A stretch of DNA of 64,000 nucleotides from positions 381,670 through 445,669 of the forward strand of contig JAEUSM010000017.1 in assembly GCA_016788785.1 (NCBI GenBank), written 5' to 3'. Every line of letters starts with the position of its first letter. Position 1 is the stretch's first letter. The notes beneath the pieces were generated by a model. The model searched no databases and was not told the origin of the DNA. It saw only the letters and a list, made by a program, of their open reading frames with translations. The stretch comes from Candidatus Kapaibacterium sp. GTDB taxonomy: Bacteria; Bacteroidota; Ignavibacteria; Kapaibacteriales; JAEUSM01. The position numbers and the translations under genes are program-made. This document shows, in pieces, positions 1 to 64,000 of this stretch.

Positions 1-102
1 GTATTTCAAATTCTCCACTTGGTCTTAGCCGCAATATTGATAGCGACTGTTTTACATTTGATTTATATGGTGACGATCAAACAAATACAACTGAAAGTTT
101 AG
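1..102 (+). CDS. C-terminal fragment of a membrane protein (cut by window edge)
   Basis: Frame 1 is open from the first base to a TAG at 100-102 and gives 33 residues dominated by one hydrophobic helix (QILHLVLAAILIATVLHLIY) followed by a short basic tail. This looks like the last transmembrane segment of an integral membrane protein. The Q-x-L-H-L-x-L-A pattern is reminiscent of the final helix of heme A synthase (CtaA/COX15), but the fragment is far too short to assign. It converges on the minus-strand gene ending at 109, only 6 bases away, which fits a real gene end. Confidence 0.45.
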   Translation, partial: VFQILHLVLAAILIATVLHLIYMVTIKQIQLKV

Positions 103-108
103 TTTGTA

Positions 109-363
109 TTATTTATACGTTTTTTTGAGAAGTGCATTCATAACGGATTTTTTCCGTTCTTCAGTGCGTTCTTGGGGTGGAGTTGAAGATTGTTTTTGTG
201 AAAGCAATTGTTCCAATTTTTTGTATTCTTCTTCTAATCGTTCGTTTTCATCTTGAGAAAGTTCACGCACTGTTCGCAATTTAATCGTTGGGTTTTCTTT
301 AAAAAATAGCTCTCGCAATTCTTCTAAGGTCGGTCGTACAAAAGGCTTTTTATCATCTTCCAT
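109..363 (-). CDS. Small charged hypothetical protein (84 aa)
   Basis: I do not recognise this protein. It is 84 residues, very rich in Glu, Lys and Arg, with no signal peptide or membrane segment. Residues 38-56 (ENERLEEEYKKLEQLLSQK) could form a short coiled coil, and a Pro/Thr/Ser stretch separates it from a basic tail. It begins with ATG 4 bases after the stop of the 605-residue secreted protein on the same strand and is probably co-transcribed with it. Cytoplasmic location is inferred from the lack of a signal. The tight spacing and clean ATG support a real gene, but there is no domain evidence. Confidence 0.6.
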   Translation of the reverse strand: MEDDKKPFVRPTLEELRELFFKENPTIKLRTVRELSQDENERLEEEYKKLEQLLSQKQSSTPPQERTEERKKSVMNALLKKTYK

Positions 364-367
364 TGTA

Positions 368-2185
368 TCACCAGACTAATATTTTCTCAGTCCAAGCTCC
401 ATGGCTTGTGCGTATTTGTACAAAATAGGTTCCAGCAATTAAGGAAGATGCGTCAAAGAGAAAATTCGATGGACCAATATTGAGTTTTCCATAAAATACT
501 TCATGTATTAAATTTCCATTGATATCATAAACGTCCAAAGAAACAAACATCGATGTTTTCATGTAGGCGGAAATAGAAAAATTATTCAATCCTAAGTTAA
601 TGACATGTAAATGAAAATCATTATTAAGAATTTTGTGCATTCTTTCATCAAGTACTTTCTTTCCACCTTCTGAAAAAGCCAAATATCGCATATAATCAGC
701 ATCGTCGGTACTATCTGTGGGTGATTCATCCAAGTTACCATAATCATTACCATCATTTTCTTCCTCATCAACTGAAGTGACTTCATCTTCAATTCGTTCA
801 TAGAAATACAGTGAAGCTTCTAAGTTCGCTAATGGTTCTTCTGAAAGAGTGTAATACCCCAAATTTTCTGGGTCAAAGCAAACAGCCTCACCTTGTGGTT
901 CAGGGGTGTAAGGTAAAATAGCAGGTGTACGTTTGAGTGTAGATGCAATTGATTCATCCTCACCAACAGTCCAATAGAAGATTTGAAGATAGTTTTTTAT
1001 GATAATTTCGTCTCCATCAGGGGAGATATCTCCACCTACGGCACTTGTGAATGGTAAGGTCGCAACTTTTTGAGCAGTTAGTACTTCCGTTGTCGAATGA
1101 GGATATTCTATCATATAGACACCAACGCTATCCTCACGCTTTGAAACAATATATATATCTCCAGAATTTGGGTCAACGAACATAGTTTCTGCATCTCTTG
1201 CACCATCTTCGTATTTATAAGCGATTGTTTCTACTGTATTTGATGTAATATGAGAAGAGTCTTGATCTACTTCTACATACGGTTCTTCAATTCTATAAAT
1301 AAAATAGGTTCCATAAATTGCAGAATTGTCACCTATATCCCCAACATACAGATAGTCTGTCTCATCTTTGGGACCAGGACCAATTGCTATGTCTTCCCAG
1401 TCTCGATTGATAATATTACCATTCTTAGATGCTGGATGTTGTATACCATTTAACCTAAAAGAAGCTAAAATATACCCTTCATTTGAAATAGCATATACTT
1501 CAGGTTCACCACCACTGTCGTTATGAGTCCACAAAACACCTTCGGTGATTCTACTTGCAACTATACCACTGGCTTCATTGATGGTAGAACTTTCTATTTG
1601 ACCTAAATTTTTTCTGGCTTTGAATTTTGGAGCTATTGTGACATAGTTTTCAACAGTATTTTCTTCTTCTTCGAATTCCTCTTCCTCTTCTTCTGAATCA
1701 GTGGAATTCTCATCTGATTCTTCAAAAAAATCAGTGTCTTTAGGATCTGTTTTTGGTTTAGAAATTGTAGGAGTAGTTTCTTCTTCCTCTACTTCAAATT
1801 CTTCTTCTTCTAATTCCTCTTCATCGGATTCATCTACATTGGTAGGTTTCTTTTCAGAAGAATCTTCCACTTCAACTTCTTCTTCAGTGGAGTCTTCTTC
1901 AAATTCTTCCTCTTCTTCAGTAGAATCTTCTTCAAATTCTTCCTCTTCTTCAGTAGAATCTTCCTCAAATTCTTCTTCGTCTTCTTCAAATTCTTCATCA
2001 TCTTCTATTTGAAGGATGGATTTTGAAGAAAAAATAGAAAGTTTACTTGGAGAATTTGAATAAAAAGAAGTATTTTGGTTGGTTACTTTTGAAGAATATA
2101 GTGCATAAGCATTTGCTTCTATGGGACAAAATTGTACCAAAGAACAAAGGAAAAAAATAATGCCTATGTAAATGAATTTAAACAT
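368..2185 (-). CDS. Secreted beta-propeller-like protein with acidic repeats and type IX sorting domain
   Basis: The 605-residue protein starts with a signal peptide (about residues 1-26, ending near IEANA). Residues about 60-180 are an extremely acidic low-complexity region with a tandem 11-residue unit (EEEEEFEEDST). Residues about 190-460 form a propeller-like domain with the pattern NEASGI...LWTHNDSGG...NRDWEDIAIGPGP...YLYVGDIGDN, seen in many secreted bacterial hypothetical proteins without a settled function. Residues about 530-605 look like a type IX secretion C-terminal sorting domain (VSLDVYDINGNLI...GTYFVQI). The protein is probably exported and anchored or released at the surface. 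The acidic region may bind cations or act as a spacer; that is inference. It lies downstream of uvrA on the same strand with a 40-base gap. Confidence 0.75.
   Translation of the reverse strand: MFKFIYIGIIFFLCSLVQFCPIEANAYALYSSKVTNQNTSFYSNSPSKLSIFSSKSILQIEDDEEFEEDEEEFEEDSTEEEEEFEEDSTEEEEEFEEDSTEEEVEVEDSSEKKPTNVDESDEEELEEEEFEVEEEETTPTISKPKTDPKDTDFFEESDENSTDSEEEEEEFEEEENTVENYVTIAPKFKARKNLGQIESSTINEASGIVASRITEGVLWTHNDSGGEPEVYAISNEGYILASFRLNGIQHPASKNGNIINRDWEDIAIGPGPKDETDYLYVGDIGDNSAIYGTYFIYRIEEPYVEVDQDSSHITSNTVETIAYKYEDGARDAETMFVDPNSGDIYIVSKREDSVGVYMIEYPHSTTEVLTAQKVATLPFTSAVGGDISPDGDEIIIKNYLQIFYWTVGEDESIASTLKRTPAILPYTPEPQGEAVCFDPENLGYYTLSEEPLANLEASLYFYERIEDEVTSVDEEENDGNDYGNLDESPTDSTDDADYMRYLAFSEGGKKVLDERMHKILNNDFHLHVINLGLNNFSISAYMKTSMFVSLDVYDINGNLIHEVFYGKLNIGPSNFLFDASSLIAGTYFVQIRTSHGAWTEKILVW
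1878..1976 (-). repeat. 33-bp in-frame tandem repeat (three units)
   Basis: Three consecutive 33-base units (1878-1910, 1911-1943, 1944-1976) differ at only a few positions and are followed by a degenerate partial copy. On the minus strand they encode the acidic 11-residue unit of the secreted protein. Unit length is a multiple of three, so copy-number change would keep the frame. Confidence 0.85.
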
Positions 2186-2225
2186 TCAAAGTCTTTATCG
2201 AAAAATAACAAGAAATGAACAAAAT

Positions 2226-5102
2226 TTAAGAAAGCACATATGGTGCCAAATATACTCCCGTCAACGATTCTTTGACAGAAATAATGTGTTCAGGAGTACC
2301 TTGAGTAACGATTTTTCCACCGTTTGCACCACCTAATGGACCCATATCAACAATCCAATCTGCTGATTTGATTACATCAAGATTATGCTCTACAACTACT
2401 ACACTATTACCTTTTTCTACTAATTTATTTAGTAACTTAAGCAAAATATTTATATCTTCAAAATGTAGACCAGTTGTTGGCTCATCTAAAAGATACAACG
2501 TGTTCCCTGTAGAGACCTTAGAAAGTTCAGTTGCAAGCTTCACTCGTTGAGCTTCACCACCTGAAAGAGTCGGTGCTTGTTGACCCAATCGTATGTACGT
2601 CAAACCAACATCATAGAGAGCTGCAATCTTTTTATGAATGCGTGGAATATCTTTGAAAAATTCTACTGCTTCTTCTACCGTCATTTCCAAAACATCTGCA
2701 ATTGACTTTTCTTTGAAAAGCACTTGCAAGGTTTCGTCATTATATCGTTTTCCATTACAAGTTTCGCATGTCACATATACAGCTGGAAGGTAGCTCATTT
2801 CAATTTTTTTAATTCCATCACCTTTACAATCTTCACAACGTCCACCTTCGACGTTGAAAGAAAATCTACCAGCTTTATAACCACGAATTTTTGCTTCGGG
2901 AAGTAACGTAAAAAAATCACGAATCACTGTAAACAACCCAGTGTACGTAGCTGGGTTAGAACGAGGTGTTCTTCCTATTGGAGTTTGGTCAATTTCAATA
3001 ACTTTATCTATTGCATCAAGATTTTCAATCCGCTCATACGGCAAAGGAATTGCTTGTGAGTTATGAAAGTGTCTCGCTAAAATAGGGTAAAGTGTGTCGT
3101 TGATAAGACTTGATTTGCCAGAGCCACTCATTCCTGTAATACAAACAAATTTTCCTAAAGGGATTTCCAAGGTTACATTTTGCAAATTATTCCCTGTTGC
3201 ACCAACTAAAGATATTGATTTACCGTTTCCAATCCTACGTTGTTTTGGTGTTTCAATATCCATTTCTAAGGAAAGATATTTTGTGGTTATTGAATTTGGA
3301 TAGTTTTTAGGAGCGGACAAGACTTTATTCGTTGGTTCTGATACTAAAATCTCTCCACCATGAACTCCCGCACCAGGTCCAATATCAATGAGATAATCAG
3401 ATTCTTTGATCATATCACGATCATGTTCGACAACAATAACAGTATTTCCAAGATTTTTCAAATCTTTGAGAGTTTGAATCAATTTATAGTTGTCATGCTG
3501 ATGCAAACCTATACTTGGTTCATCGAGAATGTAGGTAACACCAACAAGACCGGTACCAATTTGTGATGCTAAGCGAATACGTTGAGATTCACCACCAGAG
3601 AGCGTATACGCTGCACGATGTAAATGCAGATAATCCAATCCAACATTGAGTAAAAAGCCTAAACGTTGCGAAATTTCAAAGAGAATTGGTTGAAATATTT
3701 TTTCTTTGGTTTTAGGAAAAAACGAATATAATTCTTCGATACGTTTTTTTGCATCAACTATAGAAAGAGATGAAATAGTGTAAATTGACTCATTATCAAT
3801 TTTCACCGCCAAATTATCTTTTTTCAGTCTACCACCATTACACGTAGGACAAATGTCAGAAACCATCATTTGTTCCATCGTTCCTCGTTCGACTGAGTAG
3901 GCTTCATTATACTTATCGGTCATTAAAGGAATAATTCCTTCAAATTTATTCGAATATTCAACCGTTGTTTTTGATGATATTTTTATTGAGGATTTTACTG
4001 TCTCATTTGTACCAAAAAACAATGCATCGAGTTGTTCTTCGGTAAATTCATTAAGTGGAGTAGTTGCAGTGAGCTTAATAGCTTTGAGATAATCTTCCAC
4101 TTTTCGTTTGACTGAGGAAGCAAAACTCATTTGAAGCAATGGAATTGCACCTTTACGTAAGGATTTGTTCATCTGTAAAATCAATGAGTCACGAGTAAAC
4201 CTCTTTGCATCACCCATCCCATCGCACGTTTTACACGCTCCATACGGTGAATTGAAGGAAAACATATTTGGTGATAACGGCTCGTAAGAAGATGCACATG
4301 ATGGACAAGAATATGCTGTTGAAAACAAGGTTTCTTTTTTCGTGCCAGATGGTGTTTCGATTAAACAAATCATCATTTGCTCACCTTGTTGTAACGCCAT
4401 ATCCACTGATTGCGAGAGCCGGAATTGTTGTGATGTTTGAATAGCTACTCTGTCTATAACTAATTCGATATCATGAATTTTATATCGGTCAACTTTTTGA
4501 CCAATATAAAGTTCTTGAATTTCACCATCAATTCGTACCTTGGTATAACCAAGTTTGGTATATTGTTCAAACAATTCACGATAATGTCCTTTTTTCCCAC
4601 GAATAAGAGGTGCAAGAATCGTTATTTTGGTTCCTTCTTCTAATTGCAACAGCTCATCAACCATTTGTTGTGCAGATTTTGATTCGACAGGTATATCACA
4701 ATTGACACAATATTGCGTACCTAATTTGGCATAAAGTAGTCGTAAATAATCGTAAATTTCTGTTACTGTTCCAACAGTTGAACGTGATGAACGACCAACG
4801 GATTTTTGCTCAATAGAAATTGCAGGTGATAGACCTGTGATTCTATCAGCATCTGGTTTTTTCATTACACCCAAAAACTGTCGAGCGTATGGCGAAAGGC
4901 ATTCCACATACCGACGTTGACCTTCGGCATAGATAGTGTCAAATGCTAATGACGATTTCCCAGAACCTGATAATCCGCTAATGACAACCAACGAATCTCT
5001 TGGAATCGTGAGTGAAATGTTTTTTAAGTTATGCTCTTTTGCACCTTCTATTACTATTTCTTCTAATTCCGCAGCTGAGGGGTCATATTGTGTTTGAATC
5101 AT
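2226..5102 (-). CDS. uvrA: Excinuclease ABC subunit UvrA
   Basis: UvrA is the DNA-damage recognition ATPase of nucleotide excision repair; with UvrB it scans DNA and loads UvrB at lesions. The protein has two ABC-type ATPase modules: the first Walker A (GLSGSGKS) is near residue 45, the second (GMSGSGKS) near residue 660, and the signatures LSGGESQRIRLA and LSGGEAQRVKLA are both present. CxxC pairs (CVNC, CPSC, CKTC, CPTC, CEDC, CETC) mark the zinc modules. Length (about 958 aa) is normal. I chose the ATG at 5102 because it forms an ATGA overlap with the stop of the upstream oxidoreductase; an ATG at 5117 would add five residues. Neither start has a clear ribosome-binding site, so translational coupling is likely. 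Confidence 0.97.
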   Translation of the reverse strand: MIQTQYDPSAAELEEIVIEGAKEHNLKNISLTIPRDSLVVISGLSGSGKSSLAFDTIYAEGQRRYVECLSPYARQFLGVMKKPDADRITGLSPAISIEQKSVGRSSRSTVGTVTEIYDYLRLLYAKLGTQYCVNCDIPVESKSAQQMVDELLQLEEGTKITILAPLIRGKKGHYRELFEQYTKLGYTKVRIDGEIQELYIGQKVDRYKIHDIELVIDRVAIQTSQQFRLSQSVDMALQQGEQMMICLIETPSGTKKETLFSTAYSCPSCASSYEPLSPNMFSFNSPYGACKTCDGMGDAKRFTRDSLILQMNKSLRKGAIPLLQMSFASSVKRKVEDYLKAIKLTATTPLNEFTEEQLDALFFGTNETVKSSIKISSKTTVEYSNKFEGIIPLMTDKYNEAYSVERGTMEQMMVSDICPTCNGGRLKKDNLAVKIDNESIYTISSLSIVDAKKRIEELYSFFPKTKEKIFQPILFEISQRLGFLLNVGLDYLHLHRAAYTLSGGESQRIRLASQIGTGLVGVTYILDEPSIGLHQHDNYKLIQTLKDLKNLGNTVIVVEHDRDMIKESDYLIDIGPGAGVHGGEILVSEPTNKVLSAPKNYPNSITTKYLSLEMDIETPKQRRIGNGKSISLVGATGNNLQNVTLEIPLGKFVCITGMSGSGKSSLINDTLYPILARHFHNSQAIPLPYERIENLDAIDKVIEIDQTPIGRTPRSNPATYTGLFTVIRDFFTLLPEAKIRGYKAGRFSFNVEGGRCEDCKGDGIKKIEMSYLPAVYVTCETCNGKRYNDETLQVLFKEKSIADVLEMTVEEAVEFFKDIPRIHKKIAALYDVGLTYIRLGQQAPTLSGGEAQRVKLATELSKVSTGNTLYLLDEPTTGLHFEDINILLKLLNKLVEKGNSVVVVEHNLDVIKSADWIVDMGPLGGANGGKIVTQGTPEHIISVKESLTGVYLAPYVLS

Positions 5103-6076
5103 AATTTCGACAGACATTGTTCTTGAATTAATTCTACTATTCTTAGTGCCTCAGAACCATCATCTGCAGTTACAGCAATAGGTGCTTTTCCTTCTATTGC
5201 TTTGACAAATGAGATGTGTTCTTGTTCGATAGCATTGGTTGGTGTTACCGTAGGTTTATCATAATAAATTGACCTTTTGATAGTACCTGCATCGATGGTT
5301 CCCAGCATTGTCGCTTGTTGCGATTGTGGCAAATCCGCATCAGCAATGCGGAAAATTTCTAATTCAGACTTTGCAAAATCTAAGGAAAAATAGGTATTTT
5401 CTTGAAACATTCGTATTTTTCGCATTGCTTGCACCGATAAACGGGAAGCTGTTAAATTGGCAACACATCCATTTTCAAATGTTAAGCGTGCATTTGCAAT
5501 GTCTATGGTCGGTGTTAATACATTTACACCGCTTGCATCTATCGATTTGACTGGTGATTGAACTAACCACAACACAATATCAATATCGTGAATCATCAAA
5601 TCGTGAACGACAGAAACATCAATTGCACGAGGTTTGAACTGACTGAGTCTATGTGCTTCAATAAATTTTGGTTGCACAGAATATTCAGACAAAGCTACCA
5701 TTGCAGGGTTAAACCGTTCAACATGACCAACTTGAAGAATCACAGAATGTTCTTTCGCTAATGCAATGAGCTCTTGTGCTTGTTGATAGGATTCAGTAAT
5801 CGGTTTTTCAATAAAACAATGTTTGCCTGCTTGGATACATTGTTTGGCAATTTCAAAATGTGTATTGGTTGAACTTGCAATTGTTACTGCATCTACAGAA
5901 TCAATCAAAGTTTCAATACTATTGAAAGATGTGCAATTATGCAATTGAGCAATTTCTTCAGAGCGTATGGAAGAAACATCAAAAATACCAACTAAACTCG
6001 CAGTTAGCGAATTTGCCCATAACTTTGTGTGAATAGCTCCCAAATGTCCTATACCGATGACACCTATACGAATCAT
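5099..6076 (-). CDS. Gfo/Idh/MocA-family NAD(P)-dependent sugar oxidoreductase
   Basis: The 325-residue protein has an N-terminal Rossmann motif (GVIGIGHLG, residues 5-13), the family EKP motif (residues 90-92) carrying the catalytic Lys, and a C-terminal dimerisation/substrate domain with HDLMIHDIDIVLWL. The family oxidises or reduces sugar or nucleotide-sugar hydroxyls. The GIGHLG-x-IH-x-KLW start resembles enzymes that oxidise UDP-GlcNAc at C3 for amino-sugar lipid A (GnnA type), but no lipid A genes are adjacent, so the substrate is open. It is the first gene of a block with uvrA, joined by a 4-base ATGA overlap; the link to DNA repair is probably only transcriptional. Confidence 0.85.
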   Translation of the reverse strand: MIRIGVIGIGHLGAIHTKLWANSLTASLVGIFDVSSIRSEEIAQLHNCTSFNSIETLIDSVDAVTIASSTNTHFEIAKQCIQAGKHCFIEKPITESYQQAQELIALAKEHSVILQVGHVERFNPAMVALSEYSVQPKFIEAHRLSQFKPRAIDVSVVHDLMIHDIDIVLWLVQSPVKSIDASGVNVLTPTIDIANARLTFENGCVANLTASRLSVQAMRKIRMFQENTYFSLDFAKSELEIFRIADADLPQSQQATMLGTIDAGTIKRSIYYDKPTVTPTNAIEQEHISFVKAIEGKAPIAVTADDGSEALRIVELIQEQCLSKL

Positions 6077-6225
6077 TGTTTGTATAAATTACGTGTAAAA
6101 TTTTTTTCCATATTGTAGTAATGTAATGACGAATTTAGTGGAAATAAAGGATAATTAGTGAGAAATAATCTTCAATGTTATGAAATTATTACCATTAAGT
6201 GAACAAAGATTTTGATTAAAATCAT

Positions 6226-6256
6226 TTTGAATTCATATAGTTATACAGTATATTTG
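6226..6256 (+). promoter_or_regulatory. Bacteroidota-type promoter
   Basis: TTTG at 6226-6229 and TATATTTG at 6249-6256 are separated by exactly 19 bases, matching the Bacteroidota primary sigma consensus TTTG-N19-TAnnTTTG. It sits 29 bases upstream of the lipoprotein ATG at 6286, leaving a leader of roughly 20-25 bases. Confidence 0.75.
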
Positions 6257-6285
6257 TTTTTTTATCAACAATTCAAACGTTTCAA

Positions 6286-7065
6286 ATGAAAAAACTCCTC
6301 ATTCTTTCTTCAATGCTTTTTGCAAGTGTATGGTTTTATGGTTGTGAAGAAAACACGACAAATCCAGACCCAACTCCATCAGCAAATTATTTTCCAATGA
6401 AAGCTAGTTCTCATCAAGTCTTTAAAGTAGATTGGTTAAAACCAGATCAAACGGTTGATTTTTCTTACCAAGACTCAATTGTTTTGGGGAATACCTTTAC
6501 TCTTGAAGGAAAACAAGCAGCCCGTGGTTACCGTTGGGGTGTTTCTGGCTCGACTGGTATGATGATGGTTTTTGATTCTATTCCTCAATCAAATGATGGT
6601 GATGCTGCATGGTACTATCAAACCCCAGTATCGTTCCAAGGGCTATCTACTTACTCAATCCCAGCTCAATGGTGTAAATTAGGTAATTTTAATCTTGCTT
6701 CCAGTAGCACTTCTTGGGTTGTATATAATGATACAATTCCTTCAATCCCAGTGACAGTAGGAAGTAATACTATTACAGCAACAAATGTTGCTGTTAACCA
6801 AACAGTAACACAAATTTCTGATACGACAATTGTGTATAAAGGTTCAAATGTGCTTGTAAAACGTACAATGATTCGTTCTACAATCAATGCTACCATAATG
6901 GGTCAACAAATTCCTCCAATCGTTGTTGATGAGTATGCAGGTTTTGCAAATAACATCGGTAGAATTATGTTTTATAGAAATTCTTCTACTTTGAATCTTG
7001 GACTAACAACTGCTCCTGTACAAGGTTTCCGTTATACATTACAAAACCATGTAACTGCAAACTAA
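6286..7065 (+). CDS. Outer-envelope lipoprotein of unknown function
   Basis: The 259-residue protein has a lipoprotein signal peptide: basic start, hydrophobic core and lipobox WFYGC with the lipidated Cys at residue 20, followed by acidic EE and a Thr/Pro/Asn linker. The mature start (NYFPMKASSHQVFKVD) recalls a group of lipoproteins common in Ignavibacteria and relatives that begin with YFP-type sequences, but I cannot name a family. The rest is Ser/Thr/Val-rich and probably all-beta. It is a single-gene transcription unit: a good promoter lies upstream and a strong hairpin with a T-tract downstream. Confidence 0.8.
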   Translation: MKKLLILSSMLFASVWFYGCEENTTNPDPTPSANYFPMKASSHQVFKVDWLKPDQTVDFSYQDSIVLGNTFTLEGKQAARGYRWGVSGSTGMMMVFDSIPQSNDGDAAWYYQTPVSFQGLSTYSIPAQWCKLGNFNLASSSTSWVVYNDTIPSIPVTVGSNTITATNVAVNQTVTQISDTTIVYKGSNVLVKRTMIRSTINATIMGQQIPPIVVDEYAGFANNIGRIMFYRNSSTLNLGLTTAPVQGFRYTLQNHVTAN

Positions 7066-7088
7066 AAAGAACTAATACTAATTCAAAG

Positions 7089-7126
7089 ATAGGTTGACTA
7101 CATTCAATAGTCAGCCTATTTTTTTT
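7089..7126 (+). terminator. Rho-independent terminator of the lipoprotein gene
   Basis: A 12-bp stem (ATAGGTTGACTA / TAGTCAGCCTAT, one G-T pair) with a 7-base loop is followed by eight T residues. The stop codon of the convergent minus-strand gene (7116-7118) lies inside the right arm. Confidence 0.88.
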
Positions 7127-7946
7127 GACTTCCTGGTAACAGTGGAGTATCTGGGTTGTTTTGATTTGGTAAGGTGTAAGAAATTCCTAACGATGCTTGC
7201 AAAGTAGTTGGAATCCACGTTTTAGTTGATGAAATAGGATTTGTGTAGATTTGAAATTCAAGTCGTTGGAGCAATTCTAAATGTCGAGAGATAAATACAC
7301 TATTTATTATTCCAACATTAGTACGATAGAAAACAGAAGAAAACTGTGAATTTCCATTTGCTAAAACGATACTGCGTCTTGGATTGCCATTTTCATCATT
7401 GAAGGTTGCATTTCTTGGGGTAAGAATCGTTTCTTTTTGTTCAAATATAAGCGTTATTGGAACGATAGCAGAAACTCCACCAACAAGTTTTGTCTGACTT
7501 TTGGGAAAAATCTGCGGTAATCGGTACAAAACTTCTGCTGAAATGTCTACAGATTGAAGAACAAGAGAATAATCGGACTGAATAGAAAGTGTCGATACAT
7601 TTTGAACTATTGAATCCCAGAAAGGAAAGGAATTTTTTGCTTCAAACGTGAAATGTTTTGTACTGACACCAATAGATGCTCCCAATGATACATTGGAACG
7701 TTTTACGACATTTCCGACTTGCTCACCAAATCCACGTTCTAAACCTGCAACAACTTCGTATCCTCTTTGAACAGTAGGTTGATACCGTGAACAAAAAACA
7801 ATTGATTGTATTGAAGGAGCTGTACCAAAAGAATATGTTGGACCCAATGAACCCCGAATATGGAACGTATACAGTGGTTCATAAAACTGTGAACGAAGTG
7901 ATAAAACGGAACAACAGCAAATAATAATACTAAGGAGTACTTTCAT
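7116..7946 (-). CDS. Outer-membrane beta-barrel-like protein
   Basis: From the ATG at 7946 the protein is 276 residues with a signal peptide (MKVLLSIIICCCSVLSLRSQ). The mature part is rich in alternating hydrophobic and aromatic strands with polar turns and ends with LQASLGISYTLP, typical of small outer-membrane barrels. Reading from further upstream (7991) would put 15 unrelated residues before the signal peptide, so 7946 is preferred. It overlaps the 3' end of the RNase R gene by 17 bases in another frame, implying co-transcription and possible translational coupling. No specific function is recognisable. Confidence 0.7.
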   Translation of the reverse strand: MKVLLSIIICCCSVLSLRSQFYEPLYTFHIRGSLGPTYSFGTAPSIQSIVFCSRYQPTVQRGYEVVAGLERGFGEQVGNVVKRSNVSLGASIGVSTKHFTFEAKNSFPFWDSIVQNVSTLSIQSDYSLVLQSVDISAEVLYRLPQIFPKSQTKLVGGVSAIVPITLIFEQKETILTPRNATFNDENGNPRRSIVLANGNSQFSSVFYRTNVGIINSVFISRHLELLQRLEFQIYTNPISSTKTWIPTTLQASLGISYTLPNQNNPDTPLLPGSQKK

Positions 7947-10092
7947 TGATGACTCCGAGTAACTCCAAATCAACTTCGCGTTTATTGACATTCACATGCG
8001 AAAGCTTAACACGAAGTTTGGTGCCAATGCTATAGACTCTTCGTGAATCTCTGCCAATTAAACGATAGTTTCGTTCATCAAAAATATAATAATCTCCTCG
8101 CAAATCTCGTACGTGAATCATACCTTCAACGAGCAATGATTGCAATTGAATAAATAAACCAAACGCAACAACTCCTGTGATGACACCTTCAAACTCCTCA
8201 CCAATATGTTCATACGCCAATAGGACTTGTGCAGTTTTAATCGACGAACGTTCTGCTTCGACAGACTGACGTTCGGTTAATGAACAATGAGCTGCTGCAT
8301 GTTTGACTAACTTTTTCAATTGGGTTAATCGAGGTTTAGTTGGCATTCCTTGCATATATTCTTTGATTCTTCGATGAACAACCAAATCAGGATAGCGGCG
8401 AATTGGTGATGTAAAATGTGAATATTCTTCAAACCCAAGACCATAATGTCCTGTTGAAAATTCGGAATAAACAGCCTTTGCTTGAGAACGAAGCAAGATT
8501 TGATGAAGTAATTTTTTTTGCTCCAAATGTTCAGTTAATTTTATGATTGCATTGATTTCTTTTGAAGTTGAGGGACGCTTTGGAATAGATACGCCTAAAG
8601 CTCGAATAAATGAGATTGCATTATCTAATTTTTCTTTGTCAGGTTCATCATGAACTCGATACAAATACGGAAGTGTCCCTTTGATTTCAAATTCTTTAGA
8701 ACGATCAGTACAGTAAATTGCAACTGCTTTATTTGCTGCAAGCATACATTCTTCAACCAATTTTGTAGAATCGGTACCTGTTTTTGGTATAACTTCAACT
8801 GGATATCCACCTTCATCAAGCACAAATTTGAGTTCTGTTGATTCAAAATCTATTCCACCAGTTTTGTAACGGTTAGTTCGTAATTGAAGTGAAAGTTTGT
8901 ACAATGATTGTATCAAATCACTATGGTCACCATTGTTTGTTTCAATAATTTTTTGGACTTCACCATACGTGAATCTACGTTTTGAGTTAATGACCGTTTC
9001 TGCAATTCGGTAGGATTTCATTTCTCCAGTTTCAGAAAAAACCATAAACACTGAAAAGGCTAGACGGTCTTGATTTGGAACCAAAGAACATACGTTATTC
9101 GAGAGAATTTCAGGCAACATCGGTACAACACCGTCTACCAAATACGTGCTATTTCCACGACGAAGTGCCTCTTCGTCTAACTCACTATATTCTTCCACGT
9201 ACGCCGATACATCTGCAATATGAACACCCAATTCTCTCAAATTATCATCAAGAATTTTGAATGACAATGCATCATCAAAATCCTTAGCATCATCTGGGTC
9301 AATGGTAATTATCAATTCATCATGTAAATCAAGACGATGCTTCAATTCCTTTGGTATCGATTTTTTTGCTGCAAGTTCACCTTGTTTTTGGACAATCTCA
9401 GAAAAGGTAGGGACTAAACCGAATTCCCTACGAACTTTTGCAAATTCTAAAGATGGAGTAAATGTTGTTCGTTTAGGAACACTGGTGATTTGTGCTTGTG
9501 GATTTTCACCATTATTCCATTGTAAAAATTCTGCTGTGACTACTTGTCCTTCTTTAGCTCCATTTCTAAATGGTTCTGGGACTAAAAAATCATAATAATA
9601 CTCAAAGCTGTCAGGTACAAAATAGTATTGTTCCTCATCATATTCTATGGTTCCTGTCATCGGTGATTTGTTTCTGTGTAACACTGCAACAATCTCACCA
9701 AACACTTTTTTCTGTTGAAGTTTTTTATGGGGTTTTACTAAAACGCTGACAGTATCACCATGAAGTGCCATTTGCATATCTTCATCTTTGATGTGAATGA
9801 TATCATAGAGTTCCGAATTTGTAATGGTAACTATTCCTCGCTCAAATCCTGTAACTTGTAAAATGCCTTCCAATTCTGTGGGTTTGCCTACTGGAATGAA
9901 ATACGTCTTTTTTTCTTTGACTACAATTTGTTCTGTAACCAAGGATTGTAAGACAGTAGACAGCTCAATAAATGCGGTAGTATCATCACTAAGAACCAAC
10001 TCTTTCGCAATTTGATCGAATGTGACAGGTTCGGTACAACGTTCTAAGAATCGTTTGACTTTTTTGAGTAATTCTTTTTTGGTTAAATTCAT
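7930..10092 (-). CDS. rnr: Ribonuclease R (RNB-domain 3'-5' exoribonuclease)
   Basis: The 720-residue enzyme degrades structured RNA hydrolytically from the 3' end. Order: N-terminal winged-helix region (KKELLKKVKRFLERC), cold-shock/OB domains (about residues 70-230), catalytic RNB domain with the metal-binding signature IDPDDAKDFDDAL near residue 265 and the HIADVSAYVEE motif just after, then a C-terminal S1 domain (GEEFEGVITGVVAFGLFIQL, about residues 630-710). The conserved HFTSPIRRYPDL segment is present. Length is typical of RNase R (700-800 aa). It begins with a clear ATG and overlaps the outer-membrane protein gene downstream. Confidence 0.96.
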   Translation of the reverse strand: MNLTKKELLKKVKRFLERCTEPVTFDQIAKELVLSDDTTAFIELSTVLQSLVTEQIVVKEKKTYFIPVGKPTELEGILQVTGFERGIVTITNSELYDIIHIKDEDMQMALHGDTVSVLVKPHKKLQQKKVFGEIVAVLHRNKSPMTGTIEYDEEQYYFVPDSFEYYYDFLVPEPFRNGAKEGQVVTAEFLQWNNGENPQAQITSVPKRTTFTPSLEFAKVRREFGLVPTFSEIVQKQGELAAKKSIPKELKHRLDLHDELIITIDPDDAKDFDDALSFKILDDNLRELGVHIADVSAYVEEYSELDEEALRRGNSTYLVDGVVPMLPEILSNNVCSLVPNQDRLAFSVFMVFSETGEMKSYRIAETVINSKRRFTYGEVQKIIETNNGDHSDLIQSLYKLSLQLRTNRYKTGGIDFESTELKFVLDEGGYPVEVIPKTGTDSTKLVEECMLAANKAVAIYCTDRSKEFEIKGTLPYLYRVHDEPDKEKLDNAISFIRALGVSIPKRPSTSKEINAIIKLTEHLEQKKLLHQILLRSQAKAVYSEFSTGHYGLGFEEYSHFTSPIRRYPDLVVHRRIKEYMQGMPTKPRLTQLKKLVKHAAAHCSLTERQSVEAERSSIKTAQVLLAYEHIGEEFEGVITGVVAFGLFIQLQSLLVEGMIHVRDLRGDYYIFDERNYRLIGRDSRRVYSIGTKLRVKLSHVNVNKREVDLELLGVINESTP

Positions 10093-10149
10093 TTATGGTA
10101 TTTTCGGTTTGAAAGAGTAATAATTTACTACTACAGTTTGCAAGATAGT

Positions 10150-10181
10150 AAAAAGGGTTGATGTTTGTTCATCAACCCTTT
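10150..10181 (-). terminator. Rho-independent terminator (minus strand)
   Basis: AAAGGGTTGATG (10152-10163) and CATCAACCCTTT (10170-10181) form a perfect 12-bp stem with a 6-base loop. On the minus strand the stem is followed by TTTTT. It lies 4 bases beyond the LCP-like gene and separates it from rnr. Confidence 0.9.
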
Positions 10182-10185
10182 GATA

Positions 10186-11457
10186 TTAATTTCTTTTAAA
10201 TGCTTTTTCTTCTGCTTCAATTATATTTTTGACCTTGTCTGCTTGATCAGACTTTTTCAGAAGTGTGTAGGCTTGAGTAAGTTGAGAACCAAATTCACTA
10301 CGAATTGTTGCTCTTTGTGACGATGGTACTTGCAACCACGCTCGTTGTTTGAAATATGGCTCTAATTGTCCAACAACAGCTTTAGGATTTTTTGGCAAAT
10401 TCTTTTTCGATGATGCAAGAAGCTGTTCTAATTTTTTTGCAACTTGACCACCCATTTCATCACCGGACTTTTTCCCAGTTCCTTGTTTTGATGCTGTTTT
10501 ATCGTTTTGTTTTTGTAATGCTGCAACAACCGTCGGATCAGTAAAGTCAAATGCAGTTACTTGCATTTTCATTGATGGTTTCATTCTTACGACAAGATCT
10601 TCCTTTTTACCAAATCCTTTTGATTTCATTTGTTGCAAATATGAAGAGGCTTGTTCTGCAGACAAATCTGTATCCACAAGTAACAATGCACCACGTAAGA
10701 GTACTTCCGTCATAATCCCACCATCCAAATTAGCCGTTTGCTTCAAAATCATTTGTCGAATAAATTGACCTTGGTTGTAAGAGCGTTGAAAATCTCCAAT
10801 TCCGTAGGAATGTCGAGAACGAAGTGATTGAAGCGTTGATTTAGCGTTATCTTGAAAGCCAAGTAGTTCCAAAAGACCCATAGCTTGTGAGAAACCAAAT
10901 TCAATATAATGATTTATTTTCGGGACACCGCTTATACGAACAACCTCTTTGTGGTAAGTATTTCTACCACGATTTGCACGAACGTTTGTGAGTTTATTCA
11001 AACCAGAGGTGTCATGAAAACCAGCATCAGCAGGAGTATCGCGTGGTATGGAGATTACTTCCGCTTTTCCTTCATCTAACCAAAGAGAAACAACGTGATT
11101 TGCATCAGCGTGAGGATGTGAATGACCTTCTCCTAAGCGAGAATCTAATCCTGTAATCAAGATAGCAATCCTTCTCCCAGTAAGTTTTCCACCTTTACCT
11201 TGATTTACTACTACTTTTTCAGACGCTAATTCTAAAGAAACTATTTCTGCAGAATTTCGCTCTATGAACATCATTTTTGGGAACTGTGCTTCCAAAAACG
11301 CAGCCCTTTTAGAGGAAAATATTTCTAAATTTTTTTCAACCGAAGCATGCAATTCTCCAGAATTTTTTTGAGAACATGCAACAAATAGTATTGGTAAAAC
11401 CAAAACTACCATGACGATTGGGATTATTTTTAGCGAAAGAGGTTGAAAAGTTTTCAC
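10186..11457 (-). CDS. LytR-CpsA-Psr (LCP)-like envelope lipoprotein
   Basis: LCP enzymes transfer polyprenyl-phosphate-linked glycopolymers onto envelope acceptors. Numbering from the outer TTG (11466), the protein shows a hydrophobic segment ending in a lipobox-like LFVAC (Cys 31), then LCP motifs in order: GLDSR (106-110), ADANHVVSLWLD (120-131), SIPRDT (139-144), LNKLTNVRANRG (156-167), and the late Arg-rich block GDFQRSYNQGQFIRQ (224-238), where family members usually have R-x-x-RQQ. Residues about 310-423 are a Lys/Gln-rich helical extension. The start is uncertain: no ATG precedes the signal, and GTG at 11457 or TTG at 11466 are the options. LCP proteins are best known from Gram-positives, so the acceptor here is unknown. 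Confidence 0.7.
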   Translation of the reverse strand: MKTFQPLSLKIIPIVMVVLVLPILFVACSQKNSGELHASVEKNLEIFSSKRAAFLEAQFPKMMFIERNSAEIVSLELASEKVVVNQGKGGKLTGRRIAILITGLDSRLGEGHSHPHADANHVVSLWLDEGKAEVISIPRDTPADAGFHDTSGLNKLTNVRANRGRNTYHKEVVRISGVPKINHYIEFGFSQAMGLLELLGFQDNAKSTLQSLRSRHSYGIGDFQRSYNQGQFIRQMILKQTANLDGGIMTEVLLRGALLLVDTDLSAEQASSYLQQMKSKGFGKKEDLVVRMKPSMKMQVTAFDFTDPTVVAALQKQNDKTASKQGTGKKSGDEMGGQVAKKLEQLLASSKKNLPKNPKAVVGQLEPYFKQRAWLQVPSSQRATIRSEFGSQLTQAYTLLKKSDQADKVKNIIEAEEKAFKRN

Positions 11458-11519
11458 TACTGTCAAACAAGTTAAATTTACGATAAACTTGTAAATTACG
11501 AAAAAATAATGAAATAACG

Positions 11520-12323
11520 TTATTTTTCTCTTAATTTAGCCTTTTCCCACAGCATGTCCATCTCCTCTAAAGAAAGTGACTCTAATGGAGTGTTTTGCTC
11601 TTTTGCTATGACTTCAATCGCTTGAAATCGACGGATGAATTTATTATTTGCACGTTGGACTACTGCTTCTAAATGAATATTTTTTCTACGTGCAATATTG
11701 ACTAATGAAAACAACACATCGCCTAATTCTTTTTCAATAAGTTCAGTATTTTCGGATTCAATTTCTACTTCTAATTCTTTAATTTCTTCCAAAACTTTTG
11801 CCCAAACATCGGATATAGAAGAAAAATCAAATCCCACAGACGCTGCTTTTTCTTGTATCCGATGAGCTCGAAGTAAGGAAGGGAGACTTTGTGGAACACC
11901 ATCTAAAACTGATTTTTTACCTTCTTTCAATTTTAACTGTTCCCATTGACCCATTACTTCTTCCTCTGTTGTTTTGACAACATCCCCAAAAACATGCGGA
12001 TGTCGATGAATGAGTTTTTCCGCAGAAGAAGCTATAATATCCACTATTGAAAAATGTTGCTCTTCAGATGCAATTTCGGCTTGCATCACAATATGTAACA
12101 ACACATCACCTAATTCTTTGCGTAATTCGTCGTAATTGTTTCGTTCGATTGCTTCCATTGTTTCATAGGTTTCTTCTAAAAGCAGAGGGGATAATGTTTC
12201 CTTTGTTTGTTTTTTATCCCATGGGCAATGTTGACGTAGTAACGATATGATTTCAATGTACGTGGCAAATTGGTCTGCAACATTGGTTGGGTCTTTAGGA
12301 ACAGGAGTTAGTATTGTTGACAT
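11520..12323 (-). CDS. mazG: Nucleoside triphosphate pyrophosphohydrolase MazG
   Basis: MazG hydrolyses (d)NTPs to monophosphates and pyrophosphate in house-cleaning of nucleotide pools. The 267-residue protein has the two tandem MazG folds: CPWDKKQTKETL near residue 34, LLEETYETMEAI with RKELGDVLLHIVMQ (about residues 47-80), and a second ELGDVLFSLVNIARR (about 205-220). Length fits the two-domain family. ATG start at 12323; it diverges from the heptosyltransferase-like gene with about 60 bases between them. Confidence 0.95.
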   Translation of the reverse strand: MSTILTPVPKDPTNVADQFATYIEIISLLRQHCPWDKKQTKETLSPLLLEETYETMEAIERNNYDELRKELGDVLLHIVMQAEIASEEQHFSIVDIIASSAEKLIHRHPHVFGDVVKTTEEEVMGQWEQLKLKEGKKSVLDGVPQSLPSLLRAHRIQEKAASVGFDFSSISDVWAKVLEEIKELEVEIESENTELIEKELGDVLFSLVNIARRKNIHLEAVVQRANNKFIRRFQAIEVIAKEQNTPLESLSLEEMDMLWEKAKLREK

Positions 12324-12384
12324 GTATACAGTGTATGTTTAGGAAAAATATGTTCTATCGACGATTTGATACTCTCTTTTGTCT

Positions 12385-13371
12385 ATGAAAAAAACAGTAC
12401 TTATTGTTCGATTTTCTTCCTTAGGCGATGTAGTTCTAACTACGGGTATTATTCGAGAACTTGCTACCCAATTTCCAGAACTTGCCGTAGATGTTGTTAC
12501 TTCCCAAAAATTCGCAGAGGTTTTTCGAAATTCACCCCACATACGAAATTGTTTTGAAGTAGATACTTCTCAATCTGCTGTTAAAATGGCCTTGGCCAGA
12601 TCAAAACTATTTCAATTACAATATGATTACATTATTGACTTACAAAACTCACTGCGAAGTAGGATTTTTACATTCGGACTTTCTCGTGCTATTGCAAGAG
12701 TTCCAAAGTTTAGAATAGAAAAATTAGCGATGGTTCGTAAAAAAGAACGACTTCAACTCCCTTCCATTCCTGACAGATACCGCACAACCGTGCAGAAGTT
12801 TTTTCCTGTGAATAATGATAATAGTGGGTTAGAACTGTTCGTATCTAATTCTCCTAAGCAGTCTATTCAAAATCGTATTGGAATTGCTCCCGGTGCGAAA
12901 CATTTCACCAAACGGTTACCAATGGAGAAGTGGATAGATGTAATTAATGCTTTGTTGGAAAAAGGGTTTGAAATTAACTTATTTGGTGGGATTGAAGATA
13001 CAGAACTATGCAATCAATTATCAGATATAGACACAGAGCGAATAAAAAATTGTGGTGGGGCAACCAGTTTGCTACAAACAATTGAAGCGATTCAGCAATG
13101 TCAAGTGATAATTTCCAATGATAGTAGCGTTGCTCATATTGCCTCTGCTTGCAAATTGCCTATCGTTTCTATCTTTGGTTCAACAACTCCTGGGTTTGGC
13201 TTTTTGCCGTACCAAACCCAGAATATTGTTGTAGAAAATAATGAACTTGCTTGTCGACCTTGCACACATATTGGCAGGTCAGAATGCCCTTTGGGTCATT
13301 TTGAATGTATGAAATCTATTCAAACCAACGACATCATTACCGCAGTAACTACGCTTATAGCGAATAGGTAA
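12385..13371 (+). CDS. Glycosyltransferase family 9 (heptosyltransferase-like)
   Basis: The 328-residue protein matches ADP-heptose:LPS heptosyltransferases: N-terminal ILIVRFSSLGDVVLT-type motif (residues 4-18), a central IGIAPGAKHFTKRLP nucleotide-sugar segment, and the C-terminal SNDSSVAHIASACKLP...FGSTTP motif. A Cys-rich tail (CRPCTHIGRSECPLGHFEC) is typical of this family. It should act at the inner face of the cytoplasmic membrane in LPS core or another surface glycan. The ATG at 12385 gives the canonical start; a TTG two codons earlier is less likely. Its 3' end overlaps the convergent TonB receptor gene by 17 bases. Confidence 0.9.
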   Translation: MKKTVLIVRFSSLGDVVLTTGIIRELATQFPELAVDVVTSQKFAEVFRNSPHIRNCFEVDTSQSAVKMALARSKLFQLQYDYIIDLQNSLRSRIFTFGLSRAIARVPKFRIEKLAMVRKKERLQLPSIPDRYRTTVQKFFPVNNDNSGLELFVSNSPKQSIQNRIGIAPGAKHFTKRLPMEKWIDVINALLEKGFEINLFGGIEDTELCNQLSDIDTERIKNCGGATSLLQTIEAIQQCQVIISNDSSVAHIASACKLPIVSIFGSTTPGFGFLPYQTQNIVVENNELACRPCTHIGRSECPLGHFECMKSIQTNDIITAVTTLIANR

Positions 13372-16096
13372 CTCTTGCCATTCCGTAACGTCCCATTAAT
13401 GGAGCGCCTACAAATTCTCTGATTTGGTTGTTGAATACATTCGTTACATAAATATCTAACGAAAGATCTTTCACCAAACTTGATAAATCGTACCCTATTC
13501 CAGCATCAAAGACCGTAAATTCTGGAACAAATCCTCTAAAATTTCCGACTCCAACTCTAAACCCATCTTGATAACGCATTGCAACATTAGCTCTCCAAGA
13601 AGAAGGTTCTGAATACGATGCACCAAGTCTCCAACGAATTCTTGGGCTATTCATCGGTACATTGTATTGTACATTCGCCTCACCCAATTCCGTGTTGTCA
13701 AAGTCATTATCACTCATCCAAGACCAAGTGCCGAATACAGTCAAATTCTTTGTTACTTCAGCTTCAACACTTGCATCAACGCCATAGTAACTAACATTGC
13801 CAAAGTTTCTATAACCAAGTAGCAATGTTGGACGTTGACCATCTATTGTGTTTTGTGTTGGTTGAACAATACCAACTGCAGTAGTTCTCAAAGCATTCAA
13901 ACGACCAGTAGCTGCATTTACCAAATCATCAGCAAGTTGGTCTGCAGTTCTTCCAGCTTCAACTAAAAGGTCAGGATTTGCTTGAAAGGCTTGAACTAAG
14001 CTGGTTCTAAAAGCATTAACATCAAAATTAGGAGTGTATACATACGGTGCAATTTGTTCCGATGGACCTAAAAAGTTTTGTTTTGTTGCATAATATACAT
14101 CAACAGCAACTAAGATTTTGTCTGCAATAACACCTTTGTAACCAAGTTCATACATTTGAGTAACCGTTGGTTTTTGTAGATAGTCAATTGGTAATGGGTC
14201 GTTAATTGCAACGGTTGTATTTGGCATTCTCATTTCACCTGCTTGGAAACCATTTACATTCGTAACACCAGCCAAACGGTTGAGAATATTACCAAACTGA
14301 CTTCTCAATGCAGTATCGCCTAACATAAAGGAATATGCATCTCTGTAATCAATACCGACACCCGATTTTCTGTAACCAACTGTATCAATCAATGATGTCG
14401 ATACTCTGTTTCCTGGAGTACCATCAAATGTGAACATACTGTTTCCACCACGAAGTAACAGATCTACTTGACCCAATTGACCACCCGGAACATTTAAACG
14501 AGCTGCTCGAATATCAATAAATACATTCAATGGAGTTGGAGAGTTGATTGCTCTATTATAACTTGCTCTTAAAGTAGTAGAAGCATTTGGATTGTACACC
14601 AATGCTGCACGTGGAGAAAATGCCGTTACATCCAATGCACTATTATTATCGACACGTCCACCAAAAGTGAAACGCAAATTCGAGATGATATCCTTTTGGA
14701 ATTGGAAGTATGCACCAGTTTCACGAACTGAAGCATTTCCTTCATTTCTTCCAGTTAATGTTCCTTCAGTTACTGGATTTTGCACTCTGAAATCACCACC
14801 AACAAGGATATTTGTACCCATAAAGTCAAAATCGTACTGCACTTGTCCGTTATACAACGAAGAGCGATCTTTGAAAACAACACCATTTGAGTATTGATAC
14901 CAATCATCAACTTGTCCACGAGTTCCATACAAATTGGCAAAGAGTCCACCCGATTTATAGCGGATTTGACCGTAACCCATTCGGTAATTATCCAAAAGTT
15001 GAGCTGCTGCACCGGAAAGAATGATATTTTTCGTTGCTGCAACACCTGCATCAACAGTGATTTCCGATTCTTCATCCATTCTGTACACACCAGTTAAGGA
15101 GGTGTAGTACTTCCAAGTCTCTTGGTCACGAGATTTGCGTGGTCCATTGTATCGGCTTACTTCAAATCTATCTGCAGGATCTGCTGTATCTAACGCCCAA
15201 TCACGAGCTTGAGAATAGGAAGCATTTATTTTATACGCAAATTTGTCACCCACTTGTTGAGCATGACGAATGGCTCCCATATAGGAATTGCGTTCACCCG
15301 CACTTAATGAAATGGACGTACCTTGGTAATCAAATGGGTTTTTTGTGATTGCATGAACAACTCCCACATCAGCTCCAGGACCATAAATAGAAGAACCAGG
15401 TCCACGAACAACTTCCATTCTGTCAATATCCAAATTCGATGCTGGCATCAAATTGAAAAGATTAATATTTACTGTTGGCACCATACCATTACGATAATCT
15501 ACCAACATTAAAGCAGTAGGAAGTAAAGGATTGGAAAAACCACGAACAGCGATTTGTTGTCTGTCTATTCCGACCGTTTGCACATCAACCCCAGCTAATT
15601 TGCGGAGAGAAGTTTCTGGCGAAAGACTCACTTCTTGGTTGATTTGTTTTGAACCAACTACACTCACAGAAGCTGGTGCGTTGTTGAGTCTCTCAGTTCT
15701 TCGAGAAGCTGAAACGATGAGTTCGTCAAGGTTATACGCAGTTGTTTGCATTCTCGTAGCAATAGTCGAAACCTTGCCGTTAGTAACACTTAGTTCAAAC
15801 GTTGAGCTAACAAACCCACTTTTCGCAACTACGATGGTATATTCACCCTCAGGTACATTCGCAAATTCGAACGACCCATCAGCTTTCGCAACCACTTTTT
15901 TCAAATACGAGGTAGCGTCTTTTTTATAGAGAAAAATTGTTGCTTTTCCAATAGCTTCATTATCCTCATTCACCGTTGAGCCGGTGATAGTACCCAATTT
16001 AGCTTGAGAAAATGCTGGAATTGTTCCAGCAGAACAAAGAAGCACACAACAAAAAATACATGCAATTACTCTTGCAAATACTGTAGAATGTTTCAT
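13355..16096 (-). CDS. TonB-dependent outer-membrane receptor
   Basis: The protein (913 aa from ATG 16096) has a signal peptide, a carboxypeptidase-regulatory-like beta domain (about residues 30-115: GTITGSTVNEDNEAIGKATI), a plug domain (about 120-235: DELIVSASRRTERLNNAPASVSVVG, VRGPGSSIYGPGADVGVV) and a long 22-strand-type barrel ending in MARVTYSL. Such receptors import siderophores, cobalamin, glycans or other nutrients with energy from TonB/ExbBD; the ligand cannot be read from the sequence. No SusD partner is adjacent, so glycan uptake is less favoured. A perfect palindrome 25 bases upstream of the start suggests repressor control. The start at 16108 (TTG) is less likely than the ATG. 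Confidence 0.94.
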   Translation of the reverse strand: MKHSTVFARVIACIFCCVLLCSAGTIPAFSQAKLGTITGSTVNEDNEAIGKATIFLYKKDATSYLKKVVAKADGSFEFANVPEGEYTIVVAKSGFVSSTFELSVTNGKVSTIATRMQTTAYNLDELIVSASRRTERLNNAPASVSVVGSKQINQEVSLSPETSLRKLAGVDVQTVGIDRQQIAVRGFSNPLLPTALMLVDYRNGMVPTVNINLFNLMPASNLDIDRMEVVRGPGSSIYGPGADVGVVHAITKNPFDYQGTSISLSAGERNSYMGAIRHAQQVGDKFAYKINASYSQARDWALDTADPADRFEVSRYNGPRKSRDQETWKYYTSLTGVYRMDEESEITVDAGVAATKNIILSGAAAQLLDNYRMGYGQIRYKSGGLFANLYGTRGQVDDWYQYSNGVVFKDRSSLYNGQVQYDFDFMGTNILVGGDFRVQNPVTEGTLTGRNEGNASVRETGAYFQFQKDIISNLRFTFGGRVDNNSALDVTAFSPRAALVYNPNASTTLRASYNRAINSPTPLNVFIDIRAARLNVPGGQLGQVDLLLRGGNSMFTFDGTPGNRVSTSLIDTVGYRKSGVGIDYRDAYSFMLGDTALRSQFGNILNRLAGVTNVNGFQAGEMRMPNTTVAINDPLPIDYLQKPTVTQMYELGYKGVIADKILVAVDVYYATKQNFLGPSEQIAPYVYTPNFDVNAFRTSLVQAFQANPDLLVEAGRTADQLADDLVNAATGRLNALRTTAVGIVQPTQNTIDGQRPTLLLGYRNFGNVSYYGVDASVEAEVTKNLTVFGTWSWMSDNDFDNTELGEANVQYNVPMNSPRIRWRLGASYSEPSSWRANVAMRYQDGFRVGVGNFRGFVPEFTVFDAGIGYDLSSLVKDLSLDIYVTNVFNNQIREFVGAPLMGRYGMARVTYSL

Positions 16097-16120
16097 AAAT
16101 AGTATCAAAAATTTAACATT

Positions 16121-16134
16121 ACCGACCAGTCGGT
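16121..16134. promoter_or_regulatory. Perfect inverted-repeat operator candidate upstream of the TonB receptor
   Basis: ACCGAC-CA-GTCGGT is a perfect 6+2+6 inverted repeat, GC-rich within AT-rich surroundings, 24 bases upstream of the receptor ATG on the minus strand. Sites built from ACCGAC/GTCGGT half-sites are typical of TetR-family operators. The position would overlap the promoter, consistent with repression. A TetR gene exists at 54198-54881 in this window, but a connection is only a guess. Confidence 0.6.
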
Positions 16135-16196
16135 CAATTATTCGGGAATATACGATTCAGTATAAATTTATTGTGAAATAGACTAATGAAAATTCA

Positions 16197-16310
16197 AATT
16201 CCCCTCCATTGGAGGGGAATTCAGAAAATGTAGGGGCAGACCTATGTGTCTGCCCAATGATTTACAGAAAGATTCCACCCTTCCATTTCATGGCACCCCT
16301 CAAGAGGGTA
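16197..16310. repeat. Cluster of REP-like palindromes
   Basis: Three GC-rich hairpins stand in an otherwise AT-rich gap between comM and the TonB receptor. At 16197-16221 AATTCCCCTCCA and TGGAGGGGAATT form a 12-bp inverted repeat around one base. At 16234-16255 GGGCAGAC and GTCTGCCC form an 8-bp stem with a 6-base loop. At 16295-16309 an imperfect ACCCCTC/GAGGGT hairpin follows. The first is closely related to the hairpin at 19532-19556. The cluster could be a palindromic mobile-repeat remnant or a set of terminators after the minus-strand receptor promoter region; no T-tracts follow the stems. Confidence 0.7.
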
Positions 16311-16332
16311 ACCTATGAATCATTCTTATCCC

Positions 16333-17889
16333 TTACACATTCCAATACCCTCGGTCGAGAGCTCGGTAGTTTATGGCTTCGCTGATGTGTTGAGCGGTGA
16401 TGGATTCAGAATTTGCCAAATCAGCAATGGTTCTGGCGACTTTTCGTATGCGGTCATAAGCTCTGGCACTCAATCCAATTCGTTGCATTGCCAAATTAAG
16501 AAGTTCTTGGGAAGTCACGTCCAATTGACAATATTCTAACAAATCCTTGGAACCCATATCCGCATTTTTATGCAAATGTGGTTTTCCTGTGAAGCGTTGT
16601 TGTTGGATATTCCGAGCGTTGATGACCCTATTTCGGATTGTTTCGGAGCTTTCACCCTTTTTGGTGGAAGAAAGTTCTTTATACTGAACTGCAGGTACTT
16701 CGATGTGGATGTCAATACGGTCTAAGAGTGGACCGGAAATTTTGGAAATGTATTTTTTAATGGCAGTTTCCGAACATGTACACGGAGTTTTACTTCCGTA
16801 ATTACCACAAGGACATGGATTCAAGGCGCAAAAAAGCAGAAAATTTGCAGGGTATTGCACCGACATTTTCGTTCGAGAAATGGTAATATGTTTATCTTCT
16901 AATGGTTGACGCAACACTTCCAAAACATTCCTTGCAAATTCGGGTAATTCATCTAAAAAAAGTACTCCGTGATTCGCCATTGAAATTTCACCTGCACGAA
17001 CTACGCCCACTCCACCGCCAACAAGTGCAGCATCGGAAATGGTGTGATGTGGTGAGCGAAACGGACGTTGTGTAACAATGGGAGTATTCGGAGAAAGTAT
17101 ACCAGCGGCAGAATGAATTTTGGTGGTTTCCAATGCCTCTTCGAAGGTCATTGGTGGTAAAATGGTTGCAAATCGTTTGGCTAACATGGATTTCCCTGAA
17201 CCAGGAGGTCCAACCAATATCACATTATGCCCACCAGCTGCAGCTACTTCCAATGCTCGTTTGACATGGTCTTGACCCTTCACATCGGTCATATCAATGA
17301 TTCGGTCGATTTCGTGTTGCTCGAAAAACTTGGAAATGTCTTCTTTTAATGGTTCAATTTCAATTTCACCACGTAAATACCGTACAGCTTGTTCTAAGGT
17401 TTTGATAGGTATTACTTCCACACCAGATTGAATCAACCCTGCTTCAGACGCATTCTTTTCGGGTAACAAAATGCGTTTGATTCCCCATTTTGGAGCTTCC
17501 AACGCAATGGATAATGCTCCGTGGATTGGACGAACAGAACCATCTAAGGCAAGTTCGCCGATGATAAGGGCATCTTCGCACGATGCAGGAATGAGAATAT
17601 CAACTGCACACAAAATACCAATTGCTATTGGCAAATCATAACCACTACCTTCTTTCCGAATGTCTGCAGGAGCTAAATTAACAGTAAAGCGTCGAGGAGG
17701 AATGGGGATTGAAGAATTTTTAATTGCCGCAAACACACGTTCTTTCGATTCTTTCACTGCAGAATCTGGCAATCCAACCATCGTAAACCCAGGCAAATTA
17801 TTCTCAGCATGGGTTTCAATTTCAATTTTAAAAGCAGCAATGCCAACTACAGCTGCAGATTGTACTGCAGAATACATTTTATCAGTCAT
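16333..17889 (-). CDS. comM: YifB/ComM-family Mg-chelatase-like AAA+ ATPase
   Basis: ComM is an AAA+ helicase that promotes branch migration during natural transformation. The 518-residue protein has the N-terminal ChlI-like domain (GLPDSAVKESKERVFAAI, FTVNLAPADIRKEGSGYDLPIA), the ATPase core with Walker A GPPGSGKSMLAKR near residue 223, Walker B LFLDELPEF, a Cys cluster (CALNPCPCGNYG, PCTC) and the C-terminal Mg-chelatase helical domain (RIGLSARAYDRIRKVARTIADL). Full length for the family. Its ATG overlaps the end of the upstream glycosidase gene by 8 bases. Presence suggests, but does not prove, natural competence. Confidence 0.95.
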   Translation of the reverse strand: MTDKMYSAVQSAAVVGIAAFKIEIETHAENNLPGFTMVGLPDSAVKESKERVFAAIKNSSIPIPPRRFTVNLAPADIRKEGSGYDLPIAIGILCAVDILIPASCEDALIIGELALDGSVRPIHGALSIALEAPKWGIKRILLPEKNASEAGLIQSGVEVIPIKTLEQAVRYLRGEIEIEPLKEDISKFFEQHEIDRIIDMTDVKGQDHVKRALEVAAAGGHNVILVGPPGSGKSMLAKRFATILPPMTFEEALETTKIHSAAGILSPNTPIVTQRPFRSPHHTISDAALVGGGVGVVRAGEISMANHGVLFLDELPEFARNVLEVLRQPLEDKHITISRTKMSVQYPANFLLFCALNPCPCGNYGSKTPCTCSETAIKKYISKISGPLLDRIDIHIEVPAVQYKELSSTKKGESSETIRNRVINARNIQQQRFTGKPHLHKNADMGSKDLLEYCQLDVTSQELLNLAMQRIGLSARAYDRIRKVARTIADLANSESITAQHISEAINYRALDRGYWNV

Positions 17890-19429
17890 GATGGTTGATT
17901 GTTTGAGTAAGAGGAGCTTCTTCGCATAGTTTCACTGCACCAGCACCAAGTGCCGCGATAGTGTCGGAATACAGAATCATGGTTGCATCAGCATTCACTA
18001 CGTCAACTAAGTACGGATTGCCAAATAGTAATACTATCAATGGTTTTCCTTGACGAAGTTGTTGAATAGCATTCAAAAGATTTTGTTGTAGCCCGACTGT
18101 GCCTTTGTATGATTTGGCACGAATGAAAATCGCAACTATCAAGGCATCACATTCTTGCATGGACTCTTGTAGCGACGAAACTTCCTCTTGTGTGATAGTA
18201 TCGTCGATAAATCCGTAGGTACTGTCTTGTTCGGTAACTTGCGAAAGATAGCGAAAAAACGTTGCTCCTTGGTCAATATCACCATCTTGCAAAATGCCTA
18301 ACCCTGCAAAATGTTTGTATTGAGTTATTGGTAAAAGTGATGGATTCCCAACGATGGTACATGCTTTTTTTGCAACTTCCAACGCATAAATTGCATTTGC
18401 ATCTTGGTTGATTGGCTCACCGTCAGAAGGCAAAGTGATGGTATATTTTTTTCGAATTGAACGAACAATTTCTTGTTGATTTTGCAAGTGTTCCAACAAA
18501 ACTTCATTTTTTTCCAATTCTTTGGCTAATCCCTCAAGTGCTTCTATAGGATCATCAGGTATAAGTGCGATACTACCACCAGCGGATAAACAACGAATGG
18601 TAGCCTCAGAAGAAGAATAATGGTTTTTGATGGCATTCATATCCAAAGCATCAGTCACGATAATACCCTTGTATCCTAATGTTGAACGCAAATAATCGGT
18701 TACGATTGCTCGAGAAAGTGAAGCAGGTAGATTGGACGAATCCATCGACGGTACTGCCAAATGCCCTATCATTATGGAAGCTACGTTATTACGAATTGCC
18801 TCAGTAAATGGGTGAACTTCTAATTGTTCCAAGTCAAACAGCGACTTTTCAAGTAACGGCATTGCAATATGAGAATCAACGGCTGTATCCCCATGACCGG
18901 GAAAATGCTTAGCACACGCTAAAATTCCATAGTCTTGAAGACCTTTTATGTATGCAATTGCGTGTTGAGAAACAATATCTTTGTTTTCACCAAAGGAACG
19001 AATATTGATAATAGGATTATTTCTATTAGAGTTTATATCGCAAACAGGAGCAAAATTCCAATGCACACCCAAAGCACGCATTTCCAACGCAATGAGCGTT
19101 GCAACACGATTCGTCATCGTCGTGTCTTGAGTAGCACCCAATGCCATAGCATGAGGAAATGCAGTACCACCTTCTTCTAATCGCATCGGCAACCCATGCT
19201 CAAAATCAGCACTGAAGAGCAATTTACCACCAGCACGTTCTTGCAATTCCTTGAGAATTGTCATTGTTCGGTCTAAGGTTCCTTGAAATACACAGAACCC
19301 CAAAATCCCAGCATCAACAAGTGAATATATTTGGTCGCGATAGTGAGAATCTTTTGCATATCGTCGTGGTACTAACGACGGCATAATGCTTTGTGCAGCA
19401 AGTGTGGTATAGTTGATTTTAGAGGACAT
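17882..19429 (-). CDS. Glycoside hydrolase family 3 (beta-N-acetylhexosaminidase-like)
   Basis: The 515-residue protein has the GH3 TIM barrel: SADFEHG (73-79), the NagZ-type motif KHFPGHGDT (174-182) with the His/Asp dyad, and the probable nucleophile Asp 260 in IIVTDALDM. A second, shorter C-terminal domain (about 340-515) resembles the GH3 C-terminal alpha/beta domain (LIVAIFIRAKSYKGTVGL, PLIVLLFGNPYLV). KHFPGHGDT is the hallmark of N-acetylglucosaminidases that act on cell-wall muropeptides. There is no signal peptide, so a cytoplasmic recycling role like NagZ fits, although NagZ itself is usually shorter (about 340 aa). It overlaps comM by 8 bases. Confidence 0.9.
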   Translation of the reverse strand: MSSKINYTTLAAQSIMPSLVPRRYAKDSHYRDQIYSLVDAGILGFCVFQGTLDRTMTILKELQERAGGKLLFSADFEHGLPMRLEEGGTAFPHAMALGATQDTTMTNRVATLIALEMRALGVHWNFAPVCDINSNRNNPIINIRSFGENKDIVSQHAIAYIKGLQDYGILACAKHFPGHGDTAVDSHIAMPLLEKSLFDLEQLEVHPFTEAIRNNVASIMIGHLAVPSMDSSNLPASLSRAIVTDYLRSTLGYKGIIVTDALDMNAIKNHYSSSEATIRCLSAGGSIALIPDDPIEALEGLAKELEKNEVLLEHLQNQQEIVRSIRKKYTITLPSDGEPINQDANAIYALEVAKKACTIVGNPSLLPITQYKHFAGLGILQDGDIDQGATFFRYLSQVTEQDSTYGFIDDTITQEEVSSLQESMQECDALIVAIFIRAKSYKGTVGLQQNLLNAIQQLRQGKPLIVLLFGNPYLVDVVNADATMILYSDTIAALGAGAVKLCEEAPLTQTINHHD

Positions 19430-19531
19430 TATCTTTGTATATTGATATATTTCTTACAAATATGCAAAAATAAATGAATATAGTCCAACCCAAAATGAAA
19501 TTAGTGAGGTGTGAAAGAGAAAATATATTAT

Positions 19532-19556
19532 AATCCCCCTCCATTGAAGGGGGATT
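19532..19556. repeat. REP-like hairpin, second copy
   Basis: AATCCCCCT and AGGGGGATT form a 9-bp stem (plus one inner pair) around CCATTGA. It shares the CCCTCCATTG core and flanks with the palindrome at 16197-16221. It lies 7 bases beyond the DoxX stop codon and may also serve as that gene's terminator, although no strong T-tract follows on the minus strand. Confidence 0.65.
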
Positions 19557-19563
19557 CTTTGTT

Positions 19564-20013
19564 TTAATTATTTGGTTTTTCTATCATCGCATCGACGGAA
19601 AATTTTCCGCTACCGCCAATTAAAAGAGCGATGGAAATTCCAATGACAAGGAGGTGATATTCGAATCCTTCACCAGCTTGAGCACCCATCCAATTCATAA
19701 AAAATCCGTTTTGAATGTGAGCAGTGAAGATAATACCAGTAAAAAGTCCTATCATTGCTACAGCCCATGCACGTGTTGCAAAACCGGCGATAATGAGTAA
19801 TGAACCAAAAAACTCAATCAAGATTACTAAAAATCCTACTATCCATGGAAGATGGAGCATTCCTGTAAAAAAGCCCATTGTTCCTTCAAATCCACCGCCA
19901 CCAAACATTCCCAGTAGTTTTTGAGCTCCGTGAGGCCAGATGATAATCCCTAATGTTAGACGAAGGATAAATCCTACCCAATCATTGTTTGTTCCAAAAA
20001 AAAGTTTTTTCAT
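19564..20013 (-). CDS. DoxX-family membrane protein
   Basis: The 149-residue protein has four predicted membrane helices and the DoxX hallmarks LILRLTLGIIIWPHGAQKLLG-type N terminus, a Gly-rich GMFGGGGFEGTMGFF loop, and IEFFGSLLIIAGFATR. DoxX proteins are small inner-membrane proteins linked to quinone or thiol redox processes; the biochemical role is not settled. ATG start. A Crp/Fnr-type regulator lies about 100 bases upstream on the same strand, so joint transcription is possible. Confidence 0.88.
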   Translation of the reverse strand: MKKLFFGTNNDWVGFILRLTLGIIIWPHGAQKLLGMFGGGGFEGTMGFFTGMLHLPWIVGFLVILIEFFGSLLIIAGFATRAWAVAMIGLFTGIIFTAHIQNGFFMNWMGAQAGEGFEYHLLVIGISIALLIGGSGKFSVDAMIEKPNN

Positions 20014-20111
20014 TGTAATTCCTTGAATTTGTTGTATGTGTAATTTTTACAAAATTACGGGTAATATTTCCAAAAACTCTTAATGTAGATTAAGAAATGA
20101 TAATTTACCAA

Positions 20112-20699
20112 TTAATCGTGTTTGCTTCGTAACAAACTCAGAAATTCTGGTGTGATTCCGAGATAGGATGCGATGTGTTTTTGCGATATTCGTTGTTCTA
20201 TATTTGGATACATTGTCCTAAATTGTTTGTACCGTTCTAATGCCGTTTGAGAGAGGTTGTTGATAATACGACGTTGTAAGGATACAAAAGCATTTTGAAT
20301 GAGTATACGAAAAAATCGTTCTAACTGAGGAATTTCATTGTATAATATTTGAATGTCTGAATGTGAAATAGCAATAACAGTTGTGTCTTCAAGAGCTTGG
20401 ACAGTAAAAGACGATGGTGTTTGTCTGGTAAAACTTTCCAAATCACCTGCCCACCAATGTTCTGTTGCAAAAAAGAGATTGTGCTCATTTCCATTTTGGT
20501 CGGTGTGATAGGTTCTCATACAGCCTTTAAGAAGGAAATATTCATGGAAAACAACTGAATCTTGTTGTTGAACAAGGCTTTTTTTGGGAAAAAACTGTAA
20601 TGATGAATATTTCATTATTCGTTCTTTTTCAAAAGCAGAAATTGGTACTATATGTTCAATTTGTTGAAATAGCTTTTGATAGTGTTGAACTGTATCCAT
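20112..20699 (-). CDS. Crp/Fnr-family transcriptional regulator
   Basis: From ATG 20699 the protein is 195 residues. Residues about 25-115 form a cyclic-nucleotide-binding-type beta barrel (LVQQQDSVVFHEYFLLKGCMRTYH, TVIAISHSDIQILYNE), and the C terminus has a compact helix-turn-helix (ISQKHIASYLGITPEFLSLLRSK) of the Bacteroidota Crp type. No Cys cluster typical of Fe-S Fnr is visible. A TTG at 20711 is an alternative start but would add four residues of no value. It is divergent from the gene at 20799, whose promoter it might control; adjacent DoxX on the same strand is another possible target. Confidence 0.88.
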   Translation of the reverse strand: MDTVQHYQKLFQQIEHIVPISAFEKERIMKYSSLQFFPKKSLVQQQDSVVFHEYFLLKGCMRTYHTDQNGNEHNLFFATEHWWAGDLESFTRQTPSSFTVQALEDTTVIAISHSDIQILYNEIPQLERFFRILIQNAFVSLQRRIINNLSQTALERYKQFRTMYPNIEQRISQKHIASYLGITPEFLSLLRSKHD

Positions 20700-20737
20700 G
20701 GTATTTCTCAAAACATAATGAATATTTTGTCATTTTA

Positions 20738-20770
20738 TTTGCAAATATCGTGAATTATTCCTTATATTTG
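20738..20770 (+). promoter_or_regulatory. Bacteroidota-type promoter
   Basis: TTTG at 20738-20741 and TATATTTG at 20763-20770 are spaced by 21 bases, close to the TTTG-N19-TAnnTTTG consensus. The element lies 28 bases upstream of the ATG at 20799. Confidence 0.65.
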
Positions 20771-20798
20771 TTTTTTTAAATTTAATAGTAATATAACT

Positions 20799-21284
20799 AT
20801 GAACGTACGTACTCTTTTAGCGTCATTCTTCCTCTGTGTTCTTTTTGTAGCAACGCCAATGTTTGCACAAGAAACATTTGATTTTGAATTTGGGAAAATT
20901 TCTTTGACAGTTCCAAAAAATTGGTCTCATGAAATTGATGGTAATCATCTTATTGTTGCTACTCCTGACCAAAAATTAATGCTAAACTTTGAAGTAATCA
21001 CTGTAGAAGAACTTGAAGCAAGAACAGAACAAATGGGAACTGAATTAGCAGAAGCTTTTCCCGATATCGAAATGGGCGAAGTGGAAGAAAGCAAAGTCAA
21101 TGGAATGGATATGATTTCAGTTGGTGGGGTTTGTGAAGGTGGTAAAAAATATGCAGGATATGATATGATTGTTACCAAAAATGCTCAAGTCTTCGTTGTA
21201 ACTGGAGTTGTTGATTTTTCTGTAAAAGATAAATACAGAAAAGATATCGTAAATCTTTACAATTCTATCAAACCAATGAAGTAA
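20799..21284 (+). CDS. Small secreted protein with a DcrB/PsbP-like appearance
   Basis: The 161-residue protein has a signal peptide (about residues 1-23, ending in MFAQ) and a compact mature domain beginning FDFEFGKISLTVPKNWSHEIDG. A secreted domain starting with a beta strand and a V-P-x-x-W motif, then alternating strands and helices and ending in a helix (YRKDIVNLYNSIKPMK), is typical of the DcrB/Mog1/PsbP fold. This is a fold-level guess; no catalytic residue is evident. It has its own promoter and a strong hairpin downstream, so it is probably monocistronic and periplasmic. Confidence 0.7.
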   Translation: MNVRTLLASFFLCVLFVATPMFAQETFDFEFGKISLTVPKNWSHEIDGNHLIVATPDQKLMLNFEVITVEELEARTEQMGTELAEAFPDIEMGEVEESKVNGMDMISVGGVCEGGKKYAGYDMIVTKNAQVFVVTGVVDFSVKDKYRKDIVNLYNSIKPMK

Positions 21285-21307
21285 TTCGTTACACTGATAT
21301 TCTAACT

Positions 21308-21343
21308 ATAAAGAACGGTTCTGCAGATAGAATCGTTCTTTAT
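21308..21343 (+). terminator. Long hairpin downstream of the small secreted protein gene
   Basis: A 15-bp stem (ATAAAGAACGGTTCT pairing with AGAATCGTTCTTTAT, one G-T pair) closes a 6-base loop 24 bases after the stop codon. Only a weak T-rich tail (GTTTGT) follows, so it may act as a terminator or as an mRNA 3' stabiliser. Confidence 0.75.
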
Positions 21344-21380
21344 GTTTGTACTAAAATCTTCAAATTGACTCCTGCTTATT

Positions 21381-22049
21381 ATGCTCAAATTCATATTTAA
21401 ACTCGTTTCGAAATTCTTCCATAAACGCCACATTTATTTAGTGAAATCATTGGTTTATGATGATAAAAAAACACAAGAATATGAAGGAAGAGCTGATTAC
21501 ATACGTATAAAAACCTTAGAGCTATGTGCAAGGCAAATAAAGGCAAAAGACGTCAAAGGGTCAGTGGCAGAAGTAGGCGTTTACAAAGGGCAATTTGCAG
21601 CTCTTATCAATGAAAATTTTCCTGATAAATCGTTGTATTTGTTCGATACATTTGAAGGATTTAGCAAAAAAGATATAGATACGGAAAAGAAGAAAAATTT
21701 TTCCACTGGGGAACAAGATTTTAGTGATACTTCTGTCGAAATGGTGTTATCAAAAATGCCGTTCAAGGAAAAATGTATTGTTAAAAAAGGATTTTTCCCT
21801 GAAACTGCTGCGGGTATGAATGAAACGTTTTGTTTTGTGAGTATTGATACTGATTTGTACGAACCAATTTATGCAAGTTTGGTCTACTTTTACGATAGAT
21901 TAGAACATGGTGGATATATCTTTATCGATGATTTTACAAATTTTTACTACAAGGGTGCCCAAGAAGCAGTCAACAAATTTTGTAATGAACGTGGAATAAC
22001 CCCTATTCCAATGGCAGATGTTTGTGGTGGTGCTATTATCTCGAAATAA
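21381..22049 (+). CDS. TylF/MycF-type SAM-dependent O-methyltransferase
   Basis: The 222-residue protein matches the macrocin O-methyltransferase family: VAEVGVYKGQFA (residues 62-73) is the SAM-binding loop, LYLFDTFEGF (85-94) follows, and FVSIDTDLYEPI with GGYIFIDDF carries the metal-binding acidic residues. Family members methylate sugar hydroxyls in antibiotics and in surface glycans. An isolated copy in a bacterium with LPS suggests modification of an exported polysaccharide or glycan, but no glycan cluster is adjacent. ATG start. It ends 5 bases before the convergent DUF2752 gene. Confidence 0.88.
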   Translation: MLKFIFKLVSKFFHKRHIYLVKSLVYDDKKTQEYEGRADYIRIKTLELCARQIKAKDVKGSVAEVGVYKGQFAALINENFPDKSLYLFDTFEGFSKKDIDTEKKKNFSTGEQDFSDTSVEMVLSKMPFKEKCIVKKGFFPETAAGMNETFCFVSIDTDLYEPIYASLVYFYDRLEHGGYIFIDDFTNFYYKGAQEAVNKFCNERGITPIPMADVCGGAIISK

Positions 22050-22054
22050 TTCCT

Positions 22055-22480
22055 TTATGGAGCCATCCAATGAAAAGCAGGATGTGATAGATTTCTCACA
22101 ACAGCAAATACGCCAATAAGTATACAAAGTCCCCAATACAGCCACTTCGGTTTATAGGTTGGTTTAATGGTTTTATTGAAAAAGAATATCCCACCTATTT
22201 TGACTATCCAAAATAATATAATTCCTATCAACAAGGGAAAAAGCAGATTATAATCAACAGCTTGTTGGATATTACCATTCAAAAACGAATGTGAAGCCCT
22301 TGTAATACCACATCCAGCACAAAAGAGACCTGTTAATTCGTGAAACCAACATGGAGGATAAAACATCCCATTAAGAGGGTTGAAAAAGTAGACATATAAA
22401 CCCACAACCACTGTTACCACCATCAAAATGATAGCAGTTGTTTTGTCTTTTGTTGTTGTTGTTTCTATTAAGAACACCAT
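22055..22480 (-). CDS. DUF2752 membrane protein
   Basis: The 141-residue protein has three predicted membrane helices and the DUF2752 hallmark: CWFHELTGLFCAGCGITRA followed by SFLNGNIQQAVDYN. The family is common in Bacteroidota and has no established function; the conserved Cys residues hint at redox or metal chemistry, which is inference. It lies downstream of another small membrane protein (DUF5684) on the same strand, but a rho-independent terminator falls between them, ending 2 bases before this ATG. Confidence 0.9.
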   Translation of the reverse strand: MVFLIETTTTKDKTTAIILMVVTVVVGLYVYFFNPLNGMFYPPCWFHELTGLFCAGCGITRASHSFLNGNIQQAVDYNLLFPLLIGIILFWIVKIGGIFFFNKTIKPTYKPKWLYWGLCILIGVFAVVRNLSHPAFHWMAP

Positions 22481-22481
22481 A

Positions 22482-22514
22482 GAAAAAAAAAGCCCCAGAA
22501 ATACATCTGAGGCT
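22482..22514 (-). terminator. Rho-independent terminator between DUF5684 and DUF2752 genes
   Basis: On the minus strand an 8-bp stem (AGCCTCAG / CTGGGGCT, one wobble pair) with an 8-base loop is followed by nine T residues. The T-run ends 2 bases before the DUF2752 start codon, so DUF2752 must rely on read-through or on a promoter inside the upstream gene. Confidence 0.88.
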
Positions 22515-22533
22515 GAAATAACATTGAAGAATG

Positions 22534-22956
22534 TTAGAAATCAGAATTATTTCCACCACCTGCAGGTCCAACGTATTTAGCATCCCCGAATGCTAATATA
22601 GGAAGGAAAATAATGCTGAACAAAGTCAACAAAATCCCATAACCGGTCGTTTTACCAAAAGCTTTTGCAAGTTCGATATTGAGCATTATGATAAACACAA
22701 TGTTCACACAAGGAACTAAAAGTATAACAATGAACCACCAAACTGGTTTCCCAACCAATTCAGTCAAAAAGTAAAGATTAGCAACAGGGATAATACCTTG
22801 CCAACCTGGTCTTCCAGCTTTTTCAAATAGCTTCCAATAACAAACTGCTTGCAATACAACCACAAGGATAATTGGTAGAAAACCCATCAACCCAAGTCCA
22901 CCCATTGCAACAGGGTCCATCCCTCCAGAATGTGGCAGTGTAGAAAATTCATCCAT
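22534..22956 (-). CDS. DUF5684-type small membrane protein
   Basis: The 140-residue protein has three hydrophobic segments. The pattern FEKAGRPGWQGIIPVANLYFLTELVGKP...FGKTTGYGI...LPILAFGDAKY is characteristic of DUF5684 proteins, often annotated near signal peptidase or as small inner-membrane proteins of unknown role. The N terminus is Gly/Met-rich. ATG start, divergent from gatB across a 293-base gap. No catalytic residues are evident. Confidence 0.85.
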   Translation of the reverse strand: MDEFSTLPHSGGMDPVAMGGLGLMGFLPIILVVVLQAVCYWKLFEKAGRPGWQGIIPVANLYFLTELVGKPVWWFIVILLVPCVNIVFIIMLNIELAKAFGKTTGYGILLTLFSIIFLPILAFGDAKYVGPAGGGNNSDF

Positions 22957-23249
22957 AGTACAAACCTCAAATATAGTAATAAGAAAAAAACTTCAACTAA
23001 ATTGATGGATATCCATCCGAGAGTACGAAATTATAGATCAATTCTATTCGAATATTGAAAAGTATTATCAAACGAAAGATACCATTTCATTTCAAATTTG
23101 AAACTAATATATGACAAAGTTTGTTGTTAACCAAATTTTTTTTTGATTTCAATATAAAATCATACGTGATACGTAATTTTACGGAGATATTTTGTATCTT
23201 TGTGTACATAGAATAACTATAGTCAATGTGAAAATACGAAATAGAGAAG
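22957..23249. promoter_or_regulatory. Divergent intergenic region with two palindromes and a gatB promoter candidate
   Basis: This is the longest gap in the window. It holds no ORF of note. A perfect 14-bp palindrome GATGGATATCCATC lies at 23004-23017, about 48 bases upstream of the DUF5684 start. A second, AT-rich one (TTTCAAATTTGAAA) lies at 23090-23103. TATCTTTG at 23197-23204 matches the Bacteroidota -7 element for gatB (ATG at 23250), though a convincing -33 TTTG is not seen. The rest is AT-rich without recognisable structure. Confidence 0.5.
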
Positions 23250-24692
23250 ATGTTTGAAGCGGTAATTGGGTTAGAAGTCCACGCACAATTGAAAACAAAA
23301 ACAAAGGCGTTTTGCGGTTGCTCAACGGAATTTGGGGCACAACCGAATCAACATATTTGTGCTATATGCTTAGGACATCCGGGAACATTACCGACATTAA
23401 ACCAAAAAGTAGTTGATTTTGCAGTCGCTATGGGACTTGCAACTAATTGTTCTATTCGTTCTCATTCTCGATTTTCTCGGAAAAATTATTTCTATCCGGA
23501 TTTACCAAAAGGTTACCAAATTAGTCAATATGAAGATCCAATATGTTTCAACGGATCTATTCCTATTGAATTAGAGGATGGTACTATTAAAAACATAGGA
23601 ATTACTCGTATTCATATGGAAGAAGATAGTGGTAAATCAATTCATGATTTGAGTATTGATACCCTCATAGATTTGAATAGAGCGGGTGTTCCACTCATAG
23701 AAATAGTTTCGGAACCTGACATACGCAATGGAGCTGAAGCATACACATATTTACAACAAATTCGACAAATTGTAATGTATTTGGGAATATGTGATGGAAA
23801 TTTGGAAGAAGGTTCGCTTCGTTGTGATGCGAATGTATCTATCCGTCCTATTGGTCAAACGGCATTCGGTACGAAAACCGAAATCAAAAACTTGAATAGT
23901 TTCCGAAATGTTGAGAAGGCAATTGCCTACGAAATTCAACGTCAAACAGAAGTACTGACTGCAGGTGGTACTATTCAACAAGTAACGATGTTATGGGATG
24001 CATCGGAACAACGTACCAAGGTAATGCGAACGAAAGAACAAGCTCACGACTATAGGTATTTTCCTGAGCCAGATCTTGTTCCTGTCATCATTGATGAAGA
24101 ATTTAAAAAGACTATTCAAAATAGTTTGCCTGAGTTACCATTGGCAAAAAAATATCGTTTCGTCAGTAATTACGAGTTGCCTCTGTACGACGCTGCGATA
24201 TTAACGGACAGTCAAGATGTTGCTGACTTTTTTGAAGCAACATGCAAAGAGCTTGTTGCACAAACGAAGGAGCGGTGGAAATTAGTAAGTAATTGGATTA
24301 TGACTGATATTTTACGAATAATTTCCGAAGAAAGAATTCGGATTCATCAAATCCAAATCAAACCGCAACAATTAGCAGAATTAGTGGACTTGTTAGCAGA
24401 TGATGTAATAAATTCAAAAATTGCCAAACAAATATTTCCACAATTATTTTTAGGACATTCGGCAAAGGCAATAGTCGAAAAAGAAGGATTGGCACAAGTT
24501 TCCGATACATCACTCATAGAACGTTTAGTATCAGAAATCGTTAATAATAATCCAGATTCAGTACAACAATACAAAAATGGAAAAACGAAGTTGTTTGGAT
24601 TTTTTGTCGGTCAAGTATTGAAAGAAACTCAAGGGCAAGCAAATCCCAAAGTAATAAATGATATTCTACGAAAAAAACTTGAAGAAGTGTAG
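23250..24692 (+). CDS. gatB: Aspartyl/glutamyl-tRNA amidotransferase subunit B
   Basis: GatB binds misacylated Glu-tRNA(Gln) or Asp-tRNA(Asn) and activates it for amidation with ammonia from GatA. The 480-residue protein begins with EAVIGLEVHAQL (residues 3-14), has the Cys-rich zinc segment CGCSTEFG...ICAICLGHPGTLP, the active-site block YFYPDLPKGYQISQYEDPIC, and LRCDANVSIRP. The C-terminal YqeY-like tRNA-binding domain (about 330-480) ends NDILRKKLEE. Full length. No GatA or GatC is adjacent in this window. Confidence 0.97.
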   Translation: MFEAVIGLEVHAQLKTKTKAFCGCSTEFGAQPNQHICAICLGHPGTLPTLNQKVVDFAVAMGLATNCSIRSHSRFSRKNYFYPDLPKGYQISQYEDPICFNGSIPIELEDGTIKNIGITRIHMEEDSGKSIHDLSIDTLIDLNRAGVPLIEIVSEPDIRNGAEAYTYLQQIRQIVMYLGICDGNLEEGSLRCDANVSIRPIGQTAFGTKTEIKNLNSFRNVEKAIAYEIQRQTEVLTAGGTIQQVTMLWDASEQRTKVMRTKEQAHDYRYFPEPDLVPVIIDEEFKKTIQNSLPELPLAKKYRFVSNYELPLYDAAILTDSQDVADFFEATCKELVAQTKERWKLVSNWIMTDILRIISEERIRIHQIQIKPQQLAELVDLLADDVINSKIAKQIFPQLFLGHSAKAIVEKEGLAQVSDTSLIERLVSEIVNNNPDSVQQYKNGKTKLFGFFVGQVLKETQGQANPKVINDILRKKLEEV

Positions 24693-24719
24693 GATATATT
24701 TTTAAAACCCAAATTTAGT

Positions 24720-24756
24720 CTGTAGAATCATACTGAAGTAAGTTGGTATTCTACAG
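24720..24756 (+). other. Hairpin in the leader of the branched-chain aminotransferase gene
   Basis: CTGTAGAAT (24720-24728) pairs perfectly with ATTCTACAG (24748-24756); inside, ACT/AGT can form three more pairs around GAAGTA. It ends only a few bases before the AAAGGAG ribosome-binding site of the ATG at 24775. No T-tract follows, so it is not a typical terminator; it could be an end-processing signal for gatB mRNA or a leader structure affecting initiation. Confidence 0.5.
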
Positions 24757-24774
24757 TCTCAAAAGGAGCGATAC

Positions 24775-25692
24775 ATGCCATTACCAAAAACAGAATATAT
24801 ATGGATGAACGGGGAGTTCATCAATTGGGATGATGCGAAAATACACGTTTTGTCCCATGTTTTACATTATGGTACCAGTTGGTTTGAGGGGATACGAGCG
24901 TATAAGACATCAAAAGGTGTTGCTGTATTTCGTTTGCAAGAGCATATGAAACGTTTGCATAATTCTGTAAAAATGTATCATTCTAATTTGCCATATACAG
25001 TAAATGAACTTTGTGAGGCAACATTAGAAATTATTCGAAAAAATAAATTAGAAAGTTGTTATATCCGCCCATTAGCGTATCGTGGCTATGGAGAATTGGG
25101 TGTTTATCCTTTAGAATGCCCAATGGAAGTAATCATTGCAGCATGGAAATGGGGAGTATATCTTGGGTCTGATGCACATGAAAAAGGCGTTGATGTTTGT
25201 GTTTCTTCTTGGAGAAGACTTGCACCATCTACAATGCCGACACTCTCAAAAGCTGGTGGAAACTATATGAATGCTCAATTGATTCGAATGGAAGCAAACA
25301 AAAATGGTTACCACGAAGGTATTGGCTTAGATACCAATGGGTATGTGAGCGAAGGTTCTGGTGAAAATATTTTCATCGTTCAAGATGGAAAAGTCTACAC
25401 ACCGGGAGTTGGGTCATCGATACTTCAAGGTGTTACCAGAGAATCAGTTACCATCATGTTGAAAGAACAAGGCATTGATGTCATTGAAACAGTCGTACCA
25501 CGTGGTTTGCTCTATTCTGCAGACGAGATATTCTTTACTGGAACTGCTGTGGAAATAACTCCGGTACGATCAATAGACAGAATTGCTGTTGGTGACGGAC
25601 ATGTTGGACCTATAACTCGCATTGTTCAAAAAGCATTTGATTCTGTCGTCAAAGATGGAATTGACCCACACAGATGGTTGACATATATTTAA
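24775..25692 (+). CDS. ilvE: Branched-chain amino-acid aminotransferase
   Basis: The enzyme interconverts Leu, Ile, Val and their 2-oxoacids using PLP and glutamate/2-oxoglutarate. The 305-residue protein is a fold-type IV aminotransferase: HVLHYGTSWFEGIRAY (residues 28-43), RPLAYRGYGELGV, the PLP Lys at 159 in PTLSKAGGNYMNAQ, and GSGENIFIV plus GVTRESV near the C terminus. Length is standard for IlvE. A good ribosome-binding site (AAAGGAG) precedes the ATG. The next gene encodes the dehydrogenase using the 2-oxoacids produced, so the pair forms a metabolic unit. Confidence 0.95.
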   Translation: MPLPKTEYIWMNGEFINWDDAKIHVLSHVLHYGTSWFEGIRAYKTSKGVAVFRLQEHMKRLHNSVKMYHSNLPYTVNELCEATLEIIRKNKLESCYIRPLAYRGYGELGVYPLECPMEVIIAAWKWGVYLGSDAHEKGVDVCVSSWRRLAPSTMPTLSKAGGNYMNAQLIRMEANKNGYHEGIGLDTNGYVSEGSGENIFIVQDGKVYTPGVGSSILQGVTRESVTIMLKEQGIDVIETVVPRGLLYSADEIFFTGTAVEITPVRSIDRIAVGDGHVGPITRIVQKAFDSVVKDGIDPHRWLTYI

Positions 25693-25744
25693 TTTTTAAA
25701 AATTTTATTCTACATAAATAACGATTTAACGAGGAGAATTTCTC

Positions 25745-27943
25745 ATGGCGAAAGCAAAAACAACAGCTACCACATCCAATGATGTTGCTACTGTTTCTAA
25801 AAGTTCACCGACAAAAAAAACAGCAACTGCTACTAAATCAAATGGTAGTAGTGCAAAAACAACTGTGAGACAGTCTTCGATATCTATACCTACTATCGAA
25901 CATAATATATTTGACTTTGCCGGATTTGATAAAGATACAATCATCAACTGGTATAAAATCAACCAATTAGGAAGAAGATTGGATGAAAAAGCCGCATTGT
26001 ATTTGAAACAAGCAAAAGGTTGGTCATATCATGCACCATGTGCTGGTCATGATGGTATCCAATTGGCTATGGGACAAATCTTCCGTTCAGGAAAGGACTT
26101 TTTGTTTCCGTATTACCGCGATTTAATTACTTCTTTGGCAGCAGGACTTTCAATCGAAGAAATTATCGCAAATGGATTAAGCAAAGATAGTGATGTTGCT
26201 GGTGGTGGTCGACACATGAGTAATCATTTTGCAAAAATTTCCATCGGCCTACAAAATAGTTCATCATGTACGGGTAATCATTCTCAACAAGCTGCAGGAA
26301 CTGCACGTTCAATCAAAAAGTACAATGGTGATGAGATAGTTTTCTGTTCTACTGGTGATTCTACTGTTTCAGAAGGGTATTACTATGAAGCAGTCAACAA
26401 TGCCGATCGTGAAAAATTACCTGTAATATTTGTAATTCAAAATAACAAATACGGAATCTCTGTACCACTTCATGAAAATACCGCAAATGAAGTTGTTGCA
26501 AACAATTTCAAAGGTTTTGGTAATCTCAAAATCATTGAGTGTGATGGACGAGATGTATTTGCTTCTTACAGAGCATTACAACAAGCCATCAACTATATTA
26601 AAACAGGCAAAGGACCTGCAATGGTTCATGCAGATTGCGATAGAATCGGTTCACATTCCAATTCAGATAATCATGAACTGTATAGAACCAAAGAAGATAT
26701 TGAGGCAATGAAATTGCGTGATCCATTACCAATTTTCAGAGCAAAAATCATTGAAAAGAAAATTGCAACAGAGGCAGAATTAGTTGCTATCGAAGAAGCT
26801 AATAAAAAAGCTATTTTTGCAGCTGCAGATATTGTTGAGGCTTCTCCTGACCCAGCACCAGAATCGTATTCAGAATTTCTACTTCCAGATGCCATTGTGT
26901 CATATGATGATCAATCAGAGGCATCGTTTGTTTCAGACCCAAATGCACCACAATTGACCTTTATTGAAGGCATCAATACTGCGTTAAAGGAAGAATTCCG
27001 TCGCAATCCAAATACGTTCCTTTTTGGTCAAGATGTTGCATCCTTTAAAAAACAAGGTATCTTCAATGTTCCAAAAGGGATGTTAGATGAATTTGGAAAC
27101 GACCGTATTTTCAATGCTCCAATTGCAGAAGATTCCATCGTTGGCTCTGCTAATGGGATGTCTCGTTATCGCGATGATATACGTGTTGTAGTTGAAGGTG
27201 CAGAATTTGCGGATTACTTCTGGCCTGCAATGGAACAACTTATCGAATGTACACACGATTATTGGAGAACACGAGGTGGTTTTACACCGAATATGGTGAT
27301 TCGTTTAGCATCTGGTGGATATATTCAAGGAGGTTTGTATCACTCGCAAAATCTTGATGCAGTGTTTGCACACCTACCTGGTGTTCGAGTCGTTTGTCCC
27401 GCATTTGCTGACGATGCAATAGGGTTAATGAGAAATGCTATTCGCTCAAAAGGTCTTACCATCTATTTGGAACCGAAATTTTTGTATAACTATCGCCCTA
27501 CCTCTACTTCAAAACCAGGTGATGATTTTATTATTCCATTTGGAAAAGCAAAAATAAGAAAACCAGGAACAGATATTTCTATCATAAGCTATGGAAATGC
27601 AATTCATATATGCTTACAAGCAGCTGCAGATTTAGAAAAAGAAGGGATTAACTGCGAAGTGATAGATTTACGATCTTTAGCACCATGGGACAAAAAGACT
27701 GTATTTGCATCAGTGAAAAAAACAAATAGAGCCTTAGTTGCTCACGAGCATTACAAAACTGGAGGTTTGGGTGGAGAAATAGCATCAACAATCTCTGAAG
27801 AGTTGTTTTCTTATTTAGATGCTCCTGTTGGAAGAATAGCATCAAAGGACACCCCAGTAGGTTTTGCAAAAAATTTAGAGAAGGCAATTTTGTTAAATAA
27901 AGAGGATGTTATCGAGGCAGTTAAAAAGACTGTAAACTATTAA
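25745..27943 (+). CDS. Fused E1 alpha-beta of branched-chain 2-oxoacid dehydrogenase
   Basis: The 732-residue protein fuses both subunits of a TPP-dependent 2-oxoacid dehydrogenase E1. Residues 1-45 are a low-complexity Ala/Lys/Ser/Thr tail. Residues about 55-370 are E1 alpha with the phosphorylation-loop region GGGRHMSNHF and the TPP motif GDSTVSEGYYYEAVNNA...NNKYGIS. Residues about 395-732 are E1 beta (FIEGINTALKEEF, FGQDVASFKKQGIFNVPKGM, NAPIAEDSIVGSANGMS, ending VGRIASKDTPVGFA). Next to the branched-chain aminotransferase, branched-chain substrates are most likely, yielding acyl-CoA for breakdown or iso-fatty-acid priming. E2 and E3 are not in the window. GAGGAG precedes the ATG. Confidence 0.92.
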   Translation: MAKAKTTATTSNDVATVSKSSPTKKTATATKSNGSSAKTTVRQSSISIPTIEHNIFDFAGFDKDTIINWYKINQLGRRLDEKAALYLKQAKGWSYHAPCAGHDGIQLAMGQIFRSGKDFLFPYYRDLITSLAAGLSIEEIIANGLSKDSDVAGGGRHMSNHFAKISIGLQNSSSCTGNHSQQAAGTARSIKKYNGDEIVFCSTGDSTVSEGYYYEAVNNADREKLPVIFVIQNNKYGISVPLHENTANEVVANNFKGFGNLKIIECDGRDVFASYRALQQAINYIKTGKGPAMVHADCDRIGSHSNSDNHELYRTKEDIEAMKLRDPLPIFRAKIIEKKIATEAELVAIEEANKKAIFAAADIVEASPDPAPESYSEFLLPDAIVSYDDQSEASFVSDPNAPQLTFIEGINTALKEEFRRNPNTFLFGQDVASFKKQGIFNVPKGMLDEFGNDRIFNAPIAEDSIVGSANGMSRYRDDIRVVVEGAEFADYFWPAMEQLIECTHDYWRTRGGFTPNMVIRLASGGYIQGGLYHSQNLDAVFAHLPGVRVVCPAFADDAIGLMRNAIRSKGLTIYLEPKFLYNYRPTSTSKPGDDFIIPFGKAKIRKPGTDISIISYGNAIHICLQAAADLEKEGINCEVIDLRSLAPWDKKTVFASVKKTNRALVAHEHYKTGGLGGEIASTISEELFSYLDAPVGRIASKDTPVGFAKNLEKAILLNKEDVIEAVKKTVNY

Positions 27944-28024
27944 CACATCTGTGTGAAGAAAACTTGACAGTGTAAGTTTGCTTTTACACAACAATACAAT
28001 AGAATTTAAAAACCTACCATTCAG

Positions 28025-28070
28025 AATTCCAATTAATAAGAAAGTATTTTTCGAAATTAATTGGAATTTT
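28025..28070 (+). terminator. Probable terminator after the fused E1 gene
   Basis: AATTCCAATTAAT (28025-28037) and ATTAATTGGAATT (28056-28068) form a perfect 13-bp stem with an 18-base loop, ending in TTTT then GCTTGTTT. The large loop is unusual, but the stem length supports a terminator. Confidence 0.65.
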
Positions 28071-28160
28071 GCTTGTTTATACCTATATTTGCAAGTTATA
28101 CCCATAAGTATATAACGACTAAAATTGTATTTACACAAATCCATTGTATCATTACAGAAT

Positions 28161-28877
28161 ATGAATACTGAAGAAACAAAAAGAGAATCCGAAGAAACAG
28201 AAGAACAAATAGAACAAACAACGGAAAATCCGTCTGCGAACTTTTTTAGCACTACACTTGGAAAAATAGCAATTGTTGTAGTACTATTAATCGTTACAGT
28301 CTCAGGAGTTATCTATTGGCAATCACAACAAAAAGAAAATGCACAAAAAGCCTCATTGGCGTTGTCAAGAATTCGTACGTACTTCGAGTCTGGCGACTAT
28401 CAAAGAGCATTAAATGGGGATCCTGGTACTCAAATTAGAGGTGAGTCTATCCAAGGGTTAACTGCCATTGTCTCTGAATATGGTGGAACAGCATCCGGTA
28501 AAACTGCAGCTTATTATGCAGGTATAGCGTATGTGAATTTGAAAAATTATTCTGAAGCAACGGCAATGTTTGAAAAAGCAACTGGTTCAGAATCAGATGT
28601 AGTCAAAGCAGGAGCTTCGGCTGGTTTAGCAGTTATCGCAGAACATAGCAATAACTTTGCTTCCGCATCAGAACAATATATGAAAGCATCAAGCTTAGCA
28701 CAAGATGATGTATCAAAAGCAAGATTTTTGTATTTCTCAGCAATCTGTTTAGAAAAAATTTCTAAAAAAGAAGAAGCTATAAGTCAATTTAAAGAAGTAG
28801 TCAATAAATATGGTCAAACTGAATATGCTGGAGATTCCAAAGCAGGTTTGGTAAGGCTTGGCACAATTATTGACTAA
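28161..28877 (+). CDS. Membrane-anchored TPR protein (YfgM-like)
   Basis: From ATG 28161 the protein is 238 residues: an acidic Glu/Thr-rich cytoplasmic N terminus (about 1-27), one membrane helix (about 36-57, IAIVVVLLIVTVSGVIYW), then four or five TPR-like helix pairs (KTAAYYAGIAYVNLKNYSEATAMFEKA; YFSAICLEKISKKEEAISQFKEVVNKYG). This architecture matches YfgM-type periplasmic TPR proteins (TPR_21 family), which in other bacteria associate with the Sec translocon and periplasmic chaperones. A TTG at 28125 is a weaker start. A TATATTTG element at 28084-28091 may be its promoter. A terminator follows at 28884, so it is separate from the giant surface gene. Confidence 0.8.
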   Translation: MNTEETKRESEETEEQIEQTTENPSANFFSTTLGKIAIVVVLLIVTVSGVIYWQSQQKENAQKASLALSRIRTYFESGDYQRALNGDPGTQIRGESIQGLTAIVSEYGGTASGKTAAYYAGIAYVNLKNYSEATAMFEKATGSESDVVKAGASAGLAVIAEHSNNFASASEQYMKASSLAQDDVSKARFLYFSAICLEKISKKEEAISQFKEVVNKYGQTEYAGDSKAGLVRLGTIID

Positions 28878-28883
28878 GGAACA

Positions 28884-28915
28884 GTTACCATAATATATGG
28901 TGACCCATTTTTATT
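28884..28915 (+). terminator. Rho-independent terminator after the TPR gene
   Basis: GTTACCAT (28884-28891) pairs with ATGGTGAC (28897-28904, one wobble) around a 5-base loop and is followed by CCATTTTTATT. It lies just after the stop codon. Confidence 0.75.
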
Positions 28916-28970
28916 AGAAAAAAATGAATCAAATAAATAATTTTAATGTTTTTGTATTTTTGGAGGTAGC

Positions 28971-31900
28971 ATGAAACTTTGGTTTCGTCTAGGTCTAATC
29001 CTTCTTGTGTCCATCCTATCTGTAGTACAGGTAGTACAGGCACAGACGCCAACTTTGGATGTTTCTGGAAGGATTAACTCAACGGCACTTCGCGTGTTTA
29101 CGAAAGATACTGTATACAGAATTAACGGTACCCTTACCGTTGCTGGTACACTTCTTATTGAGCCGGGAACAAGAGTTGAGTTTTTCCCTAATGGTCGTCT
29201 AATTGATAGCGTCGGGGGCAGAATCATAGCAGATGGTACTCTATCTGCTTCGTTTAACTCTTCGATTACTCCACAAAGTATTAACTTTGCGTGGAATTAT
29301 GGTACGTTAGATTACTATTATTCCCCAGGTGTTATTACCAGTGCAGTATCAAACGATGCAACTGTTTCTCCGTCAAAGAGAAACCTTGTATTCAATTTTA
29401 AAGTTGGTCCAACAGGGATTGTGAACTCAAACACAATCAACCCTGGTGAGTACGCAATGACACCAGCCCAAGCGTTGTTATTTACAGCGGCTAGAATTGG
29501 TGGCGATGGATTCAACAATTCTGTTACTTATAGAAGAGGTAATGGAAATTCGGTAAACGTTACTCCTGCTCCTATTACATTCGTAGGTCAGCCAGTTGGT
29601 AACTTTTCTAACGAATGGGGGCATATTATTATCCTTCCGGGTTCACGTTCTGCATTTTTCAGAAATTGCGTGTTCCAAAACTTTAGAAAAGATACTACTG
29701 TTGATAGAGTAGCAATTTATGGTCAAGGTGGTACACCAACTGCTTTGCAAAATTTAAACAATGCAATTAATAAAGAAACTAATGGTGTGGGTGGAGCGAT
29801 TACTTCGTTCTCATCTCGTACTTGGTTGATTGGTTGTACATTCCGCAACAACTTTGCACGTCGCAAAGGTGGAGCTGTATCTCTTCAACAAGCATTACCT
29901 GGTATTGGTGTTTATCCTCCAGTTGATGTTGTGCCTTTAGGTTTCTATGAAGCGAACAAAAACCCAGCATTAACTGACAACCAAACTGGTCAGCCAAATG
30001 CTGTAAATGCATCTATCATTAGAATTGATAATGCTGATACAACCTTAGCAGAGCCATTAACCGATGCAAATCGTCAAGTTGTTGATGATGCTCGTGTTGC
30101 TACTTTCTTAGGTCGTCATCGTAACTTGACTTTTGAAAACAATGAAGTATTGCTTTCAAACTATGGAATCCAAACTGTTGGTACTCCTCCAGTTCAAGTT
30201 ATTTCTGACTTATTGAACCAACCTGCTACCTTCCCAAGAGCTTGGGGTGATGAAGCATACGGTGGTGCGATGTCTATTGAAGGTCGTGATGAAACTCGTA
30301 AAATTGAAGTTGGTTTAGGTATCAATAACTCAATTAGAGTTGGTAATCAAATTCGTGTTTTTGCTACTGCAGACTCTTTAAACTTTAGAAATAACCGTGC
30401 AAGAAACTTACAATCAAATCCAGCATCATTAGGTGCTCGTGGTGGTGCATTGTATGTTGGTAACTATACTAACGTTACTCTTGCTGGTCGTTTTGATAAT
30501 AACAGCACAAGTGCACCATTCCAAAGCAATGTGAATCAAGCATTCTATTCTTTAGGTGGAGCAATTTATGCTGCAAATACTCAAGGCAGACTTCAAGTTC
30601 GTGGTGGACGTGAAGATATTACTGGTGAAGCTCGTGAAGTAGTTTCTCACTTCACAAACAATACTGCTGGTGCAGGTGGAGCTATCTATATTGATGGAAA
30701 CGTTGACAAACAAATGTCTCCAATTATTGGTGGTTTTGATGTTGCAACTGGTGGTCTTGCTGGTATTCTTCGTGTTCGTGAATACGGTAGAAATATCTTG
30801 TTCGAAAACAACACGGCTACTGTACACGGTGGTGCGATTTACACTAAACGTAATTTAGCATCTGTCGGTGGTGGTGGTGTTGTTCAAAATATCAATTTAG
30901 GATATGATAACAATGTTATCTATCGTAACAATACTGCTGGTTTGTCAGGTGGTGCTATAAGTATCAACATTCCTCCAGGAACGTTAACTCAAAATGACAG
31001 ATATGTACAATTAGTACGTTCTACATTCCAAGGTAACATGGTTTCTTCACCAACTGCATCTGCTTCTGATAAGCAACTTGTTCGTGGTGGTGGAGCTATT
31101 TACTCTGTGAATGCTGATTTGAATCTTGTAAAAGGTTCTCAGTTTATGAACAATACTGTGTATAATGGTAATGGTGGTGCGATTGCAATGATTAGCCCGA
31201 ATGTAACTGGTAACAGATACTTCTTGTCTGATCTTGATAACGTTACGTATTCTTTAGGTACACGTGGTGTTGCAACTGCTTATCAATCACTTGACTCAGT
31301 ATTTACACGTTTGACAGTTACAACTCCAGATGCGAGAATGTTAACTCGTTTCATCGAAAATCAAGCTGAAACTAATCCAGATCCAACATTGATGGGTTCT
31401 GGTATTACTCAATTAGGTGATGTAAAAAGAGTTCACCCAGGTCTTCCATTACGTGAAAACGGTATTGGTCTTGGTGGAGCAATCTATGTATTAGATTCTG
31501 TTACTACTAACAGAAATATGAGAGTTGACTCTATCTTCTTCAACCGTGTTCGTATCCAAGGTAACGATGCTTGGACTGGTGCTGCTATCTACTCTGATAA
31601 CTATAACCTTCGTCTAAACTTCGCTCGTTCCTTAGTAACTCAAAATATTGCGACTTCAAATATTGGTAAAAACCAAAATGCAGTTACTGGTCCTTACCTT
31701 GTAAATGTTGTTACTCAACAAGGTGATACAGCAAACTTGAACCCTGCTTCTTCTGATTTAGCTGGAGCGGTATTCTATGGTGAAGTAATTGGTCCAGTTC
31801 CTTCTTTCCGTTCTTTTGAAGCTGGTAATACAATTGATGAAAATCAAGCTCGCTTTATTATTCGTCTTCCAGATGCCCCTGACTCTAAAGGTACTCTCAT

Positions 31901-34900
31901 CGGTACTACTGGTGTTGGTTTCGGTGGTGTTGATACACTTCGCGGAAACTATTGGGGTCAATCTGAAGCAAAAGTTATCTTAAAACAATATGTTTATAAT
32001 GGTTTAGGTAACATCGTTGATAGTACTACTCAAGAGACATTCTTCATTGATTTTGACACTACAAATGGTGCTACTAATCAATTAAGCTTTATCCGTGGTG
32101 CTACTGACGGAACAAAACAAACACAAGGTCCTTTCGAGCGTGCTGGTAAAGTTCCAAATTGGACATATACTCCAATTCCAAACTTGAATGCTGCTTGGAA
32201 TAATCAAGATGCTGTTAATCCAGTTTCAATCCCAGAATACATCTTATTATCTGGTCATATCTATGACATTTTTGATAAAAATACAGACATCAAAGTAGCA
32301 GATTACTCTCGCGAACGTCTATCTCCAATTGAAGACTTTGCTGTTGGTATTCCTCCACGTTTACGTCTGTACACTGATGCAACTAAACCTTCTTTAGGTA
32401 AAGTAATTAAACGTCTAACTCGCGATACTCGTTATGTTGATTCAACTGCGAAATATCCGTTCTTGACTACATTACAAACTGAATGGGCATCTCGTGAATT
32501 TGATACACGTTATTCTAGCCAATCTCTTGGTGGAAGACTTGTTCATCCTCTAGGATATCCATTGTATTTAGAAGCTCAAACAAACTATAACTGGTCTTCT
32601 ATCAACCGTGCAGATATTACAAATGATGATCCATTGTACCACAATGAATCAGTATTCTTTGTTATCAACGTTACAACAGGTGACTTCATTCGTGTAAACA
32701 TGAAGCAGTTAACTGAAGGTAGCGAAATTTTACGCGGTAAAGTTGACTTAGTTCCTGACTCTACTAATAGAAGTGATACAAGACTTCGTTTAGCAGCTGA
32801 AGGATTGAGTGTGTTCCCTGCTGGTATCAATGCAATTTTAAGTGAATTAGCATCAGCAGAAAAAGAAGACAATGGTGTACTTCAAGGTCGTAAATACGAT
32901 GCAGATCAATTAAACTTAGGTACTATGCCAGCTTCTTTGAATGGATTCTCTCCATATTCAAATCAGCCGTCATTAAACCTTACTCGTCAAAACTTACCTG
33001 GTAACAGAGACCAAGTAACATACTTTGCAGGTCAAAGATATGGTGCTTTACCTGTTAACGTTGGTGACCATATACATATCAATTCTCGTACAATCTTACG
33101 CCGTGAAGGTGTTGATAGTGCAAGAAACAAAGGTATCGATTTCGTTATTACTGAGTCTACTCCAGCTCCACGTTTTACTGGTGCAGTTGATTCTTTGACT
33201 AACTTCATCGTTCCTGAATTTAGAAAAAGCATTTTCGTAGTTGAAGACAGAGATTATCCAGAGTTTTACGATGCAAGAGCTCGTAACGAAGTTTTACGCA
33301 TCACTGCTCGTGATACAAACAATTTCTGGGATCCACGTTCAATTATGAATCCTTCACATCGTGCTAGATTAGACTATAGCTGGTCTCCTCTAGGTGGTGT
33401 TAACAATGCTCTTTCTTATTGGTTAAAAGCTGATACTACTCAAAATGATAACGTAGGTACATACAACCGTGCAAATGGTTGGGTTGAATTATTTGGTACG
33501 CCAATCAATCCATTTGTTGTACCTGGTGGTGAGCGTTTAGTTGTTGGGGTTACTAATTTCCCTCCAAGTAAATTTACTGCTGAACAAACAATTGCATATG
33601 ATTACTATAACGATGCTACAGCAACGTTGACTAAAGTAACAAATGGTAATGATACTGTCGCAAGAGTAAATGCAAACATTTTCAGATCATTCTTTAATGT
33701 TCCTGTATATGATGTAGCAAACTCTCGTTATTTACAACAAGATACTTTAAACTACGCAAGAAACTTAACTTCTCGCGATACAGTAAGAATCTTTGTAATA
33801 GATAGTATTCCTCAATTCGTTTTACGTGCTAACTCAATTCAACCTGCAACAAGAAACTTCAATTTCTCTAATGCTGGTTCTCCGTTAGATATCGAACAAT
33901 TATCAGTTCCTGCAACGTATAACATTGCTGGTGACCCTGTTTCAAACCACAGATTATGGATTGCAAACGTAGCTGATGATGATATTCTTCGTTTCCAAAT
34001 TGATGTGAACACTAATGATGAATTAGAAGATTCATTAGCAGCAAGTGGTAGATTCTCTTCACTTGATGGTACACAATTGTTCTGGAACTTCCCTTATGGA
34101 AGAACTTCTTACTCATTCGCTTCTGGCGCTAACAGTGCAAACGACTTAATTAATGTTGACAACAATGTTACTGAAGTTCGTCCAAATTGGTTAGCAAACA
34201 AATATAACTATGAGTTAGTAAAACCTGACCAAGATCAGGCTCCAACTGTTATAGATACTAATTTGACAGAATTTGCAACTCGTGGTAGATTAAATATCCG
34301 TGTTCCCGCAAATGAGACTTTTGGATTATTAACTCCAAGAACTTCTCAGACTTTGAACCAAAATCTAAACTTAGATACATTAGTTCGTATCGCAGTTAAT
34401 GATGGTCATGGTGGAATTAACTTCTTAACAAGAAGAATCATTGTTAATATTGCTCCAACGATTTTGACTACTCAACTTCCTGAAGCTGTAGAAGACTTTG
34501 ATTATAATCCGACATTAGATTCAACAATCCGTATCGTAGCATTTGATCATAATGCAGGTAACTGGGGTAATTTAGATAGTTTCAGATTGATTTATGCTCC
34601 TGAGACTGGTATTAGAAAAGATGAACATTTCTGGGAAGCTGGAAACTGGGATGCGATTACTTCTACCGCTAAAACTCCAGCATGGTTGAAAATCAATACA
34701 AGAAGTGGTGTTCTTTATGGTACTCCAACATACGATGCTGCTGATGTAAATGATGCACCAAGAAATGTTGATACTGTAACAGTATTGGTTAAAGACCAAG
34801 GTGGTTTGACTCATGTAGTTAATCTTCCATTAACAGTACGTGCAACTAACCATGCTCCAGAATGGGGTGATGCACCAGTAGTTCGTTGTATCGATACTGA

Positions 34901-36101
34901 TTCTTTATCTACATATTCTGAAGAAGTAACAATCTTTGACAAAGACTTGAATAGAAGAATTGTTGAGACTGAAACTGTTAGCTTTACTGTTGTAAAACCA
35001 GCTGGTTTGACAGTAAATCCTACACAAGTAACCTCTCAATCTGCTAACTTTACAAGTTCTCAAAGAGTTACTATCACAGCAGGTCCTGGATTTACATTAT
35101 CTCCTGGTGGACATGATGTAGTTATCTTGGCTACTGATGCTGATGGTTTAGTTGATACTTTAGAATACAAATTAACAGTTGCAGAGTCAATTGCTTATGG
35201 TTTCCCTATAACAATTACTAACAATAAAGGTGCTACTCAAACATTACGTTTTGGTGCATCTACGAATACTGCAGCAACAACTACAGGAGACTTGTTCATT
35301 CCAAACTTAAATGATGATTTTGGAAAATTAGATACAAATCACTGTGAGTACGAATTGCCACCTATTCCAAATAATGACGTATTCGATGCTCGCTGGACAT
35401 TACCAAATATCAATGGTTTATTACGTAATGTTTATCCTGTTCCTCAAACTGATCAACAAGCAAAAGAACATTTGTTCAAAGCAAGATTCCAATCAGGTGG
35501 AGTAACTGGTCTTAATGCAGATGTATTCCCAATTAGAATTACTTGGTCTAAATCTGCAGCTGATCGTGCTAACAAATTTATTCAACAAGCACCAAGAAAT
35601 ATCGCGAGAAGACTATTCATCCAAGATAGAAATTCTCAAGGTAACATCTTCTTCGTACACATGGCTGATGCATTAGATTCTAACAATAGAACAGCATCTA
35701 TCCAAGTACAAGAAATTGGTGATGAAATTACAATTTTGGTTACACGTGATGAAATCGAAGGTTTTGTAATTAGTTACGAACCATTCGAAAGATTTACTTC
35801 AGTTGAGACTCCAAGAGGAAATGAAACAATACTTTCTGTAGAGTCATATCCAAATCCATTCAATGCTTCAACTACAGTGAACTACAATGTTCCTGCAGGT
35901 GATGTTGCGAAAGTACAAGTTTATGATAATTTAGGAAATGTTGTTGCAACATTGGCGAATGGTCATCATTCAGCTGGTTCTTACTCAGTAAAATGGGATG
36001 GAACTTCTGCAAATGGTTTCACAGTTGCAAATGGTACATATACTATTAAATTAACTGTAGGAGCTGTCAGCACTGTTGAACAAATTATGTTTGTTCGATA
36101 A
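28971..36101 (+). CDS. Giant secreted Pmp-like beta-helix adhesin with type IX sorting domain
   Basis: The 2376-residue protein has a signal peptide (about 1-24, ending VVQA). Residues about 40-100 are a beta-helix entry (GTLLIEPGTRVEFFPNGRLID). About thirteen GGAI/GGAIY-type motifs, many following an N-N turn, are spread over residues about 265-930, the hallmark of polymorphic outer-membrane (Pmp-like) right-handed beta-helices. Residues about 1825-1960 include a cadherin/putative-Ig module (TPAWLKINTRSGVLYGTPTY). The last 90 residues are a sorting domain (SYPNPFNASTTVNY...GNVVATL...TYTIKL). It is likely exported by type IX secretion and displayed as a long fibre-like adhesin or structural surface protein; function is inferred. 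GGAGG precedes the ATG. Codon choice looks strongly biased (GGT, CGT, ACT), suggesting high expression. Confidence 0.85.
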   Translation: MKLWFRLGLILLVSILSVVQVVQAQTPTLDVSGRINSTALRVFTKDTVYRINGTLTVAGTLLIEPGTRVEFFPNGRLIDSVGGRIIADGTLSASFNSSITPQSINFAWNYGTLDYYYSPGVITSAVSNDATVSPSKRNLVFNFKVGPTGIVNSNTINPGEYAMTPAQALLFTAARIGGDGFNNSVTYRRGNGNSVNVTPAPITFVGQPVGNFSNEWGHIIILPGSRSAFFRNCVFQNFRKDTTVDRVAIYGQGGTPTALQNLNNAINKETNGVGGAITSFSSRTWLIGCTFRNNFARRKGGAVSLQQALPGIGVYPPVDVVPLGFYEANKNPALTDNQTGQPNAVNASIIRIDNADTTLAEPLTDANRQVVDDARVATFLGRHRNLTFENNEVLLSNYGIQTVGTPPVQVISDLLNQPATFPRAWGDEAYGGAMSIEGRDETRKIEVGLGINNSIRVGNQIRVFATADSLNFRNNRARNLQSNPASLGARGGALYVGNYTNVTLAGRFDNNSTSAPFQSNVNQAFYSLGGAIYAANTQGRLQVRGGREDITGEAREVVSHFTNNTAGAGGAIYIDGNVDKQMSPIIGGFDVATGGLAGILRVREYGRNILFENNTATVHGGAIYTKRNLASVGGGGVVQNINLGYDNNVIYRNNTAGLSGGAISINIPPGTLTQNDRYVQLVRSTFQGNMVSSPTASASDKQLVRGGGAIYSVNADLNLVKGSQFMNNTVYNGNGGAIAMISPNVTGNRYFLSDLDNVTYSLGTRGVATAYQSLDSVFTRLTVTTPDARMLTRFIENQAETNPDPTLMGSGITQLGDVKRVHPGLPLRENGIGLGGAIYVLDSVTTNRNMRVDSIFFNRVRIQGNDAWTGAAIYSDNYNLRLNFARSLVTQNIATSNIGKNQNAVTGPYLVNVVTQQGDTANLNPASSDLAGAVFYGEVIGPVPSFRSFEAGNTIDENQARFIIRLPDAPDSKGTLIGTTGVGFGGVDTLRGNYWGQSEAKVILKQYVYNGLGNIVDSTTQETFFIDFDTTNGATNQLSFIRGATDGTKQTQGPFERAGKVPNWTYTPIPNLNAAWNNQDAVNPVSIPEYILLSGHIYDIFDKNTDIKVADYSRERLSPIEDFAVGIPPRLRLYTDATKPSLGKVIKRLTRDTRYVDSTAKYPFLTTLQTEWASREFDTRYSSQSLGGRLVHPLGYPLYLEAQTNYNWSSINRADITNDDPLYHNESVFFVINVTTGDFIRVNMKQLTEGSEILRGKVDLVPDSTNRSDTRLRLAAEGLSVFPAGINAILSELASAEKEDNGVLQGRKYDADQLNLGTMPASLNGFSPYSNQPSLNLTRQNLPGNRDQVTYFAGQRYGALPVNVGDHIHINSRTILRREGVDSARNKGIDFVITESTPAPRFTGAVDSLTNFIVPEFRKSIFVVEDRDYPEFYDARARNEVLRITARDTNNFWDPRSIMNPSHRARLDYSWSPLGGVNNALSYWLKADTTQNDNVGTYNRANGWVELFGTPINPFVVPGGERLVVGVTNFPPSKFTAEQTIAYDYYNDATATLTKVTNGNDTVARVNANIFRSFFNVPVYDVANSRYLQQDTLNYARNLTSRDTVRIFVIDSIPQFVLRANSIQPATRNFNFSNAGSPLDIEQLSVPATYNIAGDPVSNHRLWIANVADDDILRFQIDVNTNDELEDSLAASGRFSSLDGTQLFWNFPYGRTSYSFASGANSANDLINVDNNVTEVRPNWLANKYNYELVKPDQDQAPTVIDTNLTEFATRGRLNIRVPANETFGLLTPRTSQTLNQNLNLDTLVRIAVNDGHGGINFLTRRIIVNIAPTILTTQLPEAVEDFDYNPTLDSTIRIVAFDHNAGNWGNLDSFRLIYAPETGIRKDEHFWEAGNWDAITSTAKTPAWLKINTRSGVLYGTPTYDAADVNDAPRNVDTVTVLVKDQGGLTHVVNLPLTVRATNHAPEWGDAPVVRCIDTDSLSTYSEEVTIFDKDLNRRIVETETVSFTVVKPAGLTVNPTQVTSQSANFTSSQRVTITAGPGFTLSPGGHDVVILATDADGLVDTLEYKLTVAESIAYGFPITITNNKGATQTLRFGASTNTAATTTGDLFIPNLNDDFGKLDTNHCEYELPPIPNNDVFDARWTLPNINGLLRNVYPVPQTDQQAKEHLFKARFQSGGVTGLNADVFPIRITWSKSAADRANKFIQQAPRNIARRLFIQDRNSQGNIFFVHMADALDSNNRTASIQVQEIGDEITILVTRDEIEGFVISYEPFERFTSVETPRGNETILSVESYPNPFNASTTVNYNVPAGDVAKVQVYDNLGNVVATLANGHHSAGSYSVKWDGTSANGFTVANGTYTIKLTVGAVSTVEQIMFVR

Positions 36102-36115
36102 GAGATTGCAAAATA

Positions 36116-36144
36116 TGGGGGTGGAACACCCACCCCCAATTTAT
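36116..36144 (+). terminator. Hairpin after the giant surface gene
   Basis: TGGGGGTGG (36116-36124) pairs perfectly with CCACCCCCA (36130-36138) around AACAC, followed by ATTTATT. The short T-rich tail suggests partial termination, allowing reduced read-through into the following surface genes. Confidence 0.7.
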
Positions 36145-36184
36145 TAAAAAATAAATGCAAAATTTAAAAAATTCGGAGATTAAC

Positions 36185-38152
36185 ATGAAACGCTTTCAAT
36201 ATATTGTACTTGCAACATTCGTAGCAATGTTTGCATTGACAAATACAAGTAAAGCTCAAATCAACGCGGATTTTGAACCACCTGTAGTTATTACTAATCA
36301 GATATACACTGAAATTTGTGATGTGGACACTGTTATTCAAGCGTCTAGTTTTTATAGAATTTTAGCTGGTAATACGATAGTAGCTGACAGAAATGATGGT
36401 TATTTTCCTTTAGAATTGAGTAATTTACCGTTTAAATTTGATTTCGGTGGCTTCAGAGTTAGTAGAATTTGGATTAGTGTCAATGGATTCGTTTCCTTTG
36501 ATAATGTTCAACCAGGTTCTATCTCTGCCAACCAACGTAATCCTCGTGGTTTGTTTATTAAATCTGCTACTTTTCCTAATTATGTTGCAGCTCCATTTTG
36601 GGGTGATCACTATTACAGACAAGTTCCAGACAGATTGTCATTGACAAACAAATTTACTAAATCAAGAATATCGTACGCAGTTGTAACTGAAAAAGATTTT
36701 AACTGTAATCCAGTTCAAAATCCTCGTAAAATGCTTATCATCCAATGGAAAGATTTGAATGTTCAAGATACTACCAATACACAATCAGTTGCAAACTTTC
36801 AAATTCGTTTGATTGAAAAAAGAGATGATGTTAAAAACAATTACCAAGGTGATATTGAATTTTGGTATGGACAAGTAAATGGTAATGATTCATCTACAGT
36901 GGTAAATGGTAATTATGTAGGTGCATCTGTTGGTCTTAAAGGAACCTTAGGTTTCAATAACGACTTTGCAGATTTCTACAATGGTTTATCATTCAACACT
37001 CCTGGAACTTCAGGTACAGATACTAATAGAACTTTTGCTTGGAAACCTACTGGTGGAGATGCAAGAATCTTACGTTTCGTAGCAAGACCTCGTCAATTCT
37101 CTTCAAACGAATGGGGTAATGGAGATCCAGATTTATCGACTGCATCTGGTCAAAGACACTTTGGTTTCGAACAAAACAGATATGTAACATTGTCTGATGT
37201 TCATGAAATCTTAAAGTCAGAAACTACTAGAATTCGTTTAGACTCTGTTTACAGAAGAAATGCATTTTATGCTGACGTGAATCATAATGGTCGTTATTAC
37301 TTTACAAAATCAGGAAATGTTGTTACGAAAAACTTCATGACATTCAGAAATATCGCTTTCGATAAATTTGGACCAGGTGAAGGACCACTTCCTGTAGGTA
37401 TTACAAATCCATTTACTGAGATTTTCTACGAAGCTAATTCTTATGATGCTGCGTTAATTCTTGGTTACTTACAAAACATTGTTCCAACATTACCTTGGTT
37501 ATTAGATACTACGGTAATTTCTGGAAAAGCATCATCTGTTGCAAATGCATCTTCAATTGAATTTGTTAATTCTGAAGTTGTTTCAGCGAATACTTATAAA
37601 GTTCCTGTTTATTTAAATGGAAATTCAAGAGTATTCTCAACTACATTTGATGTTGAAAATGCAAATGTTGTTTCTATTGAAACAGTTGATAATAGTGTTG
37701 TAGCAAGATTTGACAACAATCGTGTTGCAATCGTTGGTCATGGTTCTTTTGACTTTGACAAACCAGTTGCATACATGACTGTTGAAAGTTCAAATGCTTT
37801 GGCTACTGCAAAAAATGTTAACTTCAATGAAGCAGAAGTTCCTTCTGTAACTATGGAATTAGCATCGCAATTGCAAACTGCTTTTGGTGTATCAAATACT
37901 CCAAATCCGTTTACTCAATCTACAAACATTTCGGTATCTATTGAAAATGCTGGAAACTACTCTGTAGGCGTTTATGATCAACTTGGTAACAAATTGACAA
38001 CATTACGTCAAGGTTGGTTAACTCCTGGTCTTTACAATATTGAATGGAATGGAACAAATCAATCTGGTGCTTCTTTGAGCAACGGTATTTATTTTGTTCG
38101 TGTTGATGGTGATAGAAATACAGCAAGTCGCTCAGTTATTTTGAACAAATAA
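36185..38152 (+). CDS. Secreted surface protein with type IX sorting domain (655 aa)
   Basis: The ATG at 36185 gives a clean signal peptide (MKRFQYIVLATFVAMFALTN, cut after SKAQ) and is preceded by CGGAGAT; the in-frame start 10 codons upstream is not used. Residues about 60-330 form a beta-rich domain with VSRIWISVNGFVSFD and YVAAPFWGDHYYR, a pattern of nidogen-like or lectin-like secreted domains. Residues about 480-560 resemble a cohesin-like sandwich. The C-terminal about 85 residues are a sorting domain (NTPNPFTQSTNISVSI...GIYFVRVDG). Function is unknown; it is probably a partner of the giant adhesin just upstream. Confidence 0.8.
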   Translation: MKRFQYIVLATFVAMFALTNTSKAQINADFEPPVVITNQIYTEICDVDTVIQASSFYRILAGNTIVADRNDGYFPLELSNLPFKFDFGGFRVSRIWISVNGFVSFDNVQPGSISANQRNPRGLFIKSATFPNYVAAPFWGDHYYRQVPDRLSLTNKFTKSRISYAVVTEKDFNCNPVQNPRKMLIIQWKDLNVQDTTNTQSVANFQIRLIEKRDDVKNNYQGDIEFWYGQVNGNDSSTVVNGNYVGASVGLKGTLGFNNDFADFYNGLSFNTPGTSGTDTNRTFAWKPTGGDARILRFVARPRQFSSNEWGNGDPDLSTASGQRHFGFEQNRYVTLSDVHEILKSETTRIRLDSVYRRNAFYADVNHNGRYYFTKSGNVVTKNFMTFRNIAFDKFGPGEGPLPVGITNPFTEIFYEANSYDAALILGYLQNIVPTLPWLLDTTVISGKASSVANASSIEFVNSEVVSANTYKVPVYLNGNSRVFSTTFDVENANVVSIETVDNSVVARFDNNRVAIVGHGSFDFDKPVAYMTVESSNALATAKNVNFNEAEVPSVTMELASQLQTAFGVSNTPNPFTQSTNISVSIENAGNYSVGVYDQLGNKLTTLRQGWLTPGLYNIEWNGTNQSGASLSNGIYFVRVDGDRNTASRSVILNK

Positions 38153-38153
38153 T

Positions 38154-39371
38154 ATGTTGAGACTTCTCTATATTTTCGTTATGGTACCAGTCCTTTGGGC
38201 TGGTACCGTATACGGAAATCAACAAGACTCAATATTACAAATTAAAGTAATTGGTGGAGTTGTTAGAGATACTTTTGATTATTGTTCTGAAGGTGAAAAA
38301 GCTATTACTTTAGAAATTTCCGTTGGGAATGTTTCATTGGCTGATAGTTTAATGTTCTTTGAAATTGTAATGCCTCTTGATACATCGAAGTTACGATACG
38401 ATGGTCAAGTATTTTTTACGAACACCTTAGGAGGTGGAAGTAGTATGTTTACTTCAACCGGCTATGATCCAATTTCGAATCAAATTTTTATAGAGGCTGG
38501 TAATAAAGATTTGAGCTTAATTGCGGGTAATGTACCATTGGTTCGTTTAAGATTGATTTCAAAAGTTACCTGTGATGATTCTATACCATTTACTGCGAAA
38601 GCTTACTTTAATAGTGAATTTAAAAAGGGGATAATGCCTCCATTGTCTTTCAATAAAGAATTATCTGGTAGTCATCAAATAGTAGCAAGACCTATATTTA
38701 AAGCATCAAGATTTTTGTCAACAACAATTGACGGTGTAGATACTGTTCGAGTAGACTCTGTAAAAACAACAAAAATTCCAATCACTATTGCAAGTGGTCC
38801 CGAAACAAATGTTGATTCAATAAGAGTTTATTTGTCAATCAGAAATAATCCAAATATTTCTATACCATCGTATGAAGTTTCCTGTGGCGACTTCAAGTTG
38901 ACTGAAGTTGATTCTTTCAATTGGTTCTTTGACTATAAAACATCAAATCCTAATGGAGTGTTGTTTCAAACGGAAGTAGAAGTAAAAACTATCGGTACTG
39001 CAACAGATAGTTTTGATATATTCCTTTGGAGTAAAAGTCTTACATCTTGTGATTGTATTACGTTTAACTCTATGACATCTACAAAAATTACTCATGGGTA
39101 TAAAGGAGTAATATCATCTGTAAATGATAATGAAAGTAATGAAATTGTCATTAAAGAAACAAATGAAATTATAGAATTACAATCTACGAGTGGTAAAAAT
39201 ATAACCGGTGTAACAATTTTCTCACTACTTGGTGAGAAGGTGTTTGAATCAAATTATGATAGTTACAATGTTGTACTTACTAAACGGCTACTTTCTTCTG
39301 GAATGTATCTAATCCATGTACAGTATGACCATAAAACAGAAATAAATTTAAAATATATATTTAACAATTAA
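38154..39371 (+). CDS. Secreted cohesin-like protein with sorting-type C terminus (405 aa)
   Basis: The start ATG lies one base after the previous stop and has no ribosome-binding site of its own, so translation is probably coupled. A signal peptide (about 1-22) precedes a beta-sandwich resembling cohesin-type modules (ITLEISVGNVSLADSLMFFEIVMPLDTSKLRYDG, then VPLVRLRLISK, about 40-170) and a second beta region. The C-terminal 75 residues look like a sorting domain (ITGVTIFSLLGEKVFE...SSGMYLIHVQY) but lack the PNPF motif. Codon use appears less biased than in the flanking surface genes. Function unknown; surface assembly is inferred. Confidence 0.75.
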   Translation: MLRLLYIFVMVPVLWAGTVYGNQQDSILQIKVIGGVVRDTFDYCSEGEKAITLEISVGNVSLADSLMFFEIVMPLDTSKLRYDGQVFFTNTLGGGSSMFTSTGYDPISNQIFIEAGNKDLSLIAGNVPLVRLRLISKVTCDDSIPFTAKAYFNSEFKKGIMPPLSFNKELSGSHQIVARPIFKASRFLSTTIDGVDTVRVDSVKTTKIPITIASGPETNVDSIRVYLSIRNNPNISIPSYEVSCGDFKLTEVDSFNWFFDYKTSNPNGVLFQTEVEVKTIGTATDSFDIFLWSKSLTSCDCITFNSMTSTKITHGYKGVISSVNDNESNEIVIKETNEIIELQSTSGKNITGVTIFSLLGEKVFESNYDSYNVVLTKRLLSSGMYLIHVQYDHKTEINLKYIFNN

Positions 39372-39392
39372 TTACAGTAATCGGAGACAATT

Positions 39393-42300
39393 ATGAAAAA
39401 ACAGTATTCGTTTTTTGCGAGTAAACTGCTCCTTTCATTTCTCATTTTGGTGGGTGTTCTCGGCTTCAAATCGCAGGAATTACTTGCTGTGACGCCTTGC
39501 GGAGACGTAGCACCAAAATTACCAGAGCTCAGTTTAGTTATGGGCAACAAAGCCGATGGAGAACGTGTATACCCAAGTGGTATTTACCGTATGTATCCAT
39601 CACGTGGCACAGAAGCTAGACGCGAAATTTTAGTCCCTGTGTTTATTGAAAACTCATGGGTTTCTGATCTTACAAATCCTGCTTTAGCGGTTTTGCCAAT
39701 TTACAGTTTCAAATTCAAAGTTCAATTTGATAGCTCTGAATTTGAATTTATTTCTGTACAACGTTTTGGTGCTCGTCCACAGGACACGGTATCAATGGCA
39801 AAACACTTTAATTTAAGTGCGGATGTTATGAATGATACTACCTATACACGTAGTTACCAAGCATTCAGCCCTGATAATGGTGCAAATCCATCAACTTTTG
39901 ACCAAATTCGTAGAATTCGTGGTAAAAGAGTTATGATTGCAGGTTCTTCAGCTGAACCTCTTCCAACTACATGTGGCGAGTTTTTACCTCTTGTTTATTT
40001 GAAATTCCGTTACAAAAAAACAGAAAACTCTCCTGATATCGTACCTACAATGATCATGATAACAAATGATTCTTTGATGTATAATGATTTTGTAGTTCGT
40101 TACAATGTTGCTACAGCTCCTGTAAATCAATTGCCGTTTCCATCACGTCCAAGATTTAATCCTGAAAATATTCAGTTTGGTTTGCCAGTACCAAAACCAG
40201 ATAATCCTGCATTAGGTGCTGAATTGGAAAGAACTACATTTAGAGGTTTGTCTGGTATTGATCATTCAGATGTTCCTCAATCTGTTAGAAACGCTTTCGC
40301 TTCATTCCCATGTATTCCAGGTTCGCTTTGGTTTGTACCGTATACTGAATTTCCACGTCTTTCATTTACAGATAATAATTCTGAAATTAGAGACTTGGGT
40401 GCAGATCCTTCTACGTTGTTTTTACGTGATATCCATAAATTCAATAAATATTCTGAAACTGATTGGCAGTTAATTGAACCTATTCATTGTAATTTTAACA
40501 ATGCAAACATTCAAACTCCAGCTACCAGAATTATGGTACGTAATGAAGTTCCTAATACACGTGTTACTAACCTAAGAGTATTTACGGATTCTCCATGGTT
40601 AAGAGTTCGCTCTTTCAATAATACTGCTGGTGCAACTACATTGCCAAACCCAATTCCTGTTGCAACTAGAGACTCTGTTATTCCATCAATTGATAATGGT
40701 CTTTTAGGTGTTGCCTCTTTATGGGATAACACTTCATTGAATGCACAAGAGCAAAAAGTTGGTTTGGAAATTCAAGTGAGTAGAACTCCAGATATGAGAG
40801 ATAACTCTGCTGAACGTACAGGTATGTATGTTGGTAATATTTATTTCTCTTCAGAAGATTTGAATAATGGTCGCGTAAAACTTCAAGTGAAATTCTTCCA
40901 TTTCAAAAATCCACTTGAGTTCTACAGTAACTTAGATATGCAACAAGATGTATCTCGTGAATCTGAAGCTGAAGGTATTCCTTTGGAACTTGAAGGTATC
41001 TCTCAATCAGGTGGAGCACCTCAAAATCCAGTTAGATTAATATTTGGTACTGGTTTTAGAGCAACTGATGGTATTGACTCTTTGTTTGGAGAGTATGCAT
41101 ACCGTTCTATCCCTGCTCAACAAGATTCTTTCTGGGCAAGATGGTTCAATCCAGAATTGCGTAACTTTGACAATACTGCTGATTCTGTTCCATTTGGTTT
41201 TGGTGATGTTCCTTTAGATAACAACACACTTCGTATTGAACGTTATAAATCACGTGATATCCGTAGCGTTTATGACACTACAAACTCATTACGTTTCTAT
41301 TGCCGTTTCAATAGAGGTTTCAATATCAACGATCGTATCGTTGTAACTTGGGATGATGGTTTCTTCCCAACAGGTTCTTCTTTGTTTATCAGAGATACAC
41401 TTGGTGGTCAAATCTTCTCTCAAAACATGAGAACTGCTACTGTTGTTGGTACTGGAACTCGTGGAACTAAACGTTCTTATACAATCCAAGATGCACGTAT
41501 TACATCATTCGTAATTGAGTATACTCCACCAAAAACATTGCGTTTTGTTGATGAAAATGATTCTGCAATTATCAAAAAAGGTTGGAACTTGTTGTCATTA
41601 CCTGTAAGACCATCAAGTGACTTCTACAAAGACATTTATCCAAATGCATTCAACAAACCATTTATCTTCAATGGTAATACATATGTTGCTGCTGAAAACT
41701 TAAGTGTTGGTACAGGTTACTTTGTATTGTATGGTGATGATCGCGATATTAATTTCCAAGGTGTTCGTATCTCTGAAATTAATGCAAATAATCAAGTACG
41801 TTTATTACCAGGTTGGAACACTATTGGTGCATTATCTGAACCAGTTGCAACGAAATATATCAACTTTGCGGAATACCAAAATAATCCTATTCCTTCAACA
41901 GGACAGATTAAATCAGGTATTTATGGTTATCAAACAGATCGTGGTTACAGAGAAGTAACTGAATTACTTCCTGGTCGTGGTTATTGGATAGACATTGATG
42001 TTATTTCTTACTATACAATCAAATTACCACCAACAGGTAAAGCGACTGTTCCAGTAGTTGACCATGAGAGAAACTCAGTTTTATCATCATCAGCTAAGTT
42101 AGTACTTCGTGATGTAGATCAAAAAGAAGCGGAAGTATATGTGTCAAATGATCAATCTGCTATTTTAAACAGATTCTCAATGCCACCAGTACCTCCATCT
42201 CAAATGTTTGACGTTCGTTTTACATCAAACAAATATGTTGAAAATGCTGATGCACCAGTTATCCGTTTCCAAGCGGTTAAATATCCTGTTGCATTAACAA

Positions 42301-42704
42301 TTGAGAATACGAACAAATCATACACTGCAGTTGATGCTTCAACTGGAAAAGTATTAGGTACATTATCTTCTTCTTCTCCATCTGTTGTTATCAATGATGC
42401 ATCTGTTGAATATGTAAAACTTCTTCCTTCAAATGGAGCTGGTTTAGATCTTGCAGTTGCTGCTTATCCTAATCCGTTTGATGTTAGTTCAACAATTAAC
42501 TTCTCAGTTCCAGCTGCTGGATCTGTATATGTGAAATTGTACAACACTATGGGTCAAGAAGTTGCTACTATCGTTAATGGAACGTACAATGTTGGTACAT
42601 ATTCAGTTCCATTCTCAACAACAACATTGCCAACTGGTCAATACTTGTTGAAAATATTCTCTAACAATAATGTTTCTGTAAGCACAGTAAATATTGTTCG
42701 ATAA
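39393..42704 (+). CDS. Large secreted surface protein with type IX sorting domain (1103 aa)
   Basis: The ATG follows CGGAGAC. A signal peptide (about 1-30) is followed by a cohesin-like domain (VPVFIENSW...YSFKFKVQFDSSEFEFISVQ, about 60-230), long beta-rich regions, a GWNLLSLPVRP segment near residue 730 and a related LPGWNTIGAL near 805 (repeated modules often seen in Ignavibacteria-type secreted proteins), and a sorting domain (AYPNPFDVSSTINFSVP...GQYLLKIF) in the last 85 residues. It is the second largest member of the surface locus and looks highly expressed by codon choice. A strong terminator follows. Biological role is unknown. Confidence 0.8.
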   Translation: MKKQYSFFASKLLLSFLILVGVLGFKSQELLAVTPCGDVAPKLPELSLVMGNKADGERVYPSGIYRMYPSRGTEARREILVPVFIENSWVSDLTNPALAVLPIYSFKFKVQFDSSEFEFISVQRFGARPQDTVSMAKHFNLSADVMNDTTYTRSYQAFSPDNGANPSTFDQIRRIRGKRVMIAGSSAEPLPTTCGEFLPLVYLKFRYKKTENSPDIVPTMIMITNDSLMYNDFVVRYNVATAPVNQLPFPSRPRFNPENIQFGLPVPKPDNPALGAELERTTFRGLSGIDHSDVPQSVRNAFASFPCIPGSLWFVPYTEFPRLSFTDNNSEIRDLGADPSTLFLRDIHKFNKYSETDWQLIEPIHCNFNNANIQTPATRIMVRNEVPNTRVTNLRVFTDSPWLRVRSFNNTAGATTLPNPIPVATRDSVIPSIDNGLLGVASLWDNTSLNAQEQKVGLEIQVSRTPDMRDNSAERTGMYVGNIYFSSEDLNNGRVKLQVKFFHFKNPLEFYSNLDMQQDVSRESEAEGIPLELEGISQSGGAPQNPVRLIFGTGFRATDGIDSLFGEYAYRSIPAQQDSFWARWFNPELRNFDNTADSVPFGFGDVPLDNNTLRIERYKSRDIRSVYDTTNSLRFYCRFNRGFNINDRIVVTWDDGFFPTGSSLFIRDTLGGQIFSQNMRTATVVGTGTRGTKRSYTIQDARITSFVIEYTPPKTLRFVDENDSAIIKKGWNLLSLPVRPSSDFYKDIYPNAFNKPFIFNGNTYVAAENLSVGTGYFVLYGDDRDINFQGVRISEINANNQVRLLPGWNTIGALSEPVATKYINFAEYQNNPIPSTGQIKSGIYGYQTDRGYREVTELLPGRGYWIDIDVISYYTIKLPPTGKATVPVVDHERNSVLSSSAKLVLRDVDQKEAEVYVSNDQSAILNRFSMPPVPPSQMFDVRFTSNKYVENADAPVIRFQAVKYPVALTIENTNKSYTAVDASTGKVLGTLSSSSPSVVINDASVEYVKLLPSNGAGLDLAVAAYPNPFDVSSTINFSVPAAGSVYVKLYNTMGQEVATIVNGTYNVGTYSVPFSTTTLPTGQYLLKIFSNNNVSVSTVNIVR

Positions 42705-42739
42705 TAGTTCGTTTCTTTCTTAAAGGAAACAGTATTCAT

Positions 42740-42780
42740 GAAATGGGCAACAGAAATTGTTGCCCATTTCTATTTTTATT
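42740..42780 (+). terminator. Strong rho-independent terminator after the surface genes
   Basis: GAAATGGGCAAC and GTTGCCCATTTC form a perfect 12-bp stem with a 7-base loop, followed by TATTTTTATT. It separates the 1103-residue surface protein gene from the next, smaller one. Confidence 0.9.
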
Positions 42781-42796
42781 TGTACATTTACAGTCT

Positions 42797-43591
42797 ATGA
42801 AAAATAAAATTACCTTTCTTGTGGTGATGGTTTTGTTCGTAATGCCAACAATTGTTCAAGCTCAAAGTGTCTTTGCATCAATTGTTCGTTTAACGATTAA
42901 AGACAATAAAGAGCTTCCTATTTATTTGCAATGTGGATTACGTGCTGAAGCAACTGATGGGTTAGATCCTAATATTGAAGAAGAGATTATACCAAATTTT
43001 CATCCTCCTTGCATTAATAATTTCCATGCTGCTTTTAGAGAACCCGATGGTAATTCTATCTCATGGGGTTCTTTTTGGACGTATACCGATTTCCGTGCTT
43101 TATCGTATAATCCACCACGTGAAAACTATTTTGCAATAACACTGTGTGCTGGAGATAGACCCTATGTTGACTTTTCTTGGGAAATAGATGGGAAGGATGG
43201 ATTAGAATCTGCTCAATTAACGGATAGATTTGGGAATGTTGTTGTGGCAGATCTTTTGCAAACAACCTCAATTCGTTCAACATTATTCACAGAAAACTAT
43301 AGAATTATGTTGAAAAATAAGCCGACTGTTTCTGTAAATCAAGAAAATGTTGCTGAATTGACAACCATTTATCCTAATCCTGCGTCAAATTCCCTATTAA
43401 TTCGTCATGGAAATGACGTATCTTCTATTGAGGTTTCAACGTTAATCGGATCTAATGTGGTATCATTCTCACCAAAAAACAATGAAACGTTCTCTAATTT
43501 GAATATAAGCAATTTATCTGCGGGTTCTTATATTGTGAGAATAATTTCTGTAAAAAATTCAATAGAAACAAAAATCTTTGTTAAACAATAA
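42797..43591 (+). CDS. Small secreted protein with type IX sorting domain (264 aa)
   Basis: The ATG at 42797 gives a signal peptide (MKNKITFLVVMVLFVMPTIV, cut after QAQ); an upstream in-frame GTG start would begin inside the terminator and is rejected. The central part (about 25-170) is an unrecognised domain with several Cys residues and aromatic patches. The last about 75 residues are a sorting domain (IYPNPASNSLLIRH...AGSYIVRII). It is the fifth consecutive secreted gene and lies behind a terminator, so it may be expressed from its own promoter or by read-through. Confidence 0.75.
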   Translation: MKNKITFLVVMVLFVMPTIVQAQSVFASIVRLTIKDNKELPIYLQCGLRAEATDGLDPNIEEEIIPNFHPPCINNFHAAFREPDGNSISWGSFWTYTDFRALSYNPPRENYFAITLCAGDRPYVDFSWEIDGKDGLESAQLTDRFGNVVVADLLQTTSIRSTLFTENYRIMLKNKPTVSVNQENVAELTTIYPNPASNSLLIRHGNDVSSIEVSTLIGSNVVSFSPKNNETFSNLNISNLSAGSYIVRIISVKNSIETKIFVKQ

Positions 43592-43600
43592 TTTCAATTT

Positions 43601-44548
43601 GTGGAAGTACAAAATACTTTAGATATATCTGTGGTTATTCCTTTATTTAATGAGGAAGAGTCTTTACCTGAATTAATAAGTCGATTAGTCACACAGGTTT
43701 CTAACCTTGTTGGAAATAATTATGAGTTGATTTTTATTGACGATGGCTCAACAGATAATTCATTATCAGTACTCAAACAACAAAGAGAAGTAAATAACTG
43801 TATAAAAATCCTTTCTTTTCGAAGAAATTATGGAAAATCTGCTGCGTTAGCTGTAGGTTTTGAATTGGCTTCTGGAAATTATGTGTTTACCATGGATGCA
43901 GATTTGCAAGATGCACCCGAAGAAGTACCGAATCTTTTGGCTAAATTAAAAGAAGGGTACGATTTGGTTTCAGGTTGGAAAAAAGTTCGTCACGACCCAA
44001 TTAGTAAAACCATACCTTCTCGATTCTTTAACTATATCACATCCTTGATGAGTGGAGTCAAGCTTCACGATTTTAATTGTGGACTGAAAGGATATAGAAA
44101 TGAAGTTATCAAGTCATTAGAAGTTTATGGTGAAATGCATCGATATTTACCAGCATTAGCCCATTGGGATGGATTCAAGGTAACAGAAATTCCTGTCCAA
44201 CACTTTCCCAGAGTGTATGGTTATTCGAAATTTGGTTTTAGTCGATTCTTTAAAGGGTTTTTGGATCTTCTCACTGTATTATTTACAACCAGATTTGTAA
44301 AACGCCCGCTACACCTATTTGGAACAGTAGGAACATTGATGGCTTTGTGTGGAATTACTATCAATGGCTATTTGACACTTTCATGGTTTATTAACAATAT
44401 TTCCTTAAGTAATCGACCTCTTACTCTTTTTGGTGTTGCATTAATTATTGTTGGAATCCAATTAGTTTCGGTTGGTTTATTAGGAGAATTAATCGTTAAA
44501 AAATCACTTCAAAATGAAAATTATTCAATAAAAGAACGGATAGTATAA
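43601..44548 (+). CDS. Family 2 polyprenyl-phosphate glycosyltransferase with two C-terminal membrane helices
   Basis: The 315-residue enzyme has the GT-A fold: SVVIPLFNEEESLPEL (10-25), FIDDGSTDNSL, the DxD-type MDADLQDAPEE near residue 100, and GYSKFGFSRFFKGFLDLL before two C-terminal membrane helices. This is the layout of DPM1/ArnC/GtrB-like enzymes that load a sugar onto dolichyl- or undecaprenyl-phosphate for transfer outside the cytoplasm. Such a sugar donor could serve glycosylation of surface proteins or LPS. The start is GTG; no ATG is available before the first motif. It ends in a TAATG overlap with the next gene. Confidence 0.9.
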   Translation: MEVQNTLDISVVIPLFNEEESLPELISRLVTQVSNLVGNNYELIFIDDGSTDNSLSVLKQQREVNNCIKILSFRRNYGKSAALAVGFELASGNYVFTMDADLQDAPEEVPNLLAKLKEGYDLVSGWKKVRHDPISKTIPSRFFNYITSLMSGVKLHDFNCGLKGYRNEVIKSLEVYGEMHRYLPALAHWDGFKVTEIPVQHFPRVYGYSKFGFSRFFKGFLDLLTVLFTTRFVKRPLHLFGTVGTLMALCGITINGYLTLSWFINNISLSNRPLTLFGVALIIVGIQLVSVGLLGELIVKKSLQNENYSIKERIV

Positions 44549-45321
44549 TGAAACAACTTTCACTATTTTTAGGAATACTACTTTGTGGTTTTTTCTTTAC
44601 ACAAAGTATCTATAGTCAAATTCCTCAAATACGCATATCTGGTGGGTTTACTACACAATCCTTTATGGGAGATCAAATTGCGGCAAATTCCTTGGTTGCA
44701 CGTGATTCTATTTCCTTACCTGGAGCGAGTTTTAATGGTCAACAGTTAGGTGCCTCTCTCAAAGCAGTGGTTTATCTTGACTCTAATAAAAAATTCAGCA
44801 TGCCTATTGGATTAGATTATGTCCGTTTTTTTGGGGCTCAACGATTAGAAGTTTCTCAATTTTACAGAATTCAGTTGTTTAACTCTCTTCATGTAATTAC
44901 TCCTACAATAGGTTTGGATTACTCGATGTTCAAACTTCCACTGGCAAATGCAAGTGTGTATGCTGGAGTCGAACTTCGTGGGTCGTTTTTTACAGGTGGA
45001 ACGTTGGTTAGAGAAGATTACTTAAACTTTTATAAGGAAGTTGGGGGGTTTAGAGTGTTTGATAGAGATAGTTTACTCAAGTCAATTGAAACCTCTACAA
45101 AACCGAATACCTTTCGCTTAGGTGGTGCTGTAAAATTAGGGGTCGAAGGTAAAATCCAAGGTCCAATGTTTTTGAATGTCAGTTTGTCTTATGGAAGTCC
45201 AAATTTGTTTGGTCGTGATAATGATCGAGGGGAATTATTTACACCGAATAAAATATTTGAATCACAAGAGTCTCTTGTGACCCAATTGTTCTTCCATTTT
45301 ATGGTTCAATATAGACTTTAA
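44548..45321 (+). CDS. Outer-membrane beta-barrel protein
   Basis: The ATG overlaps the preceding stop codon by one base, indicating co-translation with the glycosyltransferase. The 257-residue protein has a signal peptide (about 1-25, ending IYSQ) and an alternating-strand mature region with many Gly, Tyr and Phe residues, ending LFFHFMVQYRL, a typical last barrel strand. Roughly 10-12 strands fit the length. No specific family is recognisable. Linkage to a polyprenyl sugar transferase and the surface locus suggests an envelope role. Confidence 0.75.
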   Translation: MKQLSLFLGILLCGFFFTQSIYSQIPQIRISGGFTTQSFMGDQIAANSLVARDSISLPGASFNGQQLGASLKAVVYLDSNKKFSMPIGLDYVRFFGAQRLEVSQFYRIQLFNSLHVITPTIGLDYSMFKLPLANASVYAGVELRGSFFTGGTLVREDYLNFYKEVGGFRVFDRDSLLKSIETSTKPNTFRLGGAVKLGVEGKIQGPMFLNVSLSYGSPNLFGRDNDRGELFTPNKIFESQESLVTQLFFHFMVQYRL

Positions 45322-46614
<1,293 letters not shown>

Positions 46615-46620
46615 ATTTAA

Positions 46621-47661
46621 TTATTCTTGAATAACAAAGGTTTGGCATTTGCACTGTTCTTCAACAGTTAATTGAGCAGAAATAGCAGCCTCTTTGGTTG
46701 TATATTTACCTAATGCAATGATATAAAGAATATTTTCACCTTTTTTCTTTTCAATGATTCTTCGTTTTATAGGTTTATATTTTTGAAGTTGCTTTTCAGC
46801 AACTTCTTTGTTTTTATACGAAGCTGCTTGTAAAAAGTAATATCCTTTTGTTGGAGAATTGTCTGCTACATATTTTGGAGTAGAAGCAGAAAACGTACTT
46901 CCTGATTTGTTGGTTTTAGATTTTGATTGATTGTTGTTCGTTACTTTAGCTGATGTAGATTGGTTTGTTTTAGGTTGAATAGGCGAACTTTTAGATTTAG
47001 TAGGTTCTGATTTAGCTTGGGAAGAAACCGAAATAATTTTTGGTGGGGCTTTTACAGTATCTACTTTTTTGGGAGCTTCTGTTGTTATTGGAATAGGTTT
47101 TTTGGGCATAGTTGAAACTTCAACATTCTTTTTTGGAAACATCGAGGTCGTTGATATAGTCTTTTCTTCTACTTTTTGAGGGGTTTCATTGCCACGTACT
47201 GCTGTCTCTGCAATAGGTGGTTCTTTGGTAATAGAACCGATTCCTGTTAATCTCAAAAGATTATATGCAGGAACTAACAGTAATGAATTGGGGTAATCCT
47301 TTTGCAATTTTTTGTAATATTCAGTTGCTGCAACATTATCTTTTTCTGAAACGGCAAGTTGAAACAAAGAAAACAAGGCATCGTCTGCAAATGTATTCAT
47401 CGGATATGACCGAATAATCTCAGAAAACAGTGATATTGCTTCGTCCATGGTGTTAGTGCAACTTGCTTGTAAATACAATACTGCAGGGTCTTTGGGAAAT
47501 CTTTGTGCTAAGGTTGGAAGAGCATCTTTAACCTTTTCTAATTTTCCAATTGCTAGATCTTGTAATAACTTCGATACAATTCCATTTGCATCATTACCCT
47601 GAGCAGTTACAAAACCAACTGCCAAATAGAAAAAAACAAGAAAATACAATGAAAATTTCAT
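46621..47661 (-). CDS. Secreted TPR-SPOR-domain protein
   Basis: The 346-residue protein has a signal peptide (about 1-20, ending FVTAQ), a TPR-like helical region (about 25-140, including a YYKKLQKDYPNSLLLVPAYNLL repeat), a Pro/Ser/Thr/Lys-rich low-complexity linker (about 150-265) and a C-terminal SPOR domain (about 272-346, KGYYFLQAASYKNKEVAEKQL). SPOR domains bind denuded peptidoglycan, often at division sites. The TPR part may recruit partners. It diverges from the MqnA-like gene across about 80 bases. Confidence 0.88.
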   Translation of the reverse strand: MKFSLYFLVFFYLAVGFVTAQGNDANGIVSKLLQDLAIGKLEKVKDALPTLAQRFPKDPAVLYLQASCTNTMDEAISLFSEIIRSYPMNTFADDALFSLFQLAVSEKDNVAATEYYKKLQKDYPNSLLLVPAYNLLRLTGIGSITKEPPIAETAVRGNETPQKVEEKTISTTSMFPKKNVEVSTMPKKPIPITTEAPKKVDTVKAPPKIISVSSQAKSEPTKSKSSPIQPKTNQSTSAKVTNNNQSKSKTNKSGSTFSASTPKYVADNSPTKGYYFLQAASYKNKEVAEKQLQKYKPIKRRIIEKKKGENILYIIALGKYTTKEAAISAQLTVEEQCKCQTFVIQE

Positions 47662-47743
47662 AGATTTGTCAAAAAACTCGTAAAATTTTGTAGAAACTTT
47701 TCAAAAATACACAATTTTACTAACATACATAGCATATCGACTT

Positions 47744-48505
47744 ATGGCAAAAATTGCAATTCCCACAACTCCTACTATTTTTCCTTTTCTTTCGAAAGCA
47801 ATTTCACTGTTAGAATCTCATGGTTTTGAGATAGTACTCGGTACCGAATCTGAGGTTGAAGACCTTTTACATAGAAATTATGTAGATCTTGCATTCACTA
47901 CACCTGTAGGTTATGGAAAAGGTGTAACTAAGGTAGATTATCGAATTATTCCAACCTTTGCTCTATCGTTGCAAGGGTTTACAAATATTGCAGGTATTTC
48001 TTTTAAACCAACTGCTACTCAATTGAAAACAATTTCCTCGAAAACACAAAAGGATTTTATCGTTACCATTGGAAAACATCTTGTTGAAGAACGATACGAT
48101 TGTGCATTGGAATTTCAAGGTAATGAAGAGGCAGATGTAAAAGTGAATTGGGTTGATGAAACGAATTCCAACCCTACGTTAGATATTGGAGAAGAATGGG
48201 AAGAACTGTACAGTTCGCAATTGCCTATTGGGTTTTGGGTATGTAGACCTGATAAAATGCCAGAAGATTTGGCAGAAATACTTCATTCTGTTTTTACTGA
48301 AGAAGAAATGAGTACAGAAGTAGTAGAAAACATACCTGATACAGCAGACCATTTTAGTAGATTTGGTGCTATTATTCGTTCTGTGGATGAAAAATTCATA
48401 GAAGGTTTGGAAAAGGTGTTAGTGATGCTCTATTATGCTCAGATTGTACCTGAAATTCCTGCAGTAAAATTTTATGACGGTACAATTACTCCGAACCAAG
48501 AATAG
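47744..48505 (+). CDS. MqnA/MqnD-like periplasmic-binding-fold protein (possible chorismate dehydratase)
   Basis: The 253-residue protein lacks a signal peptide and shows the two-lobed fold of futalosine-pathway enzymes: a short N-terminal IAIPTTPTIFPFL, EVEDLLHRNYVDLAFTTPVGYG (compare the E-x-x-LL-x-x-G-x-VDVALIP pattern), DYRIIPTFALSLQGFTNIAGISFKP, and LDIGEEWEELYSSQLPIGFWVCRPD, matching the D-L-G-x-x-W...FAVW segment of MqnA. MqnA dehydrates chorismate in menaquinone biosynthesis. The match is divergent; a lone relative or a different small ligand is possible, and no other mqn gene is nearby. Its end overlaps the convergent YjbQ gene by 20 bases. Confidence 0.55.
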   Translation: MAKIAIPTTPTIFPFLSKAISLLESHGFEIVLGTESEVEDLLHRNYVDLAFTTPVGYGKGVTKVDYRIIPTFALSLQGFTNIAGISFKPTATQLKTISSKTQKDFIVTIGKHLVEERYDCALEFQGNEEADVKVNWVDETNSNPTLDIGEEWEELYSSQLPIGFWVCRPDKMPEDLAEILHSVFTEEEMSTEVVENIPDTADHFSRFGAIIRSVDEKFIEGLEKVLVMLYYAQIVPEIPAVKFYDGTITPNQE

Positions 48506-48911
48506 TAATACACATTGAACGAGAAGATGCGTGATTTCGGTGTTCGCAAAGGTAAATGCCTTGCCAAGTACCAAGTTGAAATGTACCATTGGTGATTGGG
48601 ATAGTTATAGAAACTCCAAGCATTGAAGATTTGATGTGAGAAGTCATATCATCCAAACCTTCGAACGTATGCTGGTAAAGGTTTGGATTTTCGGGAACTG
48701 TTCGATTGAAAAAATTTTCCATGTCATTTCGCACAGTTGGATCGGCATTCTCATTGATGCTCAAAGATGCACTGGTATGGAGTAAAAACAATGAACAAAT
48801 TCCTTTTGATATGGTAGATATCTCTGGTACTTTTTGTATGATTTCTTTTGTAATTATATGAAACCCTCTTTTTTTGGGGTTGAGTACAATAGTTTTTTGA
48901 ATGATGTTCAT
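48486..48911 (-). CDS. YjbQ/UPF0047-family protein
   Basis: The 141-residue protein has the family pattern HTSASLSINENADPTVRNDM and GTWQGIYLCEHRNHASSR, with conserved His, Glu and Arg residues. Members are annotated as secondary thiamine-phosphate synthases because some can replace ThiE activity, though the true substrate is uncertain. ATG start at 48911, only 17 bases from the divergent ABC permease start, so the two promoters must overlap the opposite genes. Cytoplasmic. Confidence 0.93.
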   Translation of the reverse strand: MNIIQKTIVLNPKKRGFHIITKEIIQKVPEISTISKGICSLFLLHTSASLSINENADPTVRNDMENFFNRTVPENPNLYQHTFEGLDDMTSHIKSSMLGVSITIPITNGTFQLGTWQGIYLCEHRNHASSRSMCITILGSE

Positions 48912-48928
48912 AGTTAGTATGATTGATA

Positions 48929-49807
48929 ATGGTTAAACAAAGATACTCAAATTTTCTCTTGTATGGGTTATTGATATTGCCATGGGTCATAACCTTTTTG
49001 GTGTTTTGGATCTATCCATTACTACACGCTTTGTTTATTAGTTTCACAAAATATGACACAATTCAAAGTACATCTATATGGATAGGTTTTGATAATTACC
49101 TTCGAGCATTTTCCGATCAATTATTCTGGAAATCTCTGAAAACAACAACTATTTTTACCCTTGTAACTGTACCAATTTCCACTTGTTTGGCGTTATTATT
49201 GGCATTATTAGTCAACAAGGAACAATTACGGTTTGCAAATTTTTTCCGTGCAACCTTTTTTCTACCATCAGTAACTTCCTTGGTCGTAATCGCACTTATA
49301 TTTACGAATGTTTACTCTCGAGATGGATATATTGTAAGTCTTTTGAAATTCTTTTCGTTCATACAAGGTGATGCTGGTATATTACAATCTCCTTCGACCG
49401 CACTTTGGGGTATTATTGGAATGGATATTTGGATTTCAGCTGGGTATTATATGGTGTTGTTTTTAGCTGGATTGCAATCAATTTCAAAAGATTTGTATGA
49501 AAGTGCTCGATTGTTTGGTGCTTCAAGCTGGCAACAATTGGTGAGAATTACCTTGCCACTTTTGAAACCGACATTGCTATTTATAGTAGTAATCAATACT
49601 ATAAAAACATTTCAAGTTTTTGTTGAGATTTATGTAATGACAAAAGGAGGTCCATTGTATTCAACAACAACGGTTGTGTATATGGTGTATCAAAAAGCAT
49701 TCAATGAACTGAATCAAATGGGCTATGCTTCTGCACTTGCGTTTATATTGTTTGTGATTATAAGTATTTTGACCTTTATTCAGTTAAAAGTCATAAAGAA
49801 AATCTAA
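48929..49807 (+). CDS. Sugar-type ABC transporter permease (MalF/UgpA class)
   Basis: From ATG 48929 the protein is 292 residues with six predicted helices. The motif ESARLFGASSWQQLVRITLPLLKP (about 191-214) is the EAA loop that contacts the ATPase. The first helix (LPWVITFLVFWIYPLLHALFISFT-type) and the segment FRATFFLPSVTSLVVIALIF are typical of carbohydrate importer permeases. No partner permease, binding protein or ATPase is adjacent: the next gene is on the opposite strand. It must work with subunits encoded elsewhere. TTG at 48923 is a weaker start. Confidence 0.9.
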   Translation: MVKQRYSNFLLYGLLILPWVITFLVFWIYPLLHALFISFTKYDTIQSTSIWIGFDNYLRAFSDQLFWKSLKTTTIFTLVTVPISTCLALLLALLVNKEQLRFANFFRATFFLPSVTSLVVIALIFTNVYSRDGYIVSLLKFFSFIQGDAGILQSPSTALWGIIGMDIWISAGYYMVLFLAGLQSISKDLYESARLFGASSWQQLVRITLPLLKPTLLFIVVINTIKTFQVFVEIYVMTKGGPLYSTTTVVYMVYQKAFNELNQMGYASALAFILFVIISILTFIQLKVIKKI

Positions 49808-49808
49808 G

Positions 49809-50540
49809 TTAAAGAGAGACTAAGACACATTCTGCTCGTTTTCCGTACGACAAACCATAAAGTTCACGTTGAAGCTCTATCCATTGATGGAATGATAGCT
49901 GCAAAAGTTTATCTGTAAAATTTGAATGAAGCAATAGTAATTCCTGAAAAACACGTTCAGGATATTTGTTCGTAAAAAGAGAAAGTTCCTTATTCATTAC
50001 TAACAACATATCCCCATGTTCCCACGTACCTTGTGACATTACTAATGATTCTTTGAGCGAGGAGTTCCGTTCCATTGTAGAAAATATAAGTGGTGTTACA
50101 TTTGTACGAACTCCGTCAACTGCAATTATGGACATATCTCGTTTGACTTGATATAATGTAAAATCTGAAATAGACAACATATTCCATTTTTTTGCATTGG
50201 GACTCGATGAGATTTCTAAGCCAAAAAGTGACGCTTCTGCACTGGAAAAAGAATCTGAATTTGCTTCTTGAACAACCTCTGCAAATTGTTTTTTCCAATC
50301 GAGTGAACGAACGCTAATCCAAGACAAGAATTGATCATAACTTTTAAACGTAACTGATTTATAACTTTCCTGTAATTTATGCGACCATTGTTTATGAAAA
50401 GCATTTCCTGATGTAGGTTTAGAGAGTGATACACGTAGCACTTCACCTTCGGTATGCTCGTAAATTGAATGAGAATAGGAAGTATCAGGCAAATCACTTT
50501 GAGAATACGGATCGCTTTTTATAAAAGTAGAAACTAACAT
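49809..50540 (-). CDS. PP2C-phosphatase-like protein with apparently degenerate active site
   Basis: The ATG at 50540 is preceded by GAGGAG at a fitting distance and avoids overlap with hutI, so it is preferred over a start within hutI at 50627. The 243-residue protein has the strand order of small bacterial PP2C-like phosphatases: ASLFGLEI, WNMLSISDFTLYQVKRD, TPLIFST, GDMLLVMNKELSLF and a final AECVLVSL strand. At positions where active relatives have DG, GDS and TDA, it shows SK, SDF and MNK, so metal-binding Asp residues appear lost. It may be a pseudo-phosphatase or a misaligned different family. It is the last gene of the coaBC-murG-hutI operon. Confidence 0.5.
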   Translation of the reverse strand: MLVSTFIKSDPYSQSDLPDTSYSHSIYEHTEGEVLRVSLSKPTSGNAFHKQWSHKLQESYKSVTFKSYDQFLSWISVRSLDWKKQFAEVVQEANSDSFSSAEASLFGLEISSSPNAKKWNMLSISDFTLYQVKRDMSIIAVDGVRTNVTPLIFSTMERNSSLKESLVMSQGTWEHGDMLLVMNKELSLFTNKYPERVFQELLLLHSNFTDKLLQLSFHQWIELQRELYGLSYGKRAECVLVSL

Positions 50541-50559
50541 TGTATATGGTAACTCCTCA

Positions 50560-51834
50560 TTATTGCAATTGTTTTTGAAAGTGTTTTTTACCACCAATCC
50601 ATGTTTGTTCAACAAGATTGGTACCAAAGTGATAGACTATATCTGCGTAATTTGTTGTTTGTAAGACCAAAAAGTCAGCATCTTTTCCAATTTCCAACGA
50701 ACCCTTCGATCTTTCCAAACCAAGTGCTTTTGCTCCATGAAGTGTGGATGCAACAATACTTTCTTCAATACTCATTTTCATATTCATACAAGCAAATGAG
50801 AGAATTGTTTGCATATTTTCTGTAAAACATGAGCCTGGGTTACAATCGGTTGCAAGTGCAACCATGGCTCCATTGTCAATAAGTGTTCTTGCAGGTGCAT
50901 ATGGCAGTCGAAGTGTGTATGCAGTTCCCGGAAGTAAGGTGGCGACAGTTCGTTTAGATTGAGAAAGAGCCTCAACGCCTTTTTGAGACACATGAAGCAA
51001 ATGATCAGCAGAAAAGGCACCTATCTCACATGCTAATTCTGTAGCATGTACGGTTGCTAACTCATCAGCATGCATCTTTGGCAAAAGTCCATACTCCAAT
51101 CCTTTCGAGAGTATTGTTTCGGTTTCTTCAAGAGTATAATACCCTTTATCTGTAAAAACGTCACAAAATGTTGCAAGATGTTGCTCAGAAACTGCAGGTA
51201 TCATTTCTTCACAAACTAACGAAACATATCCAGAATGATTATGCTTATATTCTTCAGGAAAATCATGAGCACCCATAAATGTCGAAACGATATTCATTGG
51301 GGAAATTGATGCAACTTCACGAATTGAATAAAGCAGTTTCATTTCAGCATCAAACGATAAACCATATCCACTTTTAATTTCCATGGTGGTTGTTCCAAAG
51401 GAAATTGCAGATTGTAGTAATGAATAGGCATTTGTAACTATTTGCTCTTGAGATGCTGTCCGTACGCCATTGACAGTCGTAAGAATCCCACCTCCAGATG
51501 CTGCAATTTGTTGATAGGAAACACCTTGAAGACGTTGTGCAAATTCATTCGACCTATTTCCAGCAAAGACTGTATGGGTATGAGAATCTACAAAACCGGG
51601 CATGACAACCTTGCCTTTGGCATCAATCCATTCTGTGACGCTAAATTGAGAGGAAACATTCTCAAATTCTGCACTTGTACCAATCCATTGAATCGACACG
51701 TCAAACAACATAATCGCATCGTTGATGATGGAAAGATTGTTCATATCCTGCAACGTTTTGACACAATTGTCATTTGCAGAAATAGTCAATAACGAACCAA
51801 TGTTTTTAATTCCAATGACGTTAGGTAAGTTCAC
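50560..51834 (-). CDS. hutI: Imidazolonepropionase
   Basis: HutI opens the imidazolone ring to N-formimino-L-glutamate in histidine breakdown. The protein is an amidohydrolase: VDSHTHTVFAGNRSNEF metal motif near residue 85, KSGYGLSFDAEMKLL, PKMHADEL with another metal His, FSADHLLH and the Asp-containing ALATDCNPGSC. Length (about 424 aa) is normal. The start is uncertain: GTG at 51834 or TTG at 51849, both overlapping the end of the HPr gene. hutH, hutU and hutG are not present in the window, so this gene is separated from the rest of the pathway. Confidence 0.95.
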   Translation of the reverse strand: MNLPNVIGIKNIGSLLTISANDNCVKTLQDMNNLSIINDAIMLFDVSIQWIGTSAEFENVSSQFSVTEWIDAKGKVVMPGFVDSHTHTVFAGNRSNEFAQRLQGVSYQQIAASGGGILTTVNGVRTASQEQIVTNAYSLLQSAISFGTTTMEIKSGYGLSFDAEMKLLYSIREVASISPMNIVSTFMGAHDFPEEYKHNHSGYVSLVCEEMIPAVSEQHLATFCDVFTDKGYYTLEETETILSKGLEYGLLPKMHADELATVHATELACEIGAFSADHLLHVSQKGVEALSQSKRTVATLLPGTAYTLRLPYAPARTLIDNGAMVALATDCNPGSCFTENMQTILSFACMNMKMSIEESIVASTLHGAKALGLERSKGSLEIGKDADFLVLQTTNYADIVYHFGTNLVEQTWIGGKKHFQKQLQ

Positions 51835-52090
51835 CAAAACCTGTCTCAAAAAGTTCTACAATAGCATCCATTGCTTCTTGTTCATCATCACCATCTATTT
51901 CTAATTCGAGAGTACTTCCAAATTCTGCTGCTAAAGTCATAACCCCAACAATACTTTTGGCGTTAATCTCAAAACCATCTCGTTCTAACTGAATATTCGA
52001 TTTGAATTTTGCTGCTAACTTTACTAACATTGCTGCTGGTCGAGTATGAAGTCCAGCTCTATTTTTGATATGTAATGTTTTTTGTACCAT
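51821..52090 (-). CDS. ptsH: Phosphocarrier protein HPr
   Basis: With the ATG at 52090 the protein is 89 residues and numbering matches the textbook exactly: His 15 in RAGLHTRPA is the phosphotransfer residue and Ser 46 in AKSIVGVMTL is the regulatory site phosphorylated by HPr kinase. The TTG at 52099 would spoil this numbering and is rejected. Presence of Ser 46 suggests an HprK elsewhere in the genome. No enzyme I or sugar permease is adjacent, so the role may be regulatory (carbon or envelope control) rather than sugar uptake. It overlaps hutI by about 14 bases or more. Confidence 0.96.
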   Translation of the reverse strand: MVQKTLHIKNRAGLHTRPAAMLVKLAAKFKSNIQLERDGFEINAKSIVGVMTLAAEFGSTLELEIDGDDEQEAMDAIVELFETGFGELT

Positions 52091-52129
52091 ATTTTCCAAA
52101 AATGTTCCTACAAAAATACAAATTCAAAG

Positions 52130-53113
52130 TTATTTCGAAGCAGCTTTCTTGATTCTATTCATTAATCCCATTTTTTTGGCAGTGCTGTCATCTATGAACA
52201 ACAGAATTTGAGAATAGTGTTGCTCATCAGCCAAACGAAAGAGTGCATACAGATTATGTTCTGAATATCTAAACGTGTTTGAAGCATTTTCAAAGGATGT
52301 GGAACTGTTTTCTGGAATCAATAGCATTGATTTTAGAGTGTTTTCTTGTATAGCCTCCTTATATGACTCTTTGTCGTAAAACAACCGAACAATCGCGTTT
52401 GGTGAGTAATGGCGGTATTTCATGCCCGGTGAAAGAATGGATTCGGTCAATTCAACAGAAACTGTTACTGGAATGTTTGTAATGTGTTCAATAGTTGAAA
52501 CTTCAATAATTCCAGGTCGTAATAATGTTATTTGATTCTCTTCCACCAGAATGACAGTCGATTCTATTCCAATGTCACAATCTCCATCATCAAGAATCAT
52601 CGGAATTTTTCCATTAAAATCATCCATTACATGTTGTGCATGCGTAGGAGAGGGTTTGCCGGATAAATTTGCTGATGGTGCTGCAATTGGAACACCAACT
52701 TCATTTATCAAATCAATCGCCACTATTTTGGAAGGAATCCGCAATGCAATAGTATCTAATCCAGAAGTAATAAAATCTGCTACTTTGGGAGATTTTTTTG
52801 TAACAATGGTAAGAGGTCCGGGCATAAAATTCCGAACTAATAACTCTAACAAAGGAAATACTGACTTACATAATGAAAACAATTGTTCTGGACTGCTACA
52901 ATGAACAATAAGCGGATTGTCAGCTGGTCGTCCTTTAACAAAATAGATTTTGTCGATTGTTTCTTTACTGGAGATAATACCACCAAGCCCATACACAGTT
53001 TCTGTTGGAAAGGCTATAACTTCACCCGTTTTAAGAAGTAAACCAGCTTCTTGGATACTGTTTGAATAGCTTTGCTCATCAAGATTTCGAATATCAATGA
53101 TTTTGGTTTTCAT
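52130..53113 (-). CDS. L-threonylcarbamoyladenylate synthase (Sua5 type)
   Basis: The enzyme makes threonylcarbamoyl-AMP from Thr, bicarbonate and ATP for t6A modification at tRNA position 37. The 327-residue protein has the YrdC domain (VIAFPTETVYGLGG, KGRPADNPLIVH, SANLSGKPSPTHA) in residues about 1-205, the linker SPGMKYRHYSPNA typical of Sua5, and a C-terminal Sua5 Rossmann-like domain (about 240-327). The two-domain form distinguishes it from short TsaC. It sits 2 bases downstream of murG on the same strand, inside a long operon. Confidence 0.94.
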   Translation of the reverse strand: MKTKIIDIRNLDEQSYSNSIQEAGLLLKTGEVIAFPTETVYGLGGIISSKETIDKIYFVKGRPADNPLIVHCSSPEQLFSLCKSVFPLLELLVRNFMPGPLTIVTKKSPKVADFITSGLDTIALRIPSKIVAIDLINEVGVPIAAPSANLSGKPSPTHAQHVMDDFNGKIPMILDDGDCDIGIESTVILVEENQITLLRPGIIEVSTIEHITNIPVTVSVELTESILSPGMKYRHYSPNAIVRLFYDKESYKEAIQENTLKSMLLIPENSSTSFENASNTFRYSEHNLYALFRLADEQHYSQILLFIDDSTAKKMGLMNRIKKAASK

Positions 53114-53115
53114 TG

Positions 53116-54201
53116 TTATTTGAAATAGTTCGATAGAACTGATACAATGTCATTAGCTGCATTAGGTGTGGCAAATTGTCCAATGTTCGTTGAAAAATCA
53201 ACTTGTTGATCTTCATTAGTTAACAATCCTAAAACTGTTTCTCGAAAAGAAGTTGGAAGTGAAGAATCTTCTAACAAAATTGCAGCGTTTTTATCAGCAA
53301 ATGTTTTTGCATTTGTATGCTGATGGTTATGTGCTGCATAAGGATATGGAATTAAAACTGCAGGTTTTTTTACTAATGCAAGCTCTGCCATGGAAGTTGC
53401 ACCAGCTCTACACACAACTATTGAAGCAAGTGTATAAGCAATATCCATTTCAGAAATATAGGGCAATGCTACAACACCTTTAGGAAGAATTGAAGGTGTA
53501 GTATAATTTGCACCAGTTTGCCACAGAATTTGAAATTGTTTCTCTTCTACTATTGGAAGTAATTGCTGTTCAACTGCTGTATTGATACTTTTTGCACCTA
53601 AACTCCCACCAAAGACCAAGATAGTATTTTTAGTTGGGTCTAATCCAAATTTAGCAGACGCATCTTCTAAGGAAATTTTAGTAGAAAATGAGGTTCGAAC
53701 AGGATTACCAACAACCATACACTTTTCTTCAGCAGATGGGAAATACCTCTGTGATTGTGGAAATGATGTAAATATTTTAGTCGCTTTTTTGGAGAGCAGT
53801 CTATTAGTTTTACCGGGTTGAACATTCGATTCTAAGAGAAAAAGAGGAATGGAATGTTTGTACGCTGCAATACCAACAGGATAGCTGACATAAGCACCTG
53901 CACATAGCACTACATCCGGACGTTCTTTTGCCATTATTGCAGACATCTTGGACTGCGCAGAAAGAATTTTGAACGGCAACATTAACGTGGAAAACGAAAA
54001 TAGCGAACGTAAACCTTCTATATCCAAATGTTGAAAGCGATAGCCCAATGCTGGTACAACACGACCTTCAATTTTATCTTTTGAACCAATAAAGAGAATA
54101 TCTATGTCTTGACCAAATGTTGAAACGAGTTTTTCTACAACAGCAATTGCAGGATACAAATGCCCTCCAGTACCACCAGCAGCAACGATTACTTTTTTCA
54201 T
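53116..54201 (-). CDS. murG: UDP-N-acetylglucosamine transferase MurG
   Basis: MurG adds GlcNAc to lipid I to make lipid II on the inner face of the cytoplasmic membrane. The 361-residue protein has the N-terminal VAAGGTGGHLYPAIAV motif, LLESNVQPGKTNRLLSKKA, the donor-binding FGGSLGAKSIN and the C-terminal VVCRAGATSMAELALVKKPAVLIPYPYAAHNHQ. Full length. It overlaps the upstream TetR gene by 4 bases (ATGA). Unusually it is outside an mraY-murD-ftsW cluster. Confidence 0.96.
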   Translation of the reverse strand: MKKVIVAAGGTGGHLYPAIAVVEKLVSTFGQDIDILFIGSKDKIEGRVVPALGYRFQHLDIEGLRSLFSFSTLMLPFKILSAQSKMSAIMAKERPDVVLCAGAYVSYPVGIAAYKHSIPLFLLESNVQPGKTNRLLSKKATKIFTSFPQSQRYFPSAEEKCMVVGNPVRTSFSTKISLEDASAKFGLDPTKNTILVFGGSLGAKSINTAVEQQLLPIVEEKQFQILWQTGANYTTPSILPKGVVALPYISEMDIAYTLASIVVCRAGATSMAELALVKKPAVLIPYPYAAHNHQHTNAKTFADKNAAILLEDSSLPTSFRETVLGLLTNEDQQVDFSTNIGQFATPNAANDIVSVLSNYFK

Positions 54202-54881
54202 GCTTCTTTTGTTGGAAGAAACCCTTCTGAAAGAATTCCTTCTAATTTTGATTTGACAACTGTTCTTGCATCATCTGCCAAAAGACCCAATCCGATGACA
54301 GACTGACGAAATTGAAAAGCTTTTTTTAACGAAAAATTTTGACCATTGAGTAACCAAAGCAAAAATATCCCATCGGAAATTCCAGATTCTAATTCTGTGA
54401 AGGATTCTTCTTCAACTGGAATGAAATACCCATACTTTGTAAGATCATTGGTTATGGAATTACCCAAATTCGTAAAAAATCTACGAACTTTGCGAATACG
54501 GTTTAAAAACAATTGTTCTTCCGTTCGTAATGAGTGAGCCCAAAACTCAAGAATGAGCGGAGCTTCGTTTGCCCGAGATTCGTAAAATTCAATTATGGTA
54601 TCACGCAAAGCTTCCGTTTTTGCGATTTGATCTGGAGCTTCATCAAATCGCTTTTGTGCTATTGCCTCCAAATCATTCATCCAATGGTCATAAATGGAAA
54701 AAAAGAGTTCTTCTTTGGTCGTAAAATATTCATAGATTGTACCCTTCCCAATTTGAGCTTCATTGGATATATCTTGCATCAACGTCTTATGAAAACCGTA
54801 TTTTGCAAACACTTTTGCCGCTGTCTCAATGATAAAGATTCGTTTATCCTGTTTAGTTTTTGTGAGTGATTTTTGTACCAT
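54198..54881 (-). CDS. TetR/AcrR-family transcriptional regulator
   Basis: From ATG 54881 the protein is 227 residues. The N-terminal helix-turn-helix reads IFIIETAAKVFAKYGFHKTLMQDISNEAQIGKGTIYEYFTTKEELF in the standard TetR arrangement; the C-terminal ligand domain is helical and divergent. It lies between coaBC and murG and joins murG with an ATGA overlap. The first gene of the operon is an MFS transporter, a common TetR target, but the regulator sits two genes away. No operator-like palindrome is visible in front of the MFS gene. TTG at 54890 is a weaker start. Confidence 0.92.
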   Translation of the reverse strand: MVQKSLTKTKQDKRIFIIETAAKVFAKYGFHKTLMQDISNEAQIGKGTIYEYFTTKEELFFSIYDHWMNDLEAIAQKRFDEAPDQIAKTEALRDTIIEFYESRANEAPLILEFWAHSLRTEEQLFLNRIRKVRRFFTNLGNSITNDLTKYGYFIPVEEESFTELESGISDGIFLLWLLNGQNFSLKKAFQFRQSVIGLGLLADDARTVVKSKLEGILSEGFLPTKEA

Positions 54882-54895
54882 AATCAACAATGGAT

Positions 54896-56275
54896 TTAAA
54901 CAATTGTACTTTTGAGATAGGTTTTATAGAGTGCAATTCGTTTGAATAATTCGATTGCACATTCTTGTTTTGACATTGGTTCCAAGTCCTCAATAACTCC
55001 ATTGGAATAAAAGACACTCAATGTATTATTATCACCATTAAAACCACTATTTGGCTTGTTTGCGTAGTTGCCAACGATGATATCTGCACGCTTGGAGGAT
55101 AATTTTTTCGTGGCATTCAATCGAAGTTCTTCACTTTCTAAAGCAAAGCCAACCAAAAATTGATGAGGCTTTTTTGAATGACCCAAGGTTTGCAAAATAT
55201 CAGTCGTTTTTGTGAGTTCAATTGTTGTTGTTGTAGTAGAATGTTCTTTTTTGATTTTACCTTGTATAGGATTTGCAGGAGTAAAATCTGAAACTGCTGC
55301 TGCCATAATACCAATGGTATATTCATTAGAATATTTTTGAACTGTTTCGTACATTTCTTTTGATGTAGTTACATGATGAACTTCCACTCCATCTGGTGGT
55401 GGAATAGTAACAGGTCCAGAAATTAGTACTACTTTTGCTCCAAAATTTCGAGCAACGTCTGCAAGTGCATATCCCATTTTGCCGGAAGAATGGTTTGTGA
55501 TATATCGAACATCATCGATTGGTTCTTGTGTCGGACCGGCTGTAATGAGTATAACTTCAGTGGATAAATCTTGTGCAGAAGCCGTTACAGAATTTGTCGT
55601 TTGTTTCAACAATTCCAATTCTAATGATGCTTGCCATTGATCTTTTTCAACAGCTGAAGCAACAGTATTAACGAATACGGGTTCGTATTCTACTTCGATT
55701 GCTGAAGGAATTGTTGTTGACGGTAGGTTTTGTAGATGCGAATGCACAAATGAAGCAATGGTATTTGGCTCAGGTAATCTTCCAACACCGACTAACCCAC
55801 TGGCTAATTCACCAGATTCTGGCGGAAGAACAATAGCACCATCTTTTTTGATTGTCTCAATGTTTCTTTTGGTAGCAGGATGTTCCCACATATCCGAATC
55901 CATTGCAGGAGCTACGATGAGTGGGGTATCTTTTTGAAGGGACAATGCAACAAGTAACAATGCATTGTCAGATGAACCGATGCTTAGTTTTGAAATTGTT
56001 GTTGCTGAACATGGAGCTATAACCATACAATCAGCCCAATGTGCCAAATGAATATGCCAAGAGCCATCGTCATGAAAACGTGGGTCAAACATATCAATAA
56101 TTGTATCAAAGTGTGATAAATTGGATAATACAACTGGTGATACGAATTGTTTTGCAGATTCAGTCATTATACAACGAACCTCATACCCCAATTTCACAAA
56201 TTCTCGTACAATCAAAGGTGCTTTGTATGCAGAAATACTACCACATATTCCTAAAAGTATTTTAGTTTTTGCCAC
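54896..56275 (-). CDS. coaBC: Bifunctional phosphopantothenoylcysteine decarboxylase/synthetase
   Basis: CoaBC couples phosphopantothenate with cysteine and decarboxylates the product, steps 2 and 3 of coenzyme A synthesis. The 459-residue protein has the flavoprotein CoaC part (GICGSISAYKAPLIVREF, HLAHWADCMVIAPCSATTISK, APAMDSDMWEHP) and the CoaB part (LITAGPTQEPIDDVRYITNHSSGKMG, near residue 245, and GFALES). The PAMD-x-DM loop has Asp where many enzymes have Asn, as seen in Bacteroidota relatives. The linker between domains is longer than usual. The start is GTG, overlapping the MFS gene by 14 bases. Confidence 0.96.
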   Translation of the reverse strand: MAKTKILLGICGSISAYKAPLIVREFVKLGYEVRCIMTESAKQFVSPVVLSNLSHFDTIIDMFDPRFHDDGSWHIHLAHWADCMVIAPCSATTISKLSIGSSDNALLLVALSLQKDTPLIVAPAMDSDMWEHPATKRNIETIKKDGAIVLPPESGELASGLVGVGRLPEPNTIASFVHSHLQNLPSTTIPSAIEVEYEPVFVNTVASAVEKDQWQASLELELLKQTTNSVTASAQDLSTEVILITAGPTQEPIDDVRYITNHSSGKMGYALADVARNFGAKVVLISGPVTIPPPDGVEVHHVTTSKEMYETVQKYSNEYTIGIMAAAVSDFTPANPIQGKIKKEHSTTTTTIELTKTTDILQTLGHSKKPHQFLVGFALESEELRLNATKKLSSKRADIIVGNYANKPNSGFNGDNNTLSVFYSNGVIEDLEPMSKQECAIELFKRIALYKTYLKSTIV

Positions 56276-57566
56276 TCTTTTTTTCCTTCAAATAATATGC
56301 AATATACAGAAGAAATCCTAACAAAGTAACAGAAAATGCTAAAATAAATGGCAAAGACAAGTGCATCACCACACCAAAACCAGTTATAAACGGAGGTGCA
56401 ATTTGTGCTAAAGCTTGTAAGGATTGATTCACTCCCAATATAGTACCTTGTTCATTGGAAGAAGCAGAATTAGAAATTAACGCATTGACATTCGGTACAA
56501 CAATAGATTGAGCAATGACTACAAACGGAAGTGCAAAATACATGTGACCGCCGACAGATGGTAACAAAAGCACCAAAAAACTAATTGCTAATATTGGTAA
56601 TACAACGAATATTATCGAAGAAGCATTAGAATATTTTGGCAAAATTCTCAATATAATTCCTTGAGTAATCATCATCCAAATTCCCATATAACCAAATAAT
56701 CTTCCAGTTTGATTTGGCAGATACTCAAATTTTTGAAACATATAGGAAGAGAAAAATTCACGGAAAAAGGTAAACCCAACGGTTATAGTAAACATTGTAA
56801 ACAGCAATGTACGAAGTGAGGATTTCGTTGATAAAAACAATTTGAGACTTTCAAAACTTTTTCTAACAATCCTATCAGTACGAGTTGGATTTTCTAATGT
56901 CTCTGGAAGAAAGACCAACGAAATGAGCAAACCGACGATACAACAAAGTGAACTCACGATAAAGGGAAGTGCATAATTAAGCCAATAATGGGAAGTCGAT
57001 TTCGTAAGAACTCCACCCAAAAATGGACCCATAATAAAAGCAATTCCAAAACAAACACCCACTAAACCAAAATATTTTGCCTTTGTTTTGATAGTGCTAA
57101 TATCTGCCAACATTGAATAATAAACTGTGATATTTCCTCCACCAATCCCTAAGAGTGCATACCCTAAAAATAGGAAGGATAACGATTGAATATATGTTCC
57201 AAATGATAAAAAAACAAAGCCAAATACCATTATCAATAATGAAATGAGAATTGCCTTTTTCCTACCATGAGAATCACAATATGAGCCTAAAAGTAGGGTG
57301 CTGAAAAATTGAAAAATTGAAAAAGAAGAAAGAAAGACTCCATACATCACATTCATTATGGCGGTTGTTTGGAATCGAGTAGTTGAGGGAGATTGAACAC
57401 CAGATAAAAAAGTATTCAACCAATAAAAAAAAGGAGTATCAAAAAACAAATGTGCTTTGTTCAGAAGTAATGCTGCATAGACAGGAATTGGAATTGCAAT
57501 AGCAACCATCTCGAAAAATATAACGAAGAATAAGATAACAATTCGAAGATGTTTACTTTGCTTCAC
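56262..57566 (-). CDS. MFS transporter (drug/metabolite exporter-like)
   Basis: The 434-residue protein has 12 predicted membrane helices and the MFS loop motif LLGSYCDSHGRKKAILISLL (about residues 91-110) that matches G-x-x-x-D-x-x-G-R-R-x. It resembles TetA/MdtG-type efflux proteins. It is the first gene of the coaBC-tetR-murG operon and has a GTG start. The TetR two genes downstream could respond to its substrate. Substrate unknown. Confidence 0.9.
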   Translation of the reverse strand: MKQSKHLRIVILFFVIFFEMVAIAIPIPVYAALLLNKAHLFFDTPFFYWLNTFLSGVQSPSTTRFQTTAIMNVMYGVFLSSFSIFQFFSTLLLGSYCDSHGRKKAILISLLIMVFGFVFLSFGTYIQSLSFLFLGYALLGIGGGNITVYYSMLADISTIKTKAKYFGLVGVCFGIAFIMGPFLGGVLTKSTSHYWLNYALPFIVSSLCCIVGLLISLVFLPETLENPTRTDRIVRKSFESLKLFLSTKSSLRTLLFTMFTITVGFTFFREFFSSYMFQKFEYLPNQTGRLFGYMGIWMMITQGIILRILPKYSNASSIIFVVLPILAISFLVLLLPSVGGHMYFALPFVVIAQSIVVPNVNALISNSASSNEQGTILGVNQSLQALAQIAPPFITGFGVVMHLSLPFILAFSVTLLGFLLYIAYYLKEKKSGKN

Positions 57567-57813
57567 AGAAATAATTGATATGCAAAATGAAAATTTTTGT
57601 TGGAAGACGAATCCTTAGCTGAAATGTGGTAAGAAGGTGTCAATTTCTATTGTCACTGTCTACATTTATTGACATATTTTGCGAAAGAGTTGTCAATTTC
57701 ATCATCAAATACATGGAAAAACGGTATAATTCAACATTGGCATATCATTTGGATGTAATAAAAGAGTAATTACAGCTTGTTTCTGTTTTTTCAAAAGAAA
57801 AGAGGTTAGCACA
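57567..57813 (+). promoter_or_regulatory. Upstream region with clustered TGTC motifs and a direct repeat
   Basis: The 247-base gap between the divergent MFS gene and the small membrane protein gene holds a direct repeat TGTCAATTTC at 57638-57647 and 57691-57700 (offset 53 bases, about five helical turns). Between them lie TGTCAC (57651), TGTCTA (57657) and the inverted TTGACA (57669). No ORF over 30 codons is seen. Five TGTC-type half-sites in 63 bases suggest a regulator-binding region. Confidence 0.45.
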
Positions 57814-57993
57814 ATGAAAAAAATACCGTTCTCAACAGTACAAAAAGACTCTATAGTTTCTTTTCTGTTAGTGCAGCTATTTGCCCTCTTGTTTGTCGCA
57901 GTGTTAGTATATGCCGTAACCTTAGGTAGTGAAGTATCTGTGCAAAAGAAAATGTTTGTTCAAAAGGAACATCGAGTTCAAACCCACAAGTAA
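57814..57993 (+). CDS. Small single-pass membrane protein (59 aa)
   Basis: ATG at 57814 is preceded by AGAGG at 8 bases and opens a 59-residue frame ending TAA at 57991-57993. The protein has a basic N terminus (MKKIPFSTVQKDS), one strong hydrophobic helix (about residues 15-37, VSFLLVQLFALLFVAVLVYAV) and a charged tail rich in Lys, Gln and His. This is the layout of small type II or bitopic membrane proteins. It fills otherwise empty space and ends 4 bases before the convergent YitT gene. No homologous family is recognised; function unknown. Confidence 0.6.
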   Translation: MKKIPFSTVQKDSIVSFLLVQLFALLFVAVLVYAVTLGSEVSVQKKMFVQKEHRVQTHK

Positions 57994-57997
57994 CCAA

Positions 57998-58867
57998 TTA
58001 ATGGAGTGCACGCTTTTTGATCATTCCACCAATAGTGTCATTGACAGAATTCATCACAACAAAGGCGTTAGAGTCGATGAGTTCAATTTCAGAAGACAGA
58101 CGTGCAATTTCCAATCTTGTCACAACAGTATACAAAACCTCAATATCTTTGAGGTTTTCTCTTTTTCCATAACCAGTTGTTCCATTCAAAATACTAACCC
58201 CTCTTCCCAATTGCTCAGTTATCATTACACGAATTTCCTCATTTTTTGAAGAAAAAATGGTAACAGCAGTATATTCCTCAATACCTTCAACTATAAAGTC
58301 AATAGTTTTGGAAGCGGATAAGTAAATAAGAATAGAATAAAGTGCAGTTTCTATTGAAAGAAAGTAAGCGGCTACTGAAAAAATACCAATATTAAAGAGT
58401 AGTATAATATCACCAATTCGTTGTCTGGTTTTACGAGAAAGGTAAATTGCTAAAATTTCTGTTCCATCCAAAACAGTAGAGCCTCTAACAGCTAGTCCAA
58501 TCCCAGCACCAAGGAATACTCCTCCAAATACCGAAACTAACAATTTATCAGAAGTAATAATTGGATACTCTATAAATGCAATTGCGGTAGCTAATCCAAT
58601 GATTGCAACAATGGAGCGTAAAGCGAATTTGAAACCAATTTGTTTATATCCTAATAGTATAAACGGCACATTGACCAATACTAAAAGAAATGGAACAGGG
58701 ATAGAAGTTAGCTTTGATAGCAAAATTGATACACCCGTAACTCCACCGTCAATGAAGTTATTGGGTAAAACAAAACCCTTGAGTCCAAATCCTGCTGACA
58801 GAATACCGGCGATAATATAGAAAAGACCTTTAAAACTTGTTAACTTTTTCTTGTTTTCAGTATTCAT
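57998..58867 (-). CDS. YitT-family membrane protein with C-terminal DUF2179 domain
   Basis: The 289-residue protein has five or six membrane helices in residues about 12-190 (GFGLKGFVLPNNFIDGGVTGVSILL, VFGGVFLGAGIGLAVRGSTVLDGTEILA) and a soluble C-terminal DUF2179 domain (about 200-289: GVSILNGTTGYGKRENLKDIEVLYTVVTRLEI...IDSNAFVVMNSVNDTIGG). This is the YitT architecture; a transport role is suspected but unproven. It is 6 bases downstream of a MarR gene on the same strand, so the regulator is probably co-transcribed. Confidence 0.93.
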   Translation of the reverse strand: MNTENKKKLTSFKGLFYIIAGILSAGFGLKGFVLPNNFIDGGVTGVSILLSKLTSIPVPFLLVLVNVPFILLGYKQIGFKFALRSIVAIIGLATAIAFIEYPIITSDKLLVSVFGGVFLGAGIGLAVRGSTVLDGTEILAIYLSRKTRQRIGDIILLFNIGIFSVAAYFLSIETALYSILIYLSASKTIDFIVEGIEEYTAVTIFSSKNEEIRVMITEQLGRGVSILNGTTGYGKRENLKDIEVLYTVVTRLEIARLSSEIELIDSNAFVVMNSVNDTIGGMIKKRALH

Positions 58868-58873
58868 ACACGA

Positions 58874-59314
58874 TCAAAGGGACAATTGTTCTAAGGCACT
58901 ATAAAACGAATCAGAAAAATTACCTAACGATTGGAAAAAAGTTTCTTCAGCAGATTCAATCGCAACATTAGCTTGTAGTAATGTTGATTCGCCAAATGCA
59001 GTTAACGAAACAATTTTAGCACGAGTATCAATTTTGGATTCTTTTCTTGATACCATTGCTTTTTTGATGAGTGTTTTTAAAACTTTCGAGACCATCATCG
59101 TATCAATATTACAAACAGAAGCTATTGTTACTTGTGAAATTGGTGTATCATCGTTTTTGAGCCGATGAATGGTAAAGAGAATAATGTATTGCGTATAGGT
59201 AAGCGAAAAATCGGTGAGAACTTGGTTCATTTCCTTTTGCCAACGCATAGCAGTTTGCCAAAGATAATATCCCGGGTGTTCCTCAGAATTCGAAAAAAGT
59301 GTAGTTGTTGCCAT
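58874..59314 (-). CDS. MarR-family transcriptional regulator
   Basis: The 146-residue protein has the winged helix-turn-helix of MarR proteins: TQYIILFTIHRL, ISQVTIASVCNIDTMMVSKVLKTLIKKAMVSRKESKIDTRAKIVSLTAFG, with the wing at DTRAK. The sequence is typical of regulators that sense small aromatic or oxidant ligands. It precedes yitT by 6 bases and probably controls this two-gene operon. ATG start at 59314. Confidence 0.9.
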   Translation of the reverse strand: MATTTLFSNSEEHPGYYLWQTAMRWQKEMNQVLTDFSLTYTQYIILFTIHRLKNDDTPISQVTIASVCNIDTMMVSKVLKTLIKKAMVSRKESKIDTRAKIVSLTAFGESTLLQANVAIESAEETFFQSLGNFSDSFYSALEQLSL

Positions 59315-59409
59315 TGTTATATCCTATCAAAATTTGATAAATCACACAAGAGATTAAACAAATATACAAAGATATTGTAAACGTAACAACAAAAAATGTG
59401 AAATAAAGT

Positions 59410-60777
59410 TTAACTATAGTAAAGTGGTAAGGTAATTTCAAAAATATTAGTTTTATTTCCAGCAACTTTATAGATGATTTTACCTTTGTGCATTGTAATG
59501 ATTCTGTGAGTAAGAACCAATCCTAATCCAAAACCACGTTTGCCCATGCTGTTCGTTCCACGGAAGAAGTGTTGAAACAAAAATTGTTCCTCCCCTGATT
59601 TGATAGTAGGACCTTGATTAGAAAAACTAACGACAACCCTACCTGCTTTTGATTCAACAGTTATTGATGCTTTGTCTAATGTTGAGTAACGAATACAATT
59701 GAGTGCCAAATTTGTGAATGCAATAGTCAATAAACGTTTGTTTCCTAAAACTTCAAGACCAGATCCATAAATTTCTTTTCCAAGAAAAGCAAAATCAAAT
59801 TTGAAATTCTTCTCTAATTTTGTCACATCATCGATGACATCAAAAATTTCTTCGTCGATGCGAATTACCTCTTTAAAAATTGAATGCGATGCTTCCGTTT
59901 TTGCAATTTCCAAAAGAGTATTAATAATATCAGCAAGATTTTTTGTACTTTCTTTTTGCTCAACAATCAATTGTTTCATTTTCTCAAAATCAGTTTCTTT
60001 TTCAATCCGTTCAAAATTTGAAACCAAAATTGCAATAGGAGTTTTTAATTCGTGAGAAATATGATTGACAGCATGTTTTTGAAAAGCAAATGATTTGGTC
60101 AGCCGAGACATCAATTTATTAAATTGTTGTGAAAGAACTGCTATCTCATCACCAGTACCATGGACTGTAATGCTGGGTGAAGTTTCAAAATCTAAATTCT
60201 TTAACTCTTTGGTGAGAGTTTGAATTGGTTTAGTGATTTTTCGAGAAATAATAAATGTGATGAGAACACATACAATAACAAAAGCACCAAAAAAGATAAA
60301 AAGAATTTGTTGAAGTTGATGTAAGGTTTTTTTGCCTGAAACATCAAATGCTTTTGAAATTGCAATAACAGAATCTTGTTTCGAGGTATGATAAATCCCT
60401 ATCACCAACGAGGAATCTTCTTCAACTTCAATATACCGATTAGTAGGAGAAAGTACACCTAAAATATACTCAGTTGAAGAGATTTCAGTTTTAACTCTAT
60501 TGGAGAATAAACGCTTTTTGTCTAAACTGTATAGTTGGGTCGTTTGTACTACTATTCCTTTAGTCGCTCGTTGACTCATTTGTTGTAAAATTTCAGGTCT
60601 TATGCCATTTAATTCGTTTTTAAAGGATATGCCAGTACTGATATTGTTGATAACTCTCTCTTTAAACAATTCTGCTCTGTTTGAATGGTATGAATGATAG
60701 ATTAAAATCAACATTATACCAACAAAAAAGATAATAGAAACAGAATTGTAGACTAAGAGTTTATACCGAATATTCAT
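59410..60777 (-). CDS. Sensor histidine kinase
   Basis: The 455-residue protein has two membrane helices (about 9-28 and 156-178) flanking a periplasmic sensor of about 125 residues, a HAMP domain (about 180-232), HisKA with the phospho-acceptor His 242 in HISHELKTPIAI, and a HATPase domain with the N box (NLALNCIRYS) and GFGLGLVLTHRI G2 box. The sensor region has no recognised ligand-binding family. It lies 2 bases after its response regulator on the same strand, so the two are an operon. Confidence 0.94.
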   Translation of the reverse strand: MNIRYKLLVYNSVSIIFFVGIMLILIYHSYHSNRAELFKERVINNISTGISFKNELNGIRPEILQQMSQRATKGIVVQTTQLYSLDKKRLFSNRVKTEISSTEYILGVLSPTNRYIEVEEDSSLVIGIYHTSKQDSVIAISKAFDVSGKKTLHQLQQILFIFFGAFVIVCVLITFIISRKITKPIQTLTKELKNLDFETSPSITVHGTGDEIAVLSQQFNKLMSRLTKSFAFQKHAVNHISHELKTPIAILVSNFERIEKETDFEKMKQLIVEQKESTKNLADIINTLLEIAKTEASHSIFKEVIRIDEEIFDVIDDVTKLEKNFKFDFAFLGKEIYGSGLEVLGNKRLLTIAFTNLALNCIRYSTLDKASITVESKAGRVVVSFSNQGPTIKSGEEQFLFQHFFRGTNSMGKRGFGLGLVLTHRIITMHKGKIIYKVAGNKTNIFEITLPLYYS

Positions 60778-60779
60778 TA

Positions 60780-61469
60780 CTACACTTCAAGATAATATCC
60801 GAATCCAACCTTTGTTTTAATCATTTTTTTGTCAAACGGTTTATCAATTTTATTACGAATGAGGTTGATAAACACTTCAATTGTATTTGTATTTACGTCA
60901 AAAGATGCCCCCCAAATATCTTTAATGATTTCTTTCTTTGTAACGATATCCCCATTTGCAATCATAAGTTTCACTAAAATATGATACTCACGAGGAGTAA
61001 GATTGATTTCAACGTTATTTCTTGTAGCAGTTTTGTTTTTAGTATTCACACTCAAATCACCTATGGTAATAATATCATGTGGGACATCAAATTCGCCAAG
61101 TTCTTGCTGACCGCGTCTTTTAAGCAGAGAATTAATTCGTAATATCAATTCTTTCATATAAAAAGGTTTGGTCAAATAATCATCAGCACCGTAATTGTAT
61201 CCTTTGACTTTATCATCCAAATCGTCAAAAGCTGTTAAAAATATAACTGGTGTTGTAGTATTGTACCCTCGATAAATTTGACATAACTCGAAACCAGATT
61301 TATATGGTAAATTCACATCTAAAATCACACAATCATATTCATTAGATTTCAAGAGGTTTTCAGCAACAATACCATCATATGCTACATCAACCGCATACTG
61401 TTCCTCTGTTAATGCTTCTTGAACATTTCTACTTAATGAGGGATCGTCTTCTACAAAGAGTATTTTCAT
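60780..61469 (-). CDS. OmpR/PhoB-family response regulator
   Basis: The 229-residue protein has a receiver domain with acidic pair EDD (residues 7-9), phospho-acceptor Asp 51 in VILDVNLP, Thr 79 and Lys 101, then a winged-helix DNA-binding domain (about 130-229: NLTPREYHILVKLMIANGDIVTKKEIIKDIWG...VFINLIRNKIDKPF...TKVGFGYYLEV). It is the cognate partner of the downstream kinase. ATG start at 61469. It is divergent from the protease-propeller gene at 61562 across 92 bases, so that gene is a natural candidate target. Confidence 0.96.
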   Translation of the reverse strand: MKILFVEDDPSLSRNVQEALTEEQYAVDVAYDGIVAENLLKSNEYDCVILDVNLPYKSGFELCQIYRGYNTTTPVIFLTAFDDLDDKVKGYNYGADDYLTKPFYMKELILRINSLLKRRGQQELGEFDVPHDIITIGDLSVNTKNKTATRNNVEINLTPREYHILVKLMIANGDIVTKKEIIKDIWGASFDVNTNTIEVFINLIRNKIDKPFDKKMIKTKVGFGYYLEV

Positions 61470-61561
61470 GAGTTATATTAATTAGTTATTAGATAAAAGA
61501 AATATCGACACATTTGTAATAAAATCAAAAATAAAAAAGTTGCTTTCCCTTCAATGAAGAA

Positions 61562-64000
61562 ATGGAATATTATCGTCTTAAAAAACTACTATCATACATT
61601 ACCTGTTTTTCACTTATCTTCTGTGTTTGTTTTTTTACTAAACACGAATTACAAGCTCAATTTGGTAAAAACAAGGTTCAATATCAAAATTTTACATGGA
61701 ATTATATCCAATCGAAAAATTTTGATGTTTACTTTGCTGAAGGAGGCGAGTATTTAGCGAAATTTACTGCTATTTCAGCGGAAAAAGCACTTATTTCGAT
61801 TCAAACTTCACTTCAGTATACATTACGGAATAGAATATCTATCATTGTCTTTAACTCACATAATGAGTTTCAACAGAATAATGTCATCACTTCCTATTTA
61901 CCAGAAGGTGTTGGCGGAGTTACAGAATTATTTAAAAATCGAATTATTGTTCCTTTTGAAGGACGATACGAGCAGTTTAATCATGTGATTCATCATGAAT
62001 TAGTACATGGTGTATTGAACGAGATGTTCTATGGAGGTTCAATTCAAAATGTTATCTCCAATAATATTCGTGTAGAATTACCTTTGTGGATGAACGAAGG
62101 ATTTGCAGAGTACGAATCAATCGGCGGACTTGATGTTGCAACAGATATGTTTATTCGAGATTTGTTACTGAGCGAAAAAATGCCTGATTTACCTCGATTA
62201 CAAGGCTATCTTTCCTACAGAGGTGGTCAATCTTTTTATTGGTACATTGCACAAAAATATGGAAAGTCCAAAGTAGCTGAGTTAATTGCAAGAGTGAAAA
62301 ACTCTCAATCTGTAGACATAGCCTTTACTTCAACTTTTAAAAAGAATCTTATCGAATTTTCTGACGAATGGAAAAAAGATTTGAAAAAATTCTATTATCC
62401 AGATGTCAATAAATTTGAGCGAGTTGAAAACTTTGCAGTGAAAGTCACTGACCATAAAAAAGACCAAAACTTTTATAACTCCTCACCAGCAATTTCACCA
62501 AATGGGGAAAAAATAGCATATATTTCTGATAGAGATGATGTGTTTGGTGTCTATGTTTTGGATTTAAAACGAAATAATTCCATACGGAAAATTATCTCAA
62601 GCGATCGTGCATTAGATTTTGAAGATTTGAATTTGTTGACTCCAGGTATCACTTGGTCACCCAATTCTTTTAGCTTAGCTATTGCTGCAAAATCCGGTGG
62701 TCAAGATGCTATTTACATTGTGGATGCTGAAAAAGGTTCCTATAAAAAATATGAACTTGGATTCAAACACATCTCTTCATTAGCTTGGTCCCCAGATGGT
62801 AAAACAATTGCCTTTGTTGCCTCTGTCAATGAACAACCGGACATATATCTTTTTACTATTGCAAATGGAAAAACAGAAAAAATCACCAATGATTTGTTTT
62901 CAGATGAACATCCAACTTTCTCACCAGATGGTTCGACGTTGTATTTTGTTTCAGATAGAGATGGTTTACTCAATGGGAAATACGACAAAGATACCTATTT
63001 GATGTGGGAACATGATTTCAAAAGTTCCGATATTTATTCTGTAAATTTGGCATCTAAAGAGATTAAACAAATAACCTTTGATAAAACTTCCACGAAAACC
63101 TCCATTGTAGTCGCCCCATCTGGAAGTTCGATTCTTTATGTTAGCGACGAAAATGGAATTGGAAATATCTACGAACAACAATTAGAAACTTCTGCAAAAT
63201 CTGCTCTAACCAATTCACTCACAGGGCTTACGCAGCTTTCCATGAGTAAGGATGGTTCAAAATTGGTCTTTACTTCCCAAAATGAAGTTGGATATGACAT
63301 TTATATGTTGAAATATCCATTTGATCAAAAAAGAATTCGAAAGGAACTACCATTAACGGAATTACGAATTAGTCAGCAGAAAACCACCACGGTTACTTCT
63401 GAGAAAATCCAAGAAACTATTGAAACCAATAATGAAAAAGAAACCTATATTGGGTATGAAGATGTTGACATTGAATTTTCACGACAAATTGCTGTCGACG
63501 AATCAAACGATGAAGGTGCAAATAAAAAGCAAGAAACTACTGAATTCAATTTAAGTGAAAAAGATACGAACTTTACAGTTCAACCATATAAGGTAACATT
63601 TTCTACGGATTATATCCAATCCAACTTAGGTTTTAATAACTTCTTGGGTTGGCAACAAATCAATCAGATGTCATTTAGTGATTTGATGGGTAATCATCAA
63701 ATTAACGTTGGATTGAATTTGCTCTTAGATTTAGTCAATAGTAGTTTCTTTGTTCAGTATAATTATGTACCAAAAAAGATAGATTATTCGTTTTACATTT
63801 CCCAATTTCCGGGGATTGTACCTTTGGGAGACTTTTTTTTCTATCGAATTCGAGATATTACTGCTGGAACGACAGCAACATTACCTATTACCCGTTATCA
63901 ACGATTAGAATTTTCAACAGATTTACGGTATTTGCTATCACAAAATTTAGAAGTTCCTACACGAATTACTCCAAATATTTTGTTGACTGTTCCAAGTGTT
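61562..64000 (+). CDS. Zinc-metalloprotease / TolB-like propeller / outer-membrane barrel protein (3' end beyond window)
   Basis: The frame opens at ATG 61562 and runs off the window, giving 813 residues so far. A signal peptide (about 1-33, ending ELQAQ) is followed by a gluzincin-like peptidase domain: HELVH at residues 145-149 and the Glu ligand in LWMNEGFAEYE at 179 (H-x3-H-x29-E). Residues about 295-600 are a TolB-type PD40 beta-propeller (SPAISPNGEKIAYISDR, FSPDGSTLYFVSDRDG). Residues about 680 onward look like BamA-type surface-antigen barrel strands. It would be a surface or periplasmic protease tethered by its own barrel. An ATG 8 bases upstream in another frame is not the gene. Confidence 0.85.
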   Translation, partial: MEYYRLKKLLSYITCFSLIFCVCFFTKHELQAQFGKNKVQYQNFTWNYIQSKNFDVYFAEGGEYLAKFTAISAEKALISIQTSLQYTLRNRISIIVFNSHNEFQQNNVITSYLPEGVGGVTELFKNRIIVPFEGRYEQFNHVIHHELVHGVLNEMFYGGSIQNVISNNIRVELPLWMNEGFAEYESIGGLDVATDMFIRDLLLSEKMPDLPRLQGYLSYRGGQSFYWYIAQKYGKSKVAELIARVKNSQSVDIAFTSTFKKNLIEFSDEWKKDLKKFYYPDVNKFERVENFAVKVTDHKKDQNFYNSSPAISPNGEKIAYISDRDDVFGVYVLDLKRNNSIRKIISSDRALDFEDLNLLTPGITWSPNSFSLAIAAKSGGQDAIYIVDAEKGSYKKYELGFKHISSLAWSPDGKTIAFVASVNEQPDIYLFTIANGKTEKITNDLFSDEHPTFSPDGSTLYFVSDRDGLLNGKYDKDTYLMWEHDFKSSDIYSVNLASKEIKQITFDKTSTKTSIVVAPSGSSILYVSDENGIGNIYEQQLETSAKSALTNSLTGLTQLSMSKDGSKLVFTSQNEVGYDIYMLKYPFDQKRIRKELPLTELRISQQKTTTVTSEKIQETIETNNEKETYIGYEDVDIEFSRQIAVDESNDEGANKKQETTEFNLSEKDTNFTVQPYKVTFSTDYIQSNLGFNNFLGWQQINQMSFSDLMGNHQINVGLNLLLDLVNSSFFVQYNYVPKKIDYSFYISQFPGIVPLGDFFFYRIRDITAGTTATLPITRYQRLEFSTDLRYLLSQNLEVPTRITPNILLTVPSV

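Follow-up and report, generated by a model that had tools for sequence, protein, structure and literature searches.

The block and its export signals

Five consecutive open reading frames occupy positions 28971-43591 of the window (the whole stretch of 64,000 nucleotides of Candidatus Kapaibacterium sp. that was analysed), all on the plus strand. We label them P1 to P5, for the frames of 2376, 665, 405, 1103 and 282 aa given by the ORF caller. These five genes, referred to below as the block, are listed here with their upstream neighbour and two hairpins.

28161..28877, plus strand: TPR protein, 238 aa from its ATG start (ORF caller start 28125)
28971..36101, plus strand: P1, 2376 aa, with matches to TIGR04183, PF02415 and PF13860
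36116..36138, plus strand: G+C-rich hairpin in the P1/P2 interval; not conserved
36155..38152, plus strand: P2, 665 aa, with a signal peptide; the start is possibly ATG 36185
38154..39371, plus strand: P3, 405 aa, with a sorting domain that lacks PNP
39393..42704, plus strand: P4, 1103 aa, described from a structure model and profiles
42740..42770, plus strand: intrinsic terminator between P4 and P5, a 14-bp stem and then TATTTTTATT
42797..43591, plus strand: P5, 264 aa from a re-called start, with a signal peptide, one shared domain and a sorting domain

An earlier note on this DNA had described five same-strand genes whose products each carry a signal peptide and a sorting-type C-terminal domain, and our results bear this description out. 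According to the NCBIfam model TIGR04183, which represents the T9SS type A sorting domain and has a cut-off of 23 bits, all five proteins pass (P1, 29.4 bits; P2, 28.5; P3, 23.9; P4, 28.7; P5, 37.4), and a hydrophobic, signal-type segment is present at the N-terminus of all five, as judged by hydropathy only. P1, P2 and P3 fall below the stricter cut-off of Pfam PF18962. The PNP motif, which the note had placed, complete or nearly so, in four of the five proteins, is present in P1, P2, P4 and P5 and absent from P3. Its reading of the C-terminal domains as T9SS export signals agrees with the TIGR04183 matches and with the source genome, which encodes the translocon protein SprA (SprA_N, E 9.7e-38) and the sortase PorU (749.9 bits against a cut-off of 420). 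The sorting domains, SprA and PorU support the prediction that P1-P5 are T9SS type A cargo; the type B sorting-domain model gave no match among P1-P5 at E 0.1.

The source genome (2.97 Mb, 99% complete) contains approximately 145 sorting-domain matches, which we estimate to be about 6% of roughly 2,500 genes; at this frequency, five adjacent genes of the kind would seldom arise by chance. Five more sorting-domain proteins are encoded consecutively on one strand at G000:C5:252717-259093; they are similar in size (~520-595 aa) and are perhaps tandem paralogues. Because this second run exists, a run of five is not unique and is in itself weak evidence. The unusual feature of the P1-P5 run is its conservation.

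The TPR protein upstream of the block has one transmembrane segment followed by TPR repeats, with a match to Pfam TPR_21. Downstream, positions 43601-45321 of the window encode a glycosyltransferase of the dolichol-phosphate-mannose-synthase type and a protein that is predicted to form a beta-barrel and matches no family; the barrel has no NCBIfam match, and hence no SprF-type gene adjoins the block. Elsewhere in the window, at 368-2185 on the minus strand, lies a gene for a 605-aa sorting-domain protein without other known domains.

Domain architecture of the five proteins

P1 consists of a signal peptide, a PMP-type beta-helix at residues ~270-840, an Ig/cadherin-like part, a domain shared with P4 and P5 near 2118-2193, and a FlgD/PorU-like sorting domain at 2293-2372 (PF13860, 51.1 bits). 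The Chlamydia PMP repeat is recognised at 44.7 bits (PF02415, cut-off 20.6), and nine GGA[hydrophobic] motifs are all contained within residues 274-835. Because the PMP repeat and the GGA motifs are confined to this region, the beta-helix forms the N-terminal part of P1 and not the whole protein. The view of P1 as a 2376-residue GGAI-repeat beta-helix protein is therefore correct as to the repeats, but the helix does not extend over the full length. P1 has the PMP/GGAI-repeat beta-helix in common with the Chlamydia Pmp autotransporters; in contrast to them, it terminates in a T9SS sorting domain (FlgD_ig/Por_Secre_tail), and no autotransporter barrel was matched at its C-terminus by Pfam or NCBIfam.

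Structure models were made for P2 and P4. The AlphaFold model of P2 (pLDDT 81) comprises a weak nidogen-like region at ~104-240, for which the match to PF06119 is 20.1 bits and below the cut-off, a beta-sandwich at ~468-568, and a PorU-like sorting domain at 574-665. The best solved match of this C-terminal domain is the PorU sorting domain 6za2 (Z 11.6, 22% identity), and the PorU model is matched by 19 of 33 members of the P2 family. Beyond the sorting domain, searches of PDB folds with the whole P2 model returned generic Ig-like matches only, and for the rest Foldseek and VIA-align likewise returned only common Ig-like matches. The PorU sorting domain remains uncleaved in Porphyromonas (PMC10202324), and we speculate that PorU-like sorting domains could mean that P1 and P2 also stay uncleaved. 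In family f9, P2 proteins of ~900-945 aa (L046, L047, L064-L067) have a doubled N-terminal domain, which is seen as separate matches to model positions 2-290 and 54-640.

P3 is fast-evolving, with a mean column identity of 24% (alignment A3). Across the order (the Kapabacteria/OPB56 group), four of its cysteines (44, 140, 299 and 301) show almost no variation, and C44 and C301 are invariant there. In family f19 the four cysteines are missing at the aligned positions; perhaps they form disulfides that were lost or gained by one lineage.

P4 begins with a domain at ~42-318 that resembles several cohesins (Z ~10.3) and thus has a cohesin fold, the same fold as that of cellulosome scaffoldin cohesins; Pfam detected neither a dockerin nor a glycoside hydrolase in P1-P5. 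The domain is followed by the shared domain (~526-709), a GWNLLSLP region from ~730 and a sorting domain at 1018-1103, and the C-terminus matches the PorU sorting domain (Z 11.1). Across the shared domain the P4 model is poor, with several stretches of pLDDT under 50. Cohesin-like sandwiches had been proposed for two proteins; P4 conforms, whereas the cohesin likeness of P3 comes from a weak profile match only.

The ORF caller placed P5 at 42743-43591 (282 aa). Because position 42743 lies inside the P4/P5 hairpin, P5 probably begins instead at ATG 42797, which gives it a proper signal peptide. When the P5 profile (alignment A4) was run against the source genome, the N-terminal domain was recognised in P5, in P4 (E 3.7e-8) and weakly in P1 (E 0.09), and nowhere else in this genome; the other A4 matches were to the sorting domain only. 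Among relatives in the order, 38 of 40 P4 proteins and 24 of 41 P1 proteins contain the P5 domain; for families f13 and f19 the corresponding counts are 8 of 12 (P4) and 12 of 12 (P1). Profile-profile comparison of P5 with P4 (hhalign) gives a probability of 97.4% (E 1e-11). The motif of the shared domain is FG....ATDG.D..LGE.ELPP.PP.

Conservation of the block in the order and beyond

Each protein, without its signal peptide and sorting domain, was searched against 99 genomes of the order. Matches were obtained in 88 genomes for P4, 85 for P1, 82 for P2, 35 for P5 and 23 for P3; P3 and P5 evolve faster than the other three proteins. None of the ten genomes of family f7 has a match to P1, P2 or P4, and all 89 remaining genomes contain one or more of the five. 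Despite the absence of the block, f7 retains many T9SS sorting-domain matches.

We read 40 loci, drawn from eight other families within the order. In all 40, the arrangement is P1, P2, P3 slot, P4, P5 slot, and 36 are complete according to the ORF caller; two gaps are due to an antisense ORF that displaces P2 (L044) or P4 (L059). The median intergenic gaps from P1 through P5 are 80, 2, 16 and 76 bases. The block is mostly single copy, and unlinked genes were not seen among the genomes of the order except at contig ends (verified for the apparent splits in G067 and G080, and judged by coordinates near contig ends in other fragmented genomes). One assembly, G040 (BPHJ01000001.1 KatS3mg039), carries two copies of the block, L070 and L071, ~45 kb apart on opposite strands; one of them scores identically to the copy of another species (G003, L041), which would fit either a recent transfer or a mixed assembly.

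A search with P4 as a single protein against the genome contigs gave no match, and a P4 profile was needed. This profile was run over 294 genomes of the class, and full-length matches beyond the order were confined to f13 and f19; in other class genomes the match was limited to the GWNLLSLP region or to the sorting domain. All 12 loci of f13 and f19 have the block in the same order with different wider flanks, although no full-size P5 was given by the ORF caller in L190, and P3 is recognisable in f13 and in part of f19 only. According to a P2 profile run over 395 genomes of the phylum, there are 32 matches at E up to 1e-30, all of them in the order, f13 or f19. The fixed gene order thus spans 11 families in total. 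Scattering of the genes in relatives would have spoken against the earlier note; instead, the same order was found in 52 loci outside the source genome.

In the P1, P2, P3, P4 and TPR trees, f13 and f19 form one group. The tree-distance correlations are 0.94 for P1-P4, 0.86 for P1-P2 and 0.83 for P2-P4, and those with the adjacent TPR gene are lower (0.61-0.69). This agreement is only suggestive, as such values also increase with protein length and shared ancestry. The observations fit a block that was inherited at one site and lost in f7 and elsewhere.

The neighbours of the block behave differently from its members. The TPR gene lies directly upstream in 37 of 40 loci of the order, and we considered whether it is a dedicated assembly factor. 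However, TPR orthologues are present in all sampled class genomes without the block, and in eight of the nine f7 genomes searched, where other genes follow them. Because genomes without the block, f7 included, carry the TPR gene, it is an old neighbour at a fixed site and not a dedicated part. Many f2/f3 loci likewise have the glycosyltransferase and beta-barrel genes after the block, whereas loci of f4-f6 and f8-f10 do not, and the glycosyltransferase is not conserved beside the block in f13/f19 either.

The P4/P5 hairpin with its T-tract is kept in 24 of 40 loci, compared with 1% of shuffled sequences. The P1/P2 hairpin is kept in 3 of 41, and at junctions other than P4/P5 a hairpin occurs in at most 7%. 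The suggestion that partial terminators grade the stoichiometry of the products consequently retains its P4/P5 half and loses its P1/P2 half; as a pair of conserved attenuators the two hairpins were rejected, since P4/P5 alone is conserved. Because a terminator is conserved 3′ of P4, P5 is probably made in a lower amount, by read-through or from its own promoter.

A probable surface assembly and the alternatives

Because of the fixed order, the joint absence from f7, the correlated trees, the domain private to P1, P4 and P5, the T9SS genes and the conserved terminator, we consider it reasonably likely that P1 to P5 form a single conserved module for building a multi-subunit structure of the outer surface. 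A fibre, a lattice or an adhesive layer may be the form of this assembly. P1-P4 would be co-transcribed as one transcript, cross the inner membrane via Sec, exit through SprA by means of their C-terminal domains, and reach their surface position through PorV/PorU-type handling. P1 would then be a long beta-helical rod or wall element, and P2 and P3 would be Ig-like linking parts. The shared domain would serve as a docking module with which P4, bearing the cohesin domain, and P5 bind P1 or each other, and P5, present in a smaller amount after the terminator, would act as a cap, adaptor or limiter. Two points count against one assembly: genes of one operon may serve a common purpose although their products do not touch, and in the source genome P1 matches the shared domain only weakly.

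The five proteins could instead be separate adhesins or matrix proteins that are encoded together for common regulation only. T9SS cargoes are commonly independent, and the source genome has its other run of sorting-domain genes. However, an unchanged gene order in 11 families whose flanks vary, the joint absence from f7, the tree correlation and the private domain exceed what co-regulation demands, and we regard separate adhesins as rather unlikely.

An S-layer lattice, in which several T9SS-exported glycoproteins self-assemble over the whole cell, is the next alternative. The Tannerella forsythia proteins TfsA and TfsB have a signal peptide and a T9SS C-terminal domain, as the proteins of the block do, and self-assemble on the surface; paired S-layer proteins are thus an established T9SS export (PMC4175972, PMC10202324). 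The near-universal presence of the locus in the order, its mostly single copy and the downstream glycosyltransferase here and in many f2/f3 loci would all suit a lattice of this type. Nevertheless, Tannerella has two such proteins, whereas the present locus encodes five unlike subunits, one of them a beta-helix, which would be unusual; moreover, the glycosyltransferase is not kept beside the block in f4-f6, f8-f10 and f13/f19. S-layer models of NCBIfam and Pfam gave no match in P1-P5. We consider an S-layer unlikely.

The Flavobacterium johnsoniae gliding operon sprC-sprD-sprB-sprF encodes a very large T9SS-secreted surface protein and its partners (PMC10202324), and the block is alike in this respect. 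SprB has a type B domain and requires SprF (PMC12618676, PMC10202324), whereas here all five proteins are type A and no SprF-type gene adjoins. We rejected an SprB-type gliding adhesin operon, which fails on the type B domain and the adjacent PorP/SprF-type gene.

P1 and P2 have sorting domains similar to that of PorU, which stays uncleaved in Porphyromonas (PMC10202324), and the block might accordingly encode accessory T9SS parts, for example of the surface attachment complex. This role is very unlikely because f7 keeps many sorting domains without the block; in addition, 363 of the 395 genomes sampled across the phylum lack P2, and the T9SS is widespread in this phylum. That the order is kept by genomic inertia, without functional coupling, is hardly credible: the pdhAB-like and TPR neighbours, and in some families the glycosyltransferase and beta-barrel genes, are partly conserved too, but the five genes stay together in f13 and f19 where the wider flanks differ, and f7 lost P1, P2 and P4 but kept TPR.

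Returning to the multi-subunit assembly, we tentatively propose, at less than even expectation, that the block encodes an undescribed T9SS-built surface organelle characteristic of Kapabacteria and two further families of the class, in which a private docking domain links unlike subunits: a giant protein with a beta-helix, one with a cohesin fold and a small limiting one. No published description was found in the open-access literature on Kapabacteria and type IX secretion, although this is weak evidence of absence. To our knowledge, the known T9SS surface structures are few, namely the Tannerella S-layer and the gliding adhesins. If our proposal is true, a five-gene module kept in fixed order across 11 families, in a group with few cultured members, would represent a further kind of T9SS-built assembly, in which the shared domain directly predicts which subunits touch, and it may explain how Kapabacteria cells attach or form their outer face.
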